From the NCBI GenBank assembly GCA_026003235.1, contig BPGW01000001.1, positions 342,224 to 406,223 on the forward strand: a DNA stretch of 64,000 nucleotides, written 5' to 3'. The translations under genes were made by a program, and so were the position numbers. The notes under the pieces are model-generated. The model made no database searches, was not told the origin of the DNA, and saw nothing but the letters and a program-made list of their open reading frames with translations. The DNA comes from Bacteroidia bacterium. GTDB taxonomy: Bacteria > Bacteroidota > Bacteroidia > SpSt-205. Below, piece after piece: positions 1 through 64,000 of the stretch; position 1 is the first letter of the stretch, and each line of letters opens with the position of its first letter.

Positions 1-531
1 CGGTGGGATGTGGCGGCCTGGGGTTTTCTGGCGTGGGCGTTGTATGTGCTGGGTTATACGCCTCTGAAGCGCAAAGGCGTCATAGCGGTGGTCTTGGGGG
101 CTTTGCCGGGGGCCCTCCCGCCGGTGATTGGATACTGGGCGGTTCGGCCAGAGGCGACGCCTCTCCTGGGGTGGGTGTTCCTACTTCAGTTTCTCTGGCA
201 GTTTCCTCATTTCTGGGTGATCGCTTGGCTTGCTCAGGAAGACTATGCGCGGGCCGGCTTTCGTATGCTACCTTTTCCTTATCAGGCCTCAGAAAAAAAC
301 CGCCAAGCTCTTCTCCTTTCCGTGTGGGCTTTGGTGGGGGGGGCAGGCCTGGGCTTCTTATGGGGGCTGCCTTGGATGGCGGTGGGATGGGCTATCCTCT
401 TAGGGGGGGTAATAGGGGTTCTGGCGCTAAGAGGGTTACGCTCGCCGAACCGCCGCAGTCTGCGCTATCTTTTGCTGGCTCTTACAGCGTACCTCACGCT
501 ACTTTACCTGGGCTTATGGCTGCTGGTGTGA
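1..531 (+). CDS. ctaB: Protoheme IX farnesyltransferase, C-terminal part (5' end outside window)
   Basis: This is the end of a UbiA-family prenyltransferase that makes heme O from heme B in the inner membrane for the heme-copper oxidase. The frame is open back to base 1, so the true start lies upstream and the GTG at 10 is internal. Visible family marks are the YTPLKRK and GALPGALPP segments and the second aspartate-rich region, here EDYARAGFRMLP (around bases 238-275), where the family usually has DDYxxAGxxMLP. Several hydrophobic segments follow to the C-terminus. It leads directly into cytochrome oxidase genes, overlapping the next start by 4 bp, which fits an oxidase assembly operon. Confidence 0.93.
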   Translation, partial: RWDVAAWGFLAWALYVLGYTPLKRKGVIAVVLGALPGALPPVIGYWAVRPEATPLLGWVFLLQFLWQFPHFWVIAWLAQEDYARAGFRMLPFPYQASEKNRQALLLSVWALVGGAGLGFLWGLPWMAVGWAILLGGVIGVLALRGLRSPNRRSLRYLLLALTAYLTLLYLGLWLLV

Positions 532-1085
532 CAGGGCGCGGCGTGCACCCGAAGGAACTGCTCCTATGGCTCTACCTAGCTTCTACCGCCATGCTTTTTG
601 CTGGCTTTACCAGCGCCTATTTGGTGCAGCGCTTTCATGAGTTCTGGAAAACTTTCCCGATCCCGCCTATATTCTGGGTCAACACGGGCGTTCTCTTGCT
701 GAGCAGCCTCACTTTTTCGGCAGGTAGACGCGCCTTTGTGCAAGGTGATTACCGCAAGTTTCGTTATGCGCTCATGGTCACGCTTTTGTTGGGGGTGCTC
801 TTTCTTTTTGGGCAGGTGGTAGGGTGGCAGCTTCTGGTCAGGGAGGGGCTGTTTCTGGCGGGGAACCACAAAGCGGTAAGTTACTTTTATGTGCTGACGG
901 GTCTGCATGCGGTGCATTTGGTGGCAGGGCTAATCGTGATGGGGTATTGGACCTGGCGAGCGCTGCGTTATCGGGTGGGGCCTGAGCAAGCCCTGGGGCT
1001 ACGCTTGGCGGGCCTCTTCTGGCACGCCCTGGATGTGTTGTGGGTCTATCTCGTCGTATTTTTGCAGGTGAATCAACTCTTCTGA
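528..1085 (+). CDS. Cytochrome c oxidase subunit III-like protein (short paralogue)
   Basis: A polytopic membrane protein of about 185 residues belonging to the COX3/CyoC family, with five predicted helices and the typical ending in which a conserved histidine region (FYVLTGLHAVHLVAGL) is followed by a final FWHALDVLWVYL segment. Subunit III stabilises the heme-copper catalytic subunit. I chose the GTG at 528 because it overlaps the ctaB stop as GTGA; an in-frame ATG at 516 is the alternative. A second COX3-like gene follows immediately, an arrangement common in Bacteroidota oxidase clusters, where a short and a longer copy stand in tandem. Confidence 0.88.
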   Translation: MTGRGVHPKELLLWLYLASTAMLFAGFTSAYLVQRFHEFWKTFPIPPIFWVNTGVLLLSSLTFSAGRRAFVQGDYRKFRYALMVTLLLGVLFLFGQVVGWQLLVREGLFLAGNHKAVSYFYVLTGLHAVHLVAGLIVMGYWTWRALRYRVGPEQALGLRLAGLFWHALDVLWVYLVVFLQVNQLF

Positions 1086-1086
1086 T

Positions 1087-1776
1087 ATGGCAGCGACAGC
1101 TACACAAGTACAGGACTTGAGTTCGCCTTGGAGCGGTGGCAAGTCCCCCTTCGGCAATGTCAGTTGGGGCAAGCTCATGATGTGGGTTTTCCTCCTGAGC
1201 GATGCCTTTACTTTTGGCTCCTTTCTCACGGCGTACGGGTTCATTCGCTTCAAGTCGGCTAACTGGCCTGATCCGGAGAAGGTATTTGATGCAGCGCCGG
1301 TATTGGGGCACGGCTATCCGCTGGTTTTCGTGGGGCTGATGACCTTTATCCTCATTGTAAGCAGCGTGACGATGGTGCTTTCCGTAGAGGCCGGCCATAG
1401 AAAGGACCGCAAAGGAGCTGCCCTTTACTTGTTTCTGACCATTCTGGGGGGGCTTACGTTCCTCAGTTGTCAAGCGTGGGAGTGGACCCACCTCATCACA
1501 GGGGACCCTGAGCATGTAAAGGCCGTTCTGACCCGCACCGTTGTACATAACCACGATTTTGCGCCGCAGTTTGGGCAGTTTTTCTTCCTGATTACGGGCT
1601 TTCATGGTTCCCACGTGCTGAGCGGGGTTATCCTGAATCTGGTGGTACTGGTGCAGATTCTGCGGGGGGACTTTGACCGGATAAACAACTACAATCGGGT
1701 GGAGAATATTGGCCTGTACTGGCATTTCGTGGACTTGGTCTGGGTTTTCGTGTTTACCTTCTTCTACCTGATTTGA
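1087..1776 (+). CDS. ctaE: Cytochrome c oxidase subunit III
   Basis: A 229-residue COX3-family membrane protein, second of two tandem copies. Hydrophobic segments alternate through the protein; the family signatures include WVFLLSDAFTFGSFLTAYG near the N-terminus, a QAWEW segment in the middle, FFFLITGFHGSHVLSGV and the final GLYWHFVDLVWVFVF. The start ATG is one base after the stop of the previous gene, and the COX4-like gene starts four bases after this one, so all are probably cotranscribed. It is a structural subunit of a proton-pumping caa3- or aa3-type oxidase; the catalytic subunits I and II must lie upstream of the window or elsewhere. Confidence 0.92.
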   Translation: MAATATQVQDLSSPWSGGKSPFGNVSWGKLMMWVFLLSDAFTFGSFLTAYGFIRFKSANWPDPEKVFDAAPVLGHGYPLVFVGLMTFILIVSSVTMVLSVEAGHRKDRKGAALYLFLTILGGLTFLSCQAWEWTHLITGDPEHVKAVLTRTVVHNHDFAPQFGQFFFLITGFHGSHVLSGVILNLVVLVQILRGDFDRINNYNRVENIGLYWHFVDLVWVFVFTFFYLI

Positions 1777-1780
1777 GCCT

Positions 1781-2083
1781 ATGGCAGCGACAGAGCATAG
1801 TCTGTGGTACAAAGTCTGGCGGCCTTTCCTGATACTTTTCTTCATAACTGCCGCGGAGTTTATCGTAGCCTTCACGGTTCCCAAGGGGGCTTTCAAGACC
1901 ACCCTCTTTGTGGCCATGACCATCGCCAAGGCTTTTTACATCACTGCGTACTTCATGCACATGAAATTTGAGCGGATCAGCTTAGCCTACATTATTATTT
2001 CGCCGATGATTCTGCTCATGGCGCTTTTTGTGGCGCTTTGGTATGAAGGGGAGAAGCTATTCCAGCTTCTCTTTGGGGGATGA
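1781..2083 (+). CDS. Cytochrome c oxidase subunit IV-like membrane protein
   Basis: A 100-residue protein with three hydrophobic segments and the MHMKFE motif after the second one, as in the small bacterial COX4/CyoD-type subunits (prokaryotic cytochrome oxidase subunit IV). It lies directly after the two COX3 genes and overlaps the next gene, SCO, by 4 bp (ATGA). Size, topology and position support the call; the sequence alone is short. Confidence 0.85.
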   Translation: MAATEHSLWYKVWRPFLILFFITAAEFIVAFTVPKGAFKTTLFVAMTIAKAFYITAYFMHMKFERISLAYIIISPMILLMALFVALWYEGEKLFQLLFGG

Positions 2084-2751
2084 GGGGCTGGCAAGCGTTG
2101 TTGGCGCTGGTAGCCTTGCTCTTTCCTTTCGTTGTATGGCTCGTGCTCTCCACGGGTAAGACGCATTACAAGACCCTCCCCAAGCTTGGCCCCTACGAAG
2201 TGCGGCAGCCGGGGGATACGGCCTGGCATACCTTGCCGCCGTTTGTTCTTTTGACGCAGGACAGCCTCCCTATCACGCACGACTCGCTGAAGGGGTGGGT
2301 GCATGTGGCGGATTATTTTTTCACCCGGTGCCCTGGTATCTGCCCTCAGCTTAGCCGGGCCATGCAGGCTGTCCAGACCTACCTAAAAGGCACGTCGGCT
2401 CGGGTGCGGCTGGTTTCTTATACCGTCGATCCGGCGCACGATAAGCCCTCAGTTTTACGGCAGTACGCGGAGCGCTACCAGGCTGACCTTCGCCGTTGGA
2501 CCTTTGTGACGGGTCCGGAGACGACCCTCTATCGGCTTGCTGTGAAAGGCTACCTTATTCCCGTAGACAAGGCCGCCGACTCCACCCAAGGCGAACTGGG
2601 CTATGTGCATAGTGACATGCTGGTCTTGGTGGACCCCGACTTGCGTATCCGGGGCTTTTACAGCGGGCTTGATTCGGCGCAAGTGCGCAAGCTCCTGGAC
2701 GACCTGGGTCTCCTGCTTTTGGAGTATCGTGACCGCTGGAAGGCCTCTTAA
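2080..2751 (+). CDS. SCO1/SenC copper chaperone for cytochrome oxidase
   Basis: A 223-residue membrane-anchored thioredoxin-like protein. Residues 1-25 form a single N-terminal membrane anchor; the copper site is visible as the CxxxC motif in FTRCPGICP (Cys84 and Cys88) and the distal histidine in GYVHSDM (His177). SCO proteins deliver copper to the CuA centre of subunit II on the periplasmic side. The ATG overlaps the COX4-like stop, placing it in the oxidase operon. All three metal ligands are present, so it should be functional. Confidence 0.93.
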   Translation: MRGWQALLALVALLFPFVVWLVLSTGKTHYKTLPKLGPYEVRQPGDTAWHTLPPFVLLTQDSLPITHDSLKGWVHVADYFFTRCPGICPQLSRAMQAVQTYLKGTSARVRLVSYTVDPAHDKPSVLRQYAERYQADLRRWTFVTGPETTLYRLAVKGYLIPVDKAADSTQGELGYVHSDMLVLVDPDLRIRGFYSGLDSAQVRKLLDDLGLLLLEYRDRWKAS

Positions 2752-2774
2752 CCCCCATTTTGTTTATGTAACGT

Positions 2775-3317
2775 ATGCCTAAGTCCGTCCTGGGCCTCTC
2801 CGAAACCGCCTTTCGCAAAGCCATCTGGGTTGTCTCCTTCGCTATACCCCTCGTGGTGGTGGTTCTGCTGCAGCTGCCTCGGGTGGATATAGGGGTGGAT
2901 ACGACTTTTATCCCTCGCTTCAACGCGTTGTTGAATACCTCTGTGACGGTGCTTCTGACTGTGGGGTATTTTTTGATTCGCCGTGGGCAGCGGGAAGCGC
3001 ACCGCAAGGTTATGCTGAGCGCTTTCGTGCTAAGCGTCCTTTTCCTTGTGTCGTATGTGGTCTATCATCTGACGCATGAAGAGGTGCGCTTTGGGGGAAC
3101 TGGCTGGGTGAAAGCTCTCTACCTTTTCATTTTGATTACCCACATTGGACTCAGTGTTTTCATTGTGCCTTTGGCGCTTTTTACGCTGTATCCAGCGCTT
3201 CTTGGGCGCTATGCTAACCATCGCAGGCTTGCCCGGTGGACCCTGCCGCTTTGGCTATATGTGTCGGTCACGGGCGTGCTGGTGTATCTTTTCTTGTCGC
3301 CGTATTATCCGACTTGA
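2775..3317 (+). CDS. DUF420 family membrane protein
   Basis: A 180-residue polytopic protein of the DUF420 (YozB-like) family. It has about five hydrophobic segments and histidines typical of the family in REAHRKVML, YHLTHEEVRFGG and LITHIGLSVFIVPL. Members are regularly found beside SCO and cytochrome oxidase genes, and a role in oxidase assembly or heme/copper handling is inferred from that context only; the biochemical function is not established. Confidence 0.85.
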   Translation: MPKSVLGLSETAFRKAIWVVSFAIPLVVVVLLQLPRVDIGVDTTFIPRFNALLNTSVTVLLTVGYFLIRRGQREAHRKVMLSAFVLSVLFLVSYVVYHLTHEEVRFGGTGWVKALYLFILITHIGLSVFIVPLALFTLYPALLGRYANHRRLARWTLPLWLYVSVTGVLVYLFLSPYYPT

Positions 3318-3320
3318 GTT

Positions 3321-3575
3321 ATGCGCAGACTGCTGATAGGGGGGCTGCTATTAGGCTTGAGCTGGGGGCAATGTGCCATGTGCCGCAAGAACGCGGAGGC
3401 TGCTTCCCCAGGGCTGGCGAAAGGCTTGCGTGTGGGGATCGTGGTGCTTTTTGCGGCGCCTTACATTGCGGCGGGTGTGGTAGGTTGGCTGTGGTACCAA
3501 CGCATGCGTGATCGTGCGCGGTTGGGGGCTGGTGATCGAGACGGCGGGACCGAGCAGCCAGGTGGGGCTCGTTAA
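3321..3575 (+). CDS. Small membrane protein with N-terminal CxxC
   Basis: An 84-residue protein with a cleavable-looking signal (residues 1-17), a QCAMCRKNAE segment carrying a CxxC pair, one membrane helix (about residues 38-60) and a basic tail. Small proteins of this design follow DUF420 at the end of oxidase clusters in many Bacteroidota. The two cysteines could bind metal or be redox active; this is inference. The last 68 bp overlap the predicted tsaB start, so its exact C-terminus and the tsaB start constrain each other. Confidence 0.7.
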   Translation: MRRLLIGGLLLGLSWGQCAMCRKNAEAASPGLAKGLRVGIVVLFAAPYIAAGVVGWLWYQRMRDRARLGAGDRDGGTEQPGGAR

Positions 3576-4158
3576 GGATGGGCAGCCTGTCGGCGGGCTT
3601 GTGTGGGATTGGCCTCAGCAGCACAGCGAGCGGCTCGTCTGGCAGACGCAGCAAGTGCTGGAAACGGCCGGCCTTGCCTGGGACTCTATTCGCTACGCCG
3701 TCTATCACCAAGGGCCGGGTTCGCATACCGGCCTGCGCATAGGGCTGACCGCTGTAAAGGCTTGGGCCCTTTCGCTGGGGTGGGCGGTCTATCCTGTGCC
3801 TCTCATGCGCGTTTTAGCTTGGCTTGGGCGAACTGTCGGGGCGAGCGATCTGATTCTGGGGCTATGGGAGACGCGGGGAGGGCAGGCTTACGGGCAGGTG
3901 TGGCAAGCTACTACCCCTTTGGATTCGCCGGCGCTGCATCCCCTGGCGGTATGGGAGACCGAAACGCCGGCTGAAGCGCTGGTGGTGGGCAACTGTTTCC
4001 TTCCTGGCCGAAAAACCCTCTACGTGCCCCATATCCGATGGCCGTGGGTGGCCGCTTGCGCCGCTGAAGTAGAGCCTGTGGAGGATCCGCTCAGGCTTTC
4101 GGCGATGGTGCCTTTGTATTTTCGCCCCTTTGTGCCTACCCAGCGTAAGAGCTCATGA
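3508..4158 (+). CDS. tsaB: tRNA threonylcarbamoyladenosine biosynthesis protein TsaB
   Basis: An approximately 216-residue ASKHA-fold protein that partners TsaD and TsaE in making the t6A37 modification of ANN-decoding tRNAs. The N-terminal phosphate-loop region is GLVIETAG and the family hallmark GPGSHTGLRIGL (usually GPGSFTGLRIG) follows. The GTG at 3508 is the longest start; a GTG at 3514 is also possible. It overlaps the preceding small gene by up to 68 bp and the following acetyltransferase by 4 bp (ATGA). TsaB next to a RimI-like acetyltransferase is a widespread pairing. Confidence 0.88.
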   Translation: MIVRGWGLVIETAGPSSQVGLVKDGQPVGGLVWDWPQQHSERLVWQTQQVLETAGLAWDSIRYAVYHQGPGSHTGLRIGLTAVKAWALSLGWAVYPVPLMRVLAWLGRTVGASDLILGLWETRGGQAYGQVWQATTPLDSPALHPLAVWETETPAEALVVGNCFLPGRKTLYVPHIRWPWVAACAAEVEPVEDPLRLSAMVPLYFRPFVPTQRKSS

Positions 4159-4575
4159 CCGTCGCTTTGCGTCCTTTGTCTGAGGCCGAGCGCCCGCTTG
4201 TCCAGCAGCTTGACCTGGAGACAGGGCAGGGTCTTTTCTTGCCTGAGGTTTCCGATCCGGTTCCATCCTACGCAGGCGTGGGGCCTGTGGAAAGGCAGCC
4301 AGCTCATCGGCGTAGTGGAAGTGGTGGGGGCAGCGCCTGTGCTATGGATTGCTCGGATAGGGGTGGATAGAGCTTACCAGGGCTTGGGCTATGGGCAGTG
4401 GGCGCTCCAGCAGGTGATCTTTCACTTGGGGCGTCGCCTGCGTGTGCAAGAACTCAGGGCGGCCGTCCACAAAGACAATTACGCCGCTCACCGGCTCTTC
4501 CAGAAAGCGGGCTTTCAGCCTGCCGGCGAGGCAGACCCCGTGGGGGAGGTGGTGTATGTGTACCGCTTTAGATGA
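4155..4575 (+). CDS. RimI-like GNAT acetyltransferase with apparent frameshift
   Basis: The GNAT fold is split between two frames. The ATG at 4155 overlaps the tsaB stop (ATGA) and reads a plausible N-terminus (LRPLSEAERPLVQQLD). The core of the family, including GSQLIGVVEVVG, the acetyl-CoA loop region AYQGLGYGQWAL and the C-terminal NYAAHRLFQKAGF, is in a frame offset by one base, open from about 4198 to 4575. The switch should lie between about 4230 and 4290. RimI enzymes acetylate ribosomal protein S18; the substrate here is unknown. This could be a sequencing indel or a genuinely broken gene. The 3' end overlaps the convergent glycosyltransferase gene by 8 bp. Confidence 0.72.
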
Positions 4576-5428
4576 GGCGATAGTTGCGGAACTCTCCCGG
4601 GCGCCAGCCGGTGCGCACCTCTATCCATTCCAGCAGCCGCTCGTGTAGGGGGCGCTTCACCCGAGCTGGATCGTACTCAAAGTGCCAGCTTTCCTGGCAA
4701 ACCCTCTCTTTCATCACGGCGGGGTGGGTGCCCGAAAAAGGCACAAGGCGATCGTGTCCGTCATAGATAAAGCGTTCCGGCAAGTGGGTGGCGATCCAGG
4801 TGTCGTCGTGCCAGTATCGGTGGAGCTCTTGGAGTTTGGCGCGTTGTTTTTCAGGGGGGCGTACCCAGCCGTAGTGAAAGATGCGGGCGCCACTGCGCTT
4901 GACCCGAAGCTTGCGCCCCGCTCGGCGAAAGCCCTGCGCATCCCGGTACGCTTGCATGTCGGGCCACGGTCGTATAACCCGCACTTCTCGCCGATACCAA
5001 CGCCGGGAAGCCCCTACCCAACGATAACTCCCGTAAAAATGCAGGTAGTCAAAAACCAACCCTTCTACTCGCGGGTCGTGAACATAGCGCTCCAGGCTTT
5101 CTCGCAGGGCGGGGTAGTCGTCTTCATGAAGCACTTCATCGGCCTGGAGGTAGAGGGCCCAGTCGCAAGGGGGGAGCTGGGCTAATAGTTTGTTCGTCTC
5201 CTGGGCTAAGACCTTGCCGCCTTCGCGCAGAGAGAGGTCCCACTGGCTGTCCAGGATAACCAGCCGAGGGTCGTTGAGGGCCGCTACGGCGGCGCGAGTG
5301 TCGTCTTCGCTCTGCCCTACCGCTACATAAAAGAGGTCGCACACTGGCAGCGCCGATAAAATCGCCTCCCGAAAGGGATAATCCATCTTCAGGCCGTTGC
5401 GCAGGATCATGAACCCTACCACCCGCAC
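4568..5428 (-). CDS. Glycosyltransferase family 2-like protein
   Basis: A 286-residue protein starting at a GTG, without signal or membrane segments. It resembles cytoplasmic GT-A type glycosyltransferases: an N-terminal Rossmann-like part (VVGFMILRNG), a VAVGQSEDDTRA segment, and a YLQADEVLHEDDY stretch that looks like the DxD-type nucleotide-sugar/metal site. A run of Trp/Tyr/Arg-rich segments and FHYGWVRPP follow. Donor and acceptor cannot be told. It is the last gene of a minus-strand run and overlaps the GNAT gene 3' end. Confidence 0.75.
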   Translation of the reverse strand: MRVVGFMILRNGLKMDYPFREAILSALPVCDLFYVAVGQSEDDTRAAVAALNDPRLVILDSQWDLSLREGGKVLAQETNKLLAQLPPCDWALYLQADEVLHEDDYPALRESLERYVHDPRVEGLVFDYLHFYGSYRWVGASRRWYRREVRVIRPWPDMQAYRDAQGFRRAGRKLRVKRSGARIFHYGWVRPPEKQRAKLQELHRYWHDDTWIATHLPERFIYDGHDRLVPFSGTHPAVMKERVCQESWHFEYDPARVKRPLHERLLEWIEVRTGWRPGEFRNYRLI

Positions 5429-5446
5429 GCTGTGAAGGTAAAGCGC

Positions 5447-6238
5447 TTACCGAATGCGCGAAGTGAGGGGATACTTGAGCCCTTCGTACGACTTGAGCGT
5501 GGCGGAGACGCTCCCTACTATGACCGGCGAAGTGATTTTGAGCGGGATGAGGTTCTCATCGTCGGTGACCCACATGATCATTTCTTCTCTACCCCGAAAG
5601 ACCCGTTCGGCCACCACAAGCGGGGTAATCTTGATGCAGCGGAAGGTGCCTAAGTCCGTCCGCAGCACTTCCCGGCCTAAAATTTTCATGCCGAGGTTGT
5701 AAATCTTGTCGTCCAGGAAGACCGGTATTTCCACCACGGTGCCATCAGGCATGTTTCGCACATCCAGTCGTCGGGCGTAGTAAAAGGCCCCCAGCATGTC
5801 CATCACCCAGGTTTCCATGGGGAAGGTGCCCTTCCGCCCCCGTATCTCGCGCCGCAGGTAGTCAAACCCCACCGTGTCCGTGAAGTGGTAATCCCCTTCG
5901 TTGACCCAGCGGTAGTAGAGGAGAGAGCGCATTTGTGCTGTGTCTACGTAGGCATCCATGTAGTCCCGCACCTTGTAAAACCACTCAAAGGTGGAAGCGG
6001 TTTTTCCACTGCCTCGGAAAACGTACGCGGGCAGTCCTTGGACGGTGTAGATTTTGGGGTACACTTCAAAAGAGGCTTCTCCGGCGGTGAGCCAGCCGTA
6101 GTGGACGCGAAAGACCAGTTTTTCCCCGGGCTGGAAAGGCACGGGCTTAGAGAAGGTGCGTGGGGGGAAGGAAGTCTCTGGCAGAGAAGCAGGCTGGGCG
6201 AGAGCCATGCAAGGTAAGCCGACCAGAAGGTGGCGCAT
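5447..6238 (-). CDS. DUF3108 domain protein, probably exported
   Basis: A 263-residue protein with a short N-terminal hydrophobic segment (MRHLLVGLPCMALAQP), probably a signal peptide. The mature part has the beta-rich pattern of DUF3108: FQPGEKLVFRVHYGWLTAG near residue 40, FEWFYKVRDYMDAYVD, and a C-terminal WVTDDENLIPLKI strand. DUF3108 proteins are periplasmic or outer-membrane-associated with unknown function. A weak promoter-like GATATTTG lies about 22 nt upstream of its ATG. Confidence 0.82.
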   Translation of the reverse strand: MRHLLVGLPCMALAQPASLPETSFPPRTFSKPVPFQPGEKLVFRVHYGWLTAGEASFEVYPKIYTVQGLPAYVFRGSGKTASTFEWFYKVRDYMDAYVDTAQMRSLLYYRWVNEGDYHFTDTVGFDYLRREIRGRKGTFPMETWVMDMLGAFYYARRLDVRNMPDGTVVEIPVFLDDKIYNLGMKILGREVLRTDLGTFRCIKITPLVVAERVFRGREEMIMWVTDDENLIPLKITSPVIVGSVSATLKSYEGLKYPLTSRIR

Positions 6239-6271
6239 AGGGAAAAGGACCTATGCAAATATCGCACCTTT

Positions 6272-7039
6272 TCAGAAGGGGAGGCCTTCAAGGGGGCTAC
6301 TGGGGCGGGCGTAAGAGATGCGGGGGATGCGGCCGGCCAGCCAGGCTTTCCGGCCGGCTTCCACGGCCAGGCGCATGGCTTCGGCCATGAGAGGAGGGTT
6401 TTGGGCTTCGGCGATGGCGGTGTTGACCAGTACGGCGTCATAGCCCAGTTCCATAGCCAGGGCGGCGTCGGCGGCGCTGCCAATGCCGGCGTCTATGACG
6501 AGGGGCCATCCCGCCAGTTTGTGTCGTATCAGAAGGAGGCGTTCGGGGTCTTTGATGCCTTGGCCGCTTCCGATAGGGGCAGCCAGGGGCATCACCGCAT
6601 CGCAACCGGCATCGGCCAGTCGCTGACAGACCGCCACATCGTCCGGCGCGTAAGCCAGCACGACAAAGCCCCTTCGCTTTAGCTCGCGCGCCGCGGCTAA
6701 AAGCTGCTCGGCTTCAGGCCAGAGCGTATGCTCATCGTGAATAACCTCCAGTTTGATCCAGGAAGTTTGCAGCGCTTCGCGGGCCAGTTCGGCAAGGAAG
6801 AGGGCCTCTTCGGCCGTGTAGCAGCCGGCGGTGTTGGGTAGCAGGCGATACTTGCCCAGCAATAGATCGAGGAAGGTTTCCTGGGGAGCCTGAAGATTCA
6901 GGCGGCGCACCGAGACGGTTACGAGTCCCGGTTGGCCTTTTTCCAGGGCTTCCAGCAGCACTTGGGGGGAAGGGTAACGAGCGGTACCCATCCACAGCCG
7001 ACTAGAGATAGCTTCGCCCGCAATCCGTAGCGTGTCCAT
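6272..7039 (-). CDS. thiG: Thiazole synthase ThiG
   Basis: A TIM-barrel enzyme of 255 residues that forms the thiazole phosphate of thiamine from deoxyxylulose 5-phosphate, dehydroglycine and ThiS thiocarboxylate. Visible features: RLWMGTARYPSP at the N-terminus, the Schiff-base lysine segment WIKLEVIHDEHTLWPE, PLAAPIGSGQGI, and the phosphate-binding end VIDAGIGSAADAALAMELGYDAVLVNTAIA. The ATG at 7039 is chosen because it lies one base after the aldehyde dehydrogenase stop; a longer frame to 7075 would overlap that gene. The usual partners ThiS, ThiH or ThiO, ThiF, ThiC and ThiE are not adjacent, and no TPP riboswitch is evident. Confidence 0.9.
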   Translation of the reverse strand: MDTLRIAGEAISSRLWMGTARYPSPQVLLEALEKGQPGLVTVSVRRLNLQAPQETFLDLLLGKYRLLPNTAGCYTAEEALFLAELAREALQTSWIKLEVIHDEHTLWPEAEQLLAAARELKRRGFVVLAYAPDDVAVCQRLADAGCDAVMPLAAPIGSGQGIKDPERLLLIRHKLAGWPLVIDAGIGSAADAALAMELGYDAVLVNTAIAEAQNPPLMAEAMRLAVEAGRKAWLAGRIPRISYARPSSPLEGLPF

Positions 7040-7040
7040 C

Positions 7041-8456
7041 TTACCACAGGAGGGTTTTGGGCTCGGTATAGGCAAGGTAAGCGTACTTGACGCCTTCTCG
7101 GCCGAGGCCCGATCCCTTAACCCCGCCGTAGGGCATAGAGTCCAGTCGGAGGGTAGGGGGGGCGTTGTGGATCACGCCCCCGACTTCCAGGACCTCAAAG
7201 GCCTTCTTCAGAAGGGCTTCGCTTTGGGTATAGACCCCCGCTTGTAGGCCGTAGGGGGAAGCGTTGATTGCATGGAGGGCTTCTTCCAAGGTGTCGTAGG
7301 TGCGCCATTCTGCAAAGGGGGCAAAGGCTTCTTCCTGGGCCAGGTGGCAAGTTGGGGGCAGATCCGTTAGCAGCGTAGGGGAGACAAGCCTTTTTTGAGG
7401 GTCTATCGTGGGAGCAATGAGTTCTTGGGCTCCGCCCAGGCGGGCTTCGGTCAGCCAGGCCTGGACTCGTTTGAAGCTTCGCTCGTCAATGAGGCTACTG
7501 AGGTGGGTCTCTTCTGAGAGGGGGTCGCCGACCTGCAGGGTTGCTACAGCAGCCCGGTACGCCTCCAGGAAAGGCTGCGCAAGGGAGCGATGCACAAAGA
7601 GGCGCTGCACAGAAATGCACACTTGGCCTGCGTAGAGGTAAGCGGCTTCGGCCAGTTCGGTGGCGGCTTTTTCCAGGGAAGGGGGATCGTGGACGAGGGC
7701 GGCCGCGCTACCCCCCAGCTCCAGCAGGACTTTTTTCCGATAGGCCAAGCGCTGAAGGTGCCATCCCACCGCCGCGCTACCCGTGAAGGTCAAGAGGCGA
7801 TACAGAGGAGATTGGACGAGCTTTTCGGCCAGGGGCGGGTCGGCCAAAAGGATAGTGAGGGCTTCGGGGGGCCAGCCGGCTTCAAGGAGCGCTTCGCCCA
7901 GCCGGTAAGCGGTCAGGGGGGCTTGAGGCGCTGGCTTGAGGGTGATCGCACAGCCTGCTACTAAGGCGGGTACGACTTTGTGCAGCACCAGATTGAGAGG
8001 GAAATTGAAGGGGGTGATGGCCAGGATGGGGCCTATGGGCACGCGCCGCACGAACACCCATCGGCCTTCGGTAGGAGGGGAAAGGTCGCCAGGCAAGACT
8101 TCCCCTTCAGCAAGGCGCACCAGATCGCGCCCCAAGCTAAGGGTCACCCAGGCTCGGCGCACTTCGGCTCGCGCATAGCGCAGGGGTTTGGCGGCCTCCT
8201 GGGCAATAAGGCGGGCCAGGTCTTCGGCATGGTTTTCCAGCCAGCGGGTCAGCCGGTCCAAGATCTCATACCGCCGGTAGGTCGGTAAAGAAGCCGCTGC
8301 CCGCTGCGCATGGGGCAGGCCTTCCAGCACCTTTTCAATGTGCTGGGGCTCTGCGTAGGCTACGTGCGCTAAAAGAGACCCATCATACGGCGCCAGAAGA
8401 GGCCGAATATCCGAGGTGGAAGTCCATTGGCCGCTAAGCAGGAGGGGCTGAAACAT
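7041..8456 (-). CDS. Aldehyde dehydrogenase family protein
   Basis: A 471-residue NAD(P)-dependent aldehyde dehydrogenase. Family marks in order: PFNFPLNLVLHKVVPAL (active-site Asn loop), FTGSAAVGWHLQ (cofactor loop), LELGGSAAALV (general-base Glu) and AGQVCISVQR (catalytic Cys). The C-terminal PYGGVKGSGLGREG motif is intact. The closest flavour is the group of non-phosphorylating glyceraldehyde-3-phosphate or lactaldehyde-type dehydrogenases, but the substrate cannot be assigned. The ATG at 8456 sits one base after the nuoA stop; the longer frame to 8483 would overlap nuoA. thiG begins one base after its stop, so nuoA, this gene and thiG form a tight operon. Confidence 0.87.
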   Translation of the reverse strand: MFQPLLLSGQWTSTSDIRPLLAPYDGSLLAHVAYAEPQHIEKVLEGLPHAQRAAASLPTYRRYEILDRLTRWLENHAEDLARLIAQEAAKPLRYARAEVRRAWVTLSLGRDLVRLAEGEVLPGDLSPPTEGRWVFVRRVPIGPILAITPFNFPLNLVLHKVVPALVAGCAITLKPAPQAPLTAYRLGEALLEAGWPPEALTILLADPPLAEKLVQSPLYRLLTFTGSAAVGWHLQRLAYRKKVLLELGGSAAALVHDPPSLEKAATELAEAAYLYAGQVCISVQRLFVHRSLAQPFLEAYRAAVATLQVGDPLSEETHLSSLIDERSFKRVQAWLTEARLGGAQELIAPTIDPQKRLVSPTLLTDLPPTCHLAQEEAFAPFAEWRTYDTLEEALHAINASPYGLQAGVYTQSEALLKKAFEVLEVGGVIHNAPPTLRLDSMPYGGVKGSGLGREGVKYAYLAYTEPKTLLW

Positions 8457-8457
8457 C

Positions 8458-8826
8458 TCAGAGGTCTTTGCGGTTCCAGTCAAAGACCCCTTCTCGCCAC
8501 AAGTAGATATACCCTGCCGCCAGGATGGCGGTGAAAGTCACCAGGAGCCCAAGCGCCCATACGGGGTCCTCCCGAAAGAAGAGCACCCAGGGGTACAGAA
8601 GGGCCACTTCCACATCAAAGACGGTGAAGAGCATGGCCACCTTATAGTAATGCACCGAGAAGCGGGGGTGGAGAGTGCCTACCGGGTCCATGCCGCTTTC
8701 ATAGGGGATGTTTTTCTGGGGGGAAGCTCGCCTTGGGGCTATCAGGGTGGGCAGATACACCAGAAGCAGGCCGATCGCAGCCCCCAGCCCCAGCAGAATA
8801 AGCGGCCCTAAGTACGCCTGCAGCAT
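8458..8826 (-). CDS. nuoA: NADH-quinone oxidoreductase subunit A
   Basis: A 122-residue protein with three membrane helices. The family hallmarks are YESGMDPVG in the first loop and FDVEVALLYPWVLFF in the second helix with its acidic pair. NuoA is a small membrane-arm subunit at the interface with the hydrophilic arm of complex I. It is followed by an aldehyde dehydrogenase, not by nuoB, so this copy is separated from the rest of the complex I genes. A TATCTTTG box ends 4 nt before its ATG. Confidence 0.94.
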   Translation of the reverse strand: MLQAYLGPLILLGLGAAIGLLLVYLPTLIAPRRASPQKNIPYESGMDPVGTLHPRFSVHYYKVAMLFTVFDVEVALLYPWVLFFREDPVWALGLLVTFTAILAAGYIYLWREGVFDWNRKDL

Positions 8827-8830
8827 CAGA

Positions 8831-8838
8831 CAAAGATA
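8831..8838 (-). promoter_or_regulatory. Promoter -7 box of nuoA
   Basis: TATCTTTG on the minus strand, exact match to the Bacteroidota TAnnTTTG box, followed by 4 nt and the nuoA ATG at 8826; transcript predicted to be leaderless. Confidence 0.7.
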
Positions 8839-8875
8839 CGCCGACTTGCCGTGCGCCTTTGTCGGTTAGAATGCT

Positions 8876-8883
8876 TACTTTCG
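8876..8883 (+). promoter_or_regulatory. Promoter -7 box of kynA
   Basis: TACTTTCG, a TTCG variant of TAnnTTTG, 4 nt before the GTG at 8888. It fixes that GTG as the likely start. Confidence 0.6.
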
Positions 8884-8887
8884 CCCT

Positions 8888-9865
8888 GTGCAAGACAAGC
8901 TGGAAGCGCTCCGCAGAAAGTATAGCCTCTTAGGGCAGGACTTGGAGACCTACCTGGAAGGGCTCCTATACAGCCGTTCGCTCACCTACTGGGATTACAT
9001 TGAACTGGACACGCTCCTTACCCTTCAAAAGCCTCGCACCGATTTCCCCGACGAGCAGATATTTATCGTCTATCACCAGATTACGGAGCTGTACTTCAAG
9101 CTGGTCAAGATAGAGCTGGAGCTTCTTGCGCAGGAGTCTTGGCAGGAAGAGCGCCCCCTGCTCAAGCGCTTGCGCCGGATAGAGAGCTATTTCCGGCACC
9201 TCACGCACAGCTTTGAGATCATGCTGTATGGGATGGACTCGGAGCATTTTCTGCGTTTTCGGACGGCGCTTTTGCCTGCCAGCGGCTTTCAGTCGGTGCA
9301 ATTTCGGGAGATTGAGCTGATGAGTACGGGGCTTAGGCAGCTTTTGGCCCCTCACCGGCGCGATGTGCATACGGAGGATGTAAACGAACTCTACGCCAAC
9401 ATCTACTGGAAGTTTGGCAATCTTGATGCGCGTACAGGCGAGAAGACCCTTACGCTCAAGCTTTTTGAGAGGAAATACGACGAGCACCTTCGCAAGATGG
9501 CCTGGGAGTGGAAAGATCGCAACTTGAATGCTCGGTTGGAAGCGGCGCTGGCGAAGGGGCAGGTGTCCGAAGCGCTCCTACAGCTCTTTCGGGAGGTGGA
9601 CGTGCAAATCAACATCCATTGGCGGCTGGTGCATTTACGTACGGCCGCGCATTACCTCAAAAGAGATGAGGGCGCCTTGCCTTCCACGGGCGGCACCAAT
9701 TGGCAGCGGTATTTGCCCCCCTACTACCAAGGGATCCAGTTTTTCCCCAGCCTCTGGAGCCAAGAGGAAAAGCAGGACTGGGGCAAAGCCGGCTTTCTGG
9801 AGCGCTTTGAAAAGGAAGTGGAAGCCTACTGGCGTTCGGCCCGTTCTAAGAGCGCCACGGCGTAA
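8888..9865 (+). CDS. kynA: Tryptophan 2,3-dioxygenase
   Basis: A 325-residue heme dioxygenase that opens the indole ring of tryptophan to N-formylkynurenine, first step of the kynurenine route. Motifs: EQIFIVYHQITELYFK (substrate-side His), FRTALLPASGFQSVQFREIE, WRLVHLRTAAHYL (heme-ligand region) and STGGTNWQRYLPP near the C-terminus, all as in the family. No kynurenine pathway partner is adjacent. The start is GTG, with a promoter box 4 nt upstream. Its last 40 bp overlap the 3' end of convergent ispF. Confidence 0.94.
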   Translation: MQDKLEALRRKYSLLGQDLETYLEGLLYSRSLTYWDYIELDTLLTLQKPRTDFPDEQIFIVYHQITELYFKLVKIELELLAQESWQEERPLLKRLRRIESYFRHLTHSFEIMLYGMDSEHFLRFRTALLPASGFQSVQFREIELMSTGLRQLLAPHRRDVHTEDVNELYANIYWKFGNLDARTGEKTLTLKLFERKYDEHLRKMAWEWKDRNLNARLEAALAKGQVSEALLQLFREVDVQINIHWRLVHLRTAAHYLKRDEGALPSTGGTNWQRYLPPYYQGIQFFPSLWSQEEKQDWGKAGFLERFEKEVEAYWRSARSKSATA

Positions 9866-10311
9866 GCGGCGATGCCTTCGGCGCGGCCGAGGGCCCCTAA
9901 CCCTTCCGGCGTGGTGGCTTTTACCGAAACCTGAGACGGGGATAGCTCCAGCACGGCGGCGATGGCTTCCCGCATAGCGGTATAATGAGGGCTCAGACGG
10001 GGCCGCTCGGCAATAATCACGGTGTCTACGTTCACAATCCGCCAGCCTGCCTCGGCGATCCGATCCCCCACGGCTTTCAGAAGCAGTCGGGAGTCCATGT
10101 CTTTGTAAGTGGGGTCCGAAGGCGGGAAAAGCTGCCCAATGTCTCCCAGTCCGGCTGCGCCAAGGAGGGCATCGCATAACGCATGAAGCACCACATCCGC
10201 ATCGGAATGGCCCGCCAGGCCCCGATCACAAGGAACGGTGATGCCCCCCAGCCGTAGGGGACGCCCTTCGGTAAATTTGTGCACATCGTACCCGATTCCG
10301 ATGCGAAGCAT
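9826..10311 (-). CDS. ispF: 2-C-methyl-D-erythritol 2,4-cyclodiphosphate synthase
   Basis: A 161-residue enzyme of the MEP isoprenoid pathway that cyclises CDP-methylerythritol phosphate. The metal ligands are in GYDVHKF (Asp9, His11) near the N-terminus and in GHSDADVVLHALCDALLGA; DIGQLFPPSDPTYKDMDS and VKATTPEGLGALGR complete the family pattern. Length is normal. Monocistronic, with its own TACCTTTG box 7 nt upstream, and overlapping the 3' end of kynA. Confidence 0.96.
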   Translation of the reverse strand: MLRIGIGYDVHKFTEGRPLRLGGITVPCDRGLAGHSDADVVLHALCDALLGAAGLGDIGQLFPPSDPTYKDMDSRLLLKAVGDRIAEAGWRIVNVDTVIIAERPRLSPHYTAMREAIAAVLELSPSQVSVKATTPEGLGALGRAEGIAAYAVALLERAERQ

Positions 10312-10318
10312 AAGGGTG

Positions 10319-10326
10319 CAAAGGTA
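10319..10326 (-). promoter_or_regulatory. Promoter -7 box of ispF
   Basis: TACCTTTG on the minus strand, 7 nt before the ATG at 10311. Confidence 0.65.
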
Positions 10327-10342
10327 CCTCTTGTGGGTGGGG

Positions 10343-11341
10343 ATGGAGTTGTACGGCCAGATCGTACCTTCGGTCGTCTCGCCGGTGGCTTACTTGCCCG
10401 GCGACTCGCTGAGGGCCGGCTGGCGCGTCATAGCAGAATGGAGCCACGGCTGGAACGGCCCTACGCTCCCCTTCTGGCAAGAGCCCCCCTGGGAACTGAC
10501 CCGGACAGTCACCGCAGCCTCAGGGCAAGTGCTTTACATTGAAGGCAACGCCGGCCCCATAGAAGTCTGGCAGGGAACACGCCTCTTGTACTTAGGTTCC
10601 GAGCCGACCGTATGGGTTTCCTTGGTAGAGTCCAGACAGGTTGGGCTTTCGCTGCGCAGCGAAGGAAAGGGGGGGATTCTGGGTGGGATCTACCTCTTGG
10701 CGCGCTCTGATACGCAGGCTTGGCCGGCTGAGCCTTATCCGGCTCCTCCTTTATGCAAGGAGGGAGCTTCGGCGGCCTGCTTGTGCTTGCCTTTTACGCC
10801 CCCTGCCCATCGTCAGGTTGCCCTCCAACGAAGCGGTTACACCTGGCGAGTCGGCCGTTGCGATCAGCCTGGGTCCAGCGCCCCCGTCCGTAAGCATAGC
10901 GGAATACCCCTGAGTGTCTTAGTCCTGGCAGAAGGGGCTCTGCTTGTGCAGTTCCTACCTGGTTTGCGGTCGGCTATCTGGAGAGGCTTTTGGGGGCCGC
11001 AGCCCGCTGACCCCCTGGAAAATCTGCTGGGGGTGCTTCTGATAGCGTCCCTGCTGAGCTTCTGGGTTTCTCCAGGGCTGGTGGCGCTGGCGATGGGATT
11101 TCTGGGAGCAGAGGCGCTTCTTCTAGTTCCCCTCGGGGGAGTGCCCCAATGGAGCTGGCAAAGCTGGCTCTTGCCTCTGTTTCTGCTTTTGCCCTTGGAA
11201 TGGGGCTTGGGAGGTTTGGACCCCCTCTGGATTTATGGGGCATGGTTAGCCCGTATGGTCCGATTCTCCCTGCACAGCCCGTATTTTGCGTACCTTTGCA
11301 CTGCCGAGCATTTTTTGTACCTTCTTCTCAGGCCTACATGA
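10343..11341 (+). CDS. DUF4271-like membrane protein
   Basis: A 332-residue protein with an extracytoplasmic-looking N-terminal half (aromatic, Pro/Gly-rich) and a C-terminal half of about five to six hydrophobic segments. It ends with YFAYLCTAEHFLYLLL, which resembles the YLCTLE-type ending of DUF4271 proteins that stand before hemD in many Bacteroidota. The ATG at 10343 is the first ATG after the divergent ispF promoter; upstream frame is open but would run into ispF. The stop overlaps the hemD start (ATGA). Family assignment is tentative; function unknown. Confidence 0.6.
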   Translation: MELYGQIVPSVVSPVAYLPGDSLRAGWRVIAEWSHGWNGPTLPFWQEPPWELTRTVTAASGQVLYIEGNAGPIEVWQGTRLLYLGSEPTVWVSLVESRQVGLSLRSEGKGGILGGIYLLARSDTQAWPAEPYPAPPLCKEGASAACLCLPFTPPAHRQVALQRSGYTWRVGRCDQPGSSAPVRKHSGIPLSVLVLAEGALLVQFLPGLRSAIWRGFWGPQPADPLENLLGVLLIASLLSFWVSPGLVALAMGFLGAEALLLVPLGGVPQWSWQSWLLPLFLLLPLEWGLGGLDPLWIYGAWLARMVRFSLHSPYFAYLCTAEHFLYLLLRPT

Positions 11342-12132
11342 AGAAAGTTCGGAGTGTATTTATTGCCCTGCCTCCTCAGCCTCCAGACTCGCCCTACTAC
11401 GAACTATCCCGTACCTGGAAAGTGGAGCTCTACTTTGCTAATCTTGTAGAGACCCAGGGCATGACGCTGGCGGAGTTCCGCGAGCAGGGGATCAGTCCGT
11501 TGGACTACAATGCCTTCATTTTTGCTGGGCGGCAGGCTGTGGAGCATTTTTTCCGCCTGATTCGGGAGATGCGTCTGGAGGTCTCTCCAGAGAGCCGATT
11601 CCTCTGCATTGGTGAGGCTGTGGCGCAGCATCTTTTTCAGTATATTCCGGGTTCCATGCGGCGGCGCACGTATGCCCAAGCCCGCAGCTTAGACGACCTC
11701 ATACCGTACATGCGTAAGCACGCAGGACTCCGGTATTTGTATGTAGGTGGGGGGGTAGCGCCTCTGCAGTTTTTTGAGCAGGCGGTGCAACATCGCCTCC
11801 AGGTCAGTTCGGTACGGGTGTATCATGTACGGTACCTTCCCCTGCCGGAGCCGCTGCGTCGCAAACGGTTCTCGGTGTTGTGTTTTCCCTCCGTCACGAG
11901 CGTGATGGCCTGGAAGCACCTGCATCCCTATTACAAGCAAGGCCAAACGGCTGTGTTGGTCTTTGGCCAAGATACGCTGCGGATTGCCCAAGCTGAAGGG
12001 TTTGAGGTCACCGATTACGCCCCAAGAGGGGAGATTTCCTCGCTCTTAGGCCTCTTGGGGCAATACCTGCGTAGGCAGTCGGAGCATACCTCCTCTCGGT
12101 CTAAGGGAGAGGAAAAACGAAGTGGAGATTGA
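11338..12132 (+). CDS. hemD: Uroporphyrinogen-III synthase
   Basis: A 264-residue protein with the two-lobed HemD pattern that closes hydroxymethylbilane to uroporphyrinogen III in heme synthesis. HemD is poorly conserved; supporting segments are DYNAFIFAGRQAVEHFFRL, SRFLCIGEAVAQHL, VRVYHVRYLPLPEP and FPSVTSVMAWKHL (equivalent to the FTSPSAV-type loop), then AVLVFGQDTLRIAQAEGF. The start ATG overlaps the previous stop. The basic, serine-rich tail is atypical. It lies directly upstream of the T9SS core, an order that recurs in Bacteroidota. Confidence 0.82.
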   Translation: MKKVRSVFIALPPQPPDSPYYELSRTWKVELYFANLVETQGMTLAEFREQGISPLDYNAFIFAGRQAVEHFFRLIREMRLEVSPESRFLCIGEAVAQHLFQYIPGSMRRRTYAQARSLDDLIPYMRKHAGLRYLYVGGGVAPLQFFEQAVQHRLQVSSVRVYHVRYLPLPEPLRRKRFSVLCFPSVTSVMAWKHLHPYYKQGQTAVLVFGQDTLRIAQAEGFEVTDYAPRGEISSLLGLLGQYLRRQSEHTSSRSKGEEKRSGD

Positions 12133-12143
12133 ACCAAAACGCT

Positions 12144-12151
12144 TACATTTG
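12144..12151 (+). promoter_or_regulatory. Promoter -7 box of porP
   Basis: TACATTTG, 4 nt before the GTG at 12156. It argues against the longer frame from 12129 and for the GTG start that exposes a signal peptide. Confidence 0.65.
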
Positions 12152-12155
12152 CCCC

Positions 12156-13085
12156 GTGAAGGTTCGGTGGCTACTGCTTCTGGGAGCGTGGGGGCTGTGG
12201 GCGCAGCAAGACCCGCAGTTCACGCAGTACATGTACAATCGCTTTGGGCTCAATCCCGCCGCTGCGGGGTACGCCGGCGCCTGGCAGTTCGTGGGCGTGG
12301 GACGGCTCCAGTGGATAGGCATAGACGGTCACCCCGCAACGTTCGCTGTGAATGCCCACACGCCCGTGACTTTTTTGAGAGGCGGGGTAGGTTTATCCCT
12401 TCTGGGGGATCAGATTGGTCCTTTTCGTACGACGGACATCAAGGCGGCGTATGCGTTTCGTTTGCCGGTGGGGTCGGGCGGTTCGGCCCTGCAGATCGGG
12501 GTAGCGGGCGGGGTCATCAGCAAGTCGCTGGATGGAGCTTCCTTGAGGCCTGAGCAAATCCCAGACCCTACCCTCTTCAATCGGGCCTCCAACTTGCTGG
12601 TGCCGGATGTGGGTGCGGGGGTGTACTTCACGCTGCCAGAGGATCGCTTTTATGTAGGCGTCTCGGCTCTGCACCTGACCGAGCCGTCTTTGAAAGACTT
12701 CACGGCCACTGGGCGCAGCCGGATCGCTCGGCACTTTTACGCGACCGCCGGCTACACGGCCCGCTTGTCTGAAACGATAGATCTCCTCCCGTCCGTCTTC
12801 TTCAAGCTGGCGGGCACCCAGTACATGGTGGAAGGTAACCTGGCGCTACGTGTACAGCCCGTGGTCCTCGGGGCCTCCTATCGCCTGGGTGATGCCGTAT
12901 GTGCGCTCTTAGGCCTCCAGGCTACAGAAGGCCTTTTCGTAGGCTACTCGTACGATTACACGCTTTCCCGTCTGGGGGCCGTCACCACAGGTTCGCACGA
13001 GCTGGTGCTGGTCTACACCCTGGCCCCAGCCTTTCGCCTTATCCCTCCAGACCTGGGGGTGCGAGACAAAAAAGACTTCCGATGA
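12156..13085 (+). CDS. porP: T9SS outer membrane protein PorP/SprF family
   Basis: A 309-residue outer-membrane beta-barrel of the PorP/SprF family. After a signal peptide (WLLLLGAWGLWAQQ) comes the diagnostic DPQFTQYMYNRFGLNPAAAGYAG, then alternating amphipathic strands and a terminal strand-rich region ending in a basic DKKDFR tail. PorP is part of the type IX secretion machinery and links to PorK/GldK and the surface adhesin anchor. It is the first gene of the porP-gldKLMN series. Confidence 0.93.
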   Translation: MKVRWLLLLGAWGLWAQQDPQFTQYMYNRFGLNPAAAGYAGAWQFVGVGRLQWIGIDGHPATFAVNAHTPVTFLRGGVGLSLLGDQIGPFRTTDIKAAYAFRLPVGSGGSALQIGVAGGVISKSLDGASLRPEQIPDPTLFNRASNLLVPDVGAGVYFTLPEDRFYVGVSALHLTEPSLKDFTATGRSRIARHFYATAGYTARLSETIDLLPSVFFKLAGTQYMVEGNLALRVQPVVLGASYRLGDAVCALLGLQATEGLFVGYSYDYTLSRLGAVTTGSHELVLVYTLAPAFRLIPPDLGVRDKKDFR

Positions 13086-13117
13086 ACCCTAACCATTTGC
13101 ATATATGAGAATGGCCG

Positions 13118-13125
13118 TATATTTG
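13118..13125 (+). promoter_or_regulatory. Possible promoter box before gldK
   Basis: TATATTTG, exact TAnnTTTG match, 21 nt before the gldK ATG at 13147. It could drive gldKLMN separately from porP with a short leader. Confidence 0.5.
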
Positions 13126-13146
13126 CCCCAGTCCAACCAACAGGCT

Positions 13147-14226
13147 ATGCGTATGGGTGGTAAATCAATCCTGATCGCTGTGGTAGGAGCCTTTCTCCTG
13201 AGCGCTTGCGGGGGAGGCGCTACCGGCGCACGAGGCGAGCTCACCGGCGTAAAAAACCGTCCAAAATGGGACAATCCCCTGCCCTACGGCATGGTAACCA
13301 TCCCCGCCGGAACTTTCCACATGGGTAATAACGAGCAAGATGTAAACTACTCTCAGAACGCCCGCATCCGCCAAATCACGATGAGCTCTTTCCACATTGA
13401 CGATACGGAAATCTCCAATAATGAGTATCGTCAGTTCGTGGATGAGGTGGTGGCCGGCTCCGAAAACGCTTTTGCCGATAGCGTCTTTCAGTTTATGGAG
13501 CGCTATTACGGCAAAAAAATCAACAACCAAGAGGAATACCTCAAGCTTGTGTATCCCGATACCCAGGTCTGGAACCGGGACTTTGGGAACTTTGTGTACA
13601 ATGAGCCGCTGGTGGAAAACTACTATTGGCACCCAGCCTTTGATGACTATCCCGTCGTAGGGGTCAATTGGTACGCTGCGCAGGCGTTTTGCTACTGGCG
13701 CACGCTCTTCTACAACGCGTATCGGGCTTCTCGGGAGCTTCCGCCGGTGCCTCGCTTCCGGCTGCCTACCGAAGCGGAGTGGGAATACGCCGCCCGCGGA
13801 GGATATGAACACAAAATCTACCCTTGGCTGGGCCCCTACACCCGTAACTCCAAGGGGTGTCCTCTGGCTAACTTCAAGCCGGGCCGAGGCGACTACATAG
13901 CCGATGGGTTTGAGTATACGGCTCCCGTCAAGTCGTACTTCCCTAACGACTATGGCTTGTACCACACGGTGGGGAATGTGGCCGAGTGGTGCGAAGATGA
14001 CTTTGAAGAAACAGGCCCCATTGCTTACGCCCATGATATCAACCCGGTCTATCGGGACCCTCGCAAGCAAAATCGTCGCCGTGTCGTGCGGGGCGGTGGG
14101 TGGAACGATGTGGCTTATTTCCTCTCCGTCGGCACCCGAGACTACGAGTACGCCGACACCACCAAGTCTCACATCGGATTTCGGTGTGCTTTGTCTGTGA
14201 TCGGCCGTTCAGGAGCTATGCGCTAA
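13147..14226 (+). CDS. gldK: T9SS ring lipoprotein GldK/PorK
   Basis: A 359-residue lipoprotein with lipobox LLSAC (Cys21 when started at ATG 13147) and a formylglycine-generating-enzyme-like fold used structurally. Segments: PYGMVTIPAGTFHMGNN, YPVVGVNWYAAQAFCYWR, RLPTEAEWEYAARGG, GNVAEWCEDDF, RRVVRGGGWNDVAY and IGFRCA. GldK with GldN forms the large periplasmic ring under the outer membrane in the type IX system. It is at the short end for the family. gldL follows after 31 bp. Confidence 0.95.
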   Translation: MRMGGKSILIAVVGAFLLSACGGGATGARGELTGVKNRPKWDNPLPYGMVTIPAGTFHMGNNEQDVNYSQNARIRQITMSSFHIDDTEISNNEYRQFVDEVVAGSENAFADSVFQFMERYYGKKINNQEEYLKLVYPDTQVWNRDFGNFVYNEPLVENYYWHPAFDDYPVVGVNWYAAQAFCYWRTLFYNAYRASRELPPVPRFRLPTEAEWEYAARGGYEHKIYPWLGPYTRNSKGCPLANFKPGRGDYIADGFEYTAPVKSYFPNDYGLYHTVGNVAEWCEDDFEETGPIAYAHDINPVYRDPRKQNRRRVVRGGGWNDVAYFLSVGTRDYEYADTTKSHIGFRCALSVIGRSGAMR

Positions 14227-14257
14227 AACCGGAACTTTTTCTAAACTATAAGAGACT

Positions 14258-15121
14258 ATGGCTAAGAAAGAAGGAGCTAAGCGAGAAGGGGCTTTTGATG
14301 CCCTGCTGCGTTCGCGCGGGTATCGCATTGCGATGAAGTATCTGTATGCCTGGGGGGCCTCTGTAGTGATTATTGGGGCGCTCTTCAAGATTCTACACCT
14401 TCCGGGCGCGAACGAGATGCTTATCGTGGGCTTAGGTACGGAAGCGGTGGTGTTTTTTGTCTCGGGCCTGGAGCCTCTGCCTGAAGACGAAAAGCACTGG
14501 GACTGGTCCAAGGTATTTCCCCAACTGGCGGAGGAGGAAGAAGAGGCCCCTGTTGAGCTGGGCCTCGGCGTGGGTGGGGGTGGTGGACTCATGCCGGGAC
14601 TGGGGCCTGGTATTAAGTCCCTTCAGGAAAGTAGCCTTACACCGGACCTGCTGGAGCAGCTTGCTTCCTCCATTGAAGGCTTGCGTGTCAGTGTAACGAG
14701 CTTAGCTGATATTACCGACGCTGCGGTGGCTACCAACGAATTTGCTGAGAAGGTGCGAGAAGCTTCTGTCCGGGTGGAGCAACTTTCTCAAAGCTATGCC
14801 GTCACCGCCGACGCCATGGCCAAAATCGCCTCCTCTTTCGGGGATATCCAAGCTTACCAAGCCCAGATTAAAACCCTATCCCATACCATTAGCCAGCTCA
14901 ACGCTGTCTATGAAAATGAACTGCAGGAAATGCAGAAGCACATTGCGGCTATTGGACGGTTCTACGGCGGGATAGGGCGGGTGCTCTCCAGCATTGAAGC
15001 TACCGCACAAGATGCTGAGCAGCTCCGCCAAGAACTCGTGGGCCTCAATAACAACTTGCGTGGGCTGAATGCGGTTTACGGCGGAATGCTTTCTGGGATT
15101 ACGGCGGCTATCCAAAGGTAA
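14258..15121 (+). CDS. gldL: T9SS motor protein GldL
   Basis: A 287-residue inner-membrane protein with two N-terminal helices (about residues 28-46 and 52-70; KILHLPGANEMLIVGLGTEA lies between and into the second), then an acidic and glycine-rich linker (AEEEEEAPVELG, GVGGGGG) and a long coiled-coil C-terminus. GldL and GldM form the proton-driven motor of gliding and type IX secretion; the membrane glutamate of the second helix is present. The next gene, gldM, starts 7 bp downstream. Confidence 0.95.
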   Translation: MAKKEGAKREGAFDALLRSRGYRIAMKYLYAWGASVVIIGALFKILHLPGANEMLIVGLGTEAVVFFVSGLEPLPEDEKHWDWSKVFPQLAEEEEEAPVELGLGVGGGGGLMPGLGPGIKSLQESSLTPDLLEQLASSIEGLRVSVTSLADITDAAVATNEFAEKVREASVRVEQLSQSYAVTADAMAKIASSFGDIQAYQAQIKTLSHTISQLNAVYENELQEMQKHIAAIGRFYGGIGRVLSSIEATAQDAEQLRQELVGLNNNLRGLNAVYGGMLSGITAAIQR

Positions 15122-15128
15122 GTAGCCT

Positions 15129-16838
15129 ATGGCTGGTCAAAAGCTTACGCCTCGGCAGAAGATGATTAACCTGATGTACCTGGTGCTCACGGCGCTTCTG
15201 GCGCTGAATGTGAGCGCCGAGGTGCTTCAGGCTTTTCAGAATCTGGCCGACTCGCTTCAAAATACGGCAGAGCAGTTCCAAAAGAACAATAAGGATCTGG
15301 CTGATGCTATCAAGGCCGCCGTCCAGAAAGAGATAGAGCAAGGCAACCGAAAAAACGAGCCCCTTCTTGCCGAAGTGGATCGCGTGAGGGCGAAAGCTGA
15401 TAGCGTGACGGGCAAGCTGCGGGAATATGCTCAGGCCCTCTTTGATGAAAGCATTGCAGGCAAAGACCCGGAGACAGGCCGACTAAAGCGTTTAGATGAG
15501 CGCGAAAACAATTACCGCTTCTGGATGGGGAAAAACGATGCAGCCAATGGGGGCCGTGGCGAAGGAAAAGCGCTGGAGATGCATAGGCTGCTTGATAGCT
15601 TTGTAGACTGGGCCAATCGCTTTTACGCCTATCATGCAGGAGGCAGGCTCCCTAATGCAGGTAAAGGGTTCAGCCCTCTTGTCTTGGACCCTAAGGATAA
15701 CCCCTACGTAAAAGAGAAGGAGTCCAAAGAGAAGACCTGGGAGTACTTCACCTTTCACATGACGCCGGCGGTGGCTAACCTTGCTGTGCTGTACAAGTAT
15801 GTGAACGATGTGTATGTGATTGAGACGGAGATTTTGAACCTTCTCAAATCTAAGCTGGGGCAAGTTACCTTTAAGATAGACTCGCTGGTGCTGGTAGATG
15901 CGCCTCGTTCGGAGATAGTGGTAGCAGGTATGAAGTTTGAGACGAAGGTCTTTGTTGCTGCCACTTCCTCGGAGGCCAAGCCTATCTTCTCGGGCTCGGG
16001 AGCTATGAAGTTGGTGGACGGGGGTTATGCGGCGGTATTTAGCATACCCGCTTCAGCTCGGGTGATTCCTGCCGGTCAGCGTAAAGGCAAGCAGCAATAC
16101 ACCGTTTCCGCCCGGGTTCCTCGCGCCGATGGCTCCTTCCAGGAGCTTCGCCTGAGCAAATCCTTTGAGGTGGTCAAGCCGGAAATCGTCGTGACTTCCG
16201 CAGCGGTGCAGATTCTTTACTCTGAGTGTGGGAACGATCTCAATATTGATGTGCCGGCGCTGGGCGAGCTCTATGATCCGCGAGTCACGGCTGACAACGC
16301 CCAGGTCATCCAGTCCAAGCAGAGTAAGAAGAAATTCCGGGTCGTGCCCCGCGCAGGAGCTAAAACTTGCCGTCTTAATGTGCAGACCAATACAGCAGGA
16401 CAGCTCGTAGATCTGGGATACATAGATTACAAAGTGGTTCCTCCACCACGCCCCTCTATCCGCGTACTTGTCAATAATGAGTTGTACAACGGGGTTTCTC
16501 CTGTGCCTCGCACTGCCACGGTGCGCATTCAGGTTGTACCTGATCGGGACTTTGCTCAATCGCTGCCGGAGGACGCTCGCTATGTGATCGATCACCCGGT
16601 AATCAAGGTGGTCAAGGGGCTGGCTGGCGCCCAAGTGATTGGTACGCTTCCTAATAGCAAGGTGGCGACCTCCCCTACCGTCACCGTAGACCTCACGGAC
16701 TATGCAAGAGGCCTGCAACCCGGCAATGTGCTGTATGTACAGTTCAAGGATGTTTTCCGGGTGAACTTCCAGAACAAACAGGTGAAGGAAAACTTCACCA
16801 TAACCGAACTGACCGTTCCTATAACCATCGGAAAATAA
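15129..16838 (+). CDS. gldM: T9SS motor/periplasmic shaft protein GldM
   Basis: A 569-residue protein with the conserved start MAGQKLTPRQKMINLMYLVL, a single membrane helix (about 17-35), an alpha-helical D1 region and successive beta domains D2-D4 that span the periplasm. The family segment LALNVSAEVLQAF follows the helix. With GldL it forms the rotary motor; the C-terminal domains reach the GldK/GldN ring. It is somewhat longer than the roughly 515 residues of the well-known homologues. gldN follows after 3 bp. Confidence 0.95.
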   Translation: MAGQKLTPRQKMINLMYLVLTALLALNVSAEVLQAFQNLADSLQNTAEQFQKNNKDLADAIKAAVQKEIEQGNRKNEPLLAEVDRVRAKADSVTGKLREYAQALFDESIAGKDPETGRLKRLDERENNYRFWMGKNDAANGGRGEGKALEMHRLLDSFVDWANRFYAYHAGGRLPNAGKGFSPLVLDPKDNPYVKEKESKEKTWEYFTFHMTPAVANLAVLYKYVNDVYVIETEILNLLKSKLGQVTFKIDSLVLVDAPRSEIVVAGMKFETKVFVAATSSEAKPIFSGSGAMKLVDGGYAAVFSIPASARVIPAGQRKGKQQYTVSARVPRADGSFQELRLSKSFEVVKPEIVVTSAAVQILYSECGNDLNIDVPALGELYDPRVTADNAQVIQSKQSKKKFRVVPRAGAKTCRLNVQTNTAGQLVDLGYIDYKVVPPPRPSIRVLVNNELYNGVSPVPRTATVRIQVVPDRDFAQSLPEDARYVIDHPVIKVVKGLAGAQVIGTLPNSKVATSPTVTVDLTDYARGLQPGNVLYVQFKDVFRVNFQNKQVKENFTITELTVPITIGK

Positions 16839-16841
16839 TGA

Positions 16842-17726
16842 ATGCTTATGCGTAAGGTAGCCTTTATTGTGGCCCTCATTTGCTGGGGTTATGCGCAGTT
16901 TCCGCCTCGAGTAGAAGATCACTTCTGGCGGAAGAAAGTCGTACTGACGATTGACCTGCGCGAGAAGCTCAACGCCATGCTGGAGTCTGGCCAGCAAGGC
17001 TATGGGCTTTACACCAATTACAGCACGGACCCGATTACGGATAAGTCGCCGTATGCTAACCGCGAAGGGATTATCGTAGCTCTGATGAAGGGATTCAAAG
17101 ATGGCAAGTTCGTAGGGTATAGCCCCAAAAACCTCAGCCAGCAGGTTTCGTTTGAGGAATTTGACTCGCGCTCCCGTCGGATAGAAGCCGGAGCAGGGGG
17201 CGGAGGCGAAGAGGAAGGCGGCGATATGGGGGGAGGTGATGAATTTGGGGGAGATGAGTTTGGAGGGGACGAGTTTGCGACAGACGACCTGGGTGGTGGT
17301 GTGGAGGACGCGCCGGCTACCACCGACGCGCCTGCCACACCCTCGGCTGAGCAGGGCTTCCCCTACCTGAAGTATTACCGCACCAAGCTTCGGGTGATCG
17401 AAGACCGCATCTTTGACAAAAACCGCTCAGACATGTACTACGACATGCAGTACTTATGTCTGGTGCAGGTAGACCCTAAAGGAGCCTTGCCTGACGAAGA
17501 TGTGGTATGCTTCCGCTACAAAGACGTCATGGATGTGATGGACGACACCCAATGGCGCAATCGGGCTAACGACGCCGAAGACCGCTCTATGCGTGAAATC
17601 ATTGAGCTGCGGCGCTTCTATGGCTATGTGACGGTGGTCTCTGGTGAGGAGTCCCGCACGCTCAATGAGGCCGAACTTCGCCGCCAGCAGATGATTGAGT
17701 TTGAGCACAACCTTTGGACTTTCTGA
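16842..17726 (+). CDS. gldN: T9SS ring protein GldN/PorN with acidic GGDEF-type repeat
   Basis: A 294-residue periplasmic protein with a signal peptide (MRKVAFIVALICWGYAQ after ATG 16848; ATG 16842 also possible) and the GldN fold around DHFWRKKVVLTIDLREKLN and the C-terminal LRRQQMIEFEHNLWTF. GldN pairs with GldK in the T9SS ring. Odd feature: residues about 115-165 form a glycine- and acid-rich insert with three consecutive GGDEF-like units (17235-17279) followed by an Ala/Thr/Pro linker. The repeat units differ in codon choice, so the amino acid pattern seems selected. A terminator follows the stop. Confidence 0.93.
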   Translation: MLMRKVAFIVALICWGYAQFPPRVEDHFWRKKVVLTIDLREKLNAMLESGQQGYGLYTNYSTDPITDKSPYANREGIIVALMKGFKDGKFVGYSPKNLSQQVSFEEFDSRSRRIEAGAGGGGEEEGGDMGGGDEFGGDEFGGDEFATDDLGGGVEDAPATTDAPATPSAEQGFPYLKYYRTKLRVIEDRIFDKNRSDMYYDMQYLCLVQVDPKGALPDEDVVCFRYKDVMDVMDDTQWRNRANDAEDRSMREIIELRRFYGYVTVVSGEESRTLNEAELRRQQMIEFEHNLWTF

Positions 17727-17753
17727 GGTTTTCCTATCGGCTTTGATAGAGAG

Positions 17754-17782
17754 AGGGCCCTTCCTCCGGGAGGGGCCCTTTT
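17754..17782 (+). terminator. Rho-independent terminator after gldN
   Basis: Arms AGGGCCC (17754-17760) and GGGCCCT (17773-17779) enclose a further self-complementary CCTCC/GGAGG core and are followed by TTTT. It closes the T9SS operon and ends a few bases before the nuoH promoter box. Confidence 0.85.
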
Positions 17783-17786
17783 GTAT

Positions 17787-17794
17787 TACCTTTG
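17787..17794 (+). promoter_or_regulatory. Promoter -7 box of nuoH
   Basis: TACCTTTG, 4 nt before GTG 17799, directly behind the gldN terminator, so the nuoH-clpC unit is transcribed independently of T9SS. Confidence 0.7.
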
Positions 17795-17798
17795 TGGT

Positions 17799-18812
17799 GT
17801 GACGCTCACCTTCTGGCTGACCTTGGGGGGGCTTCTGGCTGTGTTTTTTACCCTCGCTGCGTATGCGACCTTGGCTGAGCGGAAAGTCTCTGCCTACATC
17901 CAGGACCGCGTAGGTCCTAATCGTGTGGGCCCGTGGGGGCTTCTGCAGCCGCTGGCCGACGTGCTTAAGCTTGTCTTCAAGGAAACCTTCCAGCCGGCCG
18001 CTACGTATCGCTTTTTGCAGCTGCTTGCGCCTGTGCTCATGGTCACGCTGGCTATGGGTGCTGTGGCTGTGCTGCCGCTGTCCCGCCACCTGCGTCTTTT
18101 TGAGGGCAGCATAGGCGTATTGTACCTGTTGGGCGTTCTTTCGCTGACGGTGTACGGCTTGTCTCTGGCCGGCTGGGCCACCGGTAGTAAGTACGCTCTG
18201 CTGGGCGGGCTGCGAAGCGGCGCTCAGACCATCTCGTACGAACTTGCCCTGGGACTGGCTCTTTTAAGCGTGCTTCTCCTTACGGCGGTGAAGCTGCCCC
18301 AAGCCAACCCGCTCCTCCCGCAAACTATCGTGGAGGCCCAGCGTAATGGCTGGTTTGTGCTGATCAATCCCCTGGGCTTTTTGATTTATGTGGTGGCGGC
18401 CTTTGCCGAGGCAAACCGAGCCCCCTTTGACTTCGCCGAAGCCGAGCAAGAGCTGGTGGGCGGCTACCATACCGAATATTCCGCTATCCGCTTTGGGGCC
18501 TTTTTCGTAGCGGAATACATGAACCTCATCACGGCTTCGGCGCTGATCGCCACCTTCTTCTTCGGGGGCTATCTGGGACCGTTTGAGGAAAGGCTGGGCG
18601 TGCTGAATTGGCCTATCCTGTGGCAAAATGTGTGGGGGGTGGGGTGGCTTCTCCTCAAGACGCTCTTCTGGGCGTTCGTATTTATGTGGGTGCGGTGGAC
18701 CTTGCCGCGCTTTCGCTACGATCAGCTCATGCGCCTCGGCTGGAAAGTGCTTTTGCCGGCCGGGGCGCTGAACCTCTTTCTTTTGGCAGGAATATTGTTA
18801 CTTAGCTCATAG
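17799..18812 (+). CDS. nuoH: NADH-quinone oxidoreductase subunit H
   Basis: A 337-residue polytopic subunit at the base of the quinone chamber of complex I. Hallmarks: AYATLAERKVSAYIQDRVGP in the first loop, GALRSGAQ-type segment seen as GGLRSGAQTISYELALGL, the AEANRAPFDFAEAEQELVGG quinone-site loop, YHTEYSAIRFGAFFVAEY and the C-terminal WTLPRFRYDQLMRLGWKVLLP. The GTG at 17799 follows a promoter box by 4 nt; an upstream TTG at 17781 would lie inside the promoter. It stands alone, with clpC downstream instead of nuoI. Confidence 0.95.
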   Translation: MTLTFWLTLGGLLAVFFTLAAYATLAERKVSAYIQDRVGPNRVGPWGLLQPLADVLKLVFKETFQPAATYRFLQLLAPVLMVTLAMGAVAVLPLSRHLRLFEGSIGVLYLLGVLSLTVYGLSLAGWATGSKYALLGGLRSGAQTISYELALGLALLSVLLLTAVKLPQANPLLPQTIVEAQRNGWFVLINPLGFLIYVVAAFAEANRAPFDFAEAEQELVGGYHTEYSAIRFGAFFVAEYMNLITASALIATFFFGGYLGPFEERLGVLNWPILWQNVWGVGWLLLKTLFWAFVFMWVRWTLPRFRYDQLMRLGWKVLLPAGALNLFLLAGILLLSS

Positions 18813-18814
18813 CT

Positions 18815-21322
18815 ATGGAAGCCCGATTTTCCCCGCAAGCCCGCGCTGTGATTGCCCACAGCCAGGAGGAAGCCACTCGGCTGGGCAATGACTATGTGGG
18901 TGTAGAGCACATAGCCCTGGCCTTGCTGCGAGATGAACAGGAAAATAGCCTCTCTCAGCTCCTCAAAAGTCTGGGCGTGCCCCTGAAAGAAATCCGAAGA
19001 ACCCTGGAGGAGCAGGTTCGGGCCGTGCGTTCGGGGCCTCCTTCAGCTCGGCTGGCCTTCTCCAAGCAGGCCGAAAAAATTCTCAAGCAGGCTTCTGTGG
19101 AAGCGCAGCTCCTGCATGCATCGGAAGTGCAGCCCGAACACCTCCTACTGGCTATTTTGAAGCAGCCTGATTCGGTGGTCACGCAGCTCCTGGAGAAGTA
19201 CAATGTATCGTACTCGGTGGTGCACGAGGAGATAGAGACCTCGCCTATTCTGGGCATGGCTCCTACCGAGCCGTCTGAACCTTCTGAGCCGCCGTCTCGG
19301 GGTTCACGCGGTGGGGGAGGGCCTTCAGCCAGTCGGGGCTCTACCCGTTCCCGCACGCCCATCTTGGATAACTTCGGGCGGGACCTTACCCGGCTGGCCG
19401 AAGAAGGTAAGCTGGACCCTGTGATTGGCCGGGAGCGTGAAATTGAGCGCGTGGCCCAGGTTCTGAGTCGGCGCAAAAAGAACAACCCCGTGCTAATAGG
19501 CGAGCCCGGGGTAGGCAAAACCGCCATCGTGGAAGGTTTGGCGCTTCGGATCGTCCAGCGCAAAGTCAGCCGCGTCCTGTTTGGCAAGCGGATTGTGGCG
19601 CTGGATTTGACCGCTCTGGTGGCCGGCACGAAGTATCGGGGCCAGTTTGAAGAGCGCATGAAAAGCGTGCTCGCCGAACTGGAGAAAGCCCCCGAGGTGA
19701 TTCTTTTTATTGACGAGCTGCACACGATTGTGGGAGCTGGGGGAGCCTCCGGTTCGCTGGATGCGTCCAATATCTTCAAGCCGGCCTTAGCGCGGGGTGA
19801 AATCCAAGTCATCGGGGCTACTACCCTGGATGAATACCGCCAGTACATTGAAAAAGATGGGGCGCTGGAACGGCGCTTCCAGAAGATCCTCGTAGACCCT
19901 CCCACGGAAGAGGAGACCTTGCAGATCCTCTACCAGCTCAAAGACCGCTACGAAGAGCACCACCATGTCTATTACACCGACGAGGCGCTGAAAGCCTGCG
20001 TGCGCCTCAGTGGCCGCTACATCACTGATCGGCAGTTTCCTGATAAGGCGCTGGATGTTTTAGACGAAGCGGGAGCTCGCGTGTATATGGCCAACATCCA
20101 GGTGCCGCCCCGCGTGGCCGAACTGGAAGCCAAAATTGAAGAGGTCCGGGAAAAGAAAGCCCAGGTGGTTCGCAGCCAGCGCTATGAGGAAGCGGCCCAG
20201 CTGCGGGACCTGGAGAAACGCCTACAGGACCAGCTGGAAAGCGAAAAGCTGCGCTGGGAAGAAGAGCTCAAAAAGAAGCGCTTCAAGGTGGATGAGGAGG
20301 ATATTGCGGCGGTGGTGGCTTCTATGACGGGCATACCGGTGCAGAAGATCGGCGAAGGGGATATGCAGCGTCTGGCGCAGATGGCTGATGTGCTCAAAAC
20401 GCGAATCATCGGCCAGGATGAGGCGATTGATAGGGTCACTCGGGCGATTCGTCGGGCGCGCGCCGGCCTCAAAAATCCTCGCAAACCCATTGCATCATTT
20501 ATCTTTCTGGGGCAAACCGGCGTGGGTAAGACAGAGCTGGCACGAGCCCTGGCAGAATACCTCTTTGAAGGCCCCGATGCCTTGATCCGCATAGATATGT
20601 CGGAGTACATGGAGAAGTTCTCCGTGTCCCGGCTGATTGGGGCGCCGCCGGGCTATGTAGGCTACGAGGAAGGTGGCCAGCTCACCGAACGCGTGCGCCG
20701 CAAGCCCTATAGCGTGGTTCTTCTGGACGAGATTGAGAAAGCCCACCCCGATGTCTTCAACATCCTTCTCCAGGTTCTGGATGATGGGTCGCTTACCGAC
20801 AGCCTGGGGCGGCGTGTGGACTTTCGCAACACGATAATCATCATGACCTCCAATGTGGGGGCGAAAGAGCTGCGGGAGTTTGGCACGGGGGTAGGCTTTA
20901 TGACGTCGGCTCGGCGAGAGCGGACCCAGGACGCCGCCCGGCAAGTCTTGGAGGGGGCGCTGCGAAAGGTCTTCCGGCCTGAGTTCCTCAACCGCATTGA
21001 CGATGTGATTATCTTCAACCCGCTGGCTCGCGAGCATGCCCGGCAGATTGTGGACATTCAACTGGCTGAATTGGGCAAGCAGCTGGCCGAAAACGGCTGG
21101 ACGCTGGAGGTGTCCGACGCCGCCAAAGAGTTTTTGGTGGATCGGGGTTTTGACGAGCAGTTTGGGGCGCGGCCGCTCCAGCGGGCTATCCAGCGCTTCT
21201 TGGCCGATAAACTGGCCGATGCGGTCATCGCCCAGCAGGTTCAGGGGCCGGCCCACTTCCGAGCCGACCTTTCGGACGATAAGAGCACCATAGAAATTTC
21301 CCTGGCTCCGCTTGCGGTGTGA
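18815..21322 (+). CDS. clpC: ATP-dependent Clp protease ATPase subunit ClpC
   Basis: An 835-residue HSP100 unfoldase: two N-terminal Clp repeats (residues 1-145), a Ser/Gly/Pro-rich linker, AAA+ module 1 (Walker [10 protein letters not shown] about residue 229), a short UVR domain ([16 protein letters not shown]) typical of ClpC rather than ClpB, AAA+ module 2 (GQTGVGKTE about 566) and a D2-small domain. It would feed substrates to ClpP, whose gene is at 54383-55084. It starts 2 bp after nuoH and its stop overlaps the next reading frame. Confidence 0.94.
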
Positions 21323-22001
21323 AGCCGTTTTAGGCCTTGTGGCTTGTGCGGTTGCGCAGCCCGCTTTGTCAGACTCGCTTCAGCGGCTCTTTGAGCGCGA
21401 CTTTGCCTTGGATGTGGTGGTCGTGCGCACTTTCCCCGTGCAGACGGTGCTGACCGACACTTTTCCTTTGGTTTCGCTTTTATCAGGACCTGTGCGAGTA
21501 GGGTTGGCTTGGCACTTGCGACAAGGCAAGGGGTGGGCGTTCACCGTGCAGGCGGGAGGCGTGTGGGGCCGGTATGTCCTACGAGCCACGAGCGCCAGCG
21601 TAGCTCCTTACACCGAAAAAATGCCTGACGGCTATCGCTGGCTCAAGTATCGCTGGGGAGGCCTCTATATGCAAGGAGCCCTTCGCTGGGAGCGCCTCCA
21701 GAAAGGGGACCTCTTCCCTCGCTTCTGGGTAGAAGGCGGCGGGTGGCTTCAGCGGCATGTCGGCAGCAGCCTCAAATATGTCGCTAATCGGGAAGGCTAC
21801 ACCGAACGGGTTCGGTGGGATGGGGTACGGGTTTTCTCCCCCTGGCAAGCGGGGGTATACGCTACGGTCGGGCGCCAGTGGATAGGGGTGTCGGCGTACT
21901 ACCATCTCTTGCCGGTTTTCCGGCGAGGGATCTACCTGGGTTCGGGCCATCCTTATCCGAGGGCGCCACGCTGGGAAGTAGGCTTTGTCTTCGCGTTATG
22001 A
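21312..22001 (+). CDS. Hypothetical secreted, outer-membrane-like protein
   Basis: About 229 residues. The longest start is a TTG at 21312 inside the end of clpC; a GTG at 21342 would give a shorter signal. The N-terminus (VLGLVACAVAQPALS) looks like a signal peptide. The remainder alternates aromatic and polar residues in short strands (GKGWAFTVQAGGVWGRYVL, RFWVEGGGWLQRHV, WIGVSAYYHLLPVF) and ends in VGFVFAL, a pattern of small outer-membrane beta-barrels. I do not recognise the family. It shares 4 bp with ubiX (ATGA). Confidence 0.65.
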   Translation: MRCEAVLGLVACAVAQPALSDSLQRLFERDFALDVVVVRTFPVQTVLTDTFPLVSLLSGPVRVGLAWHLRQGKGWAFTVQAGGVWGRYVLRATSASVAPYTEKMPDGYRWLKYRWGGLYMQGALRWERLQKGDLFPRFWVEGGGWLQRHVGSSLKYVANREGYTERVRWDGVRVFSPWQAGVYATVGRQWIGVSAYYHLLPVFRRGIYLGSGHPYPRAPRWEVGFVFAL

Positions 22002-22576
22002 GGAAGCTCGTCGTAGCCATCACGGGCGCCAGCGGCAGTCTCTACGCCGCTCGGTTGCTGCACTGGATACGCCACCTGCGCCAGGCTACACCCCTGGAAG
22101 TCGGGCTTGTTCTGTCTGAAAACGCCCTCACCGTCTGGGAATGGGAAGTAGGTCTGCCCTTTCCAGAAGACTTTCCGCGCTACGACCGCAAAGATTATTT
22201 TGCTCCCTTTGCTTCGGGTTCGGCCCAGTACGAAGCCATGATTATTATCCCTTGTTCCATGGGTACGGTGGGGAGGCTTGCTGCGGGCCTATCGGATGAC
22301 CTGATTGGGCGGGCGGCGGATGTGATGCTCAAGGAGCGCCGCAAGCTGATTCTGGTGCCCAGGGAAACGCCTCTCCATGCCGGCCATCTGGAGAACCTGC
22401 TGCACCTGGCGCGCCTGGGGGCTTATATCGTGCCGGCTATGCCTTCTTTTTACAGTCGGCCCGCTTCCGTGGAAGCGCTGGTGGATACGGTCGTTTTTCG
22501 GGTGCTGGACCTGGTGGGTCTACCGGTAGCCCAGGCCGCACGCTGGGGATCAGAGCCCCCAAGTACCTCGGTCTAA
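21998..22576 (+). CDS. ubiX: Flavin prenyltransferase UbiX
   Basis: A 192-residue flavoprotein that prenylates FMN to make the cofactor for UbiD-type decarboxylases. Signatures: VVAITGASGSLYAARLL (FMN phosphate loop), IIPCSMGTVGRLAAGLSDDLIGRAADVMLKERRKL and LVPRETPLHAGHLENLLHL. The ATG at 21998 overlaps the previous stop. No ubiD gene is in the window. The 3' end overlaps the convergent comM gene by 27 bp. Confidence 0.94.
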   Translation: MRKLVVAITGASGSLYAARLLHWIRHLRQATPLEVGLVLSENALTVWEWEVGLPFPEDFPRYDRKDYFAPFASGSAQYEAMIIIPCSMGTVGRLAAGLSDDLIGRAADVMLKERRKLILVPRETPLHAGHLENLLHLARLGAYIVPAMPSFYSRPASVEALVDTVVFRVLDLVGLPVAQAARWGSEPPSTSV

Positions 22577-24088
22577 GGTCCGGTAAGCCAAGGCTTCAGC
22601 CAGGTGGGCAGGCCGAATATGCTCTTCGTCGCTGAGGTCGGCGATCGTACGAGCCACTTTGAGAATGCGTTCGTAAGCACGGGCCGAGAGCTGTAGGCGC
22701 CGCATGGCCTCCTCAAGCAGACGACGCCCCTCCTCCTCTATCCGGCAGAACTCCTCCACCATTTTGGGGGACATTTGCGCGTTGGTAAAGACGCCTGGCG
22801 ACTCTCCGAATCGCGTCGCCTGGCGCTGGCGGGCTCGCAGGACCCGCGCGCGAATCTCGGCGCTGGTCTCTTCCCGGGCCGAGGATTGCAGATCGTGCGT
22901 CTCTACGGGCGTGACTTGGATATGCAGGTCTATGCGGTCCAAGAGGGGCCCAGAGATGCGGGCGTTGTACCGCTGCACCGCGCCAGGAGGGCAGGTACAG
23001 GGGCGTGAAGGGTGCGTATAGTAGCCGCAAGGGCAGGGGTTCATCGCCGCTACCAGCATGAACCGAGCTGGGTACTCAATGCGGAAGCGGGCACGAGCGA
23101 GTACAATGCGATGCTCTTCAAGAGGTTGACGCAGCACCTCCAGGACTTGCCGTTTGAACTCAGGCAGCTCATCCAGAAAAAGCACGCCATTGTGAGCGAG
23201 GCTGATTTCTCCTGGGGTAGGGTAAGTGCCGCCTCCCACTAAGGCGATGTCGCTGATGGTGTGATGGGGAGCTCGGAAGGGGCGCTGCGTGATGAGGCCT
23301 CCCTCGGCACCGAGTAAGCCCGCCACCGAATGCACGCGGGTCGTTTCTAACGCTTCCTCCAGCGTAAGGGGCGGCAAAATCGTAGGAAGCCGGCGCGCAA
23401 TCATGGTCTTGCCAGCTCCAGGCGGCCCTATCAGCAAGATGTTGTGGCCGCCTGCCGCAGCTATCTCCATGGCCCGCTTGACTTGCCGCTGTCCTTTGAC
23501 CTCGGCCATGTCTATGTCAAAAGACGCCTGCCGCTCTTGAAAAAGCTTGCGAGCATCTACAAAGATGCGCTCCAGCTGAATAGAACCGTTTAGGAACTCC
23601 ACCGCCTGCTTGAGGTTGTGGGGAGCGTACACCTCTATGTCTCGTACGATACCGGCTTCAGCGGCGTTGGCTGGAGGCAGAAGGAGGTACGAGGTATGCT
23701 GCTTTCGGGCCAAAATCGCTATGGGCAGCGCGCCCCGAATAGGCATGAGTGTCCCATCCAAGGAAAGCTCCCCCATGATGAGAAAGCGCTCCCAATCGGA
23801 ACGGGTCACCTGGCCTGACACCGCCAAGATGCCTATAGCGATGGGCAGGTCGTACGCCGTGCCTTCTTTTCGCAGGTCGGCCGGCGATAGGTTGATGATG
23901 ATCTTGCCCCGAGGGAAGGCAAACCCGCTATTGCGAATCGCCGTCTCTACGCGCTCTCGGCTTTCTTTCACGGCGTTATCGGGTAGGCCTACAATCGCGT
24001 ACCCAATGCCAGGAGAAAGGTTGACCTCTACCTTGACCGGGTAAGCGTAAATCCCATACAACGCAGCCCCAGGGATCTTGACCAACAT
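22550..24088 (-). CDS. comM: YifB/ComM family Mg chelatase-like AAA+ ATPase
   Basis: A 512-residue protein: an N-terminal Lon-protease-like fold (AIVGLPDNAVKESRERV, INLSPADLRKEG), a central Mg-chelatase AAA+ domain with Walker A GPPGAGKTMIARRLP and Walker B LFLDELPEF, zinc-like cysteines in NPCPCGYYTHPSRPCTCPP, and a C-terminal helical domain. ComM-type helicases help branch migration during integration of transformed DNA. The ATG at 24088 is preferred over 24100 because TACCTTGG lies 8 nt upstream. The 3' end overlaps ubiX. Confidence 0.93.
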   Translation of the reverse strand: MLVKIPGAALYGIYAYPVKVEVNLSPGIGYAIVGLPDNAVKESRERVETAIRNSGFAFPRGKIIINLSPADLRKEGTAYDLPIAIGILAVSGQVTRSDWERFLIMGELSLDGTLMPIRGALPIAILARKQHTSYLLLPPANAAEAGIVRDIEVYAPHNLKQAVEFLNGSIQLERIFVDARKLFQERQASFDIDMAEVKGQRQVKRAMEIAAAGGHNILLIGPPGAGKTMIARRLPTILPPLTLEEALETTRVHSVAGLLGAEGGLITQRPFRAPHHTISDIALVGGGTYPTPGEISLAHNGVLFLDELPEFKRQVLEVLRQPLEEHRIVLARARFRIEYPARFMLVAAMNPCPCGYYTHPSRPCTCPPGAVQRYNARISGPLLDRIDLHIQVTPVETHDLQSSAREETSAEIRARVLRARQRQATRFGESPGVFTNAQMSPKMVEEFCRIEEEGRRLLEEAMRRLQLSARAYERILKVARTIADLSDEEHIRPAHLAEALAYRTLDRGTWGL

Positions 24089-24096
24089 GGCCACAC

Positions 24097-24104
24097 CCAA
24101 GGTA
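24097..24104 (-). promoter_or_regulatory. Promoter -7 box of comM
   Basis: TACCTTGG (TAnnTTTG with one mismatch), 8 nt before ATG 24088. It lies only two bases from the opposing box of the next gene, so the two promoters must compete. Confidence 0.5.
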
Positions 24105-24106
24105 AG

Positions 24107-24114
24107 TAACTTTG
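24107..24114 (+). promoter_or_regulatory. Promoter -7 box of the 24119 gene
   Basis: TAACTTTG, exact TAnnTTTG match, 4 nt before ATG 24119, back to back with the comM box. Confidence 0.65.
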
Positions 24115-24118
24115 GCCA

Positions 24119-25411
24119 ATGGTACAGCTGGTGCCCGAGCGGGAACTGGTGGGGTTTTTCCTGGTGGGAGGGTGGCTGGGCTATGTAGCTTACTGGCTGG
24201 AATGGTATCGTAAGCCCTTCTGGCTCTATGCCGTGCTGGTGGCGAAAATCTTTGCCGCTTGGGCTTTTGGGTGGTTATATGCCCACTACTACTGCCACGG
24301 CGATACCCTCAAAGCTTATCTAACCGCTGGGCGGCTTGCCCATTACCTATGGCAGGAGCCTTCGGAAGGGTTGGCCCTGCTTTTCCGAGAATTGTCTTCC
24401 GAGTGGGAAGCGCGCGGATGGAAGCTCTTCTGGGCCGACACAAACCTCTACGGCTACGACTACGAGTGGAGCGAACCGAGTAACTATTTTTTTTATCGGC
24501 TTTTGGTGCCGGTTTATGCCGCGGCGGGAGGGAGTTATTACGGCATGCAGGGGCTGGTGGCTTTGGTTTCGGGCCTGTTAGGCTACGCTGCCTATGAGCG
24601 GTGGGGGCGGGTGACAGCTCTACCCCGACGCTTCTGGCTATATTGGTTTTTGTGGCCCAGTGCCCTTTTCTGGGCTTCAGGGGCGCTGCGCGATAGCTGG
24701 GCTTTGCCGGCGATGCTCTACCTGTCGGCCCACATCGCCGCCCCGCAGGGGACCTTCCGCCTGAACTCTCTCTCCGGCCTGCGAGAACTTTTAGGGAGGC
24801 TCCTTTGGCCCTCGGCCTGTGCGGCGTTGGTAGCTGGGCTTCGGCTGGAGGCTCTGCCGGTGGCTGTTGCAGCAGGCCTGCTCTATCGGTGGGGCCGATA
24901 CCCTCTTGTCTGGGTTGGGGCTCTTTTGGGAGGGATAGGGAGTTTGGGGGTGTGGGCCGGCCCCTGGGCTTATCAGTATCGGTTGGAAGCGCTGGACCCT
25001 GGCTTGCACCCCGACCTCAACGAGGCCAGCGTATTCTTCCTTTCTTTTGAGCCTACTTTCTGGGGCAGTCTCCTGGGATGGCTGAAGGCGGTCGGGCCTG
25101 GGCTTGCGGGGCCTTTTCCCTGGCAAATCCAAAAACCCTTGGTAGCCCTTTATGGCCTTGAAGCATGGGCAGGTACGGTTCTGATAGGCTGGGCGCTGTG
25201 GCAGGTCGCCCGCCGGCGAAGCCTCACCTTGCCGGAGGCCTTCTTGGTGATGTTGGGGGTTTTCGTCATAGGGATTATCGCTATGGCCATGCCTTACTGG
25301 GGTACGCTGGCGCGTCAGCGGCTATATGGGCTGTATTGGATAGGGCTGGGGCTGGGCATAGCCCTCCAGCCAAGCCTGGATGATCGCCAACGTGCTTTGC
25401 GCCAGCCGTAG
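24119..25411 (+). CDS. Polytopic membrane protein, glycosyltransferase-C-like
   Basis: A 430-residue integral membrane protein with about ten hydrophobic segments. Acidic and aromatic residues in the first external loop (WADTNLYGYDYEWSEPSNY) and the segment FLWPSALFWASGALRDSWALP resemble polyprenyl-phosphate-dependent GT-C glycosyltransferases and polysaccharide polymerases of Bacteroidota, but no catalytic motif is certain. It is monocistronic and overlaps the convergent dehydrogenase gene by 90 bp, the longest convergent overlap in the window. Confidence 0.65.
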   Translation: MVQLVPERELVGFFLVGGWLGYVAYWLEWYRKPFWLYAVLVAKIFAAWAFGWLYAHYYCHGDTLKAYLTAGRLAHYLWQEPSEGLALLFRELSSEWEARGWKLFWADTNLYGYDYEWSEPSNYFFYRLLVPVYAAAGGSYYGMQGLVALVSGLLGYAAYERWGRVTALPRRFWLYWFLWPSALFWASGALRDSWALPAMLYLSAHIAAPQGTFRLNSLSGLRELLGRLLWPSACAALVAGLRLEALPVAVAAGLLYRWGRYPLVWVGALLGGIGSLGVWAGPWAYQYRLEALDPGLHPDLNEASVFFLSFEPTFWGSLLGWLKAVGPGLAGPFPWQIQKPLVALYGLEAWAGTVLIGWALWQVARRRSLTLPEAFLVMLGVFVIGIIAMAMPYWGTLARQRLYGLYWIGLGLGIALQPSLDDRQRALRQP

Positions 25412-26302
25412 TTCGCTTTCTTGGGTCAAGCCGGCGATATGCGGGGTCAGCAGGACAGCCGGGTGCTGGCGCAGATACTCCCAGGCTTGCCGGTCAGGGT
25501 CGGAAAGCCGCTCTGGGGGTTCTTGCGGTAGGGTATCCAGCGCCACGCCCCAAAGCTTGCCTTTCTCAAGGGCCTTGGCCACAGCTGGGAGGGACACAAT
25601 CCCCCCTCGCGCTGCGTTGATGAGAGCGATAGGCTTGTGAAAGCGCTCCAGGAAGCTTTCGTCTACCCAGCCTTGGGTCTCCTCTGTTAGGGGCACATGC
25701 AGCGAAAGCACATCGGCCTGGAGCCAAAGGGCTTCCAGCGATGCCTCTTCAATGCCCTGGCTGCTAAAGCCCGCCTTGTACTTGTCGTACGCTAAGACTC
25801 GGGCCCCCAGCTGCTTCAGCAAGTGAGCGGTACGGCTGCCATTGTGACCAAAGCCCACGATTCCGACCGTGAGAGAGGCGATTTCCCGCCCCATGAAGGC
25901 CCGGCGGTTCCAGTGGTTGTGCTCTCGTAGGGCGTGGTGAGCAGGCAAAAGCTGGCGGCAGAGGCCAATCAGCGCACCGGCCACATACTCGGCGACGGGA
26001 GCGGCGTTGGCTTGAGGGGTGGTATAAAGAGCAATACCCCGCTTTCGGAGGGCTTCTATGGTAATGTGTTCTATGCCAGAGCCGGCCCGAATAAGAACCT
26101 GCAGATGAGGAGCCTGCGCCAGCAGCGGCTCGTCTATGGGTATAGCCCCTCGCAGGACCCATACGTGCGTTTGGCGCAGAGCTTGAGCAAGCCCGCCAAA
26201 GTCAGGGCCGGGCAGGTGGAGCACCTGCAGATCAGGTCGGCGCTTTAGGCTCTCCAGCAGGAAAGGGTGGTACTTTTCGGTCAGAAGTACCGAAGTAGGC
26301 AT
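25322..26302 (-). CDS. D-2-hydroxyacid dehydrogenase (phosphoglycerate dehydrogenase-like)
   Basis: A 326-residue NAD-dependent dehydrogenase. Substrate half: VLIRAGSGIEHI; nucleotide fold: LTVGIVGFGHNGSRTAHLLKQLG with the GxGxxG-like loop; catalytic residues in NAARGG (Arg), the ALDTLPQEPPE segment (Glu) and LTPHIAGLTQESE (His). It lacks a C-terminal ACT domain, so serine-feedback PGDH is only one possibility. The start lies within the 3' end of the NUDIX gene (71 bp overlap), last gene of a six-gene minus-strand operon. Confidence 0.88.
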   Translation of the reverse strand: MPTSVLLTEKYHPFLLESLKRRPDLQVLHLPGPDFGGLAQALRQTHVWVLRGAIPIDEPLLAQAPHLQVLIRAGSGIEHITIEALRKRGIALYTTPQANAAPVAEYVAGALIGLCRQLLPAHHALREHNHWNRRAFMGREIASLTVGIVGFGHNGSRTAHLLKQLGARVLAYDKYKAGFSSQGIEEASLEALWLQADVLSLHVPLTEETQGWVDESFLERFHKPIALINAARGGIVSLPAVAKALEKGKLWGVALDTLPQEPPERLSDPDRQAWEYLRQHPAVLLTPHIAGLTQESELRLAQSTLAIIQAWLEGYAQPQPYPIQPI

Positions 26303-26828
26303 AGTACAGGAAGGTGTGGGCTACGGTCTGGAGATTCCGTGTGAGGGCCATGAGGTCAGCCGGCGCTACAGCCACCAGGTGGAGGGGTTCATCAGGAAGC
26401 CCTCGGTCCACGCCGCTGCGGTAGCGCTCCAAAAGGCTGGCAGGCACTTCAAAGCGAGCGGCGAAGAAATAGCCCTTTTCCTGCCAGAAGGCCGGCGAAG
26501 GATACAAAGGCTCAGCATGCAGGGGCACCAGGTCTTCCTCCGTGAGGAGCCAACCGGTTTCTTCAGCCACTTCCCGGAGGGCAGCTTGGAGAGGGTTCTC
26601 TCCGGGGTCAAGCATGCCAGCGGGGTGCTCATAAAACCGCTGGCCCTCCGTAGGACGATGTTGCCGCACAAGCAGAAAAGCTTCCTCGCCGGTGGAGGTG
26701 CGCAAATGCAAACACACCGCTGCAAAAACGCCCCGATGCACCACCAAGCGCCATCGGCCTGCGGCGTCTAAGACCTCTTCAATTTGCAAGAGGGGGTGTG
26801 TCCAGATCAGGCGCCTTTCCGGGATCAT
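26232..26828 (-). CDS. NUDIX hydrolase
   Basis: About 198 residues with a complete Nudix box: G, five residues, E, seven residues, then REVAEETGW, the metal-binding helix. The preceding FYEHPAGMLDPGE matches the ADP-ribose pyrophosphatase subgroup, so hydrolysis of ADP-ribose-like nucleoside diphosphates is likely. I used the second ATG (26828, MIPERRLIWTHP); the first at 26852 would deepen the overlap with the DUF502 gene. Confidence 0.87.
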   Translation of the reverse strand: MIPERRLIWTHPLLQIEEVLDAAGRWRLVVHRGVFAAVCLHLRTSTGEEAFLLVRQHRPTEGQRFYEHPAGMLDPGENPLQAALREVAEETGWLLTEEDLVPLHAEPLYPSPAFWQEKGYFFAARFEVPASLLERYRSGVDRGLPDEPLHLVAVAPADLMALTRNLQTVAHTFLYYAYFGTSDRKVPPFPAGEPKAPT

Positions 26829-27402
26829 GCTGTGGATAAGAAGTCGCCTCAATAAGGCCGCCCGATACGACGAAACGAAGGGCTTCTGCGGCTTTCATAG
26901 GTAGAGGCTCCACTTGGGCGCGGGGCACAATCAAAAGCTTACCCATAAAGCCAAAGCTATAAGGCAAGTACACCGCTACAAGCTCAGGCTGGTGGGAGAG
27001 GGGCTTGTCGTGGGTTAGAAAGCCTATTTGGTACGCTTCTGTGTGGGGGGAAAGGCGCACCAGCACGGGCCGATCAAAGCGGTAGCCTCGCCGTGAGCTG
27101 TCCACCAGCTCGCGTACGGAGCTGTAGATAAACCCTACAAAAGGCACTTTGCGGATTCGCGCTTCAAAGGAGGCGATAATCGTAGGGCCTAGCCAATGGG
27201 TGCCTATATAGCCTAAGAGCGTGAGGCTCAAAACCAGGAGGAGCAGCCCTAAACCCGGCAGCCCTATCGGCAAGATGCCATCCAGCCACTGCAGAAGGAC
27301 CCATAATACATACACGGTCGCCAGCGCCGGCAGAAAAAGCAAGACGCCCCGTAAGAAATATTGGAAAACCAGCGCCACAAGCCGGCGTAAACGCCGTTGC
27401 AT
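26779..27402 (-). CDS. DUF502 family membrane protein
   Basis: A 207-residue protein with two hydrophobic segments near the N-terminus (about 12-36 and 46-68) and a cytoplasmic beta-rich domain with the family segments KVPFVGFIYSSVRELVD, FDRPVLVRL, IGFLTHD and VYLPYSFGFMGKLLIVPR. DUF502 function is unknown. It begins 1 bp after the lpxD stop and overlaps the NUDIX gene. Confidence 0.87.
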   Translation of the reverse strand: MQRRLRRLVALVFQYFLRGVLLFLPALATVYVLWVLLQWLDGILPIGLPGLGLLLLVLSLTLLGYIGTHWLGPTIIASFEARIRKVPFVGFIYSSVRELVDSSRRGYRFDRPVLVRLSPHTEAYQIGFLTHDKPLSHQPELVAVYLPYSFGFMGKLLIVPRAQVEPLPMKAAEALRFVVSGGLIEATSYPQHDPGKAPDLDTPPLAN

Positions 27403-27403
27403 G

Positions 27404-28423
27404 TCAGGAGTAAGAGAAGTCTTCGGGCAGGTGCCCGTTGTTAGAGGAGGTATCCAGGCTGCGCAGCAGACGAGGGAGCCGGCCCATGGAAGCGATCTCT
27501 CGCCAGGCTTTTTTCACCTCTTTGGCGATGAAGCCAAAATACACCTTGCCGCCTTCCAGGGAAGTCAGTACGCCGGATTTGGCCAGCACGGTGGAACGGG
27601 CTCCAATCCGGATGCCGCTGGGAACCCCTACTTGTCCCCACAATATCACCCCGTCTTCCAGCACGCAAGTGCCCGCTATGCCCACCTGCGCGGCAATCTG
27701 GCAGTGCCGCCCAATGAAGGTGTCATGCCCGATCTGAACGAGGTTATCAATCTTGGTGTGGTCGCCGATGTAGGTGTCGGACGTCACGCCCCGATCAATG
27801 GTAGTGCCAGCACCGATTTCTACATAGTCGCCAATCACGACGCGCCCTTTGCTGAGGAGCCGTTCTGCCCCGTCGGGATACCGCTTGTAGTAGAAAGCCT
27901 CCCCCCCGATCACGCACCCAGACTGGATCACGACATGATGGCCAATATGCGTATAAGGGCCAATGGTGGTGTTGGGGTAGATGTGGGTGTGGTGACCGAT
28001 GTAACAATGGGGGCCAATCACCACATTATGCCCAATCTTACAGCCTGGCTCAATGTAGGTGCCTTCGCCGATGATGACATTGTGCCCTATCTCTACCCCT
28101 TCAAAGCGCTGGCTGGTGGCCTTGAAAGTGGGGGGGATGCTTGCTTGGAAGTGCTCCAAGAGCTGATTGAATGCGCGAAAAGGAAAAGGCACCAGAAGCA
28201 GGGCTTTGCCGGCGGGGGCTTCCACTTGTTGGTTGATGAGGATGATAGAGGCAGGGCTTTCCAAGGCCTTGCGCAGATACTTGGGCACGTCAGTGAACGT
28301 CACATCGCCCGGCTCTACTCGGTGTATTTCGTTGATGCCGGTAGCCCGCACTTCTGGATCACCTATTAAAGAACAGCCGAGCAGATCGGCCAGTTCACGG
28401 GCAGTGTGTGGGGGTATCTTCAT
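27404..28423 (-). CDS. lpxD: UDP-3-O-acylglucosamine N-acyltransferase
   Basis: A 339-residue lipid A biosynthesis enzyme that adds the N-linked acyl chain. An N-terminal uridine-binding domain is followed by a left-handed parallel beta-helix made of hexapeptide repeats (IGHNVIIGEGTYIEP, IGPHCYIGHHTHIYP and so on), the catalytic-histidine region NLVQIGHDTFIGRHCQIAAQ and a C-terminal helix. The ATG at 28423 gives the standard KIPPHTARELADLLG start and overlaps dcd by 28 bp. LPS is therefore made. Confidence 0.95.
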   Translation of the reverse strand: MKIPPHTARELADLLGCSLIGDPEVRATGINEIHRVEPGDVTFTDVPKYLRKALESPASIILINQQVEAPAGKALLLVPFPFRAFNQLLEHFQASIPPTFKATSQRFEGVEIGHNVIIGEGTYIEPGCKIGHNVVIGPHCYIGHHTHIYPNTTIGPYTHIGHHVVIQSGCVIGGEAFYYKRYPDGAERLLSKGRVVIGDYVEIGAGTTIDRGVTSDTYIGDHTKIDNLVQIGHDTFIGRHCQIAAQVGIAGTCVLEDGVILWGQVGVPSGIRIGARSTVLAKSGVLTSLEGGKVYFGFIAKEVKKAWREIASMGRLPRLLRSLDTSSNNGHLPEDFSYS

Positions 28424-28961
28424 AAGCGGCAAAGTTTTTCCAGTACAGAGAGGGCATAGGGAGGGGGCTGCGTTCGGTGTACTTGGCAGTGGGCCGGCTG
28501 GTATAAGGCCGACTGGCGGCGGCTTGCGGCGTGAAAAAGATGAGCTGCCCAATCGGCATACCCGCATATACCCGTACCGGGTGCATGACGGAAATTTCTA
28601 AGGTCCAGTGGTTACAAAAGCCTACATCGCCTTTGCTGGCGGTGGCGTGTATTTGGATGCCCAACCGTCCTACGCTGCTTTTGCCCTCCAAAAAAGGTAC
28701 ATACGCATGGCTCTCGGTGTACTCTTCCGTAACGCCGAGGTAGAGTACCCCTGGGGTAAGGTACAGCCCCTGAGGAGGTATCTTGAGCAAAGCCGAAGGG
28801 GCTGGCTTCCGGCTGTCTAAGGTAGGCGTAGCATACACCCGCAAGTAAGGGCCTAAGTGCACATCGTAGCTGTTGCTGCCGAGGGCTTCAGGACGAAAAG
28901 GTTCAATGACCAGGTGTCCCGCCTCTATCGCTGCCAGAATCTCCTTATCGGTTAGAATCAT
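28395..28961 (-). CDS. dcd: dCTP deaminase
   Basis: A 188-residue trimeric enzyme that deaminates dCTP to dUTP. Family motifs: ALGSNSYDVHLG, EGKSSVGRLGIQIHATA followed by KGDVGF with the catalytic Glu region, and LEISVMHPVRVYAGMPIGQL. Size is normal. The start shares ATGA with the DivIVA-like stop. Confidence 0.94.
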   Translation of the reverse strand: MILTDKEILAAIEAGHLVIEPFRPEALGSNSYDVHLGPYLRVYATPTLDSRKPAPSALLKIPPQGLYLTPGVLYLGVTEEYTESHAYVPFLEGKSSVGRLGIQIHATASKGDVGFCNHWTLEISVMHPVRVYAGMPIGQLIFFTPQAAASRPYTSRPTAKYTERSPLPMPSLYWKNFAAYEDTPTHCP

Positions 28962-29521
28962 AGTTTCTCGGCGATTTTGGCGGCCCAGTTCCTTTGCGGC
29001 GAAGAAGGCGAGGGGTCGGCAGGGGGGGGAGGTGCCTGAGCCGGCGGAGAGGGAGGGTTCCCGCTGGGGGTCGCGCTACCCCGCGTCAGCTGTTCCAACC
29101 GCTCTAACTGCATCTGCAAAAAAGTGCGCAGCTCAAGCGTGAGGTCTTGCTTGCGCTGAAGGAGGGCTTGAATCTGCCGTTCGAGTTCTTCTTTCTGCTG
29201 GCGAAGGGCCGTTAAGGTTTCTTCGGCTTTTTGGCGGGCTTCTTGGATGATGAGGGCGGCATTTTTCTCGGCGTTCTGGATGGTCAAGCGGCTGCTCTCT
29301 TCGGCCTGAAAGAGGGTGCGCTGAAGAAGGTTTTCCATTTCCTTATAGCGGTTCAGCTCGGTGGAAAGCTGCTCGACCTTGAGTTTGAGGGCGTGTTTTT
29401 CTTCCAGGAGGAGGCTCCATTCTTGGGCCACCTGGCGCAGGAAGGTGCGCACTTCCTCTGGGTCGTAGCCACGCAGAGCGCGATTGAAGGTCTGATTCTG
29501 AATGTCTATGGGGGTGAGCAT
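28958..29521 (-). CDS. DivIVA domain protein
   Basis: A 187-residue protein with the DivIVA N-terminal signature (LTPIDIQNQTFNRALRGYDPEEVRTFL), a long coiled coil (about residues 30-140) and a Pro/Ser-rich tail. DivIVA-like proteins sense membrane curvature in Gram-positives; homologues in Bacteroidota exist but their role is unclear. It heads the operon divIVA-dcd-lpxD-DUF502-NUDIX-dehydrogenase. Confidence 0.87.
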   Translation of the reverse strand: MLTPIDIQNQTFNRALRGYDPEEVRTFLRQVAQEWSLLLEEKHALKLKVEQLSTELNRYKEMENLLQRTLFQAEESSRLTIQNAEKNAALIIQEARQKAEETLTALRQQKEELERQIQALLQRKQDLTLELRTFLQMQLERLEQLTRGSATPSGNPPSPPAQAPPPPADPSPSSPQRNWAAKIAEKL

Positions 29522-29535
29522 AGCCCTCAGCTAAA

Positions 29536-29543
29536 CAAAGGTA
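29536..29543 (-). promoter_or_regulatory. Promoter -7 box of the divIVA-lpxD operon
   Basis: TACCTTTG on the minus strand, 14 nt before ATG 29521; one of the few boxes implying a short leader rather than none. Confidence 0.6.
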
Positions 29544-29558
29544 CCAAAAACCGTGCCT

Positions 29559-30834
29559 TTACACAGGCACCAAAGTGGGTCGGGCTGCTTTCTCAAACTC
29601 GCTCCGGTACTTCTGCACGATGGCGCGGATGGGCCATACCGCGGCATCCGCTAAGGCACAGATGGTTCGTCCCTCGATCTGATTGGCTACCGAAAGCAGG
29701 CGGTCTATGTCCGCGTAGGTCGCCGTACCCTCCAGAAACCGGTGCAAAATCTGCTTCATCCAGCCGGTTCCTTCGCGACAGGGGGTACATTGGCCGCAGG
29801 ATTCGTGCTTGTAGAAGGCGGCGATCCGGTACGCAAAGCGCACCATGTCCGTCTGGTCATCCAGCACCAGCATGCCTGCGGTGCCCATCATAGAGCCGGC
29901 TTTACGCAGGGCATCGGCGCTCATGCGCACGCCTTCAATTTCTTCAGGGCGCAGGATAGGCGTGGAAGACCCCCCGGGGACGACGCCTTTGAGCCGACGC
30001 CCGTTCCGAATGCCTCCTCCCACCTCGTAGATGAGATCTGTAATCAGCATGCCGCTGGGGTACTCATACACGCCGGGCCGGTTGATGTGGCCTGACAGCC
30101 CGTACAAAATAGGGCCAGGGTGTTCTGGCGCGCCAATCTGGGCATACGCTTGAGCTCCCAAGCGCAGCACCAAGGGCACATGAGCCAGCGTCTCCACATT
30201 GTTGATGGTCGTAGGGCAGCCCCAAAGCCCCTTCTGCGCCGGGAAAGGCGGCTTGTAACGAGGATAAGCCCGCTTGCCTTCCAGCGATTCCATGAGGCCT
30301 GTCTCTTCCCCGCAGATGTAAGCCCCCGCCCCCTTATGCACATAGAGCTGGGTAGAGAAGTCTGTACCCAGGATCCTCTCCCCGATGTACCCCCGCCCGT
30401 AGGCTTGCTGAACGGCCGCTTCCAGCCGGTCTATCCAGTCGGCGTATTCCCCGCGCACATAGACATAGATGGCGTCTATCTGCATCGCATACGCCGCGAT
30501 AAGAGCCCCCTCAATGAAGAGGTGGGGGTTGAACTCCAAGATGCGGCGGTCTTTGCAGGTGCCGGGTTCGGATTCGTCGCCGTTGGCGGCGAGGGTAGCG
30601 CGGTACGCCTTCTTTTTTAGGGGGCATGAAGGTCCACTTCAGGCCCGCGTTGAAGCCAGCCCCACCCCGGCCCCGGATGTTCCCGGCTTTCACTTCCTCC
30701 ATCACCGCTTGGGGGGTCATTTCCTTCAGCGCCCGCCTGAACTGCGCATAGCCGCCGTGGGCTTCGTACACGGTGATGTCCGATAAGTTCGGTATGCGCG
30801 GCAGGAGCAGAGGCTTATAGGAGCGCCAGTCCAT
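29559..30834 (-). CDS. nuoF: NADH-quinone oxidoreductase subunit F, with one-base frameshift
   Basis: The FMN- and NADH-binding subunit of complex I. The N-terminal 80 residues (DWRSYKPLLLPRI, AGNIRGRGGAGFNAGLKW) read in one frame; after WTFMPPKKEGVPRY the continuation ANGDESEPGT, CKDRRILEFNPHLFIEG is in the next frame. One extra base in the GGG at 30593-30595 (plus strand) explains the break, and the total length is 3n+1. The rest is intact: AGAYICGEETGLMESLEG (FMN), the Fe-S cysteines CGQCTPCREGTGW and the fourth Cys in RTICALAD. A TACCTTAG box ends 4 nt before the ATG at 30834. Either a sequence error or a disrupted gene. Confidence 0.88.
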
Positions 30835-30838
30835 ACCA

Positions 30839-30846
30839 CTAAGGTA
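30839..30846 (-). promoter_or_regulatory. Promoter -7 box of nuoF
   Basis: TACCTTAG (one mismatch), 4 nt before ATG 30834; a monocistronic leaderless transcript is predicted. Confidence 0.55.
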
Positions 30847-30899
30847 AAACGATTTTCCCGGCGCAGAAGTACGCCAATACCGGAGCCCCGAAATGTGTT

Positions 30900-30907
30900 T
30901 AGCTTTG
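30900..30907 (+). promoter_or_regulatory. Promoter -7 box of gcvP
   Basis: TAGCTTTG, 4 nt before ATG 30912. The preceding gap shows no glycine riboswitch. Confidence 0.65.
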
Positions 30908-30911
30908 TGCC

Positions 30912-33770
30912 ATGGGACCTTTTGTGCGGCGAGCGGTCCCCCACCGCCCCGCTGAAGTAGAGGCGATGTGCCGGACGGTAGGCGTAGATTCCCTGGAAGC
31001 GCTGGTAGACCGGATTGTGCCCCCTGAGATTCGTCTGGAGGAGCCGCTGGACCTGCCGCCTGCCCTTTCTGAGAGCGAACTAATAGAGGAGGTTCGGGAC
31101 CTGGCCCGGCGCAACGCGCTTTGGAAAACCTACATTGGGATGGGCTACTACGGCACCCATACCCCGGCGGTGATCCGGCGGCTGGTTTTAGAAAATCCCG
31201 CCTGGTACACGGCTTACACGCCGTATCAGCCTGAGATTGCGCAAGGGCGCCTGGAGCTGCTCCTGCTTTTTCAGACGTTGACAAGCGACCTAACAGGCCT
31301 GCCGCTGGCTAACGCTTCTCTGCTGGATGAAGCCACCGCCGCCGCCGAAGCGCTCTTTATGCTGTACAACGCCACCTCCGCTCGGCACAAAGCGTTTTTT
31401 CTGGATGCGGGGCTCCATCCCCAAGTACTCGGTGTGGCCCTGACTCGGGCCCGAGCTTTGGGCATTCTTTGCGAAGTGGGAAACCCAGAAACGGCCCAGT
31501 GGGATCGGTACTTCGGTGCGATTCTGGCTTACCCCACCACCGAAGGAGAGGTGCGGCCACACCTATCGGATCTGATTCAGGCGGCTAAACAGCACGGAGT
31601 TCAGGTGGCGGTGGCGACGGACCTGCTCTTTCTGACCTTGGCGGAAGCCCCTGGGGTCTTGGGTGCCGATGTGGCTTTTGGGTCCTCGCAGCGGTTAGGC
31701 GTGCCCCTGGGCTATGGAGGGCCTCACGCGGCTTTTTTCGCCGCCACCGAAGCTTACAAGCGCCTTCTGCCTGGTCGGGTGGTGGGCGTTACCGTGGATG
31801 CCGAAGGTCGCCGCGCCTATCGTCTGGCGCTCCAGACCCGCGAGCAGCACATCAAGCGTGAGCGCGCCACCAGTAACATCTGTACTGCCCAGGTGCTCCT
31901 GGCCCATGTAGCCACCCTCTACGCCATTTACCACGGTCCGGAAGGCCTACGGCAGATAGCCCAGCGGATCAGCCTGCAAGCAGCTCGCCTGGCGCAAGCC
32001 CTCCAGCAAGCCGGTTTTACCCTTCGGCACACGCACTTCTTTGACACGCTGCGCCTTGAGCTCTCTCCTGAAGAGACCCAGCGCCTGCGCACCTTAGCTG
32101 AAGCGCGCCAGATCAACCTCCGTTACTTCCCAGAAGGGGGAGTTGGCCTTAGCCTGGATGAAACCACCACCGAAGCGGATCTGGAAGCCCTTGCGGTCCT
32201 CTTTGCCGAAGCGGCTGGCGGTCCGGTATCCTTGCCGGCTTCAGCTTCCCCGGCTTTACCCCCCGCCTTGGAGCGAAAAACCCCTTACCTCACCCACCCG
32301 ACCTTCCACCGCTATCAGGGCGAACAGGCCCTCACTCGCTTCCTGCACCGCTTGGCAAGCCGGGATATTTCCCTGGTGCATGGGATGATTCCCCTGGGTT
32401 CCTGCACCATGAAGCTCAACCCCGTCGTAACGCTGGAACCCATTTCTTGGCCTGAGCTGGCAAGCTTACATCCCTTTGTGCCGGCTGATCAAGCGCAGGG
32501 GTATCAGGAGATGCTTCGGCGGCTGGAAGCTTTCTTGTGTGCGATCACGGGTTTTGCCCGGGTCAGCTTTCAACCCAACTCGGGAGCTCAAGGCGAATAC
32601 ACCGGCCTGTTGGTGATTCGGCGCTATCACGAAGCCCGAGGAGAAGGGCATCGGCGGGTGGTGCTGGTGCCTTCTTCTGCGCACGGGACCAATCCCGCCA
32701 GCGCTGTCTTGGCTGGCTATCAGGTCCTCGTCGTGCAAGCCGACAACCAGGGCAACATCTCTCTGGCCGACCTGGAAGACAAACTCGCCCGATACGGCCC
32801 TGAGGTGGCCGCCATCATGATCACCTACCCTTCCACCCACGGCGTCTACGAGCGAACTATCCGCGAGATCTGCCAGAAGGTGCATGCGGTAGGTGGCCAA
32901 GTGTATATGGACGGCGCCAACCTGAACGCTCAGGTGGGTCTCACCAGCCCCGCTCGTATTGGGGCCGACGTGTGCCATCTGAACCTCCACAAGACTTTTG
33001 CTATCCCTCATGGGGGAGGAGGGCCAGGTATGGGGCCTATCGCAGTGGCGCCCCATCTGGCGCCCTACCTGCCTACCCACCCTGTCGTGGAAACCGGCGG
33101 AAAAGAAGGGATAGGCCCTGTCGCAGCAGCCCCCTATGGAAGCGCCTTGATCCTGTGGATTTCCTACGCTTACATTCGGTTGATGGGGGCGGAAGGACTA
33201 CGCTACGCCAGCCAAGTAGCCCTCCTCAACGCCAACTACCTCAAAGCTCGCTTGCAGGCCTACTATCCTGTCCTCTACACCGGCGAAGGAGGGTTTGTAG
33301 CCCATGAGTTTATCCTGGACCTGCGAGGCTTCAAGACTCGGCTGGGCCTGGAGGTGGAAGACGTAGCCAAAAGGCTCATGGACTATGGCTTCCATGCCCC
33401 CACCATCTCTTTCCCCGTGCCGGGCACCCTCATGATAGAACCCACCGAAACCGAGGACTTGGCCGAGCTGGAGCGCTTTGTGGAGGCGCTGCGACGGATT
33501 CGGGAAGAGATAGCTCAGATCGAGCGGGGTGAGATAGCGCTGGAAGAGAGCCCCCTTCGGCAAGCGCCGCACACCCAGACAGCCCTCCTGGCCGAGAAAT
33601 GGGAACGGCCTTACTCCCGAGAGGTGGCGGCCTTCCCAGCGCCTTGGCTGTATGAGTACAAGTTTTGGCCGCCGGTGGCGCGGGTAGATCACGCCTACGG
33701 AGACCGGAACCTGGTTTGTACTTGCCCTCCCGTGGAAGCTTATGCCGAAATGGCTGCTTCTACCAGGTAG
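30912..33770 (+). CDS. gcvP: Glycine dehydrogenase (decarboxylating), single-chain P-protein
   Basis: A 952-residue PLP enzyme, the P-protein of the glycine cleavage system, with the two homologous halves fused (halves are separate genes in some bacteria). Early segments KTYIGMGYYGTHTP and NPAWYTAYTPYQPEI; second half contains the PLP lysine in LNLHKTFAIPHGGGGPGMGP and FQPNSGAQGEYTGLL. No gcvT or gcvH nearby. The 3' end overlaps bioA by 31 bp. Confidence 0.96.
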   Translation: MGPFVRRAVPHRPAEVEAMCRTVGVDSLEALVDRIVPPEIRLEEPLDLPPALSESELIEEVRDLARRNALWKTYIGMGYYGTHTPAVIRRLVLENPAWYTAYTPYQPEIAQGRLELLLLFQTLTSDLTGLPLANASLLDEATAAAEALFMLYNATSARHKAFFLDAGLHPQVLGVALTRARALGILCEVGNPETAQWDRYFGAILAYPTTEGEVRPHLSDLIQAAKQHGVQVAVATDLLFLTLAEAPGVLGADVAFGSSQRLGVPLGYGGPHAAFFAATEAYKRLLPGRVVGVTVDAEGRRAYRLALQTREQHIKRERATSNICTAQVLLAHVATLYAIYHGPEGLRQIAQRISLQAARLAQALQQAGFTLRHTHFFDTLRLELSPEETQRLRTLAEARQINLRYFPEGGVGLSLDETTTEADLEALAVLFAEAAGGPVSLPASASPALPPALERKTPYLTHPTFHRYQGEQALTRFLHRLASRDISLVHGMIPLGSCTMKLNPVVTLEPISWPELASLHPFVPADQAQGYQEMLRRLEAFLCAITGFARVSFQPNSGAQGEYTGLLVIRRYHEARGEGHRRVVLVPSSAHGTNPASAVLAGYQVLVVQADNQGNISLADLEDKLARYGPEVAAIMITYPSTHGVYERTIREICQKVHAVGGQVYMDGANLNAQVGLTSPARIGADVCHLNLHKTFAIPHGGGGPGMGPIAVAPHLAPYLPTHPVVETGGKEGIGPVAAAPYGSALILWISYAYIRLMGAEGLRYASQVALLNANYLKARLQAYYPVLYTGEGGFVAHEFILDLRGFKTRLGLEVEDVAKRLMDYGFHAPTISFPVPGTLMIEPTETEDLAELERFVEALRRIREEIAQIERGEIALEESPLRQAPHTQTALLAEKWERPYSREVAAFPAPWLYEYKFWPPVARVDHAYGDRNLVCTCPPVEAYAEMAASTR

Positions 33771-34987
33771 CGCTCGATCACCTCAAGGGCGCGCGCCAGT
33801 TCGTCGGGGGTGCTGCTAAGCGCAGGCAGGATATACGCTACGTTTCCCAGCGGCCTCAGGAAGATCCCCCTCTCCAGGGCATAGGCTTTGAGGTGGGTTC
33901 GGTGGGAGGCCAAGTAGCCTTTCTGCGCGGCAGGCAGGTCTATAGCCAGCACGAGGCCGGTGGTGCGGGCAGGCGCCTCAGGATGGCGGGCGTTCCACGC
34001 TTGGGCCATGGCGGCTTGGGTGGCTGTAAGGGTGTGCAAGCGGTGCCAGGTCTTCGGCGCTTCCCACAGCTGGAGGTTGGCTACGGCCGCTGCGCAAGCC
34101 AGCGGATTGCCCGTGTACGAATGGCCGTGGTAAAAGGCCTTGTACGGGTCAGCCGTGTAGAAGGCCTCAAACACGGCTTGGCTGACCAGCGTCAGGCCCA
34201 TAGGCAGGAAGCCGCCTGTGAGACCCTTAGAGAGGCATAGCATATCGGGCTTTTCTTGGCAGGCGTCGGTGGCAAAAAGATGGCCGGTTCGCCCGAAGCC
34301 GGTGAAGACTTCGTCGGCGATCACCAGGGCCCCCCCGGCTCGGGCGGCTCGGGCTATCGCATCCCAGTAGGCAGGCGGATAGCCCCTCATGCCAGCTGCC
34401 CCTTGCAGCAGCGGCTCCCCAATAAAGGCTATCACATCGTCCCGAGCAGCAAGCCTTTGCACCGCCGCCCAGAACCGTTCGTCCTGCGAGGGAAAAGGCA
34501 GCCACTCCACCCGGAAGAGCCACTCCTCAAAAGGCCCCGTGAAGAGGCTGCGAGCCGATACGCTCATGGCGCCAAACGTGTCTCCATGATAAGCCCCCTC
34601 CAGCGCTACAAAGGTGGTGCGGCGCTGGCCCTGGTTGCGAAAGTACTGGATGGCGATTTTGAGGGCGATTTCCACGGAGGTGGAGCCGTCATCTGAGAAA
34701 AAAGCATACGGAAGGCCCGTACGCGCAGTGAGCTTTTCGGTCAGGGTTTCGGCGGCGGGGTGGGTGAGGTCCGCAAAAAGCACTTGGTCCAGGGTGTAAG
34801 CCGCCTGCGCTATGGCCTCGGCGATGACCGGGTGGCAATGCCCATGTACCGTAACCCACCAGGCGCAAGTGCCGTCCCAAATGGCCTGTCTGTCCGCCGT
34901 ATAGAGATAGGAGCCCTGCGCCCGAGTGATGCAGGGCGGATAAGGCTGCCCCGGATAGTGGGGCTCATCTGGACGCCAAATAGGCAT
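33740..34987 (-). CDS. bioA: Adenosylmethionine-8-amino-7-oxononanoate aminotransferase
   Basis: A 415-residue class III PLP aminotransferase of biotin synthesis. BioA-specific features: WDGTCAWWVTVHGHCHP near the N-terminus, FFSDDGSTSVEIALKIA, GAYHGDTFGAMSV, the IADEVFTGFGRTG segment and the PLP lysine in LCLSKGLTGGFLPMGL. No other bio gene is adjacent. A TAGCTTTG box ends 4 nt upstream of the ATG. Confidence 0.94.
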   Translation of the reverse strand: MPIWRPDEPHYPGQPYPPCITRAQGSYLYTADRQAIWDGTCAWWVTVHGHCHPVIAEAIAQAAYTLDQVLFADLTHPAAETLTEKLTARTGLPYAFFSDDGSTSVEIALKIAIQYFRNQGQRRTTFVALEGAYHGDTFGAMSVSARSLFTGPFEEWLFRVEWLPFPSQDERFWAAVQRLAARDDVIAFIGEPLLQGAAGMRGYPPAYWDAIARAARAGGALVIADEVFTGFGRTGHLFATDACQEKPDMLCLSKGLTGGFLPMGLTLVSQAVFEAFYTADPYKAFYHGHSYTGNPLACAAAVANLQLWEAPKTWHRLHTLTATQAAMAQAWNARHPEAPARTTGLVLAIDLPAAQKGYLASHRTHLKAYALERGIFLRPLGNVAYILPALSSTPDELARALEVIERYLVEAAISA

Positions 34988-34991
34988 AGCA

Positions 34992-34999
34992 CAAAGCTA
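34992..34999 (-). promoter_or_regulatory. Promoter -7 box of bioA
   Basis: TAGCTTTG on the minus strand, 4 nt before ATG 34987. Confidence 0.65.
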
Positions 35000-35145
35000 A
35001 GCCCCTGTATCGGTCGCCAAACACAAGCGTAAGGACTTGTATACAGCCTGAGCCCAGAGGAAAAGGGGAGCCGACAGAGCCTTTCCCCTTAGTATAACCA
35101 AAAACAAAAATCCGGTTGGGAAAATCGGCTTGCCACGGCCTCTGT

Positions 35146-35172
35146 GAAAGGTTTTTTCGGGAAAAACCTTTC
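35146..35172. promoter_or_regulatory. Perfect 11-bp inverted repeat in the bioA / cargo gene divergent region
   Basis: Arms GAAAGGTTTTT (35146-35156) and AAAAACCTTTC (35162-35172) around TCGGG. It sits in the 230-bp intergenic region between two divergent starts, where a terminator is not needed, so an operator or 5' RNA structure is the likelier role. The rest of 34988-35217 shows only the bioA promoter and a loose TACAGTTTTTG before the cargo gene. Confidence 0.5.
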
Positions 35173-35217
35173 CATGGTCATCCGTATGGTACAGTTTTTG
35201 CCTCCATTTCTGGCAAT

Positions 35218-37911
35218 ATGCAAACCTTACCCAAACTATGGATGGTGGGGGCCGCCTTGGCCCTCGGGCTTGCGCAGACGCCTTGGACAAACTGGGGCAT
35301 TTATTGCAGATTCCACAGGAAACGGCGCCTCTCCGGTGCATGGCACGCAGCAGTGTAGAGACACCTTCTGGCTCGTGGTAGACACGGCAGGCATGGGTGC
35401 AGCAGGAATTACAGGGTGGCGCTGGTATTTGTCTCCTTCTCAGCCGATGGTGTATCCGTCGCCCGGACCTTTCCCTCCTGCCGGATCAACCGCCCGTAAG
35501 GTGGGCATCGCGGCAAACTCCTCTGTCACCGCTATCTTACAGGTCTATTACGCCTCTGGCGACTCGGCCTTAGCGTACAAAACCTTAGGGATAAGACCTG
35601 GACCTTCCACATCTTTTTCCTCACCTTCTTTTGTAAGCGTGATTTGTCCAAACAGCAGCGTTCCCTTCTCCCTCAATGTGTCCGGAGCGGATAGCTTTTA
35701 TGTACAGTATGGCCCTAACCCCTCTGATACAGTGAAGAATAGAACCCAGTTTACCCTTACAGCACCAAGTTCTGGAACATGGACGGTAACGCTATACGCT
35801 TACTCCTGCGGCTCTTTCATTACTAATGGAGTCGTTTTTAGTATAAGCAGTCCTCCTAATCCAATGTTATCCTTTAGTGCGCTTCCTAATGAAGTTTGTC
35901 CTGGTGATAGCGTCAGCATTGATGTGAATATCTACTTCGCTCCGGCGCTGGCTGGCGTGACCAACGCCAATTACCACATCAAGGATCCCGGGAATAACAC
36001 CGTGGCCACTTTCACCAGCTTACCTATCAAGTGGACTGTTCCCACCGGTGCTGCAGCAGGAACTTATAGCTTGCAGGCTGTCTTGACATACCCTTGTGGA
36101 GTGGCTACTATTTCTCAGACTAACCTCTTTACGGTACACGGTCCTCTGTCGGCTCCTTCTGTAAGTTTCCCTTCGGATTATTGCCTAGGCTCACCGGTGG
36201 ATCTGTATGCTGTGGGTTCAGGACAAATCCAGTGGGACGTGGACAATAATGGAACTTGGGACTATACGGGCAGCTCCATAACTCATGTTTTTACGACTTT
36301 GCCCGCCATTATCCGCGTCAAACAGGATGTGGGATGTTATAATAGGGTAGATACGTTCAATTGGAACCCTCCTAACTTATCTCCTACTCCTTCTGGATTC
36401 ATTTCTTTTTCCTCTTCTCCGGTATGTCCTGGAGATGAGGTGGAACTTTCGGTTTTGTGCAAAATACCACTTACATTGCATGGAACTTGAGCTGGATCCC
36501 GGATACGGTGTACGGGGTAAGGCCGGATACGAGCTTTCAGCTGCCTTCTACGCCGGGGACCTATACGATTACGCCCACTTTACATGGATGTGGAGCACCG
36601 CAAAGCCTTTCGCCGCTCACTTTCTCTGTGCCTGCTTCTTCGCCGCCGTTTGTCTCTTCCCCGGTGGTGTATGGGGCGCCTTGCCTATCTACGGGGGGTG
36701 ATGTGCGGATTGTGCCGGTGGGACCTTCTGTGGTAGATAGTGTGCTGTACATTTTACCTAACGGAGCCCAGCAGAAGCTTCCTTGGGCGGATACGTTGGT
36801 CTATTCCGTGCCGGCAGGGGTAGCAGCTACGTCGGTGTTAGCCGTATTTGACTTTGGATGCGGGCTGCGAAGAGTGCAAGCGGTGTCTATTTCTGCGCTT
36901 ACCGCCCCTGCCCAGATCAATAACCTGTTCCTCTCTCCTTCTCCGGCCTGCCCCAACACGAACGCCTACTGGAGCCTATCTGGGGCCAATATTCAGTCTG
37001 TGGCGGTCTACTTGGGAAGTACGCAGGTAGCCACAGCCATCGCCAGTAGCTGGGGCGCTAACGGTAACCTGATCTATCCTGCGACACCAGGTACCTACAC
37101 CTACATGTTCGTAGCCCGGGGCTGCGGAGGCTATGATACGGCTTACGCTACAGTGACGGTGCAGGGTACCGGGGTCGTGGCTTCCTTCACAGCACCCGGT
37201 TCAGCTTGTGTAGGTCAGCCTGTAACCTTTACAGGCCCCAGCTCCAGCGCTGGCGTCACAAGCGTATATTGGAACTTCGGAGATGGGAGTACTTCAAGTA
37301 GCTTCACGCTCTCGCCTACCCATACATATACCGCCCCTGGCCTATATACGGTCTTTTTATCCCTAAGTAGCAGCTGCGGCTTCACTTCTTATTCGCAGCC
37401 TATCCAGGTGTATGGGGGGGCTCCTACGCTTAGCGGGCTGAACATCAACACAAGTGGCGCCACCATCACCTACGCTGTGAGCGCTACGGACTACGACTCG
37501 GTCAAGTGGTTCTTTGGAGACGGCAACACGGCTTTGGGCCTATCTGGCTCGCATACCTATACGGCGAGTGGCACCTACACCGTGCAGGCGATTGCTTACA
37601 ACCCTTGTGGTACTGACACAGTGCAGCAGTCGGTCACGATCACGGCGGCGAGCTTAGCTGGGCGGGTAGCGTCGGTGGAAGGATGGCTTGCTTATCCGAA
37701 TCCTGCGCAGGACGTGGTGGTGCTGAGCCATCCGGTGTATCAAGGACCGGCGGAGGTGCGGGTCTTTGATGTGGCGGGACGGCTGGTGCGCTCAGCCTCG
37801 CTGGCGAAGGTGCCTGGCGAGCTTCGCGTTGGCGGCTTACCTGCGGGCTTGTACAGCGTGCACCTGCGCACGGACGAAGGTGTGGCGGTGCTGCGGTTGG
37901 TGGTAGAGTAG
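35218..37911 (+). CDS. Large secreted PKD-domain protein with T9SS sorting domain (two compensating frameshifts)
   Basis: From ATG 35218 (MQTLPKLWMVGAALALGLAQ, a signal peptide) the total length to the stop is divisible by three, but the middle, about 35300-36460, is only open in another frame. The first switch falls near the GGGG run at 35295 (TNWG to FIADSTGNG), the second near the TTTT at 36455 (VELSV to QNTTYIAWNLSW). The product would be about 897 residues: Ig/PKD-like beta domains with YWNFGDGST and KWFFGDGNT motifs, and a C-terminal type A sorting domain (WLAYPNPAQD, VFDVAGRLV, AGLYSVHLR). It is predicted T9SS cargo at the cell surface. The central part is visibly more AT-rich than its neighbours. 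Confidence 0.8.
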
Positions 37912-37927
37912 AGGGCGTGGGTAGGTT

Positions 37928-37997
37928 GGGCGCCGCCTTCGGCGGCGCCCAGGGAGCGGGGGGCCGGCGGCCACAGGCCGCCGGCCCCCGCATTTTT
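37928..37997. terminator. Double GC-rich hairpin terminator
   Basis: Two perfect hairpins between the convergent cargo gene and gmhA: GGGCGCCGCC-TTC-GGCGGCGCCC (37928-37950), then a 14-bp stem (37959-37972 with 37976-37989, loop ACA) followed by GCATTTTT. The T run serves the plus strand. This is the only convergent junction in the window with a real terminator. Confidence 0.85.
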
Positions 37998-38030
37998 GCC
38001 TTAGCTGTACTTTCCCTTTTTGCTGCGGCC

Positions 38031-38612
38031 TCAGGCGCCCCCAAAGAGCGCCGCCTCCACAAGCTGACACACCGTATGCCCCACCACCATGTGCGCCTCC
38101 TGAATGCGCGGCGTGTCCTGCGACGGCGCCCGGAAAAGGTAATCGCACTGGCCGGCCATCTTGCCCCCATGGGCCCCAGTCAAGCCCACCACCACCATCC
38201 CCAGCTGCCGAGCTGCCTGGATGGCGCGCAGCACATTGGGAGAATTGCCCGACGTGCTCATCGCCCAGAGCACATCGCCTTTTCGCCCCCAAGCCCTTAG
38301 CAGCCGAGCAAAGACTTCCTCATAGCTGTAGTCGTTGGCTACCGCCGTCAGGAACGACGTATTCACATGCAAGGCTTCGGCAGGCAGAGGAGGCCGGTCC
38401 TTGTAGTAACGGCCGGTCAGTTCGGCGGCCAGGTGCTGGGCATCGGCTGCGCTGCCTCCATTCCCGCAAAAAAACACTTTCCCCCCTTGCTGAAAGGTTC
38501 GCACCAGCAGGACAGCCACTTCCTCAATGAACCAATGCACTTCCTCGGAGGCTACCAGGGCAGCTTTGACTTGAGCGGCCTCTTGCAGGGCCTTCAGCAT
38601 CGCTTCTCGCAT
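38031..38612 (-). CDS. gmhA: Phosphoheptose isomerase (SIS domain)
   Basis: A 193-residue SIS-domain isomerase that converts sedoheptulose 7-phosphate to D-glycero-D-manno-heptose 7-phosphate for LPS inner core. Motifs: VFFCGNGGSAADAQHLAAELTG, LTAVANDYSYEEVF, WAMSTSGNSPNVL and the C-terminal EAHMVVGHTVCQLVE. ATG 38612 is chosen over TTG 38618 because a TACTTTTG box ends 3 nt upstream. It fits with the heptosyltransferase-like GT9 at 44666. Confidence 0.94.
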   Translation of the reverse strand: MREAMLKALQEAAQVKAALVASEEVHWFIEEVAVLLVRTFQQGGKVFFCGNGGSAADAQHLAAELTGRYYKDRPPLPAEALHVNTSFLTAVANDYSYEEVFARLLRAWGRKGDVLWAMSTSGNSPNVLRAIQAARQLGMVVVGLTGAHGGKMAGQCDYLFRAPSQDTPRIQEAHMVVGHTVCQLVEAALFGGA

Positions 38613-38615
38613 CCC

Positions 38616-38623
38616 CAAAAGTA
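38616..38623 (-). promoter_or_regulatory. Promoter -7 box of gmhA
   Basis: TACTTTTG on the minus strand, 3 nt before ATG 38612, the shortest spacing in the window. Confidence 0.6.
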
Positions 38624-38644
38624 TAGCGCTTCTCTCAGAAACGG

Positions 38645-38663
38645 CACTGACACTTTGTCAGTG
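38645..38663 (+). promoter_or_regulatory. Inverted repeat CACTGACA-CTT-TGTCAGTG before clpB
   Basis: Perfect 8-bp arms with a 3-bp spacer, 26 bp upstream of the clpB ATG and between divergent gmhA and clpB. It is a good candidate operator or stress-promoter element for clpB; clpB has no clear TAnnTTTG box, which would fit control by an alternative factor. It is not the CIRCE sequence. Confidence 0.55.
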
Positions 38664-38689
38664 GTGCGCCTTTTGTGGGAAGTTCCCCC

Positions 38690-41311
38690 ATGAACTGGAA
38701 CCAATTTACGGTGAGGGCGCAGGAGGCCCTCCAGCAGGCCGTGGAACTGGCTCAAAGCCATGCCCATAGCACGGTGGAAAGTGGACACTTGCTTCTGGGC
38801 CTTTTGCAAAAGGACGAGCTTGTGACGCCTTACCTCCTACAGAAAGCGGGAGCTCATCCAGCTTATTTGCGTCAGCAGGGCGAGAAGTGGCTGGCTGAGC
38901 AGCCCAAGCTGACGGGCCCTGCCGGCACCCCAGGGCTGGGCCCTTCCCTCAATGAAGCGCTTCAGAAAGCTTTAGCTCATGCCTCCCGCATGAAGGATAC
39001 CTATGCGAGTGTAGAGCACCTTTGGCTCGGGCTGGTGGAGGGCAAGGACGCTATAGCTCGCCTCCTCAAGGAGCAGGGGCTTAGCGTGGCTGTCTTGGAA
39101 AAAGCCATCCAAGAGCTTCGGGGAGGGCGCAAGGTGAGCGACCCTTCGGCCGAAGAGAAGTTCAATGCCCTTCAGCGCTATGCCATAGACCTCACGGATC
39201 TGGCGCGCAAGGGCAAGCTGGATCCCGTGATAGGTCGGGATGAGGAGATTCGCCGCACGCTCCAGATTCTGGCTCGCCGCACCAAGAATAACCCCGTCCT
39301 CATTGGCCATCCGGGCGTGGGGAAAACCGCCATCGTAGAGGGCATAGCGCACCGAATCGCCCTGGGGGATGTGCCCGAAAACCTCAAGAATAAGCGCCTT
39401 TTCTCCCTGGATATGGCGGCGCTGCTGGCAGGGGCGATGTATCGGGGTCAGTTTGAGGAGCGCCTCAAAGCCGTCGTGCAGGAAGTCGTCCAATCTGAAG
39501 GACAGATTATTCTCTTCATTGACGAGCTGCACAACCTCATTGGAGCGGGCAAAGCGGAAGGCGCCATGGATGCAGGTAACATCCTGAAGCCAGCTTTGGC
39601 CCGGGGCGAGCTGCGCGTGATTGGCGCCACCACCCTGGACGAATACCAGAAATACATTGAGAAGGACAAGGCCTTAGAGCGGCGCTTCCAGCCGGTGTAT
39701 GTGGACGAACCCTCGGTAGAAGAGACCATCTCTATCCTGAGGGGGCTCAAGGAGCGCTACGAAGTGCACCATGGGATTCGCATCACCGATGAGGCTATTG
39801 TCGCAGCAGCCGAACTCTCTCACCGCTACATTACCGACCGGTTTCTGCCTGACAAAGCGATCGATCTGGTGGATGAGGCGGCGGCGCGGTTGCGGCTGGC
39901 CATTGATTCGTTGCCTGAGCCCTTAGATGAGCTGGAGCGCAAGATCCGCCAGCTTGAGGTGGAACGCGAAGCCCTCAAGATCGAGAAAGACGAGCGCAAA
40001 GTGGCGGACCTGACGCGGCAGCTGGAGGAGCTGTACCGCAAACGGCAGGAACTGCGCACGCAGTGGGAAGCCGAAAAAGCCATCCTTCAAGAAATGCGTT
40101 CGGCGCGGGAAGAGCTGGAACAGCTTCGCCTGGAGGCTGAGTATGCTGAAAGGCAGATGGACTGGGGCAAAGCCGCTGAAATCCGCTATGGACGCATCCC
40201 AGCCGTAGAAAAGCGTATTGAGGAACTCTCGGCTCGCCTTGAGGCCCTGGCCCAAAACGGTCAAAGGCTCCTAAGAGAGGAAGTCACCGCCGAAGACATT
40301 GCTGCGGTCGTAAGCCGCTGGACGGGCATCCCCGTCTCCAAAATGCTCCAGTCAGAACGAGAACGGCTTCTGCGCTTGGAGGAAATCCTTCACCAGCGTG
40401 TGGTGGGCCAAGACGAAGCTATCCGAGCCGTAGCTAACGCTATCCGTCGTAGTCGGGCGGGTATCCAGGATCCGAATCGGCCTATCGGTTCTTTTCTCTT
40501 CATTGGGCCGACCGGCGTCGGCAAAACCGAGCTGGCCAAAGCCCTCGCCGAAGCCCTCTTCAACTCCGAGCAGGCAATGGTGCGCATTGACATGTCGGAG
40601 TATCAGGAAAAGCACGCTGTGAGCCGGCTCATAGGGGCCCCGCCTGGTTATGTGGGCTACGAGGAGGGCGGACAGCTGACGGAAGCTATTCGTCGCCGGC
40701 CCTACAGCGTCATCCTGTTGGATGAAATAGAAAAGGCCCACCCCGATGTCTTCAACATCCTCCTCCAGGTGCTGGACGATGGCCGCCTCACCGACAGCAA
40801 GGGTCGCGTGGTGAACTTCAAAAACACCCTCATCATCATGACCTCCAACATTGGCGCGCACCTGATTATGGAACGCTTGTCTGAAGCTTCGCTCACCGAC
40901 AAAGAGGCGGTTATGGAAAGCCTACGAGCTGAAATCCTGGCTCTGCTCAAACGCAGCTTCCGGCCAGAGTTCCTGAACCGCATTGATGAGATTGTGCTTT
41001 TTGAGCCGCTTACTTTGCCTCTCTTGCGCCAAATTGTGGAGCTTCAGCTCAACCAGCTCAAGGCCCGCCTGGAAGACCAGCATATTGCGCTGGCGTGGGA
41101 GCCCGAAGTGGTGGACTACCTGGCGGAAGTAGGGTACGATGTGCAGTTTGGCGCGCGACCTCTGAAGCGCGCTATCCAGCAGCTTATATTGAACCCGCTA
41201 GCCGAAAAGCTCCTAAAAGGAGAAATCACGCCCGACAAAGGGGTCTTGATTCGGCAGGTGGAGGGCGTCATCTTTTTCTCCCCCCTGTCCGTTTCGCAGG
41301 AGGCCGTCTAA
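38690..41311 (+). CDS. clpB: Disaggregase ClpB
   Basis: An 873-residue HSP100 chaperone: N-terminal Clp repeats ([19 protein letters not shown], about 1-150), AAA+ module 1 (Walker [10 protein letters not shown] about 206), a long middle coiled-coil domain (about 400-530; no UVR domain, unlike the ClpC at 18815), AAA+ module 2 (GPTGVGKTE about 606) and the D2-small domain. ClpB lacks the ClpP-binding loop and rescues aggregated protein with DnaK. ATG 38690 is preferred over an upstream in-frame GTG at 38675. A terminator follows. Confidence 0.96.
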
Positions 41312-41334
41312 GGGCCTTCTTAAAATGCCAAAAA

Positions 41335-41362
41335 GCGGCTACTTTCCTACAAAGGTAGCCGC
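41335..41362 (+). terminator. Terminator after clpB
   Basis: Arms GCGGCTAC and GTAGCCGC separated by 12 nt, followed by GTTT. A TTT/AAAG part of the loop nearly extends the stem. It separates clpB from the recR unit. Confidence 0.7.
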
Positions 41363-41370
41363 GTTTGCCG

Positions 41371-41378
41371 TAGCTTTG
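41371..41378 (+). promoter_or_regulatory. Promoter -7 box of recR
   Basis: TAGCTTTG, 8 nt before ATG 41387. Confidence 0.6.
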
Positions 41379-41386
41379 CCTAAGGC

Positions 41387-41992
41387 ATGGATACCCTCTT
41401 TCCGCCTTCGCTGGCGGCGCTGCGTGAGGCGCTGGAGAAGCTGCCAGGCATTGGCCCTCGGAGCGCCTTACGTATCTTAGAGGCCCTTCTCAAGCGCCCC
41501 GAGCTCCTCCAGCTCCTCAAGGAAACCCTTGAAAGGGTAGCCGAAACCGTGCGACCCTGTCGCCGCTGCGGCTTTTGGGCCGAAGGGGAGCTGTGCGCTA
41601 TATGCCGCGATCCCCATCGCACGCAGCCCGTACTCTGCGTGGTAAAGGATCCGGCCGATGTGCTGGCTATTGAGCGCAGTCAGGCCTTCCAAGGACAATA
41701 CCATGTGCTGGGGGGCGTCTTGGATCCCCTGGCTGGCGTGGGGGAAAAAGACCTGCGCCTCTCCGAGCTCTGGCATCGTCTCCGCACCGAAGGATACCAG
41801 GAAGTGATCTTGGCCTTAGGAACCAGTCCAGAGGCTGAAACCACCGCCTTTTACCTGGCCCGGCAGCTGCGCGATTGGCCTGGCCGGCTCTCCCGCTTCG
41901 CCAGCGGTGTCCCCGTCGGAAGCGAACTGCAGCAGGTAGACCCCCTCACGCTCTCCCGATCCCTGCGCGAACGCCAGCCTTTCTCCGTATGA
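41387..41992 (+). CDS. recR: Recombination mediator RecR
   Basis: A 201-residue RecFOR-pathway protein. Helix-hairpin-helix KLPGIGPRSALRI, a four-cysteine zinc finger (CRRCGFWAEGELCAIC), and the Toprim domain beginning LCVVKDPADVLAIERSQAF. Length is normal. Its stop overlaps the GT2 start (ATGA), so it heads a unit of surface-polysaccharide genes. Confidence 0.95.
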   Translation: MDTLFPPSLAALREALEKLPGIGPRSALRILEALLKRPELLQLLKETLERVAETVRPCRRCGFWAEGELCAICRDPHRTQPVLCVVKDPADVLAIERSQAFQGQYHVLGGVLDPLAGVGEKDLRLSELWHRLRTEGYQEVILALGTSPEAETTAFYLARQLRDWPGRLSRFASGVPVGSELQQVDPLTLSRSLRERQPFSV

Positions 41993-43920
41993 AAGAGCTC
42001 TCCGTCATCATCGTCAGCTACAACGTCAAGTACTTCCTGCGGCAGTGCCTGCAGTCCGTGATGCGTGCCCTGGAGGGGATAGACGGCGAAGTCTGGGTGG
42101 TGGACAACGCCTCTATAGACGGCAGCGTAGAGATGGTCCGGGAAGAGTTCCCCTCCGTCCAGGTGATCGCTAACGAGGTAAACGTGGGCTTTGCCCGAGC
42201 CAACAACCAGGCCATCCGCCAGGCTCAAGGCCGCTATATCCTCCTCCTGAATCCCGACACCATCGTACAGGAGGATACTTTCCATAAGGTGCTTCGTTTC
42301 CTGGAGGAGCATCCCGAAGCAGGTGCAGTGGGGGTCAAAATCATAGACGGTAAAGGTCGTTTTTCGGTAGACTCAAGGAAAAAGCTTCCTTCTGCATGGG
42401 ATATATTTTGTAAGCTATCCGGCTTGTACCGACTCTTTCCTAAAAGCAGACTATTTGGGGGTTATCATCTCACTTACCTGCCCGAAGATCAAATTGCGAA
42501 GGTTCCGGTGTTATCGGGTGCTTTTATGTGCATCCCCCGGGCTATCCTGGATAAAGTGGGCCTGCTGGATGAGCGTTTCTTCATGTATGCCGAGGATATC
42601 GATTTGTGTTATCGCATCCTCCAGGCCGGCTACGAAAATTATTACCTTCCTACCACGCAGATCATCCACTTCAAGGGTGAAAGCAGCCGTTCCCAGTCCC
42701 TCAACTATGTGCTGACTTTTTACAAGGCTTCGTTGCAGTTTGTGCAGAAGCATTATCGGGGCTGGCGGCGGTGGCCTGCTGCCCTGTTGTATCAGGGGGG
42801 TATTCTCTTGGCGGCGCTGCTTTCTGGCGCAAAACGCATCTGGCAGCATATCTACCTTCCCTTGGCCGAAGGGGGCCTCCTTTTTGGCGTGGGAACGCTC
42901 CTCTTGCGGTTCTGGGAAAGCTACTCAGGCAAGTCTTTTCTCCCTGCGTATCACACTTGGGGGCTGCTGGGGTACGCAAGCACCTTCGTGCTGATGCATC
43001 TGGTCTTCTTGAACTACGCTCCGCCCTACCGCATCCGACGCATTGGGGGGGCTGTGCTTAGTGGGTTTTTGCTTCTGGCGCTGATTAGTTATCTGCTGCC
43101 GTCCATCAACTACTCTCGCTTCATGGTGATGGGCTTGGCTTTTTCGGCGGTGCCGCTGGGCTTGGCGCTGCGCGCCCTGGACAACTGGCTCCGAAAAGGC
43201 CGCCTCCACCTCACCGGCGAACTGTCCCACCGCGTCATGGTGGTGGCCGACCCGGTTCACTTTTCCCGCCTCCGTAAGCTGCTCTTTGAGGAGATACGCT
43301 ACCCTGCGGAATTTGTCGGTTTTGTAAGCCCCCGCCCTCACAAGGAAGCCCTCGGCACACCAGCCCAGCTCCCCTATCTCTTGGACCGCTACGCCCCCGA
43401 CGAACTGATCTTCTGCAATGCCAGCCTCACTTCCCAGGAAATCATCTCCCTCATGATGCGCTACTTCTACAAAAAGCTCAGCTTCAAAATCATCCCCCCC
43501 TACGCTGATTACCTGATCGGTCCCCAAAGCATCCTAGTTAGCCGAAACTCCCTACGCCTCTACCTGCGTCTCCACCAGCCCGAAGTGCTCTTCCAGAAAA
43601 AGGTTTTTGACCTGGCGGTGGGGGTTTTGCTTCTCGTGGCGTATCCCCTGACCTTTTGGATTTACCACGATCCCAAAGCCGCCCTGCAAAGCCTTTTTGG
43701 CGTTTTGACAGGTCGCTATCACTTTGTCAGCTATAGCGATTTCCCCTCCGAAGAGATGCCGCTGCTCAAAGAAGGCCTCCTCACCACCGATTTTTTGCGG
43801 CAGTTGTACCCGCATACTTTTAGCGTGGACCTGATGTATGCGCATCGCTACTCGGTGCTGTTAGACTGGAAGATTCTCCTGATGGGCCTACCGCATCTGG
43901 GCACGGTCAAAGCCCGATGA
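41989..43920 (+). CDS. GT2 glycosyltransferase fused to membrane region and sugar-transferase-like Rossmann domain
   Basis: A 643-residue fusion. Residues 1-250 are a GT-A family 2 glycosyltransferase (LSVIIVSYNVKYFLRQCL, WVVDNASIDGS, LLLNPDTIV, GAFMCIPRAIL, EDIDLCYRI). Residues about 290-430 carry several membrane helices. Residues about 440-560 resemble the nucleotide-fold domain in front of polyprenyl-phosphate sugar-1-phosphate transferases (HRVMVVADPVHFSRLRKLL), but the catalytic transferase domain is missing. The likely role is surface polysaccharide synthesis at the inner membrane; sugar unknown. Confidence 0.85.
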   Translation: MKELSVIIVSYNVKYFLRQCLQSVMRALEGIDGEVWVVDNASIDGSVEMVREEFPSVQVIANEVNVGFARANNQAIRQAQGRYILLLNPDTIVQEDTFHKVLRFLEEHPEAGAVGVKIIDGKGRFSVDSRKKLPSAWDIFCKLSGLYRLFPKSRLFGGYHLTYLPEDQIAKVPVLSGAFMCIPRAILDKVGLLDERFFMYAEDIDLCYRILQAGYENYYLPTTQIIHFKGESSRSQSLNYVLTFYKASLQFVQKHYRGWRRWPAALLYQGGILLAALLSGAKRIWQHIYLPLAEGGLLFGVGTLLLRFWESYSGKSFLPAYHTWGLLGYASTFVLMHLVFLNYAPPYRIRRIGGAVLSGFLLLALISYLLPSINYSRFMVMGLAFSAVPLGLALRALDNWLRKGRLHLTGELSHRVMVVADPVHFSRLRKLLFEEIRYPAEFVGFVSPRPHKEALGTPAQLPYLLDRYAPDELIFCNASLTSQEIISLMMRYFYKKLSFKIIPPYADYLIGPQSILVSRNSLRLYLRLHQPEVLFQKKVFDLAVGVLLLVAYPLTFWIYHDPKAALQSLFGVLTGRYHFVSYSDFPSEEMPLLKEGLLTTDFLRQLYPHTFSVDLMYAHRYSVLLDWKILLMGLPHLGTVKAR

Positions 43921-44669
43921 GGAGGGTGGGGCTGACGCTTATGCTGGGGGCCTGTCAGGGTTTGGCGCCCTCGTCAGAGCCGGTTCTTCCGCGGTGGGGA
44001 GCCCTGCGTGTGGTGGCCACCTCTGAGCCTGTGCTGCCCCAGGGTTGCCTGCCTGATAGCGCGCCGTATGCCCTCTTCTTGGAGCTGCGGCAGGATCCCC
44101 TCACCGGCAAGCCCGAATGGCTCTCAGGACACCGGTACGCCCTTGCTTTTTACCTGGAGCAGCTACCAGTCCACCTTCTCGTGATAGAAAGCCCCTGGGA
44201 CGATACCCTTTTCTTTCCCCGTTCCCCTGAGGCGGCTGAGACCTGGCGTGAAGCCCTTTTTCAGTGGGTGGAAGAGGAGCTGCTTCCTTTCCTGCGGCCG
44301 TATGAGGTTCGTTACCTGGCCTGGGGACGAAACTGGAAGCAAGCCCCCATCACCGCCGAAGCGTGGGCAAAGGCTATCCAAGCGTGGCGAGCTCAGGATT
44401 CGCTGCGCTGGTGGGGTTTCTGCGCCGCTCACCCCAGAGAAGTTCCGGCGCTGCGAACTTGGGACTTCCTGGGGGTAGACTACCAGCACTTTTACCCCCT
44501 TCATGAGCGGCCTGCGTACCACGAGGCTTGGGAAGCGGCCGGCAAGCCCCTCTTCCTGGTCTATCCCAACCTCTTTGAGCCGGACACGAGCCAGGCCCTT
44601 GCGGAGCGGCAGCGTCATTGGCGCACCCTTCCCAAGGCAATCCTGCTGGAAACGCTCCCTTGCCCGTGA
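43917..44669 (+). CDS. Hypothetical lipoprotein between two glycosyltransferases
   Basis: A 250-residue protein starting MRRVGLTLMLGAC with a lipobox, so probably a lipoprotein. The mature part has alternating alpha/beta segments rich in Trp (LAWGRNWKQAPITAEAWAKAI, LRWWGFCAAHP, FLGVDYQHFYPLHE), reminiscent of TIM-barrel glycosidase-like lipoproteins of Bacteroidota, but no catalytic motif is certain. ATGA overlap with the GT2 gene and GTGA overlap with the GT9 gene make it translationally coupled to both. Confidence 0.7.
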   Translation: MRRVGLTLMLGACQGLAPSSEPVLPRWGALRVVATSEPVLPQGCLPDSAPYALFLELRQDPLTGKPEWLSGHRYALAFYLEQLPVHLLVIESPWDDTLFFPRSPEAAETWREALFQWVEEELLPFLRPYEVRYLAWGRNWKQAPITAEAWAKAIQAWRAQDSLRWWGFCAAHPREVPALRTWDFLGVDYQHFYPLHERPAYHEAWEAAGKPLFLVYPNLFEPDTSQALAERQRHWRTLPKAILLETLPCP

Positions 44670-45661
44670 AATTCCTCTTTGTACGGCTCAGCAGCATGGG
44701 TGATGTGGTGCTTACCACCCCGCTGGTACGGGCGCTGGCCCAGCGTTATCCCCAGGCTGAGATCCACTTCCTCACGAAAGCCCCTTATGTACCCCTTCTG
44801 GCGCACCATCCGCTGGTGAAGGCCGTCCATGCCTGGCCGCCAAGGCCGGAGCTTGGGCAGCAGCGGTGGGAGGGCGTCATAGACCTCCAGAAAAACCTCC
44901 GCACGCTGCCTTTGCGGTGGCGGCTGCGCTATCGGTGCTTCACGACCTTTCCCAAGGAGAACCTGCGCAAGTGGCTCATGGTGCGGGGATGGGGCTGGTG
45001 GCGCCTGCGGCATGTGGTATTGCGGTATGGGGAGGCCTTGCGGCCGTGGGGCATTCGGCCAGAGGCCTTAGGCCCCTTAGAAGTGCATGTGCCCTCGGCG
45101 GTGCGGGGGCGGGTGCAGGCTTTCTGCGCTGCCGCAGGCCTCACCGGCAAGTGGATAGCGGTAGGACTGGGAGGCACCTACGCCACCAAGCGCTGGCCGA
45201 TAGCGTATTGGGGGGAGCTCCTACAGCGGCTTCAGGCGCCGGTCGCCCTCTTAGGGGGGGCGGCGGAGCGGTCTGACGCCGAAACCTTAGCCCGCCAGCT
45301 TAGCCAGCCGGTCTTGGTAGCAGCAGGCCAACTTGACCTGCTTGAGACGGCCGCTCTCATCGCAGAGGCGTCCCTCCTGCTGAGCCACGATACCGGCACG
45401 GCCCACCTGGGGGCCGCCATGGGCACCCCTACCGTCGTGCTGTGGGGCAATACCATCCCCGAATTCGGGATGGAACCCTGGCAAGTGCACCATGCCAACA
45501 TAGAAGCGATGCATCTAGCTTGCCGCCCCTGCAGCAAGCTGGGCTATGCCGTTTGCCCCCGCGGCCACCACGATTGCGTGCGGGCTCTCACGCCCGACTT
45601 TGTAGCGGCTCAGGTGTCGGCGTTTCTGGCCTCACTGCCACACCAGGCGAAAGGTCTGTAG
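44666..45661 (+). CDS. Glycosyltransferase family 9 (heptosyltransferase-like)
   Basis: A 331-residue GT-B enzyme: FLFVRLSSMGDVVLTTPLVRAL at the N-terminus, the second domain with IAVGLGGTYATKRWP, and the donor site LLSHDTGTAHLGAAMGTPTVVLWG. This is the ADP-heptose:LPS heptosyltransferase family, consistent with gmhA 6 kb away. The C-terminal CRPCSKLGYAVCPRGHHDC segment is typical of the family. The GTG at 44666 overlaps the preceding stop. The 3' end overlaps the convergent cargo gene by 30 bp. Confidence 0.9.
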   Translation: MKFLFVRLSSMGDVVLTTPLVRALAQRYPQAEIHFLTKAPYVPLLAHHPLVKAVHAWPPRPELGQQRWEGVIDLQKNLRTLPLRWRLRYRCFTTFPKENLRKWLMVRGWGWWRLRHVVLRYGEALRPWGIRPEALGPLEVHVPSAVRGRVQAFCAAAGLTGKWIAVGLGGTYATKRWPIAYWGELLQRLQAPVALLGGAAERSDAETLARQLSQPVLVAAGQLDLLETAALIAEASLLLSHDTGTAHLGAAMGTPTVVLWGNTIPEFGMEPWQVHHANIEAMHLACRPCSKLGYAVCPRGHHDCVRALTPDFVAAQVSAFLASLPHQAKGL

Positions 45662-48307
45662 CCCCGCAGTCGTCTCCACCTGCAAAAAGTATACCCCTGC
45701 GGTGGTGGGGGAAGGGAGCGTTAGGCTGCCTTCGGCGGCTTCACCCTGATGGCTGTACAGGATGCGGCCTGCTGCGTCGGTCAGCGCTATGCGAGGTCGC
45801 TCTCCATCGGGGAGGGCCCACAGGAGAACCGCCTCTTCTCCCACAGCACGCACCCGACGCTCCACCATTAGATACGCTCCCTCCGGCAGGATGACCGCCT
45901 CCGCCGGGTTGCTCATCAGGACGGCGCCCGTGGGCAGCTGTTGGCTCACCAGATAAAGGTACCGGCCAGGCGCTACCGGACCGTCTACATAGCTGTAGAC
46001 GTCCCCTTCCAGACGAGTTAGGGTCGTCCACTCACCTTCTAAGCCGGCCCGACGCATCACATAGAAATGCTGGTCGGGGTGTCGCTCGTTGACCGCCCAA
46101 GTAAGCGCTATATGGCTCCCGTCCTTCCGCTGCGCCCGAAGCTGCACATCCAGCGCCGACAGCACGCACGTCACCGTGTAGCGCTGCCGGAAGGTATGAC
46201 AGCACCCCTGGAAGGGATCACACAGCGTGAACTGTACAGTGTACTCTCCTGGAGCGGGAAACTGCGTCGTGAGGGGATTCAGAGAGGATGCCCCCGGCCC
46301 TTGAGCCTGGAAGCCAGGAGGGAAGTCCAGCAGCCACCATGAAAAGTGTGCGCAAGCCGCAGCCTGACAGGTGATAGGAAAGCAATCGCCATTTACATCA
46401 CAGGGCAGAACGCAAACTCCTCCGCACGACTTTACATACTGAGAGCAGGAGGGGTTGAAGGTGACATTTTGCCCAGCGCAGTAGGTGGCAGGGCTGATCG
46501 TGAAGCAGGCGGTGGGGGCGCGCTGCACCGTCACGGTGGTGGTGGCGGTGGCGTCAGGGCAGCCGCCCCCGTACTGCACGCGCACGCAGTAGGTGGTAGT
46601 GTTTACAGGGGCTACGGTGATCTGGTTAGCTGTAGCGCCGCTGGCGATAGGGGTTCCTGTACAGGTGCCATTGGCGTACCAGATGTAGTTGGTGGGCGCC
46701 GTGGGACCGTTTGAAACAGCCGTAAGGGTGACCCGAGAGCCCCGACAAATGCTGGGGTTGTTAGGGTCTATCGTGACGCTGCCCGTGATAGCGTTGACAG
46801 GGATAGAGAAATCAGTGTTGTTAGGGATGCAGGAGCCGCAGGGACTGCAAATCGTATTCCCGTCGGTTCCGGTTTTTACCCGCAGGGTGTAGGTGGTGCC
46901 AGGGGTTAGAGGGCCTGACAGCGTGAGCTGTATCTGTTGGGTCGTGGGAGGAGTGCCTGGCGTGCAGTTGAGGGGACTGGCGCCGGTGATCGTAGGCGCA
47001 CCTCCCGGAGCGGTGAACTGGAAGTCAGTGCCATTGGCTGCGACAGAGTTACAGTTTACAGGGGCGCTCAGGTTCACGATGACGGTGGTCGCGCCGCAGT
47101 TGTAAGTGAAGGAAGAGGGATTAGGCAGCTGATCGGTTACGACGATGGTGAAGCCGTAGGTGGCGGTATTGCGAACAGGGCAGTTGTTGTCTTGGAGGGT
47201 TACGTAGAAAGTGAAAGTCTGGCCGTTGGCTGAGGCAGGCGGTGTCCAGCAGAACTGACCGTTAGGGGTCGTGGTGTTGTTGCCGGTGATGTTGAAGGTG
47301 GCCCCAGAGGGCAGGTTGGTGTAGCTGACGGTGACGGGCTGGTTATCAGGGTCCCGAAACTGGAGGTTGAAGCACTGATTGCTGCCTGGGCAGAAGTAAG
47401 CGGTATAGGTGCCGGGGTTAGAAGGGTCATAAGGGTTGGCGGGGAGGGTGCCGTTGATGGCGCTGGACCGAGGTGGAGAGCCACTGCAGGTGATGACTCG
47501 TACTTGCATGTCGCGGATATATTCCCCGATGAGGGTGGAGCCGCGGTATTCGCGGATGAGGATACAGATGGGGCCGATGGCGAGGGCGTTAGGGGTCAGG
47601 CAGACGGTGCCGTTGGTGGTGTTTACGGTTGGGGGCGCAGTAGCAGGCAGAGGATTAGAGCCACTGCATCCACCAGGGCAGCTGCTGTTGTAGGTGACAG
47701 GCGTGTTGATGTCCGTGGAGCGGCAGTAGGTCAGCGATACTTCCAATCGGTCTCCGTCAGGGTCGCTCATGCCGGGATTGAAGCAGAAGGGTTGCCCGTT
47801 GCAGGCCAGGGCCGTAGGCGGATTGGTGAAGGTAGGGGTATTGTTGCAGGGGGCTGCCTGGGTGTTGAGGCGCGCAAAGATGTAGAAGTCTTCGTCGTTT
47901 GAGCCGGTGGTGATACTGGAGTTGCGACAGCAGTCAGAGAGAGACAAAATCCAGTCGTTACAGTTCTGAAGCTGGATGGTGCCCTCGTAGAAATGCTCCT
48001 CCCACCCGTAGGGCGCGCTGGAGTTGGCGCAGCGGCTTTGCTGCCCTGGACAGGTAGGGGTGATGTCCGTCACGCTGACGCGGTTGAGCGTGATGCTGCT
48101 ATTCACATTGCAGGAGGTGGACTGATAGCGGATAATGATGGTACTAGGCTGTTCTATGCCCGCGCAGTCCCGATAAACCCGCACCCGGATGCGATAGGTG
48201 GGGGGATTGGTGGAGGAGTTGAGACACTGAACGACAATCTCACCGCCCATGAGATGGCTCGCCCAAGCGAGACTAAGCAAGCCCGCAGAGAGAAAAGCGT
48301 ACCGCAT
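45632..48307 (-). CDS. Cysteine-rich surface protein with T9SS C-terminal domain
   Basis: An 891-residue exported protein: signal peptide MRYAFLSAGLLSLAWASHL, then MGGEIVVQCLN and RVRVYRDCAG, the standard opening of gliding-associated PKD surface proteins. Many Cys pairs (SDCCRN, CDVNGDC, CCHTF) and Asn/Thr/Pro-rich beta domains follow, then FNERHPDQHF-like fibronectin-type and a C-terminal sorting domain (DAAGRILYSHQG, AGVYFLQV, FRLVWQ). It is predicted T9SS cargo, perhaps an adhesin. The start at ATG 48307 is set by a TACCTTTG box 7 nt upstream; the frame stays open much further but over uvrC. Confidence 0.87.
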   Translation of the reverse strand: MRYAFLSAGLLSLAWASHLMGGEIVVQCLNSSTNPPTYRIRVRVYRDCAGIEQPSTIIIRYQSTSCNVNSSITLNRVSVTDITPTCPGQQSRCANSSAPYGWEEHFYEGTIQLQNCNDWILSLSDCCRNSSITTGSNDEDFYIFARLNTQAAPCNNTPTFTNPPTALACNGQPFCFNPGMSDPDGDRLEVSLTYCRSTDINTPVTYNSSCPGGCSGSNPLPATAPPTVNTTNGTVCLTPNALAIGPICILIREYRGSTLIGEYIRDMQVRVITCSGSPPRSSAINGTLPANPYDPSNPGTYTAYFCPGSNQCFNLQFRDPDNQPVTVSYTNLPSGATFNITGNNTTTPNGQFCWTPPASANGQTFTFYVTLQDNNCPVRNTATYGFTIVVTDQLPNPSSFTYNCGATTVIVNLSAPVNCNSVAANGTDFQFTAPGGAPTITGASPLNCTPGTPPTTQQIQLTLSGPLTPGTTYTLRVKTGTDGNTICSPCGSCIPNNTDFSIPVNAITGSVTIDPNNPSICRGSRVTLTAVSNGPTAPTNYIWYANGTCTGTPIASGATANQITVAPVNTTTYCVRVQYGGGCPDATATTTVTVQRAPTACFTISPATYCAGQNVTFNPSCSQYVKSCGGVCVLPCDVNGDCFPITCQAAACAHFSWWLLDFPPGFQAQGPGASSLNPLTTQFPAPGEYTVQFTLCDPFQGCCHTFRQRYTVTCVLSALDVQLRAQRKDGSHIALTWAVNERHPDQHFYVMRRAGLEGEWTTLTRLEGDVYSYVDGPVAPGRYLYLVSQQLPTGAVLMSNPAEAVILPEGAYLMVERRVRAVGEEAVLLWALPDGERPRIALTDAAGRILYSHQGEAAEGSLTLPSPTTAGVYFLQVETTAGLQTFRLVWQ

Positions 48308-48314
48308 ACCATAG

Positions 48315-48322
48315 CAAAGGTA
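48315..48322 (-). promoter_or_regulatory. Promoter -7 box of the Cys-rich cargo gene
   Basis: TACCTTTG on the minus strand, 7 nt before ATG 48307. Confidence 0.65.
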
Positions 48323-48371
48323 AGGTAAACTCGGTATACTTTGCAAAGTGTCTGAGGAAGGGGTTGTGTTG

Positions 48372-48379
48372 TATCTTCG
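48372..48379 (+). promoter_or_regulatory. Promoter -7 box of uvrC
   Basis: TATCTTCG (TTCG variant), 6 nt before ATG 48386. Confidence 0.55.
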
Positions 48380-48385
48380 CTGGGT

Positions 48386-50182
48386 ATGCGTGTGGAGGCG
48401 GCGCGAGAAGCCCTGCCGGACCTGCCGGGGGTGTACAAGTTTCTGGATGGGCGGGGGGAGGTGATATATGTAGGCAAGGCGCGCAACCTGCGCAAGCGGG
48501 TGCTCAGTTACTTCACCCGGGCAGAAGACCCCGCTTGCGACTACAAAACGCGCCTCCTTGTGCGCCACATAGCCCAGATTGAATGGATAGTCACAGACAC
48601 CGAGTGGGATGCGCTCCTGCTGGAAAACAACCTTATCAAGCACTACAAGCCCCGGTATAATGTGCTGCTCAAGGATGGGAAGACCTACCCCTATCTGTGT
48701 CTGACGGAGGAACCGTATCCGCGGCTGGTTTTTACCCGGCAGAAGGTCTACCAAGGCACCTATTATGGGCCGTTTCCTGGCGGGGGGATGCTTCGGAGCC
48801 TGATTGAGCTTTTTCAGGGGCTGTATAGGCTGCGGGATTGCGATCTCAAGCTCACCCCGGAGGGGGTAGCCCAAGGGCGCTTCCGGGCTTGTGTCAAGTA
48901 TTACATTGGCACTTGTGCAGGGCCTTGCATTGGCAAGCAATCGCACCAAGCGTATAGGGCGGTGGTGGAAGAGGTGCGGCAGCTCCTGGAGGGCCAATGG
49001 GAAGCGGTCCTGGCTGAAATAGACCGCCAGCGGCGTGAAGCGGCCGCTGAGCTGGACTTTGAGCGGGCTCACGAGCTAAAGAAACGGTTAGACCAACTGC
49101 GCGCCTACCAGCAGCGCAGCATCGTAGTAGACGCAGCGCAAGGGGATGTGGAAGCCTTTAGTTTCGTGGTGGGGGTTAGGGCGGGGGTGGCGCACCATTT
49201 GTCTGTGCGGGGTGGGCGCATCGTGGCTAGCCACACTTGGCAGTTTTCTGCCAGAGAATGGGCCGAAGCCCCCTATGAAGTGGTAGAACGGGTGATAGGC
49301 GCCTTAGCTGCCGACCAGGGCTACGTAGCTTCCCAAGTGCTTGTAGATGGGTGGCCGGCAGAGGTGCCCCTGCCCGAACTGGAAGGGATTACCTTTCTGG
49401 TGCCCGATACGCCGGAATGGGCCGAGCTGGCTATGCTGTGTCGTCGTACCGCATTGACCTTGGCGGAGGAGAAAAACGCCTTCTTTGCTCAGAAAGAAGA
49501 GAAGCGCCTGCAGGTGCTCAAAGCCCTGCAGGAGGTACTTCGGCTGCCTACCCTGCCCCGGCGTATAGAGTGCATAGACAACTCGCACTTGCAGGGGTCG
49601 CACCTCGTTTCGGCGGTTACGGTCTTTGTGGATGGGGAGCCCCGCCGCAGCGAATACCGGCGCTACATACTGGAGGAAGGGCCTGTAGCGGATGACTTTG
49701 CGGCCATGCGTGCGGTGGTCCGTCGCCGGTATGAAAAGCGCCTGCGCGAAGGGCTGCCCCTGCCCGACCTGATCCTCATAGACGGCGGAAAAGGCCAACT
49801 TTCTGCGGCGCGCGAAAGCCTTCAGGCGTTAGGCTTGGACATTCCCACCTTCGCCCTGGCTAAGAAGAGAGAAGAAATCTACACTCCTTACGCCAGCGAA
49901 CCCCTTTACATCGATCGGCGCAGTCCTGTCCTGCACCTTTTGCAGCGTATTCGGGATGAGACCCACGCTACGGCGGTAGGCTTTCATCGGCAGCGGCGGG
50001 ATGCGGCCACCCTCCGTACCGAGCTTATGGGCTTGCCCGGCATTGGTGAAAAGCTGGCAGAACGGCTCTTGGGACGCTTTGGGTCGCTGGAGCGGCTGCG
50101 GGCGGCTTCCCTCCAGGAGCTGGAGGAGGCCTTGGGTCCTCACCGTGCCCAGAAACTGTATGCCTACCTGCGAGAAAGGTAG
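48386..50182 (+). CDS. uvrC: Excinuclease ABC subunit C
   Basis: A 598-residue nucleotide-excision-repair nuclease. GIY-YIG domain (GVYKFLDGRGEVIYVGKARNL, about 15-95), a Cys cluster (CVKYYIGTCAGPCIG), UVR domain (about 205-235), the RNase H-like endonuclease with IDNSHLQGS and LILIDGGKGQL, and a C-terminal double helix-hairpin-helix (LMGLPGIGEKLAERLL). Complete. Confidence 0.96.
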   Translation: MRVEAAREALPDLPGVYKFLDGRGEVIYVGKARNLRKRVLSYFTRAEDPACDYKTRLLVRHIAQIEWIVTDTEWDALLLENNLIKHYKPRYNVLLKDGKTYPYLCLTEEPYPRLVFTRQKVYQGTYYGPFPGGGMLRSLIELFQGLYRLRDCDLKLTPEGVAQGRFRACVKYYIGTCAGPCIGKQSHQAYRAVVEEVRQLLEGQWEAVLAEIDRQRREAAAELDFERAHELKKRLDQLRAYQQRSIVVDAAQGDVEAFSFVVGVRAGVAHHLSVRGGRIVASHTWQFSAREWAEAPYEVVERVIGALAADQGYVASQVLVDGWPAEVPLPELEGITFLVPDTPEWAELAMLCRRTALTLAEEKNAFFAQKEEKRLQVLKALQEVLRLPTLPRRIECIDNSHLQGSHLVSAVTVFVDGEPRRSEYRRYILEEGPVADDFAAMRAVVRRRYEKRLREGLPLPDLILIDGGKGQLSAARESLQALGLDIPTFALAKKREEIYTPYASEPLYIDRRSPVLHLLQRIRDETHATAVGFHRQRRDAATLRTELMGLPGIGEKLAERLLGRFGSLERLRAASLQELEEALGPHRAQKLYAYLRER

Positions 50183-50195
50183 CCCCGCAAAGTCC

Positions 50196-50203
50196 TACCT
50201 TTG
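50196..50203 (+). promoter_or_regulatory. Promoter -7 box of the DUF721 gene
   Basis: TACCTTTG, 6 nt before ATG 50210, 13 bp after the uvrC stop. Confidence 0.65.
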
Positions 50204-50209
50204 CGTTGG

Positions 50210-50482
50210 ATGAAGTCTGTAGGGGATCTACTTCAGGCGTTTTTTTCGGGTCGGTTGGGACCTTCGGCTTCGGGGGAGGCCGCCCTTCGCGAAGTTTGGC
50301 TGCGCCTTACGGGGTCCCAAGTGGCCGAGGCTACCCGAGCACTGACCCTGCGGCGCGGTACGCTCACCGTTCAGCTTAACGACCCCCTCCTGCGCCAAGA
50401 GCTGATGTACAGGGCGGACGAACTGGCTCTCCTTTTCCGACAAGCGGGTTTCCCACAAGTGCGGCGGGTACGAATCCAATAA
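50210..50482 (+). CDS. DUF721 family protein
   Basis: A 90-residue protein of the DUF721 (DciA-related) group: KSVGDLLQAFFSG, the REVWLRLTGSQVAEATRAL helix and the strand GTLTVQLNDPLLRQELMYR. DUF721 includes DciA, the ancestral replicative helicase loader, so a role in DnaB loading is possible but not shown by sequence alone. Confidence 0.82.
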   Translation: MKSVGDLLQAFFSGRLGPSASGEAALREVWLRLTGSQVAEATRALTLRRGTLTVQLNDPLLRQELMYRADELALLFRQAGFPQVRRVRIQ

Positions 50483-50484
50483 GT

Positions 50485-50492
50485 TACCTTTG
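50485..50492 (+). promoter_or_regulatory. Promoter -7 box of the STAS gene
   Basis: TACCTTTG, 5 nt before ATG 50498. Confidence 0.65.
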
Positions 50493-50497
50493 TGCAA

Positions 50498-50860
50498 ATG
50501 GCCTTCAATCCTGACTTGAATATGACTTACTCACAAGAGCAGCAAGGGAATGTATTGATTTTCCGCCTGGAAGGCAGCCTGATGGGGGACACCACCCAGC
50601 AGCAATTCAAAGAAACCCTGTTGCGCCTTCTGGAAGCCGGCCAGAAAAACTTCATTCTTGACATGTCTGCGGTCCGAAATGTCAACAGTTCCGGCTTAGG
50701 TTCGTTGATTACGCTTTTTTCTCGCACTCGGTCAGCTGGTGGAGAGTTCATTTTAGCTTCTCTGCCTGCTAATGTGCGAAATCTCCTCCATATCACTCGG
50801 TTGGATACCGTCTTTACTATCAAAGAGAGCGTAGCGGAAGCCTTGCAGAGTTTTCAGTAA
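50498..50860 (+). CDS. STAS domain anti-sigma factor antagonist
   Basis: A 120-residue single STAS domain of the SpoIIAA type: GNVLIFRLEGSLMGD, then KNFILDMSAVRNVNSSGLGSLI in which the Ser-Ser pair is the usual phosphorylation site for an anti-sigma kinase. The partner kinase is not nearby. The leaderless model selects ATG 50498; a second ATG at 50522 would give the more typical family N-terminus, with a 24-nt leader and no clear Shine-Dalgarno. Confidence 0.88.
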   Translation: MAFNPDLNMTYSQEQQGNVLIFRLEGSLMGDTTQQQFKETLLRLLEAGQKNFILDMSAVRNVNSSGLGSLITLFSRTRSAGGEFILASLPANVRNLLHITRLDTVFTIKESVAEALQSFQ

Positions 50861-50864
50861 GGGT

Positions 50865-52034
50865 GTGCAGGTAGATGTTGTTTTGGGGCTGCAGTGGGGG
50901 GATGAGGGCAAGGGGAAGGTTGTAGACGTACTGGCTGGGGCTTATCCGGTGGTGGCGCGCTTCCAGGGCGGGCCTAATGCAGGGCATACCCTCTACTACC
51001 AAGGGCAGAAGGTGGTGCTCCACCAAGTGCCTTCGGGCATCTTTCATGAGGGGGTGTATTGTCTTATTGGAGATGGGGTGGTGCTGGATCCGGAGGTGTT
51101 GTGGCGGGAGGTGGAAGGGCTGCGGGCCTTGGGCATCCAGGCGGAAGAGCGGCTTGTGGTCAGCCAGCGAGCGCATCTGATCTTGCCCGTGCATCGTTGG
51201 CTGGAGGAAGTCTCCGCTGAAGGCGAGAAAATCGGCACCACGCGCCGGGGGATAGGACCGGCTTATGCGGACCGGTACGCTCGTCGGGGCATCCCCGTAG
51301 CTTGGATAGACCGCCCTGACTTTGTCCAGCAAGTAGAGGCTTTGACGCGCTATCATGCGGCGCGCTTTGGAGCCGAACCCCCGCCTTTTTCACAAGCTTT
51401 CTGGGCAGGAATAGACCTTCTTCGCCGGCTGCTTCGCGTGGAAGTCTTTGCTTGGCTCTCGCAGTTTGAGGTCGTGCTGGCGGAGGGCTCGCAAGGGACA
51501 ATGCTGGATGTATTTGCGGGCACTTACCCCTATGTGACTTCCTCTCATACGACGGTGGCGGGGGTGCTGGCGGGGCTGGCCGTGCCGCCTCAGGTGATCC
51601 GGCAGGTGTACGGCGTGACCAAAGCTTACGCCACCCGGGTAGGGGAGGGGCCCTTCCCGACGGAAATCCATGGCCAGCTGGCGCAATGGCTCCAAGAAAG
51701 AGGAGGCGAACGGGGTTCTACGACAGGGCGGCTGCGCCGCTGTGGGTGGCTGGATCTGGTGGCGCTGCGCTACGCCGTGCGCCTAAATGGCGTTACCCAC
51801 CTGGCGCTGACCAAAGCCGATGTGCTGTGCGGCCTACCCGAAGTGCGCGTGCGGGTGGGCGGGCCCGATGACAACCCCACCTATGCCCATCTGAAAGGAT
51901 GGACAAGCTTACAAGATCCAGCCTTTGAAGCTTTCTTGGCCTTTCTGGAAGCCGAACTGGGGGTACCGGTATGGGGCCTTTCTACAGGGCCCGGGCGCGA
52001 AGAATGGCTTTTACGCTCCGCGCTTCGCGCTTGA
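50865..52034 (+). CDS. purA: Adenylosuccinate synthase, compact form
   Basis: The enzyme that joins IMP and aspartate with GTP. Motifs: VLGLQWGDEGKGKVVD (GTP P-loop), GGPNAGHTL, IGTTRRGIGPAYADR, GSQGTMLDVFAGTYPYVTSSHTT, and GSTTGRLRRCGWLD; C-terminal [11 protein letters not shown]. At 389 residues it is about 40 short of the usual 425-430, the loss being in the C-terminal part after LTKADVLCGL, with the catalytic loops kept. GTG start 4 bp after the STAS stop. The 3' end overlaps trpS. Confidence 0.94.
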   Translation: MQVDVVLGLQWGDEGKGKVVDVLAGAYPVVARFQGGPNAGHTLYYQGQKVVLHQVPSGIFHEGVYCLIGDGVVLDPEVLWREVEGLRALGIQAEERLVVSQRAHLILPVHRWLEEVSAEGEKIGTTRRGIGPAYADRYARRGIPVAWIDRPDFVQQVEALTRYHAARFGAEPPPFSQAFWAGIDLLRRLLRVEVFAWLSQFEVVLAEGSQGTMLDVFAGTYPYVTSSHTTVAGVLAGLAVPPQVIRQVYGVTKAYATRVGEGPFPTEIHGQLAQWLQERGGERGSTTGRLRRCGWLDLVALRYAVRLNGVTHLALTKADVLCGLPEVRVRVGGPDDNPTYAHLKGWTSLQDPAFEAFLAFLEAELGVPVWGLSTGPGREEWLLRSALRA

Positions 52035-53010
52035 GAAAGCGCGGCCCAGCACGGCTTGGCGAACTTTCGCAAGCGTCTGGTGTGCTACGGCGCGGGCTTT
52101 TTCTGCGCCAGCTTGCAGGATAGCCTCCAGTTCGTCGGGGTGGCGCTGCCAGTAAGCGTAAGCTTCGCGTTCCCGAGCAAAGCGCGTCACCAAGGCTTCG
52201 TACAAGCGCTTGTTTGGCTTGGCCGTAGCCGTAGCCTCCTTCCAGGTAACGGCGGCGCATCTCGGCCACGGCGTCGGAAGGCGCTACCACCGAGTACAGT
52301 TTGAAGACAGTGCAGGTATCAGGGTTTTTGGGGGCCTCTACCGGCGTGGAGTCCGTAACAATGCGTTTGACTCGCTTGTGGAGTTCTTGGAGATCCCCAA
52401 GCACATCCAGGGTGTTGCCGTAGCTTTTGCTCATCTTGCGGCCATCTATGCCTGGTAAGACCATGACTTCCTCCCGAAAGACAGGCTCTGGTAGGGGGAA
52501 TACTTCCCCATAAGTGCGATTGAAAGCGCCTGCTAAGTCTCGGGTGATTTCAAGGTGTTGTTTTTGATCTTTGCCCACGGGCACGAGCGTAGCCTCATAC
52601 AGGAGGATGTCGGCTGCCATCAGCACAGGATACGTGAAGAGCCCCGCCGAGACCTCGGCGAGGTTGGCCGATTTTTCTTTGAAGGAATGGGCGTTGGCGA
52701 GCATGGGGTAGGGCGTCAAGCACCCTAAGTACCAGGCCAGTTCGCATACTTCGGGGACGTCCGATTGCCGGAAAAAGACATGTTTTTCTGGGTCCAGCCC
52801 GCAAGCCAGCCAAGCGGCGGCTACGGCGTAGGTGTTTTCTCGGAGGGTGGGGCCGTCGTGTACGGTGGTGAGCGCATGCAGGTCGGCAATGAAGAGGAAG
52901 GCCGGTTCGTCTTGGGCGTTGGCCAGCTGGATGGCCGGCAAAATAGCCCCAAGCAGGTTGCCCAGGTGGGGCTTACCCGAACTCTGGATGCCGGTCAGGA
53001 CCCGGCTCAT
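51982..53010 (-). CDS. trpS: Tryptophanyl-tRNA synthetase with C-terminal frameshift
   Basis: Class I synthetase: [16 protein letters not shown] contains the HIGH-like motif, and [13 protein letters not shown] the KMSKS loop. The frame is normal to GGYGYGQAK, about residue 268, after which it continues into an unlike Arg/Ser-rich tail ending at 51982. The expected helical tail ([20 protein letters not shown], then [15 protein letters not shown]) is encoded one base out of frame at 52205-52011. An indel near the AAA at about 52218 would restore a 333-residue enzyme ending at 52011. The start overlaps the bTHX stop (ATGA). Confidence 0.9.
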
Positions 53011-53132
53011 GCTTTAGCCGACGGCTGGGTGCCGGGGAGCGGATGCTTGTTTTTGGGTTTGCGGGGGCGGAACTTCCCAAAAGTGCCTCGCCAGATCTTG
53101 CCTCGGCGCGTGCGTCGATCGCCTTTTCCCAT
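53007..53132 (-). CDS. 30S ribosomal protein bTHX
   Basis: A 41-residue very basic protein beginning [20 protein letters not shown], which matches the THX (Thx) family of tiny 30S proteins that stabilise the head of the small subunit in Thermus and occur widely in Bacteroidota. The basic RPRKPKNKH stretch follows. It is longer at the C-terminus than the 26-residue Thermus protein. ATG 53132 lies 4 nt after a TACCTTTG box and the stop overlaps trpS (ATGA). Confidence 0.88.
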
Positions 53133-53136
53133 GGTG

Positions 53137-53144
53137 CAAAGGTA
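53137..53144 (-). promoter_or_regulatory. Promoter -7 box of bTHX-trpS
   Basis: TACCTTTG on the minus strand, 4 nt before ATG 53132 and just past the clpX stop. Confidence 0.65.
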
Positions 53145-53150
53145 AGGGTT

Positions 53151-54383
53151 TCAGCCGGTCGCACGCAGGGGAGCCAGCCGAGCTTGCACCTCCGCTTCGT
53201 CTATGAGCACGGGGGTGCCGGCTCTTCGGTGGAAAAGCACTTCTTCCAGGACGGTCTCCAGGAGGCTGCGCAGCGCGCGGGCCCCTGTGCCGAGACGAAC
53301 CGCTTCCCTGGCCAGCGCCCGTAGCGCCCCTTCGGTGAACTCCAGCCGGATGCCGTCCCACGAAAGCAGCTCCTGGTACTGCTTGACGAGGGCGTTGCGG
53401 GGCTCAGTCAGGATACGCAAGAGGGCCTCTTCGTCCAGGGGCTCCATCGCAGCTATCACCGGAAGCCGCCCGATAAACTCCGGTATCAGCCCAAAGCGCC
53501 GCAGGTCCTCCGGCTGCACATACGCATAGAGGTTTTCGGTAGGGGTTTCGGCGGAGGCAGAGGACCGGCGAAACCCAATCGTCTGACGAGACAGGCGCCG
53601 CGCTACGATCTTGTCCAGCCCTTCAAAGGCTCCCCCGCAGATGAAGAGAATGTTCTCCGTATTGACGGGGATAAAGCTCTGTTCCGGGTGTTTGCGGCCG
53701 CCTTTGGGGGGCACGTTGGCGACGGTGCCTTCCAGAAGTTTGAGCAAGGCTTGTTGGACGCCTTCTCCGCCTACATCGCGGGTTAGGGAGGGGTTTTCGG
53801 ATTTGCGGGCAATTTTGTCAATTTCGTCAATGTACACGATGCCGATTTGGGCGGCCTCTATGTCGTAGTCGGCGGCTTGGAGGAGGCGTACCAGCACATT
53901 TTCTACGTCTTCGCCCACGTAGCCGGCTTCGGTGAGGGTGGTGGCGTCGGCGATGGCGAAAGGAACCTGCAAAAACTGGGCGATCGTTCGGGCCAGAAGG
54001 GTCTTACCTGTGCCGGTAGGCCCAATGAGGAGGACATTGCTTTTTTCCACGCGTACGGTGGGCCCGCTGTCCTTTTCTGCGTTCAGCAGGGCAGCGATGC
54101 GCCGGTAGTGGTTGTAGACGGCGACGGCGACCTTGCGTTTGGCGGCTTCCTGGCCTACGATGTAGGCATCCAGGTAAGCTTTGATTTCGGCGGGGGAGGT
54201 TTTAGGCATTTGCCAGCCCTTGAGGCGGCGGCTGCGGCGTAGTTCTTTCTGGGCAGCTTCGTGGATATGTCCCACGCAGTCCAGGCAGATGCGTACGGGC
54301 TTGAGAGGAGACTCAATTAGGGGCAGCCCCGGTGCTGACCGCCCGCAAAAGTCACAAGCAGGGGTACGGGGTTCGGGCGGCAT
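53151..54383 (-). CDS. clpX: ATP-dependent Clp protease ATPase subunit ClpX
   Basis: A 410-residue hexameric unfoldase: N-terminal zinc finger (CDFCGRS and CLDCV), [19 protein letters not shown], Walker [27 protein letters not shown], Walker [27 protein letters not shown] (pore-2 region), and the C-terminal sensor-2 GTGARALRS. The start shares one base with the clpP stop (TAATG). Confidence 0.96.
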
Positions 54384-55084
54384 TATCGGCCGTTTTCGGA
54401 AGGGCGGCGAGGTTGAAGCACTTCGTCTACCAGACCGTACGCTTGGGCTTCATCGGCCCGCATCCAGTAATCCCGATCCGAGTCCTTCCAAATTTTTTCG
54501 TAGGGCTGGCCCGTATGGTAAGCCAGGATTTCGTACAATTCCCGCTTGATTTTTTGGATTTCCGCGTGGACGATTTCAATATCGGAAGCTTGGCCTTGTA
54601 CGCCTCCCAGGGGCTGGTGGATCATCACCCGGGCGTGGGGTAAAGCGGCGCGTTTGCCTTTTGTGCCGGCCGCCAGCAGCACCGCCGCCATAGAAGCCGC
54701 CATCCCCGTGCAGATGGTGTTCACATCGGGGCGCACATACTGCATCACATCGTAAATGCTCAAGCCGTCGTACACCGAGCCACCGGGGGAGTTGATGTAG
54801 ATGAAAATATCGCGCTTAGGGTCAGCGGACTCCAGGAAAAGAAGCTGGGCGTTGACGATATTGGCGATCTGGCCGTCTATAGGGTAGCCCAAAAAGATGA
54901 TGCGGTCCATCATCAGCCGGGAGAAAACGTCCATGACGGCGATGTTGAGCTGGCGCTCTTCAATGATGTTGGGGGTGAGGTTGTAAAAGGCGGATCGTAC
55001 CCGGGCTTCGTACTGGTCCAGCCGCAGGCTGCTCAAACCCAGGTGTCGGGTGGCGTATCGGCGAAACTCTTCTCCGAGGGTCAT
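54383..55084 (-). CDS. clpP: ATP-dependent Clp protease proteolytic subunit ClpP
   Basis: A 233-residue serine protease. Catalytic Ser in [14 protein letters not shown], His in [19 protein letters not shown], Asp in the KDSDRDYWM segment; [20 protein letters not shown] is the family signature. The ATG at 55084 overlaps the trigger factor stop (ATGA); a longer frame to 55156 would run inside that gene. N-terminal extension of about 30 residues relative to E. coli. Serves ClpX and the ClpC at 18815. Confidence 0.95.
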
Positions 55085-56409
55085 AGCATGCGCAAGAATA
55101 ACACTTTTGCGGGGAGAGGTCGTTCCTGGGGGGGACCCAGGCGCTGATTCAGCCAAGCGTCAAATCGTTCCAGCTGGAGGCTACGACGCCAGCCTTCCCG
55201 ATCATTTTCCAGGAAAGCCTGCAGGAAAGCCTCTCGGTCTGCCTGGGAGCTTTCAATGCGGTGCAAGAGGGCTTGGGTGTCTTCGGAGAGGTTCTTAGAG
55301 GCCTTGAGCCGCTCCCACACCAGGTTGTGGAGTTCTTCGTCGGAAATCTGGAGTTCTGGTTCGTGGTAGGCGTAGCTGGCGAAGAGCACCTGCCAGGCCA
55401 AGTCGGCGTGGTAGTCTTCGTAAGCGCGCAGGTGGCCGTTTTGTCCGCTGCGCTGACGCAGGTAGAGGAGGTAGTTGTACTGGACGAGGTCTTCGGGGAG
55501 CTGGATGCCGGCGGCGTGCAGGATCTGGGCTTGGCGGGCCTGGTTGTTGAGCTTTTCCAAGAGGCGGGTCACATGGCGCTCCAATAGGCCTTTCCAGATT
55601 TCTTCTTCGGAGAGGTCGGAGAGGCCCGCAAAGTCAAGTTGGGTTTTGAGCTCTTCCAGGGGCATGGGCTGGACCTGGGCGGCGGAGACGAGGGTGAGGG
55701 GGATGTCCGCTGCGCTAAGGGGAGAGAAATCCGGCAGCGCAAGGCGGATAATTTCGGTGTAAGGGGCCAGGGCCTGCGGAGGCACAAGGAAGGTCTCCCC
55801 CACTTTTTTGCCGGCGAGGTGGCTCCAGGGGAAGGGCGTGAGAAGGGTAGTCCACGAGAGGCGAAGGGGTTCAGGTGTGCCTGGGGCTTCCCACCGCAGG
55901 CGCAGGATCAGTTCTTTATCTGCGGGAGGGGTTTCAGGCAGGCGCTCCAGGGGCTCTAAGGTGCCGAAAGCCGCCTTCAGGTGCCGCTGATACAGGAGGA
56001 TGTCGTCGGGGTGGGGTTCGTAAGTGTAGCGTACAAGCCGCACCCCATCCAGGGGAAGGGGAGACGGAGGTACCGCCAGCACTTTGACCGTATACCGGTA
56101 CGTGGGGAAAGGGGGCTGCACTTGAAGCGCCTCAGGGATGCGGATGTAGAAGGGGTATCCCACCAACTTTCGGCCTTCCAGGCCTTGGTGGAGGGCTTCC
56201 AGAAACCGCTCGCTTAGGATTTCCAGCAGGATGGGCTCCCCGTGGCGGGCCATGATGAGGTCTATCGGCACCTGCCCCGGACGAAAGCCTGGTAGGGCTA
56301 ATTCTCGCCGCAATTCCCGTACCTTCTGCCGATACAGCGGTTCGTACGCCTCGGCCGGAATCTCAATCTCGCCCTCGGCTAAGTAAGGGCGAGGAAAATG
56401 CAACTGCAC
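55081..56409 (-). CDS. tig: Trigger factor
   Basis: About 442 residues. N-terminal ribosome-binding domain with LPGFRPGQVPIDLIMARHGE (the GFRxGxxP signature), a divergent peptidyl-prolyl isomerase domain and a long helical C-terminal chaperone domain. GTG 56409 (or TTG 56415) lies only a few bases from the mature 3' end of tRNA-Leu, with no promoter box between. First protein gene of tig-clpP-clpX. Confidence 0.9.
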   Translation of the reverse strand: MQLHFPRPYLAEGEIEIPAEAYEPLYRQKVRELRRELALPGFRPGQVPIDLIMARHGEPILLEILSERFLEALHQGLEGRKLVGYPFYIRIPEALQVQPPFPTYRYTVKVLAVPPSPLPLDGVRLVRYTYEPHPDDILLYQRHLKAAFGTLEPLERLPETPPADKELILRLRWEAPGTPEPLRLSWTTLLTPFPWSHLAGKKVGETFLVPPQALAPYTEIIRLALPDFSPLSAADIPLTLVSAAQVQPMPLEELKTQLDFAGLSDLSEEEIWKGLLERHVTRLLEKLNNQARQAQILHAAGIQLPEDLVQYNYLLYLRQRSGQNGHLRAYEDYHADLAWQVLFASYAYHEPELQISDEELHNLVWERLKASKNLSEDTQALLHRIESSQADREAFLQAFLENDREGWRRSLQLERFDAWLNQRLGPPQERPLPAKVLFLRML

Positions 56410-56416
56410 ACGCAAG

Positions 56417-56499
56417 TGCGGATGGAGGGACTCGAACCCTCAACCCCTAACGGGACCAGATCCTAAGTCTGGCGCGTCTGCCAGTTCCGCCACATCCGC
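56417..56499 (-). tRNA. tRNA-Leu (anticodon TAG)
   Basis: Acceptor arms GCGGATG and CATCCGC, discriminator A, a class II variable arm and anticodon stem CCAGA/TCTGG with loop CTTAGGA; anticodon UAG at 56465-56463. T arm GAGGG-TTCGAGT-CCCTC is present. CCA is not encoded. Five bases separate it from the tRNA-Arg gene upstream. Confidence 0.95.
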
Positions 56500-56504
56500 G
56501 GGTG

Positions 56505-56577
56505 TGGCACCGGCGGGACTCGAACCCACATCTGGAGTTTAGGAAACTCCCGTTCTATCCGGTTGAACTACGGCGCC
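56505..56577 (-). tRNA. tRNA-Arg (anticodon CCT)
   Basis: 73 nt; acceptor GGCGCCG with CGGTGCC, D arm GTTCAACCGGATAGAAC, anticodon stem GGAGT/ACTCC with loop TTCCTAA, T loop TTCGAGT. CCA is not encoded. It is the promoter-proximal gene of the tRNA-tRNA-tig-clpP-clpX run. Confidence 0.94.
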
Positions 56578-56592
56578 CTCCCCCAAACTCGC

Positions 56593-56600
56593 TATCTTCG
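56593..56600 (+). promoter_or_regulatory. Promoter -7 box of the Fe(II) oxygenase gene
   Basis: TATCTTCG, 7 nt before ATG 56608; faces away from the tRNA-Arg gene. Confidence 0.5.
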
Positions 56601-56607
56601 CAAAGGT

Positions 56608-57567
56608 ATGGAAAACCTCGCCGTTGTAGACCTGCGGGACTTTTTGGAGGGCAACCCTGAAAGTCGCCATCGTTTCGTGGAAGCGTTGGGCCAGGCGTTT
56701 GCTGAGATAGGGTTTGTGATCGTGGAGAACCACTTGGTGCCCCCGTCCTTGCAAAAGGCGATGTACGAGAAGGTGGAGGCGTTTTTTGCGCTGCCTATGG
56801 AGGTCAAAGCCCGGTATATCGTGCCGGGTACGGCAGGGCAGCGAGGCTACACGCCGCCCGACCAAGAACATGCCAAGGGTAGAACCGTCCCTGACCTAAA
56901 AGAGTTTTTCCATATCGGGCCGGAAATTTCTGATCCCACCGATCCCTTGTACCATCGTCTGCCTCACAACGTGTGGCCTACCGAAGTGCCTGGCTTTCGT
57001 GAGACGCTCCTTGAGGCGTATGAAAGGTTTTTTGAGACGGGGCGTCACCTTTTGCGGGCTATTGCCCTCTACCTGGGCTTGGAAGAGGAGTATTTTGAGC
57101 CGCGTATTCATAACGGGCCGAGCTTACTCAGGCTTTTGCATTACTATCCCTTGCCGGCAGACAGGCCTTTACCGGAGGGGGCCACCCGCGCCGCCGAACA
57201 CGAAGACATCAACCTGATTACCCTCTTGATTGGGGCCAGCGCCGAAGGGCTGGAAGTGCTCACTCGTCAAGGGCGGTGGTTAGCGCCCGTGGTGGCTCCT
57301 CACCAGATGGTGATCAATGTGGGGGACATGCTCCAGCGCCTCACGAATAACCGGCTGCGCAGTACTACCCACCGGGTTGTTTTGCCCCCGCCGGAAAAGC
57401 GCCATCTCCCCCGATTTTCGGTGCCGTTCTTCTTGCATCCACGGCCTGAGGTGAGCTTGGCTTGCTTGCCCTCCTGCATAGACGAAGCCCACCCCAAAGC
57501 GTACCCCGACATCACCGCCGAAGCCTACCTCCATGAACGCTTGGTAGAACTGGGCCTGAAGAAATAG
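56608..57567 (+). CDS. Isopenicillin N synthase-like Fe(II) oxygenase
   Basis: A 319-residue non-heme iron oxygenase of the 2-oxoglutarate/isopenicillin N synthase superfamily: an N-terminal FVEALGQAFAEIGFVIVENH, the HxD iron motif in AAEHEDINLITLLIG, the distal His in STTHRVVLP and the RFSVPFF oxoglutarate-binding Arg-x-Ser. Substrate unknown. ATG 56608 is chosen because a frame from 56563 would begin inside tRNA-Arg. Confidence 0.9.
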   Translation: MENLAVVDLRDFLEGNPESRHRFVEALGQAFAEIGFVIVENHLVPPSLQKAMYEKVEAFFALPMEVKARYIVPGTAGQRGYTPPDQEHAKGRTVPDLKEFFHIGPEISDPTDPLYHRLPHNVWPTEVPGFRETLLEAYERFFETGRHLLRAIALYLGLEEEYFEPRIHNGPSLLRLLHYYPLPADRPLPEGATRAAEHEDINLITLLIGASAEGLEVLTRQGRWLAPVVAPHQMVINVGDMLQRLTNNRLRSTTHRVVLPPPEKRHLPRFSVPFFLHPRPEVSLACLPSCIDEAHPKAYPDITAEAYLHERLVELGLKK

Positions 57568-57588
57568 CGCCGGAAAGGGGGAATTGTG

Positions 57589-57596
57589 TACCTTAG
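57589..57596 (+). promoter_or_regulatory. Possible promoter box of the AAA+ gene
   Basis: TACCTTAG (one mismatch), 49 nt before ATG 57646; a longer leader than most units here, or the ATPase starts elsewhere. Confidence 0.35.
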
Positions 57597-57645
57597 TCCA
57601 GGCGAGCCGAGGGGGATAGGCAGGTGCGATTCCTGCCCTCGCCAC

Positions 57646-58659
57646 ATGAACGCCGTCCACCTGGTTGAAGTGCTGGGCAAACTCAAACGCCCCGAACTGC
57701 TTCGTATTGCTCGGGAGGGGCGGAATGAAGGCTTAGTGCGGCCTCTCTTTCCCCTCAATCAGTACGACACGGCTGCGCTGCGGCGGCTTTTGCGGCGCTC
57801 TGCCCATCGGCTCCTCCACTTGCCTTCTGTGCAGGAAGCGTTGCGCCGGTATGCGACACCCTCTTCCCAGCCGGCCGAACCCTCTTCGGCTTCCCTGCCC
57901 AGCTTGCCCCAGCTGGTGGAACGGCTCTTTCCAGGCGTGTACGGCATGTATGCCGAAAAGGAACGGCTCATTGAACGGCTCTACCTGCCCTTAGCCTACC
58001 CGCGAATCGCCGAGCGGTATGGCCTCTCCCTATCCCCTACGCTGCTTGTTATGGGCCCCCCAGGCACCGGGAAAAGCTTCCTCCTCAAGCGGTTTATCCA
58101 AGGGACGGGGTTTTGGGGAAGCTGGGTGGCGGCCCCTTCCCTGGCCAATAAGTGGTACGGCGAAACCGAACGGCATCTCCGCAGGTTGGCCAAAATAGCC
58201 CTCAAAAACCGCCCAGCCCTGCTTGTGTTGGATGAAATAGATGGCCTCTTTGTGGACCGATCGAAAAACTTGCCCTGGCTCAATGGGGCTACCCTTCAGA
58301 TGCTCACGCTCCTTGACACCTTGAAGGAACAGGGCGGGGTCGGGGTGGTGCTCTTGACCAACCACAAAGACTTTATTGATCCTGCGCTTCTGCGGTCTGA
58401 ACGGATAGACGAAGAGCTGTATATACCCTTGCCTGACTTGGAAGAGCGGTACCAAATCCTGGTGCAAGCCAGCCGTAAGCTGCCTTTGGCTCCCGATATA
58501 GACTGGCGGTCTTGGGCAGAACGAACGGAGGGCTATAGCCGAGCTGACCTGATCCAGCTGCTCAAAAAAGCGGGCCAGCGCGCCTTCCTGGCCCACTTCC
58601 GAGAAGGCAAGCCCCAACAGATTACCGAAATCGACCTGCGCCGCGCTATATCCGAGTAG
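57646..58659 (+). CDS. AAA+ ATPase with unclassified N-terminal domain
   Basis: About 337 residues. Residues 1-110 are a helical, Arg/Leu-rich region I do not recognise, then a classical AAA module close to the CDC48/FtsH/spastin group: Walker A GPPGTGKSFLLKR, pore segment ANKWYGETERHLRRLAKIA, Walker B ALLVLDEIDGLF, sensor 1 VVLLTNHKDFIDPALLRSERID with the arginine finger, and a YSRADL sensor-2-like helix. There is no protease domain or second ring. A GTG at 57586 would add 20 residues. Overlaps the convergent ricT gene by 14 bp. Confidence 0.8.
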   Translation: MNAVHLVEVLGKLKRPELLRIAREGRNEGLVRPLFPLNQYDTAALRRLLRRSAHRLLHLPSVQEALRRYATPSSQPAEPSSASLPSLPQLVERLFPGVYGMYAEKERLIERLYLPLAYPRIAERYGLSLSPTLLVMGPPGTGKSFLLKRFIQGTGFWGSWVAAPSLANKWYGETERHLRRLAKIALKNRPALLVLDEIDGLFVDRSKNLPWLNGATLQMLTLLDTLKEQGGVGVVLLTNHKDFIDPALLRSERIDEELYIPLPDLEERYQILVQASRKLPLAPDIDWRSWAERTEGYSRADLIQLLKKAGQRAFLAHFREGKPQQITEIDLRRAISE

Positions 58660-59671
58660 GTAGGTCAGGAAATTTGATGCAGTAGGGTTCTATAGACGGA
58701 GGGAGCTCTCCGGCGGCGTTTTTCTGAGCCAGCTCAAGGGCTGCGGAGGCGGAAAGGCATACCTGTTTGCCTTCCCCGACTTTCTCAAACCACAGCCGCT
58801 CTAAAAGCAGTTCGGTGCGAAGGTAACGCCATTCTCCTTCGGCGGTCCGCAGGGTTTTGATTTTGGGTATGCGCTGGATGATTTCCTTGTAGGTGTCAAG
58901 CTCATAGTTGAGGCAGCACTTGAGTTTGCCGCACAGGCCGGTGATTTTGGTGCTATTGAGGGACAGCCCCTGGTAGCGGGCCGCTTCGGAAGGCACAGGG
59001 GGAAGGTGTGTCATCCAGCTGGAGCAACACAGCTCGCGTCCGCAGGGGCCGATGCCGCCCAGGTGGGCCGTCTCTTCGCGTTCGGCGATCTGGCGCATTT
59101 CGGGCCGGACTTTGTACTGCTCGCTGATGCGGCGAATCAGCTCGCGAAAATCCACCCGCTCCTTCGCAGTGAAGTAGCAGATGAGGGTCGTGCCGCTTGC
59201 GAGAAGTTCCACGTCCGTGACTTTCATCTCGTGCTGAGCGGCTAAGCCCAGCGCTTCAACCAGCTGGCGAACCCCTCTTAGGAGGGCGGGCTCTTCTTGG
59301 CGGGCCTGATGGAGCTGTTGCAAGTCTTCAGGCGTGGCCCGGCGCAGCACCCGAAGGTCAGCGGGCACCTCGCGTCGGGCAGCTTTCAAGCGCCCTTCTG
59401 CCAAATAGCCGGTAAGGGATACGCAGCCCACGTCGTAGCCTTTCCCCACTTGAGGCGGACTGTCGCTGCTACGGCGAACGGTTTCCGGTACGACGACCCA
59501 CTCGCCGGTGGTGAGCGGAGGATGAAGGCGGCTCCAGAAAAACTCTCGTCGCTGGCCTTTGAAGCGCACTTCCACGAGGGGAGGGGCTCCTTCCGGGGGC
59601 AAAACCCCTTCAAGCCAGTCTCCTACGAAGAGAGCGTTGGAGCAGCCTTGGCATTTAGTGGAGCAGGCCAT
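58646..59671 (-). CDS. RicT/YaaT family PSP1-domain protein
   Basis: A 341-residue cytoplasmic protein with many cysteines: CSTKCQGCSNA at the N-terminus, CGRELCCSSWM and CGKLKCCLNYE in the PSP1 C-terminal domain. These residues bind the Fe-S clusters of the RicA-F-T complex in Bacillus; in Bacteroidota the partners differ and the role is not known. ATG 59671 lies within the gltX end (17 bp overlap); the longer frame begins further inside gltX and is less likely. Confidence 0.88.
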   Translation of the reverse strand: MACSTKCQGCSNALFVGDWLEGVLPPEGAPPLVEVRFKGQRREFFWSRLHPPLTTGEWVVVPETVRRSSDSPPQVGKGYDVGCVSLTGYLAEGRLKAARREVPADLRVLRRATPEDLQQLHQARQEEPALLRGVRQLVEALGLAAQHEMKVTDVELLASGTTLICYFTAKERVDFRELIRRISEQYKVRPEMRQIAEREETAHLGGIGPCGRELCCSSWMTHLPPVPSEAARYQGLSLNSTKITGLCGKLKCCLNYELDTYKEIIQRIPKIKTLRTAEGEWRYLRTELLLERLWFEKVGEGKQVCLSASAALELAQKNAAGELPPSIEPYCIKFPDLPTRI

Positions 59672-61169
59672 GTTCAAAGGTGCGAAGGAGTCGTTGCCGG
59701 GTTCGGTCCGGCCCCAGCAACGCCAAGATGGCATAGAGGGGAGGGCCTGCGTCTTCGGCGGTGAGGAGGAGGCGCAGGGTAAGGAGCACCTTGCCCAGCC
59801 CGACGCCGGCGGTTTTGGCCCAGGCCTTGAGGGCTTCTTCTATATGGGAGGCTTCCCAGGCAGGTAGGCGCTCCAGCGCTTCAAGCAAAGAAGGAAGCTG
59901 CTGCAGGACGGTGGGGTTGAGCTTTTGACTCAGCGACTCGGGCAGGGGAAAGGTCGGCTCTTCGTAGTAAAAGCGTACGGCGTCCACGATCTCGGGCACC
60001 AGGGTAGCCCGTTCGCGCGCGATCGCAATGAGCTGACTGAGCGTGTCGTCGTTTACTGGGGGCAGGTTTCGCTGCTCCCATACGGGCCGCACCAGGGGCA
60101 CGAGTTCAGCCAGGGGACGGCGGCGTAGGTGCTGCTGGTTGATCCAGCGGGCCTTCTCGTAGTCAAAGCGCGCCCCTGCTTTGCTGACGCGCGCAAGGGA
60201 AAATTGCGGGGTAAGCTCCTCCATCGTGAACACCTCTTGGTCGGTGGAGGGATGCCAACCCAAGAGGGCCAGGTAGTTCACGACGGCTTCGGGTAGGAAG
60301 CCTCGTTCTCGGTAGCCCAAGGAGACTTCGCCAGAAGCGGGATCGCGCCAAGTGAGGGGAAAAACCGGGAATCCCAGCCGGTCCCCGTCGCGCTTGCTAA
60401 GCTTACCGCCGCCGTCGGGCCGCAAAAGCAAAGGGAGGTGCGCAAACTTCGGCATGTCCCAGCCAAAGGCTTCGTACAATAGCACATGCAGCGGGGTGGA
60501 GGGAAGCCATTCCTCGCCTCGGATCACATGGGTCACGCCCATCAGGTGATCGTCCACGACATTGGCCAGGTGGTAAGTGGGCATGCCGTCGCTCTTGAGC
60601 AGGACTTTGTCGTCCAGTTCTCGGCTATGGAAGCTTACCCATCCCCGGATCTCATCGTAAAAGCGGACTTCTCGGTTGCGAGGGATGAGAAAGCGGATTA
60701 CGTAGGGTTGGGTTCGGAGGCGTTCTTGCACTTCGGCGGGGGGCAGGGTGAGGCTGTTTTTCATGTAAGGGCGGGTGATGGCGTTGTACTGGGGGGCCAC
60801 CATGCCTGCGGCCTCAAAGCGCCGACGCATTTCTTCCAGCTCCTCTTCGGTGTCAAAGGCGTAGTAGGCCCACCCTTTTTCTACTAGCTGGTGGGCATAC
60901 TGGGCGTAAAGGGATTTTCGTTCGCTCTGCCGGTAGGGGGCATTCGGACCGCCAAGGTGGGGCCCCTCGTCAAAGTGTATACCGCACCAAGAGAGGGCCT
61001 CAATGATGTAGGCTTCGGCGCCGGGCACATAGCGGGTCTGATCGGTGTCTTCAATGCGGAGAATGAACCGTCCGCCGTGCTGGCGAGCCAGGAGGTAGTT
61101 GTATAACGCCGTACGTACCCCCCCAATATGCAATGGCCCCGTAGGACTGGGGGCAAAACGCACAACCAT
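59655..61169 (-). CDS. gltX: Glutamyl-tRNA synthetase
   Basis: A 504-residue class I synthetase: RFAPSPTGPLHIGGVRTALYN (HIGH), RIEDTDQTR, the catalytic-core HVIRGEEWLPSTPLH, and GGKLSKRDGDRLG (KMSKS-type). The C-terminal anticodon-binding helical domain is complete. It is cotranscribed with the ricT-like gene. Confidence 0.96.
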   Translation of the reverse strand: MVVRFAPSPTGPLHIGGVRTALYNYLLARQHGGRFILRIEDTDQTRYVPGAEAYIIEALSWCGIHFDEGPHLGGPNAPYRQSERKSLYAQYAHQLVEKGWAYYAFDTEEELEEMRRRFEAAGMVAPQYNAITRPYMKNSLTLPPAEVQERLRTQPYVIRFLIPRNREVRFYDEIRGWVSFHSRELDDKVLLKSDGMPTYHLANVVDDHLMGVTHVIRGEEWLPSTPLHVLLYEAFGWDMPKFAHLPLLLRPDGGGKLSKRDGDRLGFPVFPLTWRDPASGEVSLGYRERGFLPEAVVNYLALLGWHPSTDQEVFTMEELTPQFSLARVSKAGARFDYEKARWINQQHLRRRPLAELVPLVRPVWEQRNLPPVNDDTLSQLIAIARERATLVPEIVDAVRFYYEEPTFPLPESLSQKLNPTVLQQLPSLLEALERLPAWEASHIEEALKAWAKTAGVGLGKVLLTLRLLLTAEDAGPPLYAILALLGPDRTRQRLLRTFEHGLLH

Positions 61170-61172
61170 CGC

Positions 61173-61904
61173 TTAGGTAGAAGGGGTAGACTCCTTTTGC
61201 GTGAGGATCTGGCTAAAGTCTTTCTCCTCACCAATCTCCATCAGGTGCAGCGTGATGCCTACCTCTTCAAAGTCTTTGCGGGCTTTTTCTTTATCTGGCA
61301 GCTGGATGGGTGGGAAAGTATCGTAGTGCATCCCGATGACGTGCTCCACATCCAGCAGGAGGGCCGCTTCCAGGGCGTCTTCCACGTCCATGGTGAAGGT
61401 GCCCCCTATCGGTAAGAAAGCCAGGTCTATCTCATACCGTTCGGCCAGGATTTCCATCTCGGCGGAGAGGGCGGTGTCGCCGGCGTAATATACCGTGTGG
61501 TTTTCATCGGAGAAGACGAACCCCACCGCCACGCCGCCGTACCTGCCATCAGGGAAGCTGCTGCTGTGAAGGGCCGGCACGAGCTTGACCCAAAGCAGGC
61601 TTTTCTGCGAGCGCCAAGTGCCCCCCACATTCATCGGGTAGGTCGGACAGCCCCTCTCCTGGAAGTAAGTGTGGAGCTCCCACACGCCAATAATGGGGGC
61701 TTCCGTCTTTTTAGAGATCTCCTCGGCATCCGCTATGTGATCAGAGTGCGCATGCGAGAGGAAAATGTAGTCAGGGTGGAGGGTCTGGAGGTCTATTTTG
61801 CCTCGGGCTTTTTCGTTGGAGGTGATGGAGGGGTCAAAGAGGAGCTTCTCTCCGGAGGCTACCGTCACGAGGAAAGCCGAATGCCCTAAGTACTGGATGC
61901 GCAT
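61173..61904 (-). CDS. UlaG-like metallo-beta-lactamase fold hydrolase
   Basis: A 243-residue protein with IQYLGHSAFLV at the start, the metal motif LSHAHSDHI (HxHxDH), YYAGDTALSAEM and GMHYDTFPP. This is the metal-dependent hydrolase group related to UlaG (UPF0173); the substrate cannot be assigned. The frame is open far upstream over gdhA, but ATG 61904 is 4 nt after a TACCTTTG box and starts the domain. It is divergent from gdhA and three bases upstream of gltX. Confidence 0.9.
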   Translation of the reverse strand: MRIQYLGHSAFLVTVASGEKLLFDPSITSNEKARGKIDLQTLHPDYIFLSHAHSDHIADAEEISKKTEAPIIGVWELHTYFQERGCPTYPMNVGGTWRSQKSLLWVKLVPALHSSSFPDGRYGGVAVGFVFSDENHTVYYAGDTALSAEMEILAERYEIDLAFLPIGGTFTMDVEDALEAALLLDVEHVIGMHYDTFPPIQLPDKEKARKDFEEVGITLHLMEIGEEKDFSQILTQKESTPST

Positions 61905-61908
61905 GAGG

Positions 61909-61916
61909 CAAAGGTA
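61909..61916 (-). promoter_or_regulatory. Promoter -7 box of the UlaG-like gene
   Basis: TACCTTTG on the minus strand, 4 nt before ATG 61904. Confidence 0.65.
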
Positions 61917-61944
61917 GAAAAAACCTAAGAAGGTGGGTATTCTG

Positions 61945-61952
61945 TACCTTTG
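61945..61952 (+). promoter_or_regulatory. Promoter -7 box of gdhA
   Basis: TACCTTTG, 6 nt before ATG 61959; 28 bp from the opposing UlaG-like promoter box. Confidence 0.65.
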
Positions 61953-61958
61953 CGCATC

Positions 61959-63260
61959 ATGAGCCGTAAGAAGGAGGAGGCTACAGCGTTGGCAGAAGTC
62001 CCTGTCGATAAGCCCAAGAGCGATCCGTACGCTTCCATGCTGAGCCGCTTTTATGCGGCGGCCGATGTGGTCGGACTCACGCCCGAAGAGAAGGAAATTC
62101 TGAGCCGGCCAGCTGAGATTCACATAGCTTACCTGCCGGTGGCGATGGACGATGGCCGGGTACAGGTGTTTGAATCGTATCGGGTGATTCATTCGCGGGC
62201 GTTGGGGCCGGGCAAAGGCGGCATCCGCTACGCCCCCGAGGTAAATATGCGCGAAGTCATGGCGCTTGCCGCGTGGATGACCTGGAAGTGTGCCGTGGTC
62301 AATATCCCTTACGGAGGGGCTAAAGGGGGCATCACCTGCGAACCCAAAAAAATGTCGGTTGGGGAGCTGGAGCGTCTCACACGCGCCTACACGCGGGCCA
62401 TGTCTGAGGTGTTCGGCCCGGACAAGGATATTCCTGCTCCGGATATGGGCACCAGCGCGCGGGAAATGGCCTGGATCGTGGACGAATACTCCCGCCTGAA
62501 CAAAGGCAACTTCATTCCGGCGGTGGTTACGGGCAAGCCGCTGGAACTGGGCGGCTCTAAGGGGCGGGTTGAGGCCACAGGACGGGGGGTCACCATGGTA
62601 GTCCTCCAAGCGCTTCAGCGGTTAGGACGCCGACCCGAAGGGCTCACCGCCGCCGTCCAAGGCTTTGGTAATGTAGGTTCCATCACCGCCAAATACCTCT
62701 CTCAAAATGGCATCCGAGTGGTGGCCATCTCCGATAAAAGTGGGGGCTACTACAACGAAAACGGTATCCTGATCCACCAGGCTATCCAGTATCGGGATAG
62801 CCATGGCGGCATTCTGGAGGGCTTCAAGGGCGGCGAGCGCATCACCAACGAACAGCTCCTGACGCTGCCTGTAGATATTTTGGTGCCGGCGGCCCTGGAA
62901 GACCAGATTACCCCGCAGAATGCGCCAAATATTCAAGCTTGGCTCATTGCCGAGGGCGCCAATGGCCCCACCATGGCCGAAGCAGACGCCATTCTCAACC
63001 AGAAAGGTATCGTCGTGATCCCCGACATCTTGGCCAACGCCGGCGGGGTGATCGTCTCGTACTACGAATGGGTACAAAACCGCCGTGGTCATTATTACAC
63101 CGAGACGGAGGTGCAGGAACGCGCCGACAATACGATCAAGCAGGCTTTTGACGATGCTTTCACCCGGGCTGCGGCGCAAAAAGTCTCTCTCCGGGAAGCG
63201 GCGTACCTCATCGCCGTAGAAAGGGTGGTCAAGGCTCTGCGCATGCACGGCAAATACTGA
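61959..63260 (+). CDS. gdhA: Glutamate dehydrogenase (Glu/Leu/Phe/Val family)
   Basis: A 433-residue hexameric dehydrogenase. N-terminal catalytic domain with GPGKGGIRYAPEVNMREVMALA and the lysine loop PYGGAKGGI; central APDMGTSAREMAW; nucleotide fold AAVQGFGNVGSITAKYL. It converts glutamate and 2-oxoglutarate plus ammonia. The frame at 61950 begins in the promoter and is rejected. Its TGA stop and the asnB stop on the other strand share the palindrome TGATCA. Confidence 0.95.
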   Translation: MSRKKEEATALAEVPVDKPKSDPYASMLSRFYAAADVVGLTPEEKEILSRPAEIHIAYLPVAMDDGRVQVFESYRVIHSRALGPGKGGIRYAPEVNMREVMALAAWMTWKCAVVNIPYGGAKGGITCEPKKMSVGELERLTRAYTRAMSEVFGPDKDIPAPDMGTSAREMAWIVDEYSRLNKGNFIPAVVTGKPLELGGSKGRVEATGRGVTMVVLQALQRLGRRPEGLTAAVQGFGNVGSITAKYLSQNGIRVVAISDKSGGYYNENGILIHQAIQYRDSHGGILEGFKGGERITNEQLLTLPVDILVPAALEDQITPQNAPNIQAWLIAEGANGPTMAEADAILNQKGIVVIPDILANAGGVIVSYYEWVQNRRGHYYTETEVQERADNTIKQAFDDAFTRAAAQKVSLREAAYLIAVERVVKALRMHGKY

Positions 63261-64000
63261 TCAGCCCAGGCCCCACTGGCGCGCAAACCGCTTGAAGGTG
63301 TAAAGGTTCCACAGGAGCTTTCGGTAGTTGGCTTGGCGGGCTTGGTGGGCCTGCCAGAGCTTTTTCACCACCTCAGCTCGGAACCAAGGGTCAGGCCGCA
63401 GCAGCTCGCCCTCAATGGGTTTGCGCAGTTCCTCCCGCAGCCAACGGGGCAAGGGAATGCCAAAGCCTTTTTTGGGGCGGTAAAGGATCTCGTCGGGCAG
63501 GCGGCCTTGCATGAGCTTTTTGAGGAGCCACTTCGTTTGACTTCCTCGCCGGCGATACGACAAAGGGAGGCTGGCCAAAAATTCCACCACCTTTCGGTCT
63601 AAGAGCGGGGCACGCACCTCCAGGGCGTTGTACATGCTGGCCCGGTCTACTTTGACCAGAATGTCGTCTTGCAAGTAGGTCTTGTAGTACAGAAAAGCCG
63701 TCTGCGCAAAGGGCTCCGCAGAAGGCGGCAGCCGGTCCAGATAAGGTCCCAGAAGGGCGTCTAAGATACTCCTGCTATGATGGGCCCAGGCAGGCTGGAG
63801 GAGGTGAGGGAGCTCTTCCGGCAAAAAGGAACTCAGCCAGCGTGTGTGGCGCTGATACGCCGCGCCGGTGAAGCCCCGCAAAAACTGCCGCACTTTGAAG
63901 TCTAACGCAATGTTGGCGTCGCTGGGGGGGAGTATCCGTTGGGTCAGGGCCAGGGCCAGGTGCACCAGGGGCTTCGGCCACCAAGCTATCCACGCCGCGT
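63261..64000 (-). CDS. asnB: Asparagine synthetase, C-terminal part (5' end outside window)
   Basis: The frame is open to the window edge, so the start is missing. The visible 246 residues are the end of the ATP-dependent synthetase domain of class B asparagine synthetases: [20 protein letters not shown] followed by [33 protein letters not shown] and [14 protein letters not shown]. The N-terminal glutaminase domain lies outside. Homologues in surface-polysaccharide clusters also have this form. Confidence 0.92.

Follow-up and report, generated by a model that had tools for sequence, protein, structure and literature searches.

Sigma54 promoters at the chaperone genes of Bacteroidota are already known as a class; the enhancer and the activator that we assign to them here, as candidates, are the new part. 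In Flavobacterium psychrophilum, sigma54 (SM4) starts of the -24/-12 type have been mapped at groESL, dnaK, grpE-dnaJ, htpG, lon and clpB (PMC9723704). As far as the main text of that paper goes, induction was by blood agar, osmotic stress, plasma and freshwater rather than by heat; clpB falls into co-expression cluster B415 and dnaK, groESL, lon and htpG into B254, the authors consider that the clusters may have distinct activators, and the activator is left open among three PF00158 proteins (PMC9723704). A 2025 survey likewise reports, in its main text, that sigma54 promoters are enriched at the groEL/ES, grpE, dnaJ/K, ibpA and Clp/Lon COGs in Bacteroidota (PMC12316311). In Myxococcus xanthus, according to the text available, HsfBA includes an NtrC-like enhancer-binding protein that directly drives the heat-shock gene lonD (PMC9109919). 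A Chlamydia heat-shock study, from its accessible part, concerns another system, with HrcA (PMC8762339). The near-palindromic PM2 motif of Bacteroides is placed at -10/-30 in the main text of PMC7366714, and neither 'RpoN' nor 'groE' occurs in the main text of that paper or of PMC12596196. A search of the open-licence literature, which covers few subscription papers, returned no named heat-shock activator, enhancer or phasing for Bacteroidota; the published texts that we drew on leave the activator and the DNA site of the chaperone sigma54 promoters open.

A palindrome and a sigma54-type promoter in front of clpB

The window, that is, the whole 64-kb stretch of DNA analysed here, contains the palindrome CACTGACA-CTT-TGTCAGTG at 38645..38663 (no strand assigned), which we read as a probable enhancer (upstream activating site). 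Its conserved 15-bp core, CTGACA-CTT-TGTCAG, occupies 38647-38661. As an earlier note on this DNA had stated, 26 bases separate the end of the palindrome from the ATG of clpB at 38690. The clpB gene (38690..41311, + strand, 873 aa plus stop), presumably the controlled gene, encodes ClpB as judged by NCBIfam TIGR03346 (1310.6 bits, cut-off 1232.1). The same note had observed that clpB is without a TAnnTTTG (housekeeping) box, and none was found on the clpB strand in 38401-38700; the box on the opposite strand (38616..38623, -) lies outside the element and belongs to a divergent gmhA-like gene, whose ATG at 38612 (-) follows it after 3 nt. Its remark that the two other Clp genes do not carry the palindrome also held, with no copy at either gene in the window; judging from their motifs, we take these to be clpC (open frame 18806-21322, +) and clpX (open frame 53151-54449, -).

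Within three mismatches, the palindrome has no second copy in the 64 kb (shuffled sequences held 0.10 copies on average, with one copy in 10 of 100). Perfect palindromes of this kind (8-bp arms, spacers of 0-10) are no rarer in the window, which has 22 (nested ones included), than in five shuffles (8-21), so the window by itself is no proof. Such counts would suit a chance palindrome; conservation, gene specificity and phasing across genomes, described below, contradict that explanation, which we consider extremely improbable. By virtue of its position and conservation, we regard the palindrome as real.

Directly behind the core begins a sigma54-type promoter, TGGTGCGCCTTTTGT (38662..38676, + strand), with TGG as the -24 element and TTGT, in place of the usual TTGC, as the -12 element. 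The sigma54 consensus is TGGCAC-N5-TTGC, with GG and GC 10 bp apart; the promoter in the window reads GG-N10-GT, in which the spacing is kept and the last base is off consensus. The same spacing was found at dnaK, clpB and groES of congeners. At sigma54 promoters 12 nt lie between the -12 element and +1, and from this distance the clpB transcript is predicted to start at 38688 on the + strand, with a leader of about 2 nt (38688..38689). A -24/-12 promoter at this place would explain why clpB has no TAnnTTTG box. Since this promoter, which the earlier note had not mentioned, abuts the palindrome, we also read the stress-specific control site of that note as a probable enhancer of a sigma54 regulon rather than as a stress operator. 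The gene for sigma54, rpoN (PF04552), is present in this assembly (E 1.3e-57) and in 10 of 11 genomes of the genus, the exception being an 83% complete genome (G008).

In dnaK and clpB of the genus the -12 element ends 12-16 nt ahead of the ATG, so their sigma54 transcripts would begin at or just before the start codon. As a separate observation on gene starts in the window, the TAnnTTTG box ends 3-8 nt before the start codon in 8 of the 11 ORFs that have one (for example near 38612 (-), 12129 (+), 24119 (+) and 30912 (+)), suggesting that leaderless or near-leaderless mRNAs may be common in the genus. The predicted clpB and dnaK transcripts match this habit.

Copies in the same genome and genus

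The earlier note had proposed a stress-specific control site and a search of the genome for copies at other stress genes. The element or a symmetric variant of it indeed precedes dnaK and groES of this genome, with further copies next to htpX and a DnaJ-like gene. Congeners have it at dnaK, groES and clpB, and a more distant relative has it at hsp20, all of which supports the proposal. We infer that chaperone genes with the element would be heat-inducible.

Across the 2.06-Mb assembly (82% complete), CTGACA-N3-TGTCAG with up to two mismatches occurs at 35 sites; the reversed control pattern gave 23. Five sites occupy promoter positions: those of clpB, dnaK (CTGCCACTTTGGCAG), groES (CTGCCATCTTGTCAG), htpX, with a divergent gene on the far side of the site, and the DnaJ-domain gene, where an ORF flanks the site on its other side too. 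The remaining 30 fall in ORFs according to a simple ORF caller, which scored even the dnaK site, 30 bp before dnaK, as lying under antisense ORFs; three of these 30 are also near a sigma54-like site, and one (L347:2545) lies 20 nt ahead of another ORF start. All sigma54 counts in this work rest on a loose, hand-made score that follows no published matrix, with a site called at 8 or more. By this measure, a sigma54-like site follows the palindrome within about 60 nt at clpB, dnaK, groES and htpX; at the DnaJ gene the order is reversed, with the sigma54-like site upstream of a palindrome that is 2 nt ahead of the ATG.

The genus was represented by 30 upstream regions (11 dnaK, 8 clpB, 11 groES). 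Left out of this set were clpB L136 and L140 (N-terminus missing), clpB L135 (no start found) and the dnaK fragment L039; L135 was included in the later line-up, with nine clpB, and in the genus set used for phasing. A sigma54-like site was present in 28 of the 30 (shuffles, 1.9), the core with up to two mismatches in 19 (shuffles, 0.12), and both together in 18 (0 in 200 shuffles). The looseness of the score can be seen from 144 control upstream regions of the genus, of which 22 reached 8; five of the 144 had the core and three had both. These three were htpX, the DnaJ gene and a clpB missed by the start pattern, and the htpX and DnaJ loci had been fetched because of their palindrome. When the promoters were lined up, a site of TGG-N10-GC/GT spacing scoring at least 8 was found at dnaK in 11/11, at groES in 11/11 and at clpB in 7/9 genomes; the two weaker clpB promoters scored 7.

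The composite TGTC-N3-33-TGGC-N7-TTGC was rejected as a search pattern, being unspecific (56 matches in 11 genomes, 28 for the reversed control). We read 50 of the 56 matches: 47 lay in ORFs, and the others were groES of G003 and two genes for apparently secreted proteins. Five further matches were clpB or groES promoters already in our set. The two intergenic composites directly before genes for apparently secreted proteins of unknown function (L208 in G006, L353 in G003) make these genes possible further sigma54 targets in the genus.

Exact copies in relatives

Of 100 genomes searched, 13 contain the exact core, compared with 3 for the reversed control. Three copies are inside ORFs (L017, L018, L025), and one (L020), although 54 nt ahead of a LemA-family gene, is covered by a short antisense ORF. 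The other nine are intergenic. They precede clpB in the window; dnaK in the congener G006, where core and spacer are as at clpB; hsp20 in G094, with a sigma54-like site 11 bp further on; secA in three species of one genus, 70-87 nt ahead of the gene (L022, L023 and L024 in G097, G061 and G015); and, in three genomes, the gene of a sigma54 activator that we call B, either alone (G050) or as part of a miaB-B operon (G046, G057). Within about 85 nt of the copies at B, miaB-B and secA, no sigma54 site reached 8, so the palindrome and sigma54 do not go together at every locus. A TAnnTTTG-like box follows the palindrome at miaB-B in G046 and G057, which suggests possible autoregulation of B from a housekeeping promoter in these two genomes.

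Conservation and helical phasing in the class

For a view of the class, we used the best 80 ClpB loci among named records; almost all carry the label Bacteroidota, and one is labelled Kuenenia. Upstream regions were analysed for 77 of these 80, for which an ATG and 200 bp upstream were required, and phasing for 79. Among the 77, the core with up to two mismatches occurred in 21 (1 of 1540 shuffled copies), a sigma54-like site in 52 (4% of shuffles) and a TGTCA or TGACA half-site in 74% (33% of shuffles). No sigma54 site scoring at least 8 was found in 26 of the 79 loci, and the nearest named relative (L051) has the palindrome at clpB without such a site. The groES upstream regions of 25 other genomes held on average 2.3 half-sites (0.44 in shuffles), and 20 of the 25 regions had a sigma54-like site (6% of shuffles). 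As a control, 203 neighbouring genes gave eight palindrome matches, every one of which was the clpB promoter viewed from another start; a sigma54-like site was present in 16 of the 203.

Of the 53 clpB loci (among the 79 of the best 80) with a sigma54-like site, 42 carry at least one core with up to three mismatches upstream of it, giving 60 core sites in total (1.8 in shuffles). Measured from the core to the -24 element, the spacings cluster at 10-12, 21-22, 31, 42-43, 50-54, 64-65, 72-74, 85 and 94-96 bp. Between 6 and 16 bp, the best period for the 60 sites is 10.5 bp (R=0.86). With one best site from each of 37 less redundant loci, R was 0.85, a value that 0 of 20,000 uniform draws reached; the redundancy filter is a crude one (ungapped identity) and relatedness is uncorrected in this comparison. 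The 21 sites at groES of other Bacteroidia (R=0.64) and the 36 of the genus set (R=0.65) agree with this, and the core at clpB in the window, at offset 0 from the -24 element, has the same phase. Exceptions out of phase are L122 at 4 bp, dnaK of G037 at 46 bp and some groES sites. Multiples of about 10.5 bp would put the palindromes on the same helical face with respect to the promoter. The element is thus a dyad-symmetric site upstream of -24 on a defined helix face, as an enhancer would be.

The phasing bears on two other explanations. One is that the palindrome is the operator of a heat-labile repressor, as CIRCE is for HrcA, which would block sigma54-polymerase until heat releases it. The core directly adjoins the -24 element at clpB (offset 0 in 5/5 genus clpB loci listed), as such an operator might, and the TAnnTTTG-like box without a sigma54 site behind the palindrome at miaB-B of G046 and G057 fits repression there. 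Most sites of other Bacteroidia, however, are 10-96 bp upstream of -24 and in phase, and a blocking operator needs neither; moreover, the palindrome is the common element beside promoters whose polymerase requires an activator, as sigma54 polymerase always does. We consider this explanation unlikely. CIRCE/HrcA itself was rejected: the CIRCE consensus is TTAGCACTC-N9-GAGTGCTAA, and a CIRCE-like site with up to three mismatches was found in only 1 of 143 loci scanned. That one, at groES of G051 (L249), is near-perfect with a single mismatch, and the G051 lineage may use HrcA at groES.

The other explanation is an RNA hairpin, either a leader structure or the terminator of an upstream operon. 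The TGTCA/TGACA repeats upstream of groES in G082, G016, G031 and G015 (L247, L251, L266 and L267) are followed by a T-run, giving a terminator-like hairpin, and in these four relatives one DNA stretch possibly does two jobs. At clpB, the predicted start is downstream of the palindrome and the copy in the window has no T-run, and the helical phasing and dispersed half-sites point to DNA; a hairpin is therefore very unlikely to be what the palindrome encodes.

A candidate activator

Two sigma54 activators were found in 10 of 11 genus genomes and one in G007. The first, A, has the architecture REC-AAA+-HTH of an NtrX/NtrC-like response regulator and lies beside a gene that we take to be frr. The second, B, is an AAA+-HTH protein without a receiver domain, encoded between presumed miaB and lptE genes (these names, like secG below, were given from sequence features). 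In this assembly B is on contig C1 around 156420-156923 (L189), outside the window.

The domains of B are those of a bacterial enhancer-binding protein: a PF00158 AAA+ domain with lid and a Fis-type HTH. Its alignment has GENGTGKE, LFLDE and GAFTSA (GSFTGA or GAFTGA in several relatives), which we take to be Walker A, Walker B and the GAFTGA-type loop. The recognition helix [SA]ERTLYRK is kept in 17/17 complete sequences aligned. B gave no Response_reg match, and scored 291.3 bits with NCBIfam TIGR02974 (PspF), below the cut-off of 443.55. By sequence, the closest proteins of known structure are AAA+ domains of the NtrC family. In the predicted model (mean pLDDT 83.6), the AAA+ domain is followed by a disordered stretch, a helix at 290-324, a second disordered stretch and the HTH at 346-386.

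The gene for B is often close to groES: in 8 of 22 neighbourhoods it is found upstream, no more than 7 kb away, and the gene order there is B-lptE-(TPR)-secG-groES, with miaB visible in six, and in G015 and G031 the coordinates put it about 3 kb from groES. It was not seen near groES in the other 14 neighbourhoods, several of which are short contigs. In G037, a reduced genome (0.5 Mb, single contig), B is the only sigma54 activator found. TGGCAN7TG has 28 matches in this genome (2 for the reversed control), which are intergenic only at dnaK, groES and one tRNA cluster, and the dnaK upstream region carries CTGCCATTTAGTCAG.

The enhancer reading could also be correct with A, or a third protein, as the activator. 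In its favour, A occurs in 10 of 11 genus genomes, and its receiver domain could serve as the input for a signal. Against it, A was not found in G037, G007, G011 or G082 (the last three 92, 66 and 86% complete), and in 4 of 6 class-level sequences (G015, G018, G031 and G061; L272, L273, L275 and L276) it ends after the AAA+ lid, the DNA-binding domain missing. The groES upstream regions of G015, G018 and G031 keep their TGTCA/TGACA repeats though A there has no HTH, and B is the only activator with a DNA-binding domain in these genomes. The C-terminus of A differs between lineages, whereas the palindrome motif is common to them, and none of the 13 exact palindromes precedes A, whereas three precede B or its operon. 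G061 yielded A alone of the two activators, and no groES. Being missing or HTH-less in several relatives, A was rejected, and we consider it quite improbable that A or a third protein is the activator. The palindromes at B, its proximity to groES, G037 with B only, the HTH-less A and the conserved helix of B make B the likelier activator, and we infer that B binds the palindrome.

Proposed mechanism

The palindrome is likely an enhancer for a sigma54-dependent activator, probably B. On the sequence side, this is carried by the shared palindrome and sigma54 promoter, the phasing, the presence of rpoN and B, and the association of B with groES and the palindrome. In the proposed course of events, sigma54-RNA polymerase would bind TGGTGCGCCTTTTGT (38662-38676) directly behind the palindrome and stay closed. 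A dimer of the Fis-type HTH of B would bind CTGACA-N3-TGTCAG on the matching helix face, and its AAA+ ring would remodel sigma54 with ATP and open the promoter, so that clpB would be switched on together with dnaK and groESL. Having no receiver, B may be restrained by another protein; since no sensor domain was recognised in B either, one could speculate that its activity under stress is set by chaperones through titration.

The position of the core at clpB is unusual for an enhancer. Sigma54 enhancers usually lie at about -80 to -150; the core in the window is centred near -34, outside this range, and the sites of the class (best 80 clpB loci) are mostly 10-54 bp before the -24 element. A core near -34 might collide with the polymerase. 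The long flexible linker of B might allow it to reach a site this close.

More broadly, and only tentatively, at a little below even odds, we suggest that Bacteroidia, perhaps the whole phylum, may run heat shock by one dedicated sigma54 circuit rather than by sigma32 or HrcA. Such a circuit would use the receiver-less B, whose gene is often a neighbour of groESL and in some genomes follows a palindrome of its own, with helix-phased CTGACA-N3-TGTCAG enhancers unusually close to the promoter, and it would persist in a reduced 0.5-Mb genome whose gene-promoter TGGCAN7TG matches are only those of dnaK and groES. The split of clpB and dnaK between clusters in F. psychrophilum, as given in the main text of PMC9723704, counts against one shared activator circuit.

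What this work provides for the chaperone sigma54 promoters is a defined motif, a rule for its spacing and a single candidate activator gene. B can be traced by the synteny miaB-B-lptE, often followed by secG-groES, and can be deleted in model species. If true, the proposal would define how a group dominant in the gut and the environment switches on its heat-shock genes, and would point to the heat-shock response as a central duty of sigma54 in Bacteroidota.

Comparison with known systems

Like CIRCE with HrcA, the element is a palindrome before chaperone genes; its sequence and spacing are different. The SM4 promoters of F. psychrophilum are, as here, -24/-12 promoters at chaperone genes of a Bacteroidota; unlike here, the main text of that study has no enhancer ('palindrom' and 'TGTCA' do not occur in it; PMC9723704). 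The regulons of the 2025 survey consist of promoters only, with no enhancer or assigned activator in the main text, where 'TGTC' and 'UAS' do not occur (PMC12316311). HsfA of M. xanthus is described, in the part of the paper available, as a response regulator with a kinase partner (PMC9109919), whereas B has no receiver domain. In this respect B resembles PspF, which also has no receiver and in which the AAA+ domain is followed by a Fis-type HTH; B differs from PspF in falling below the model cut-off and in its longer linker with the predicted helix at 290-324.
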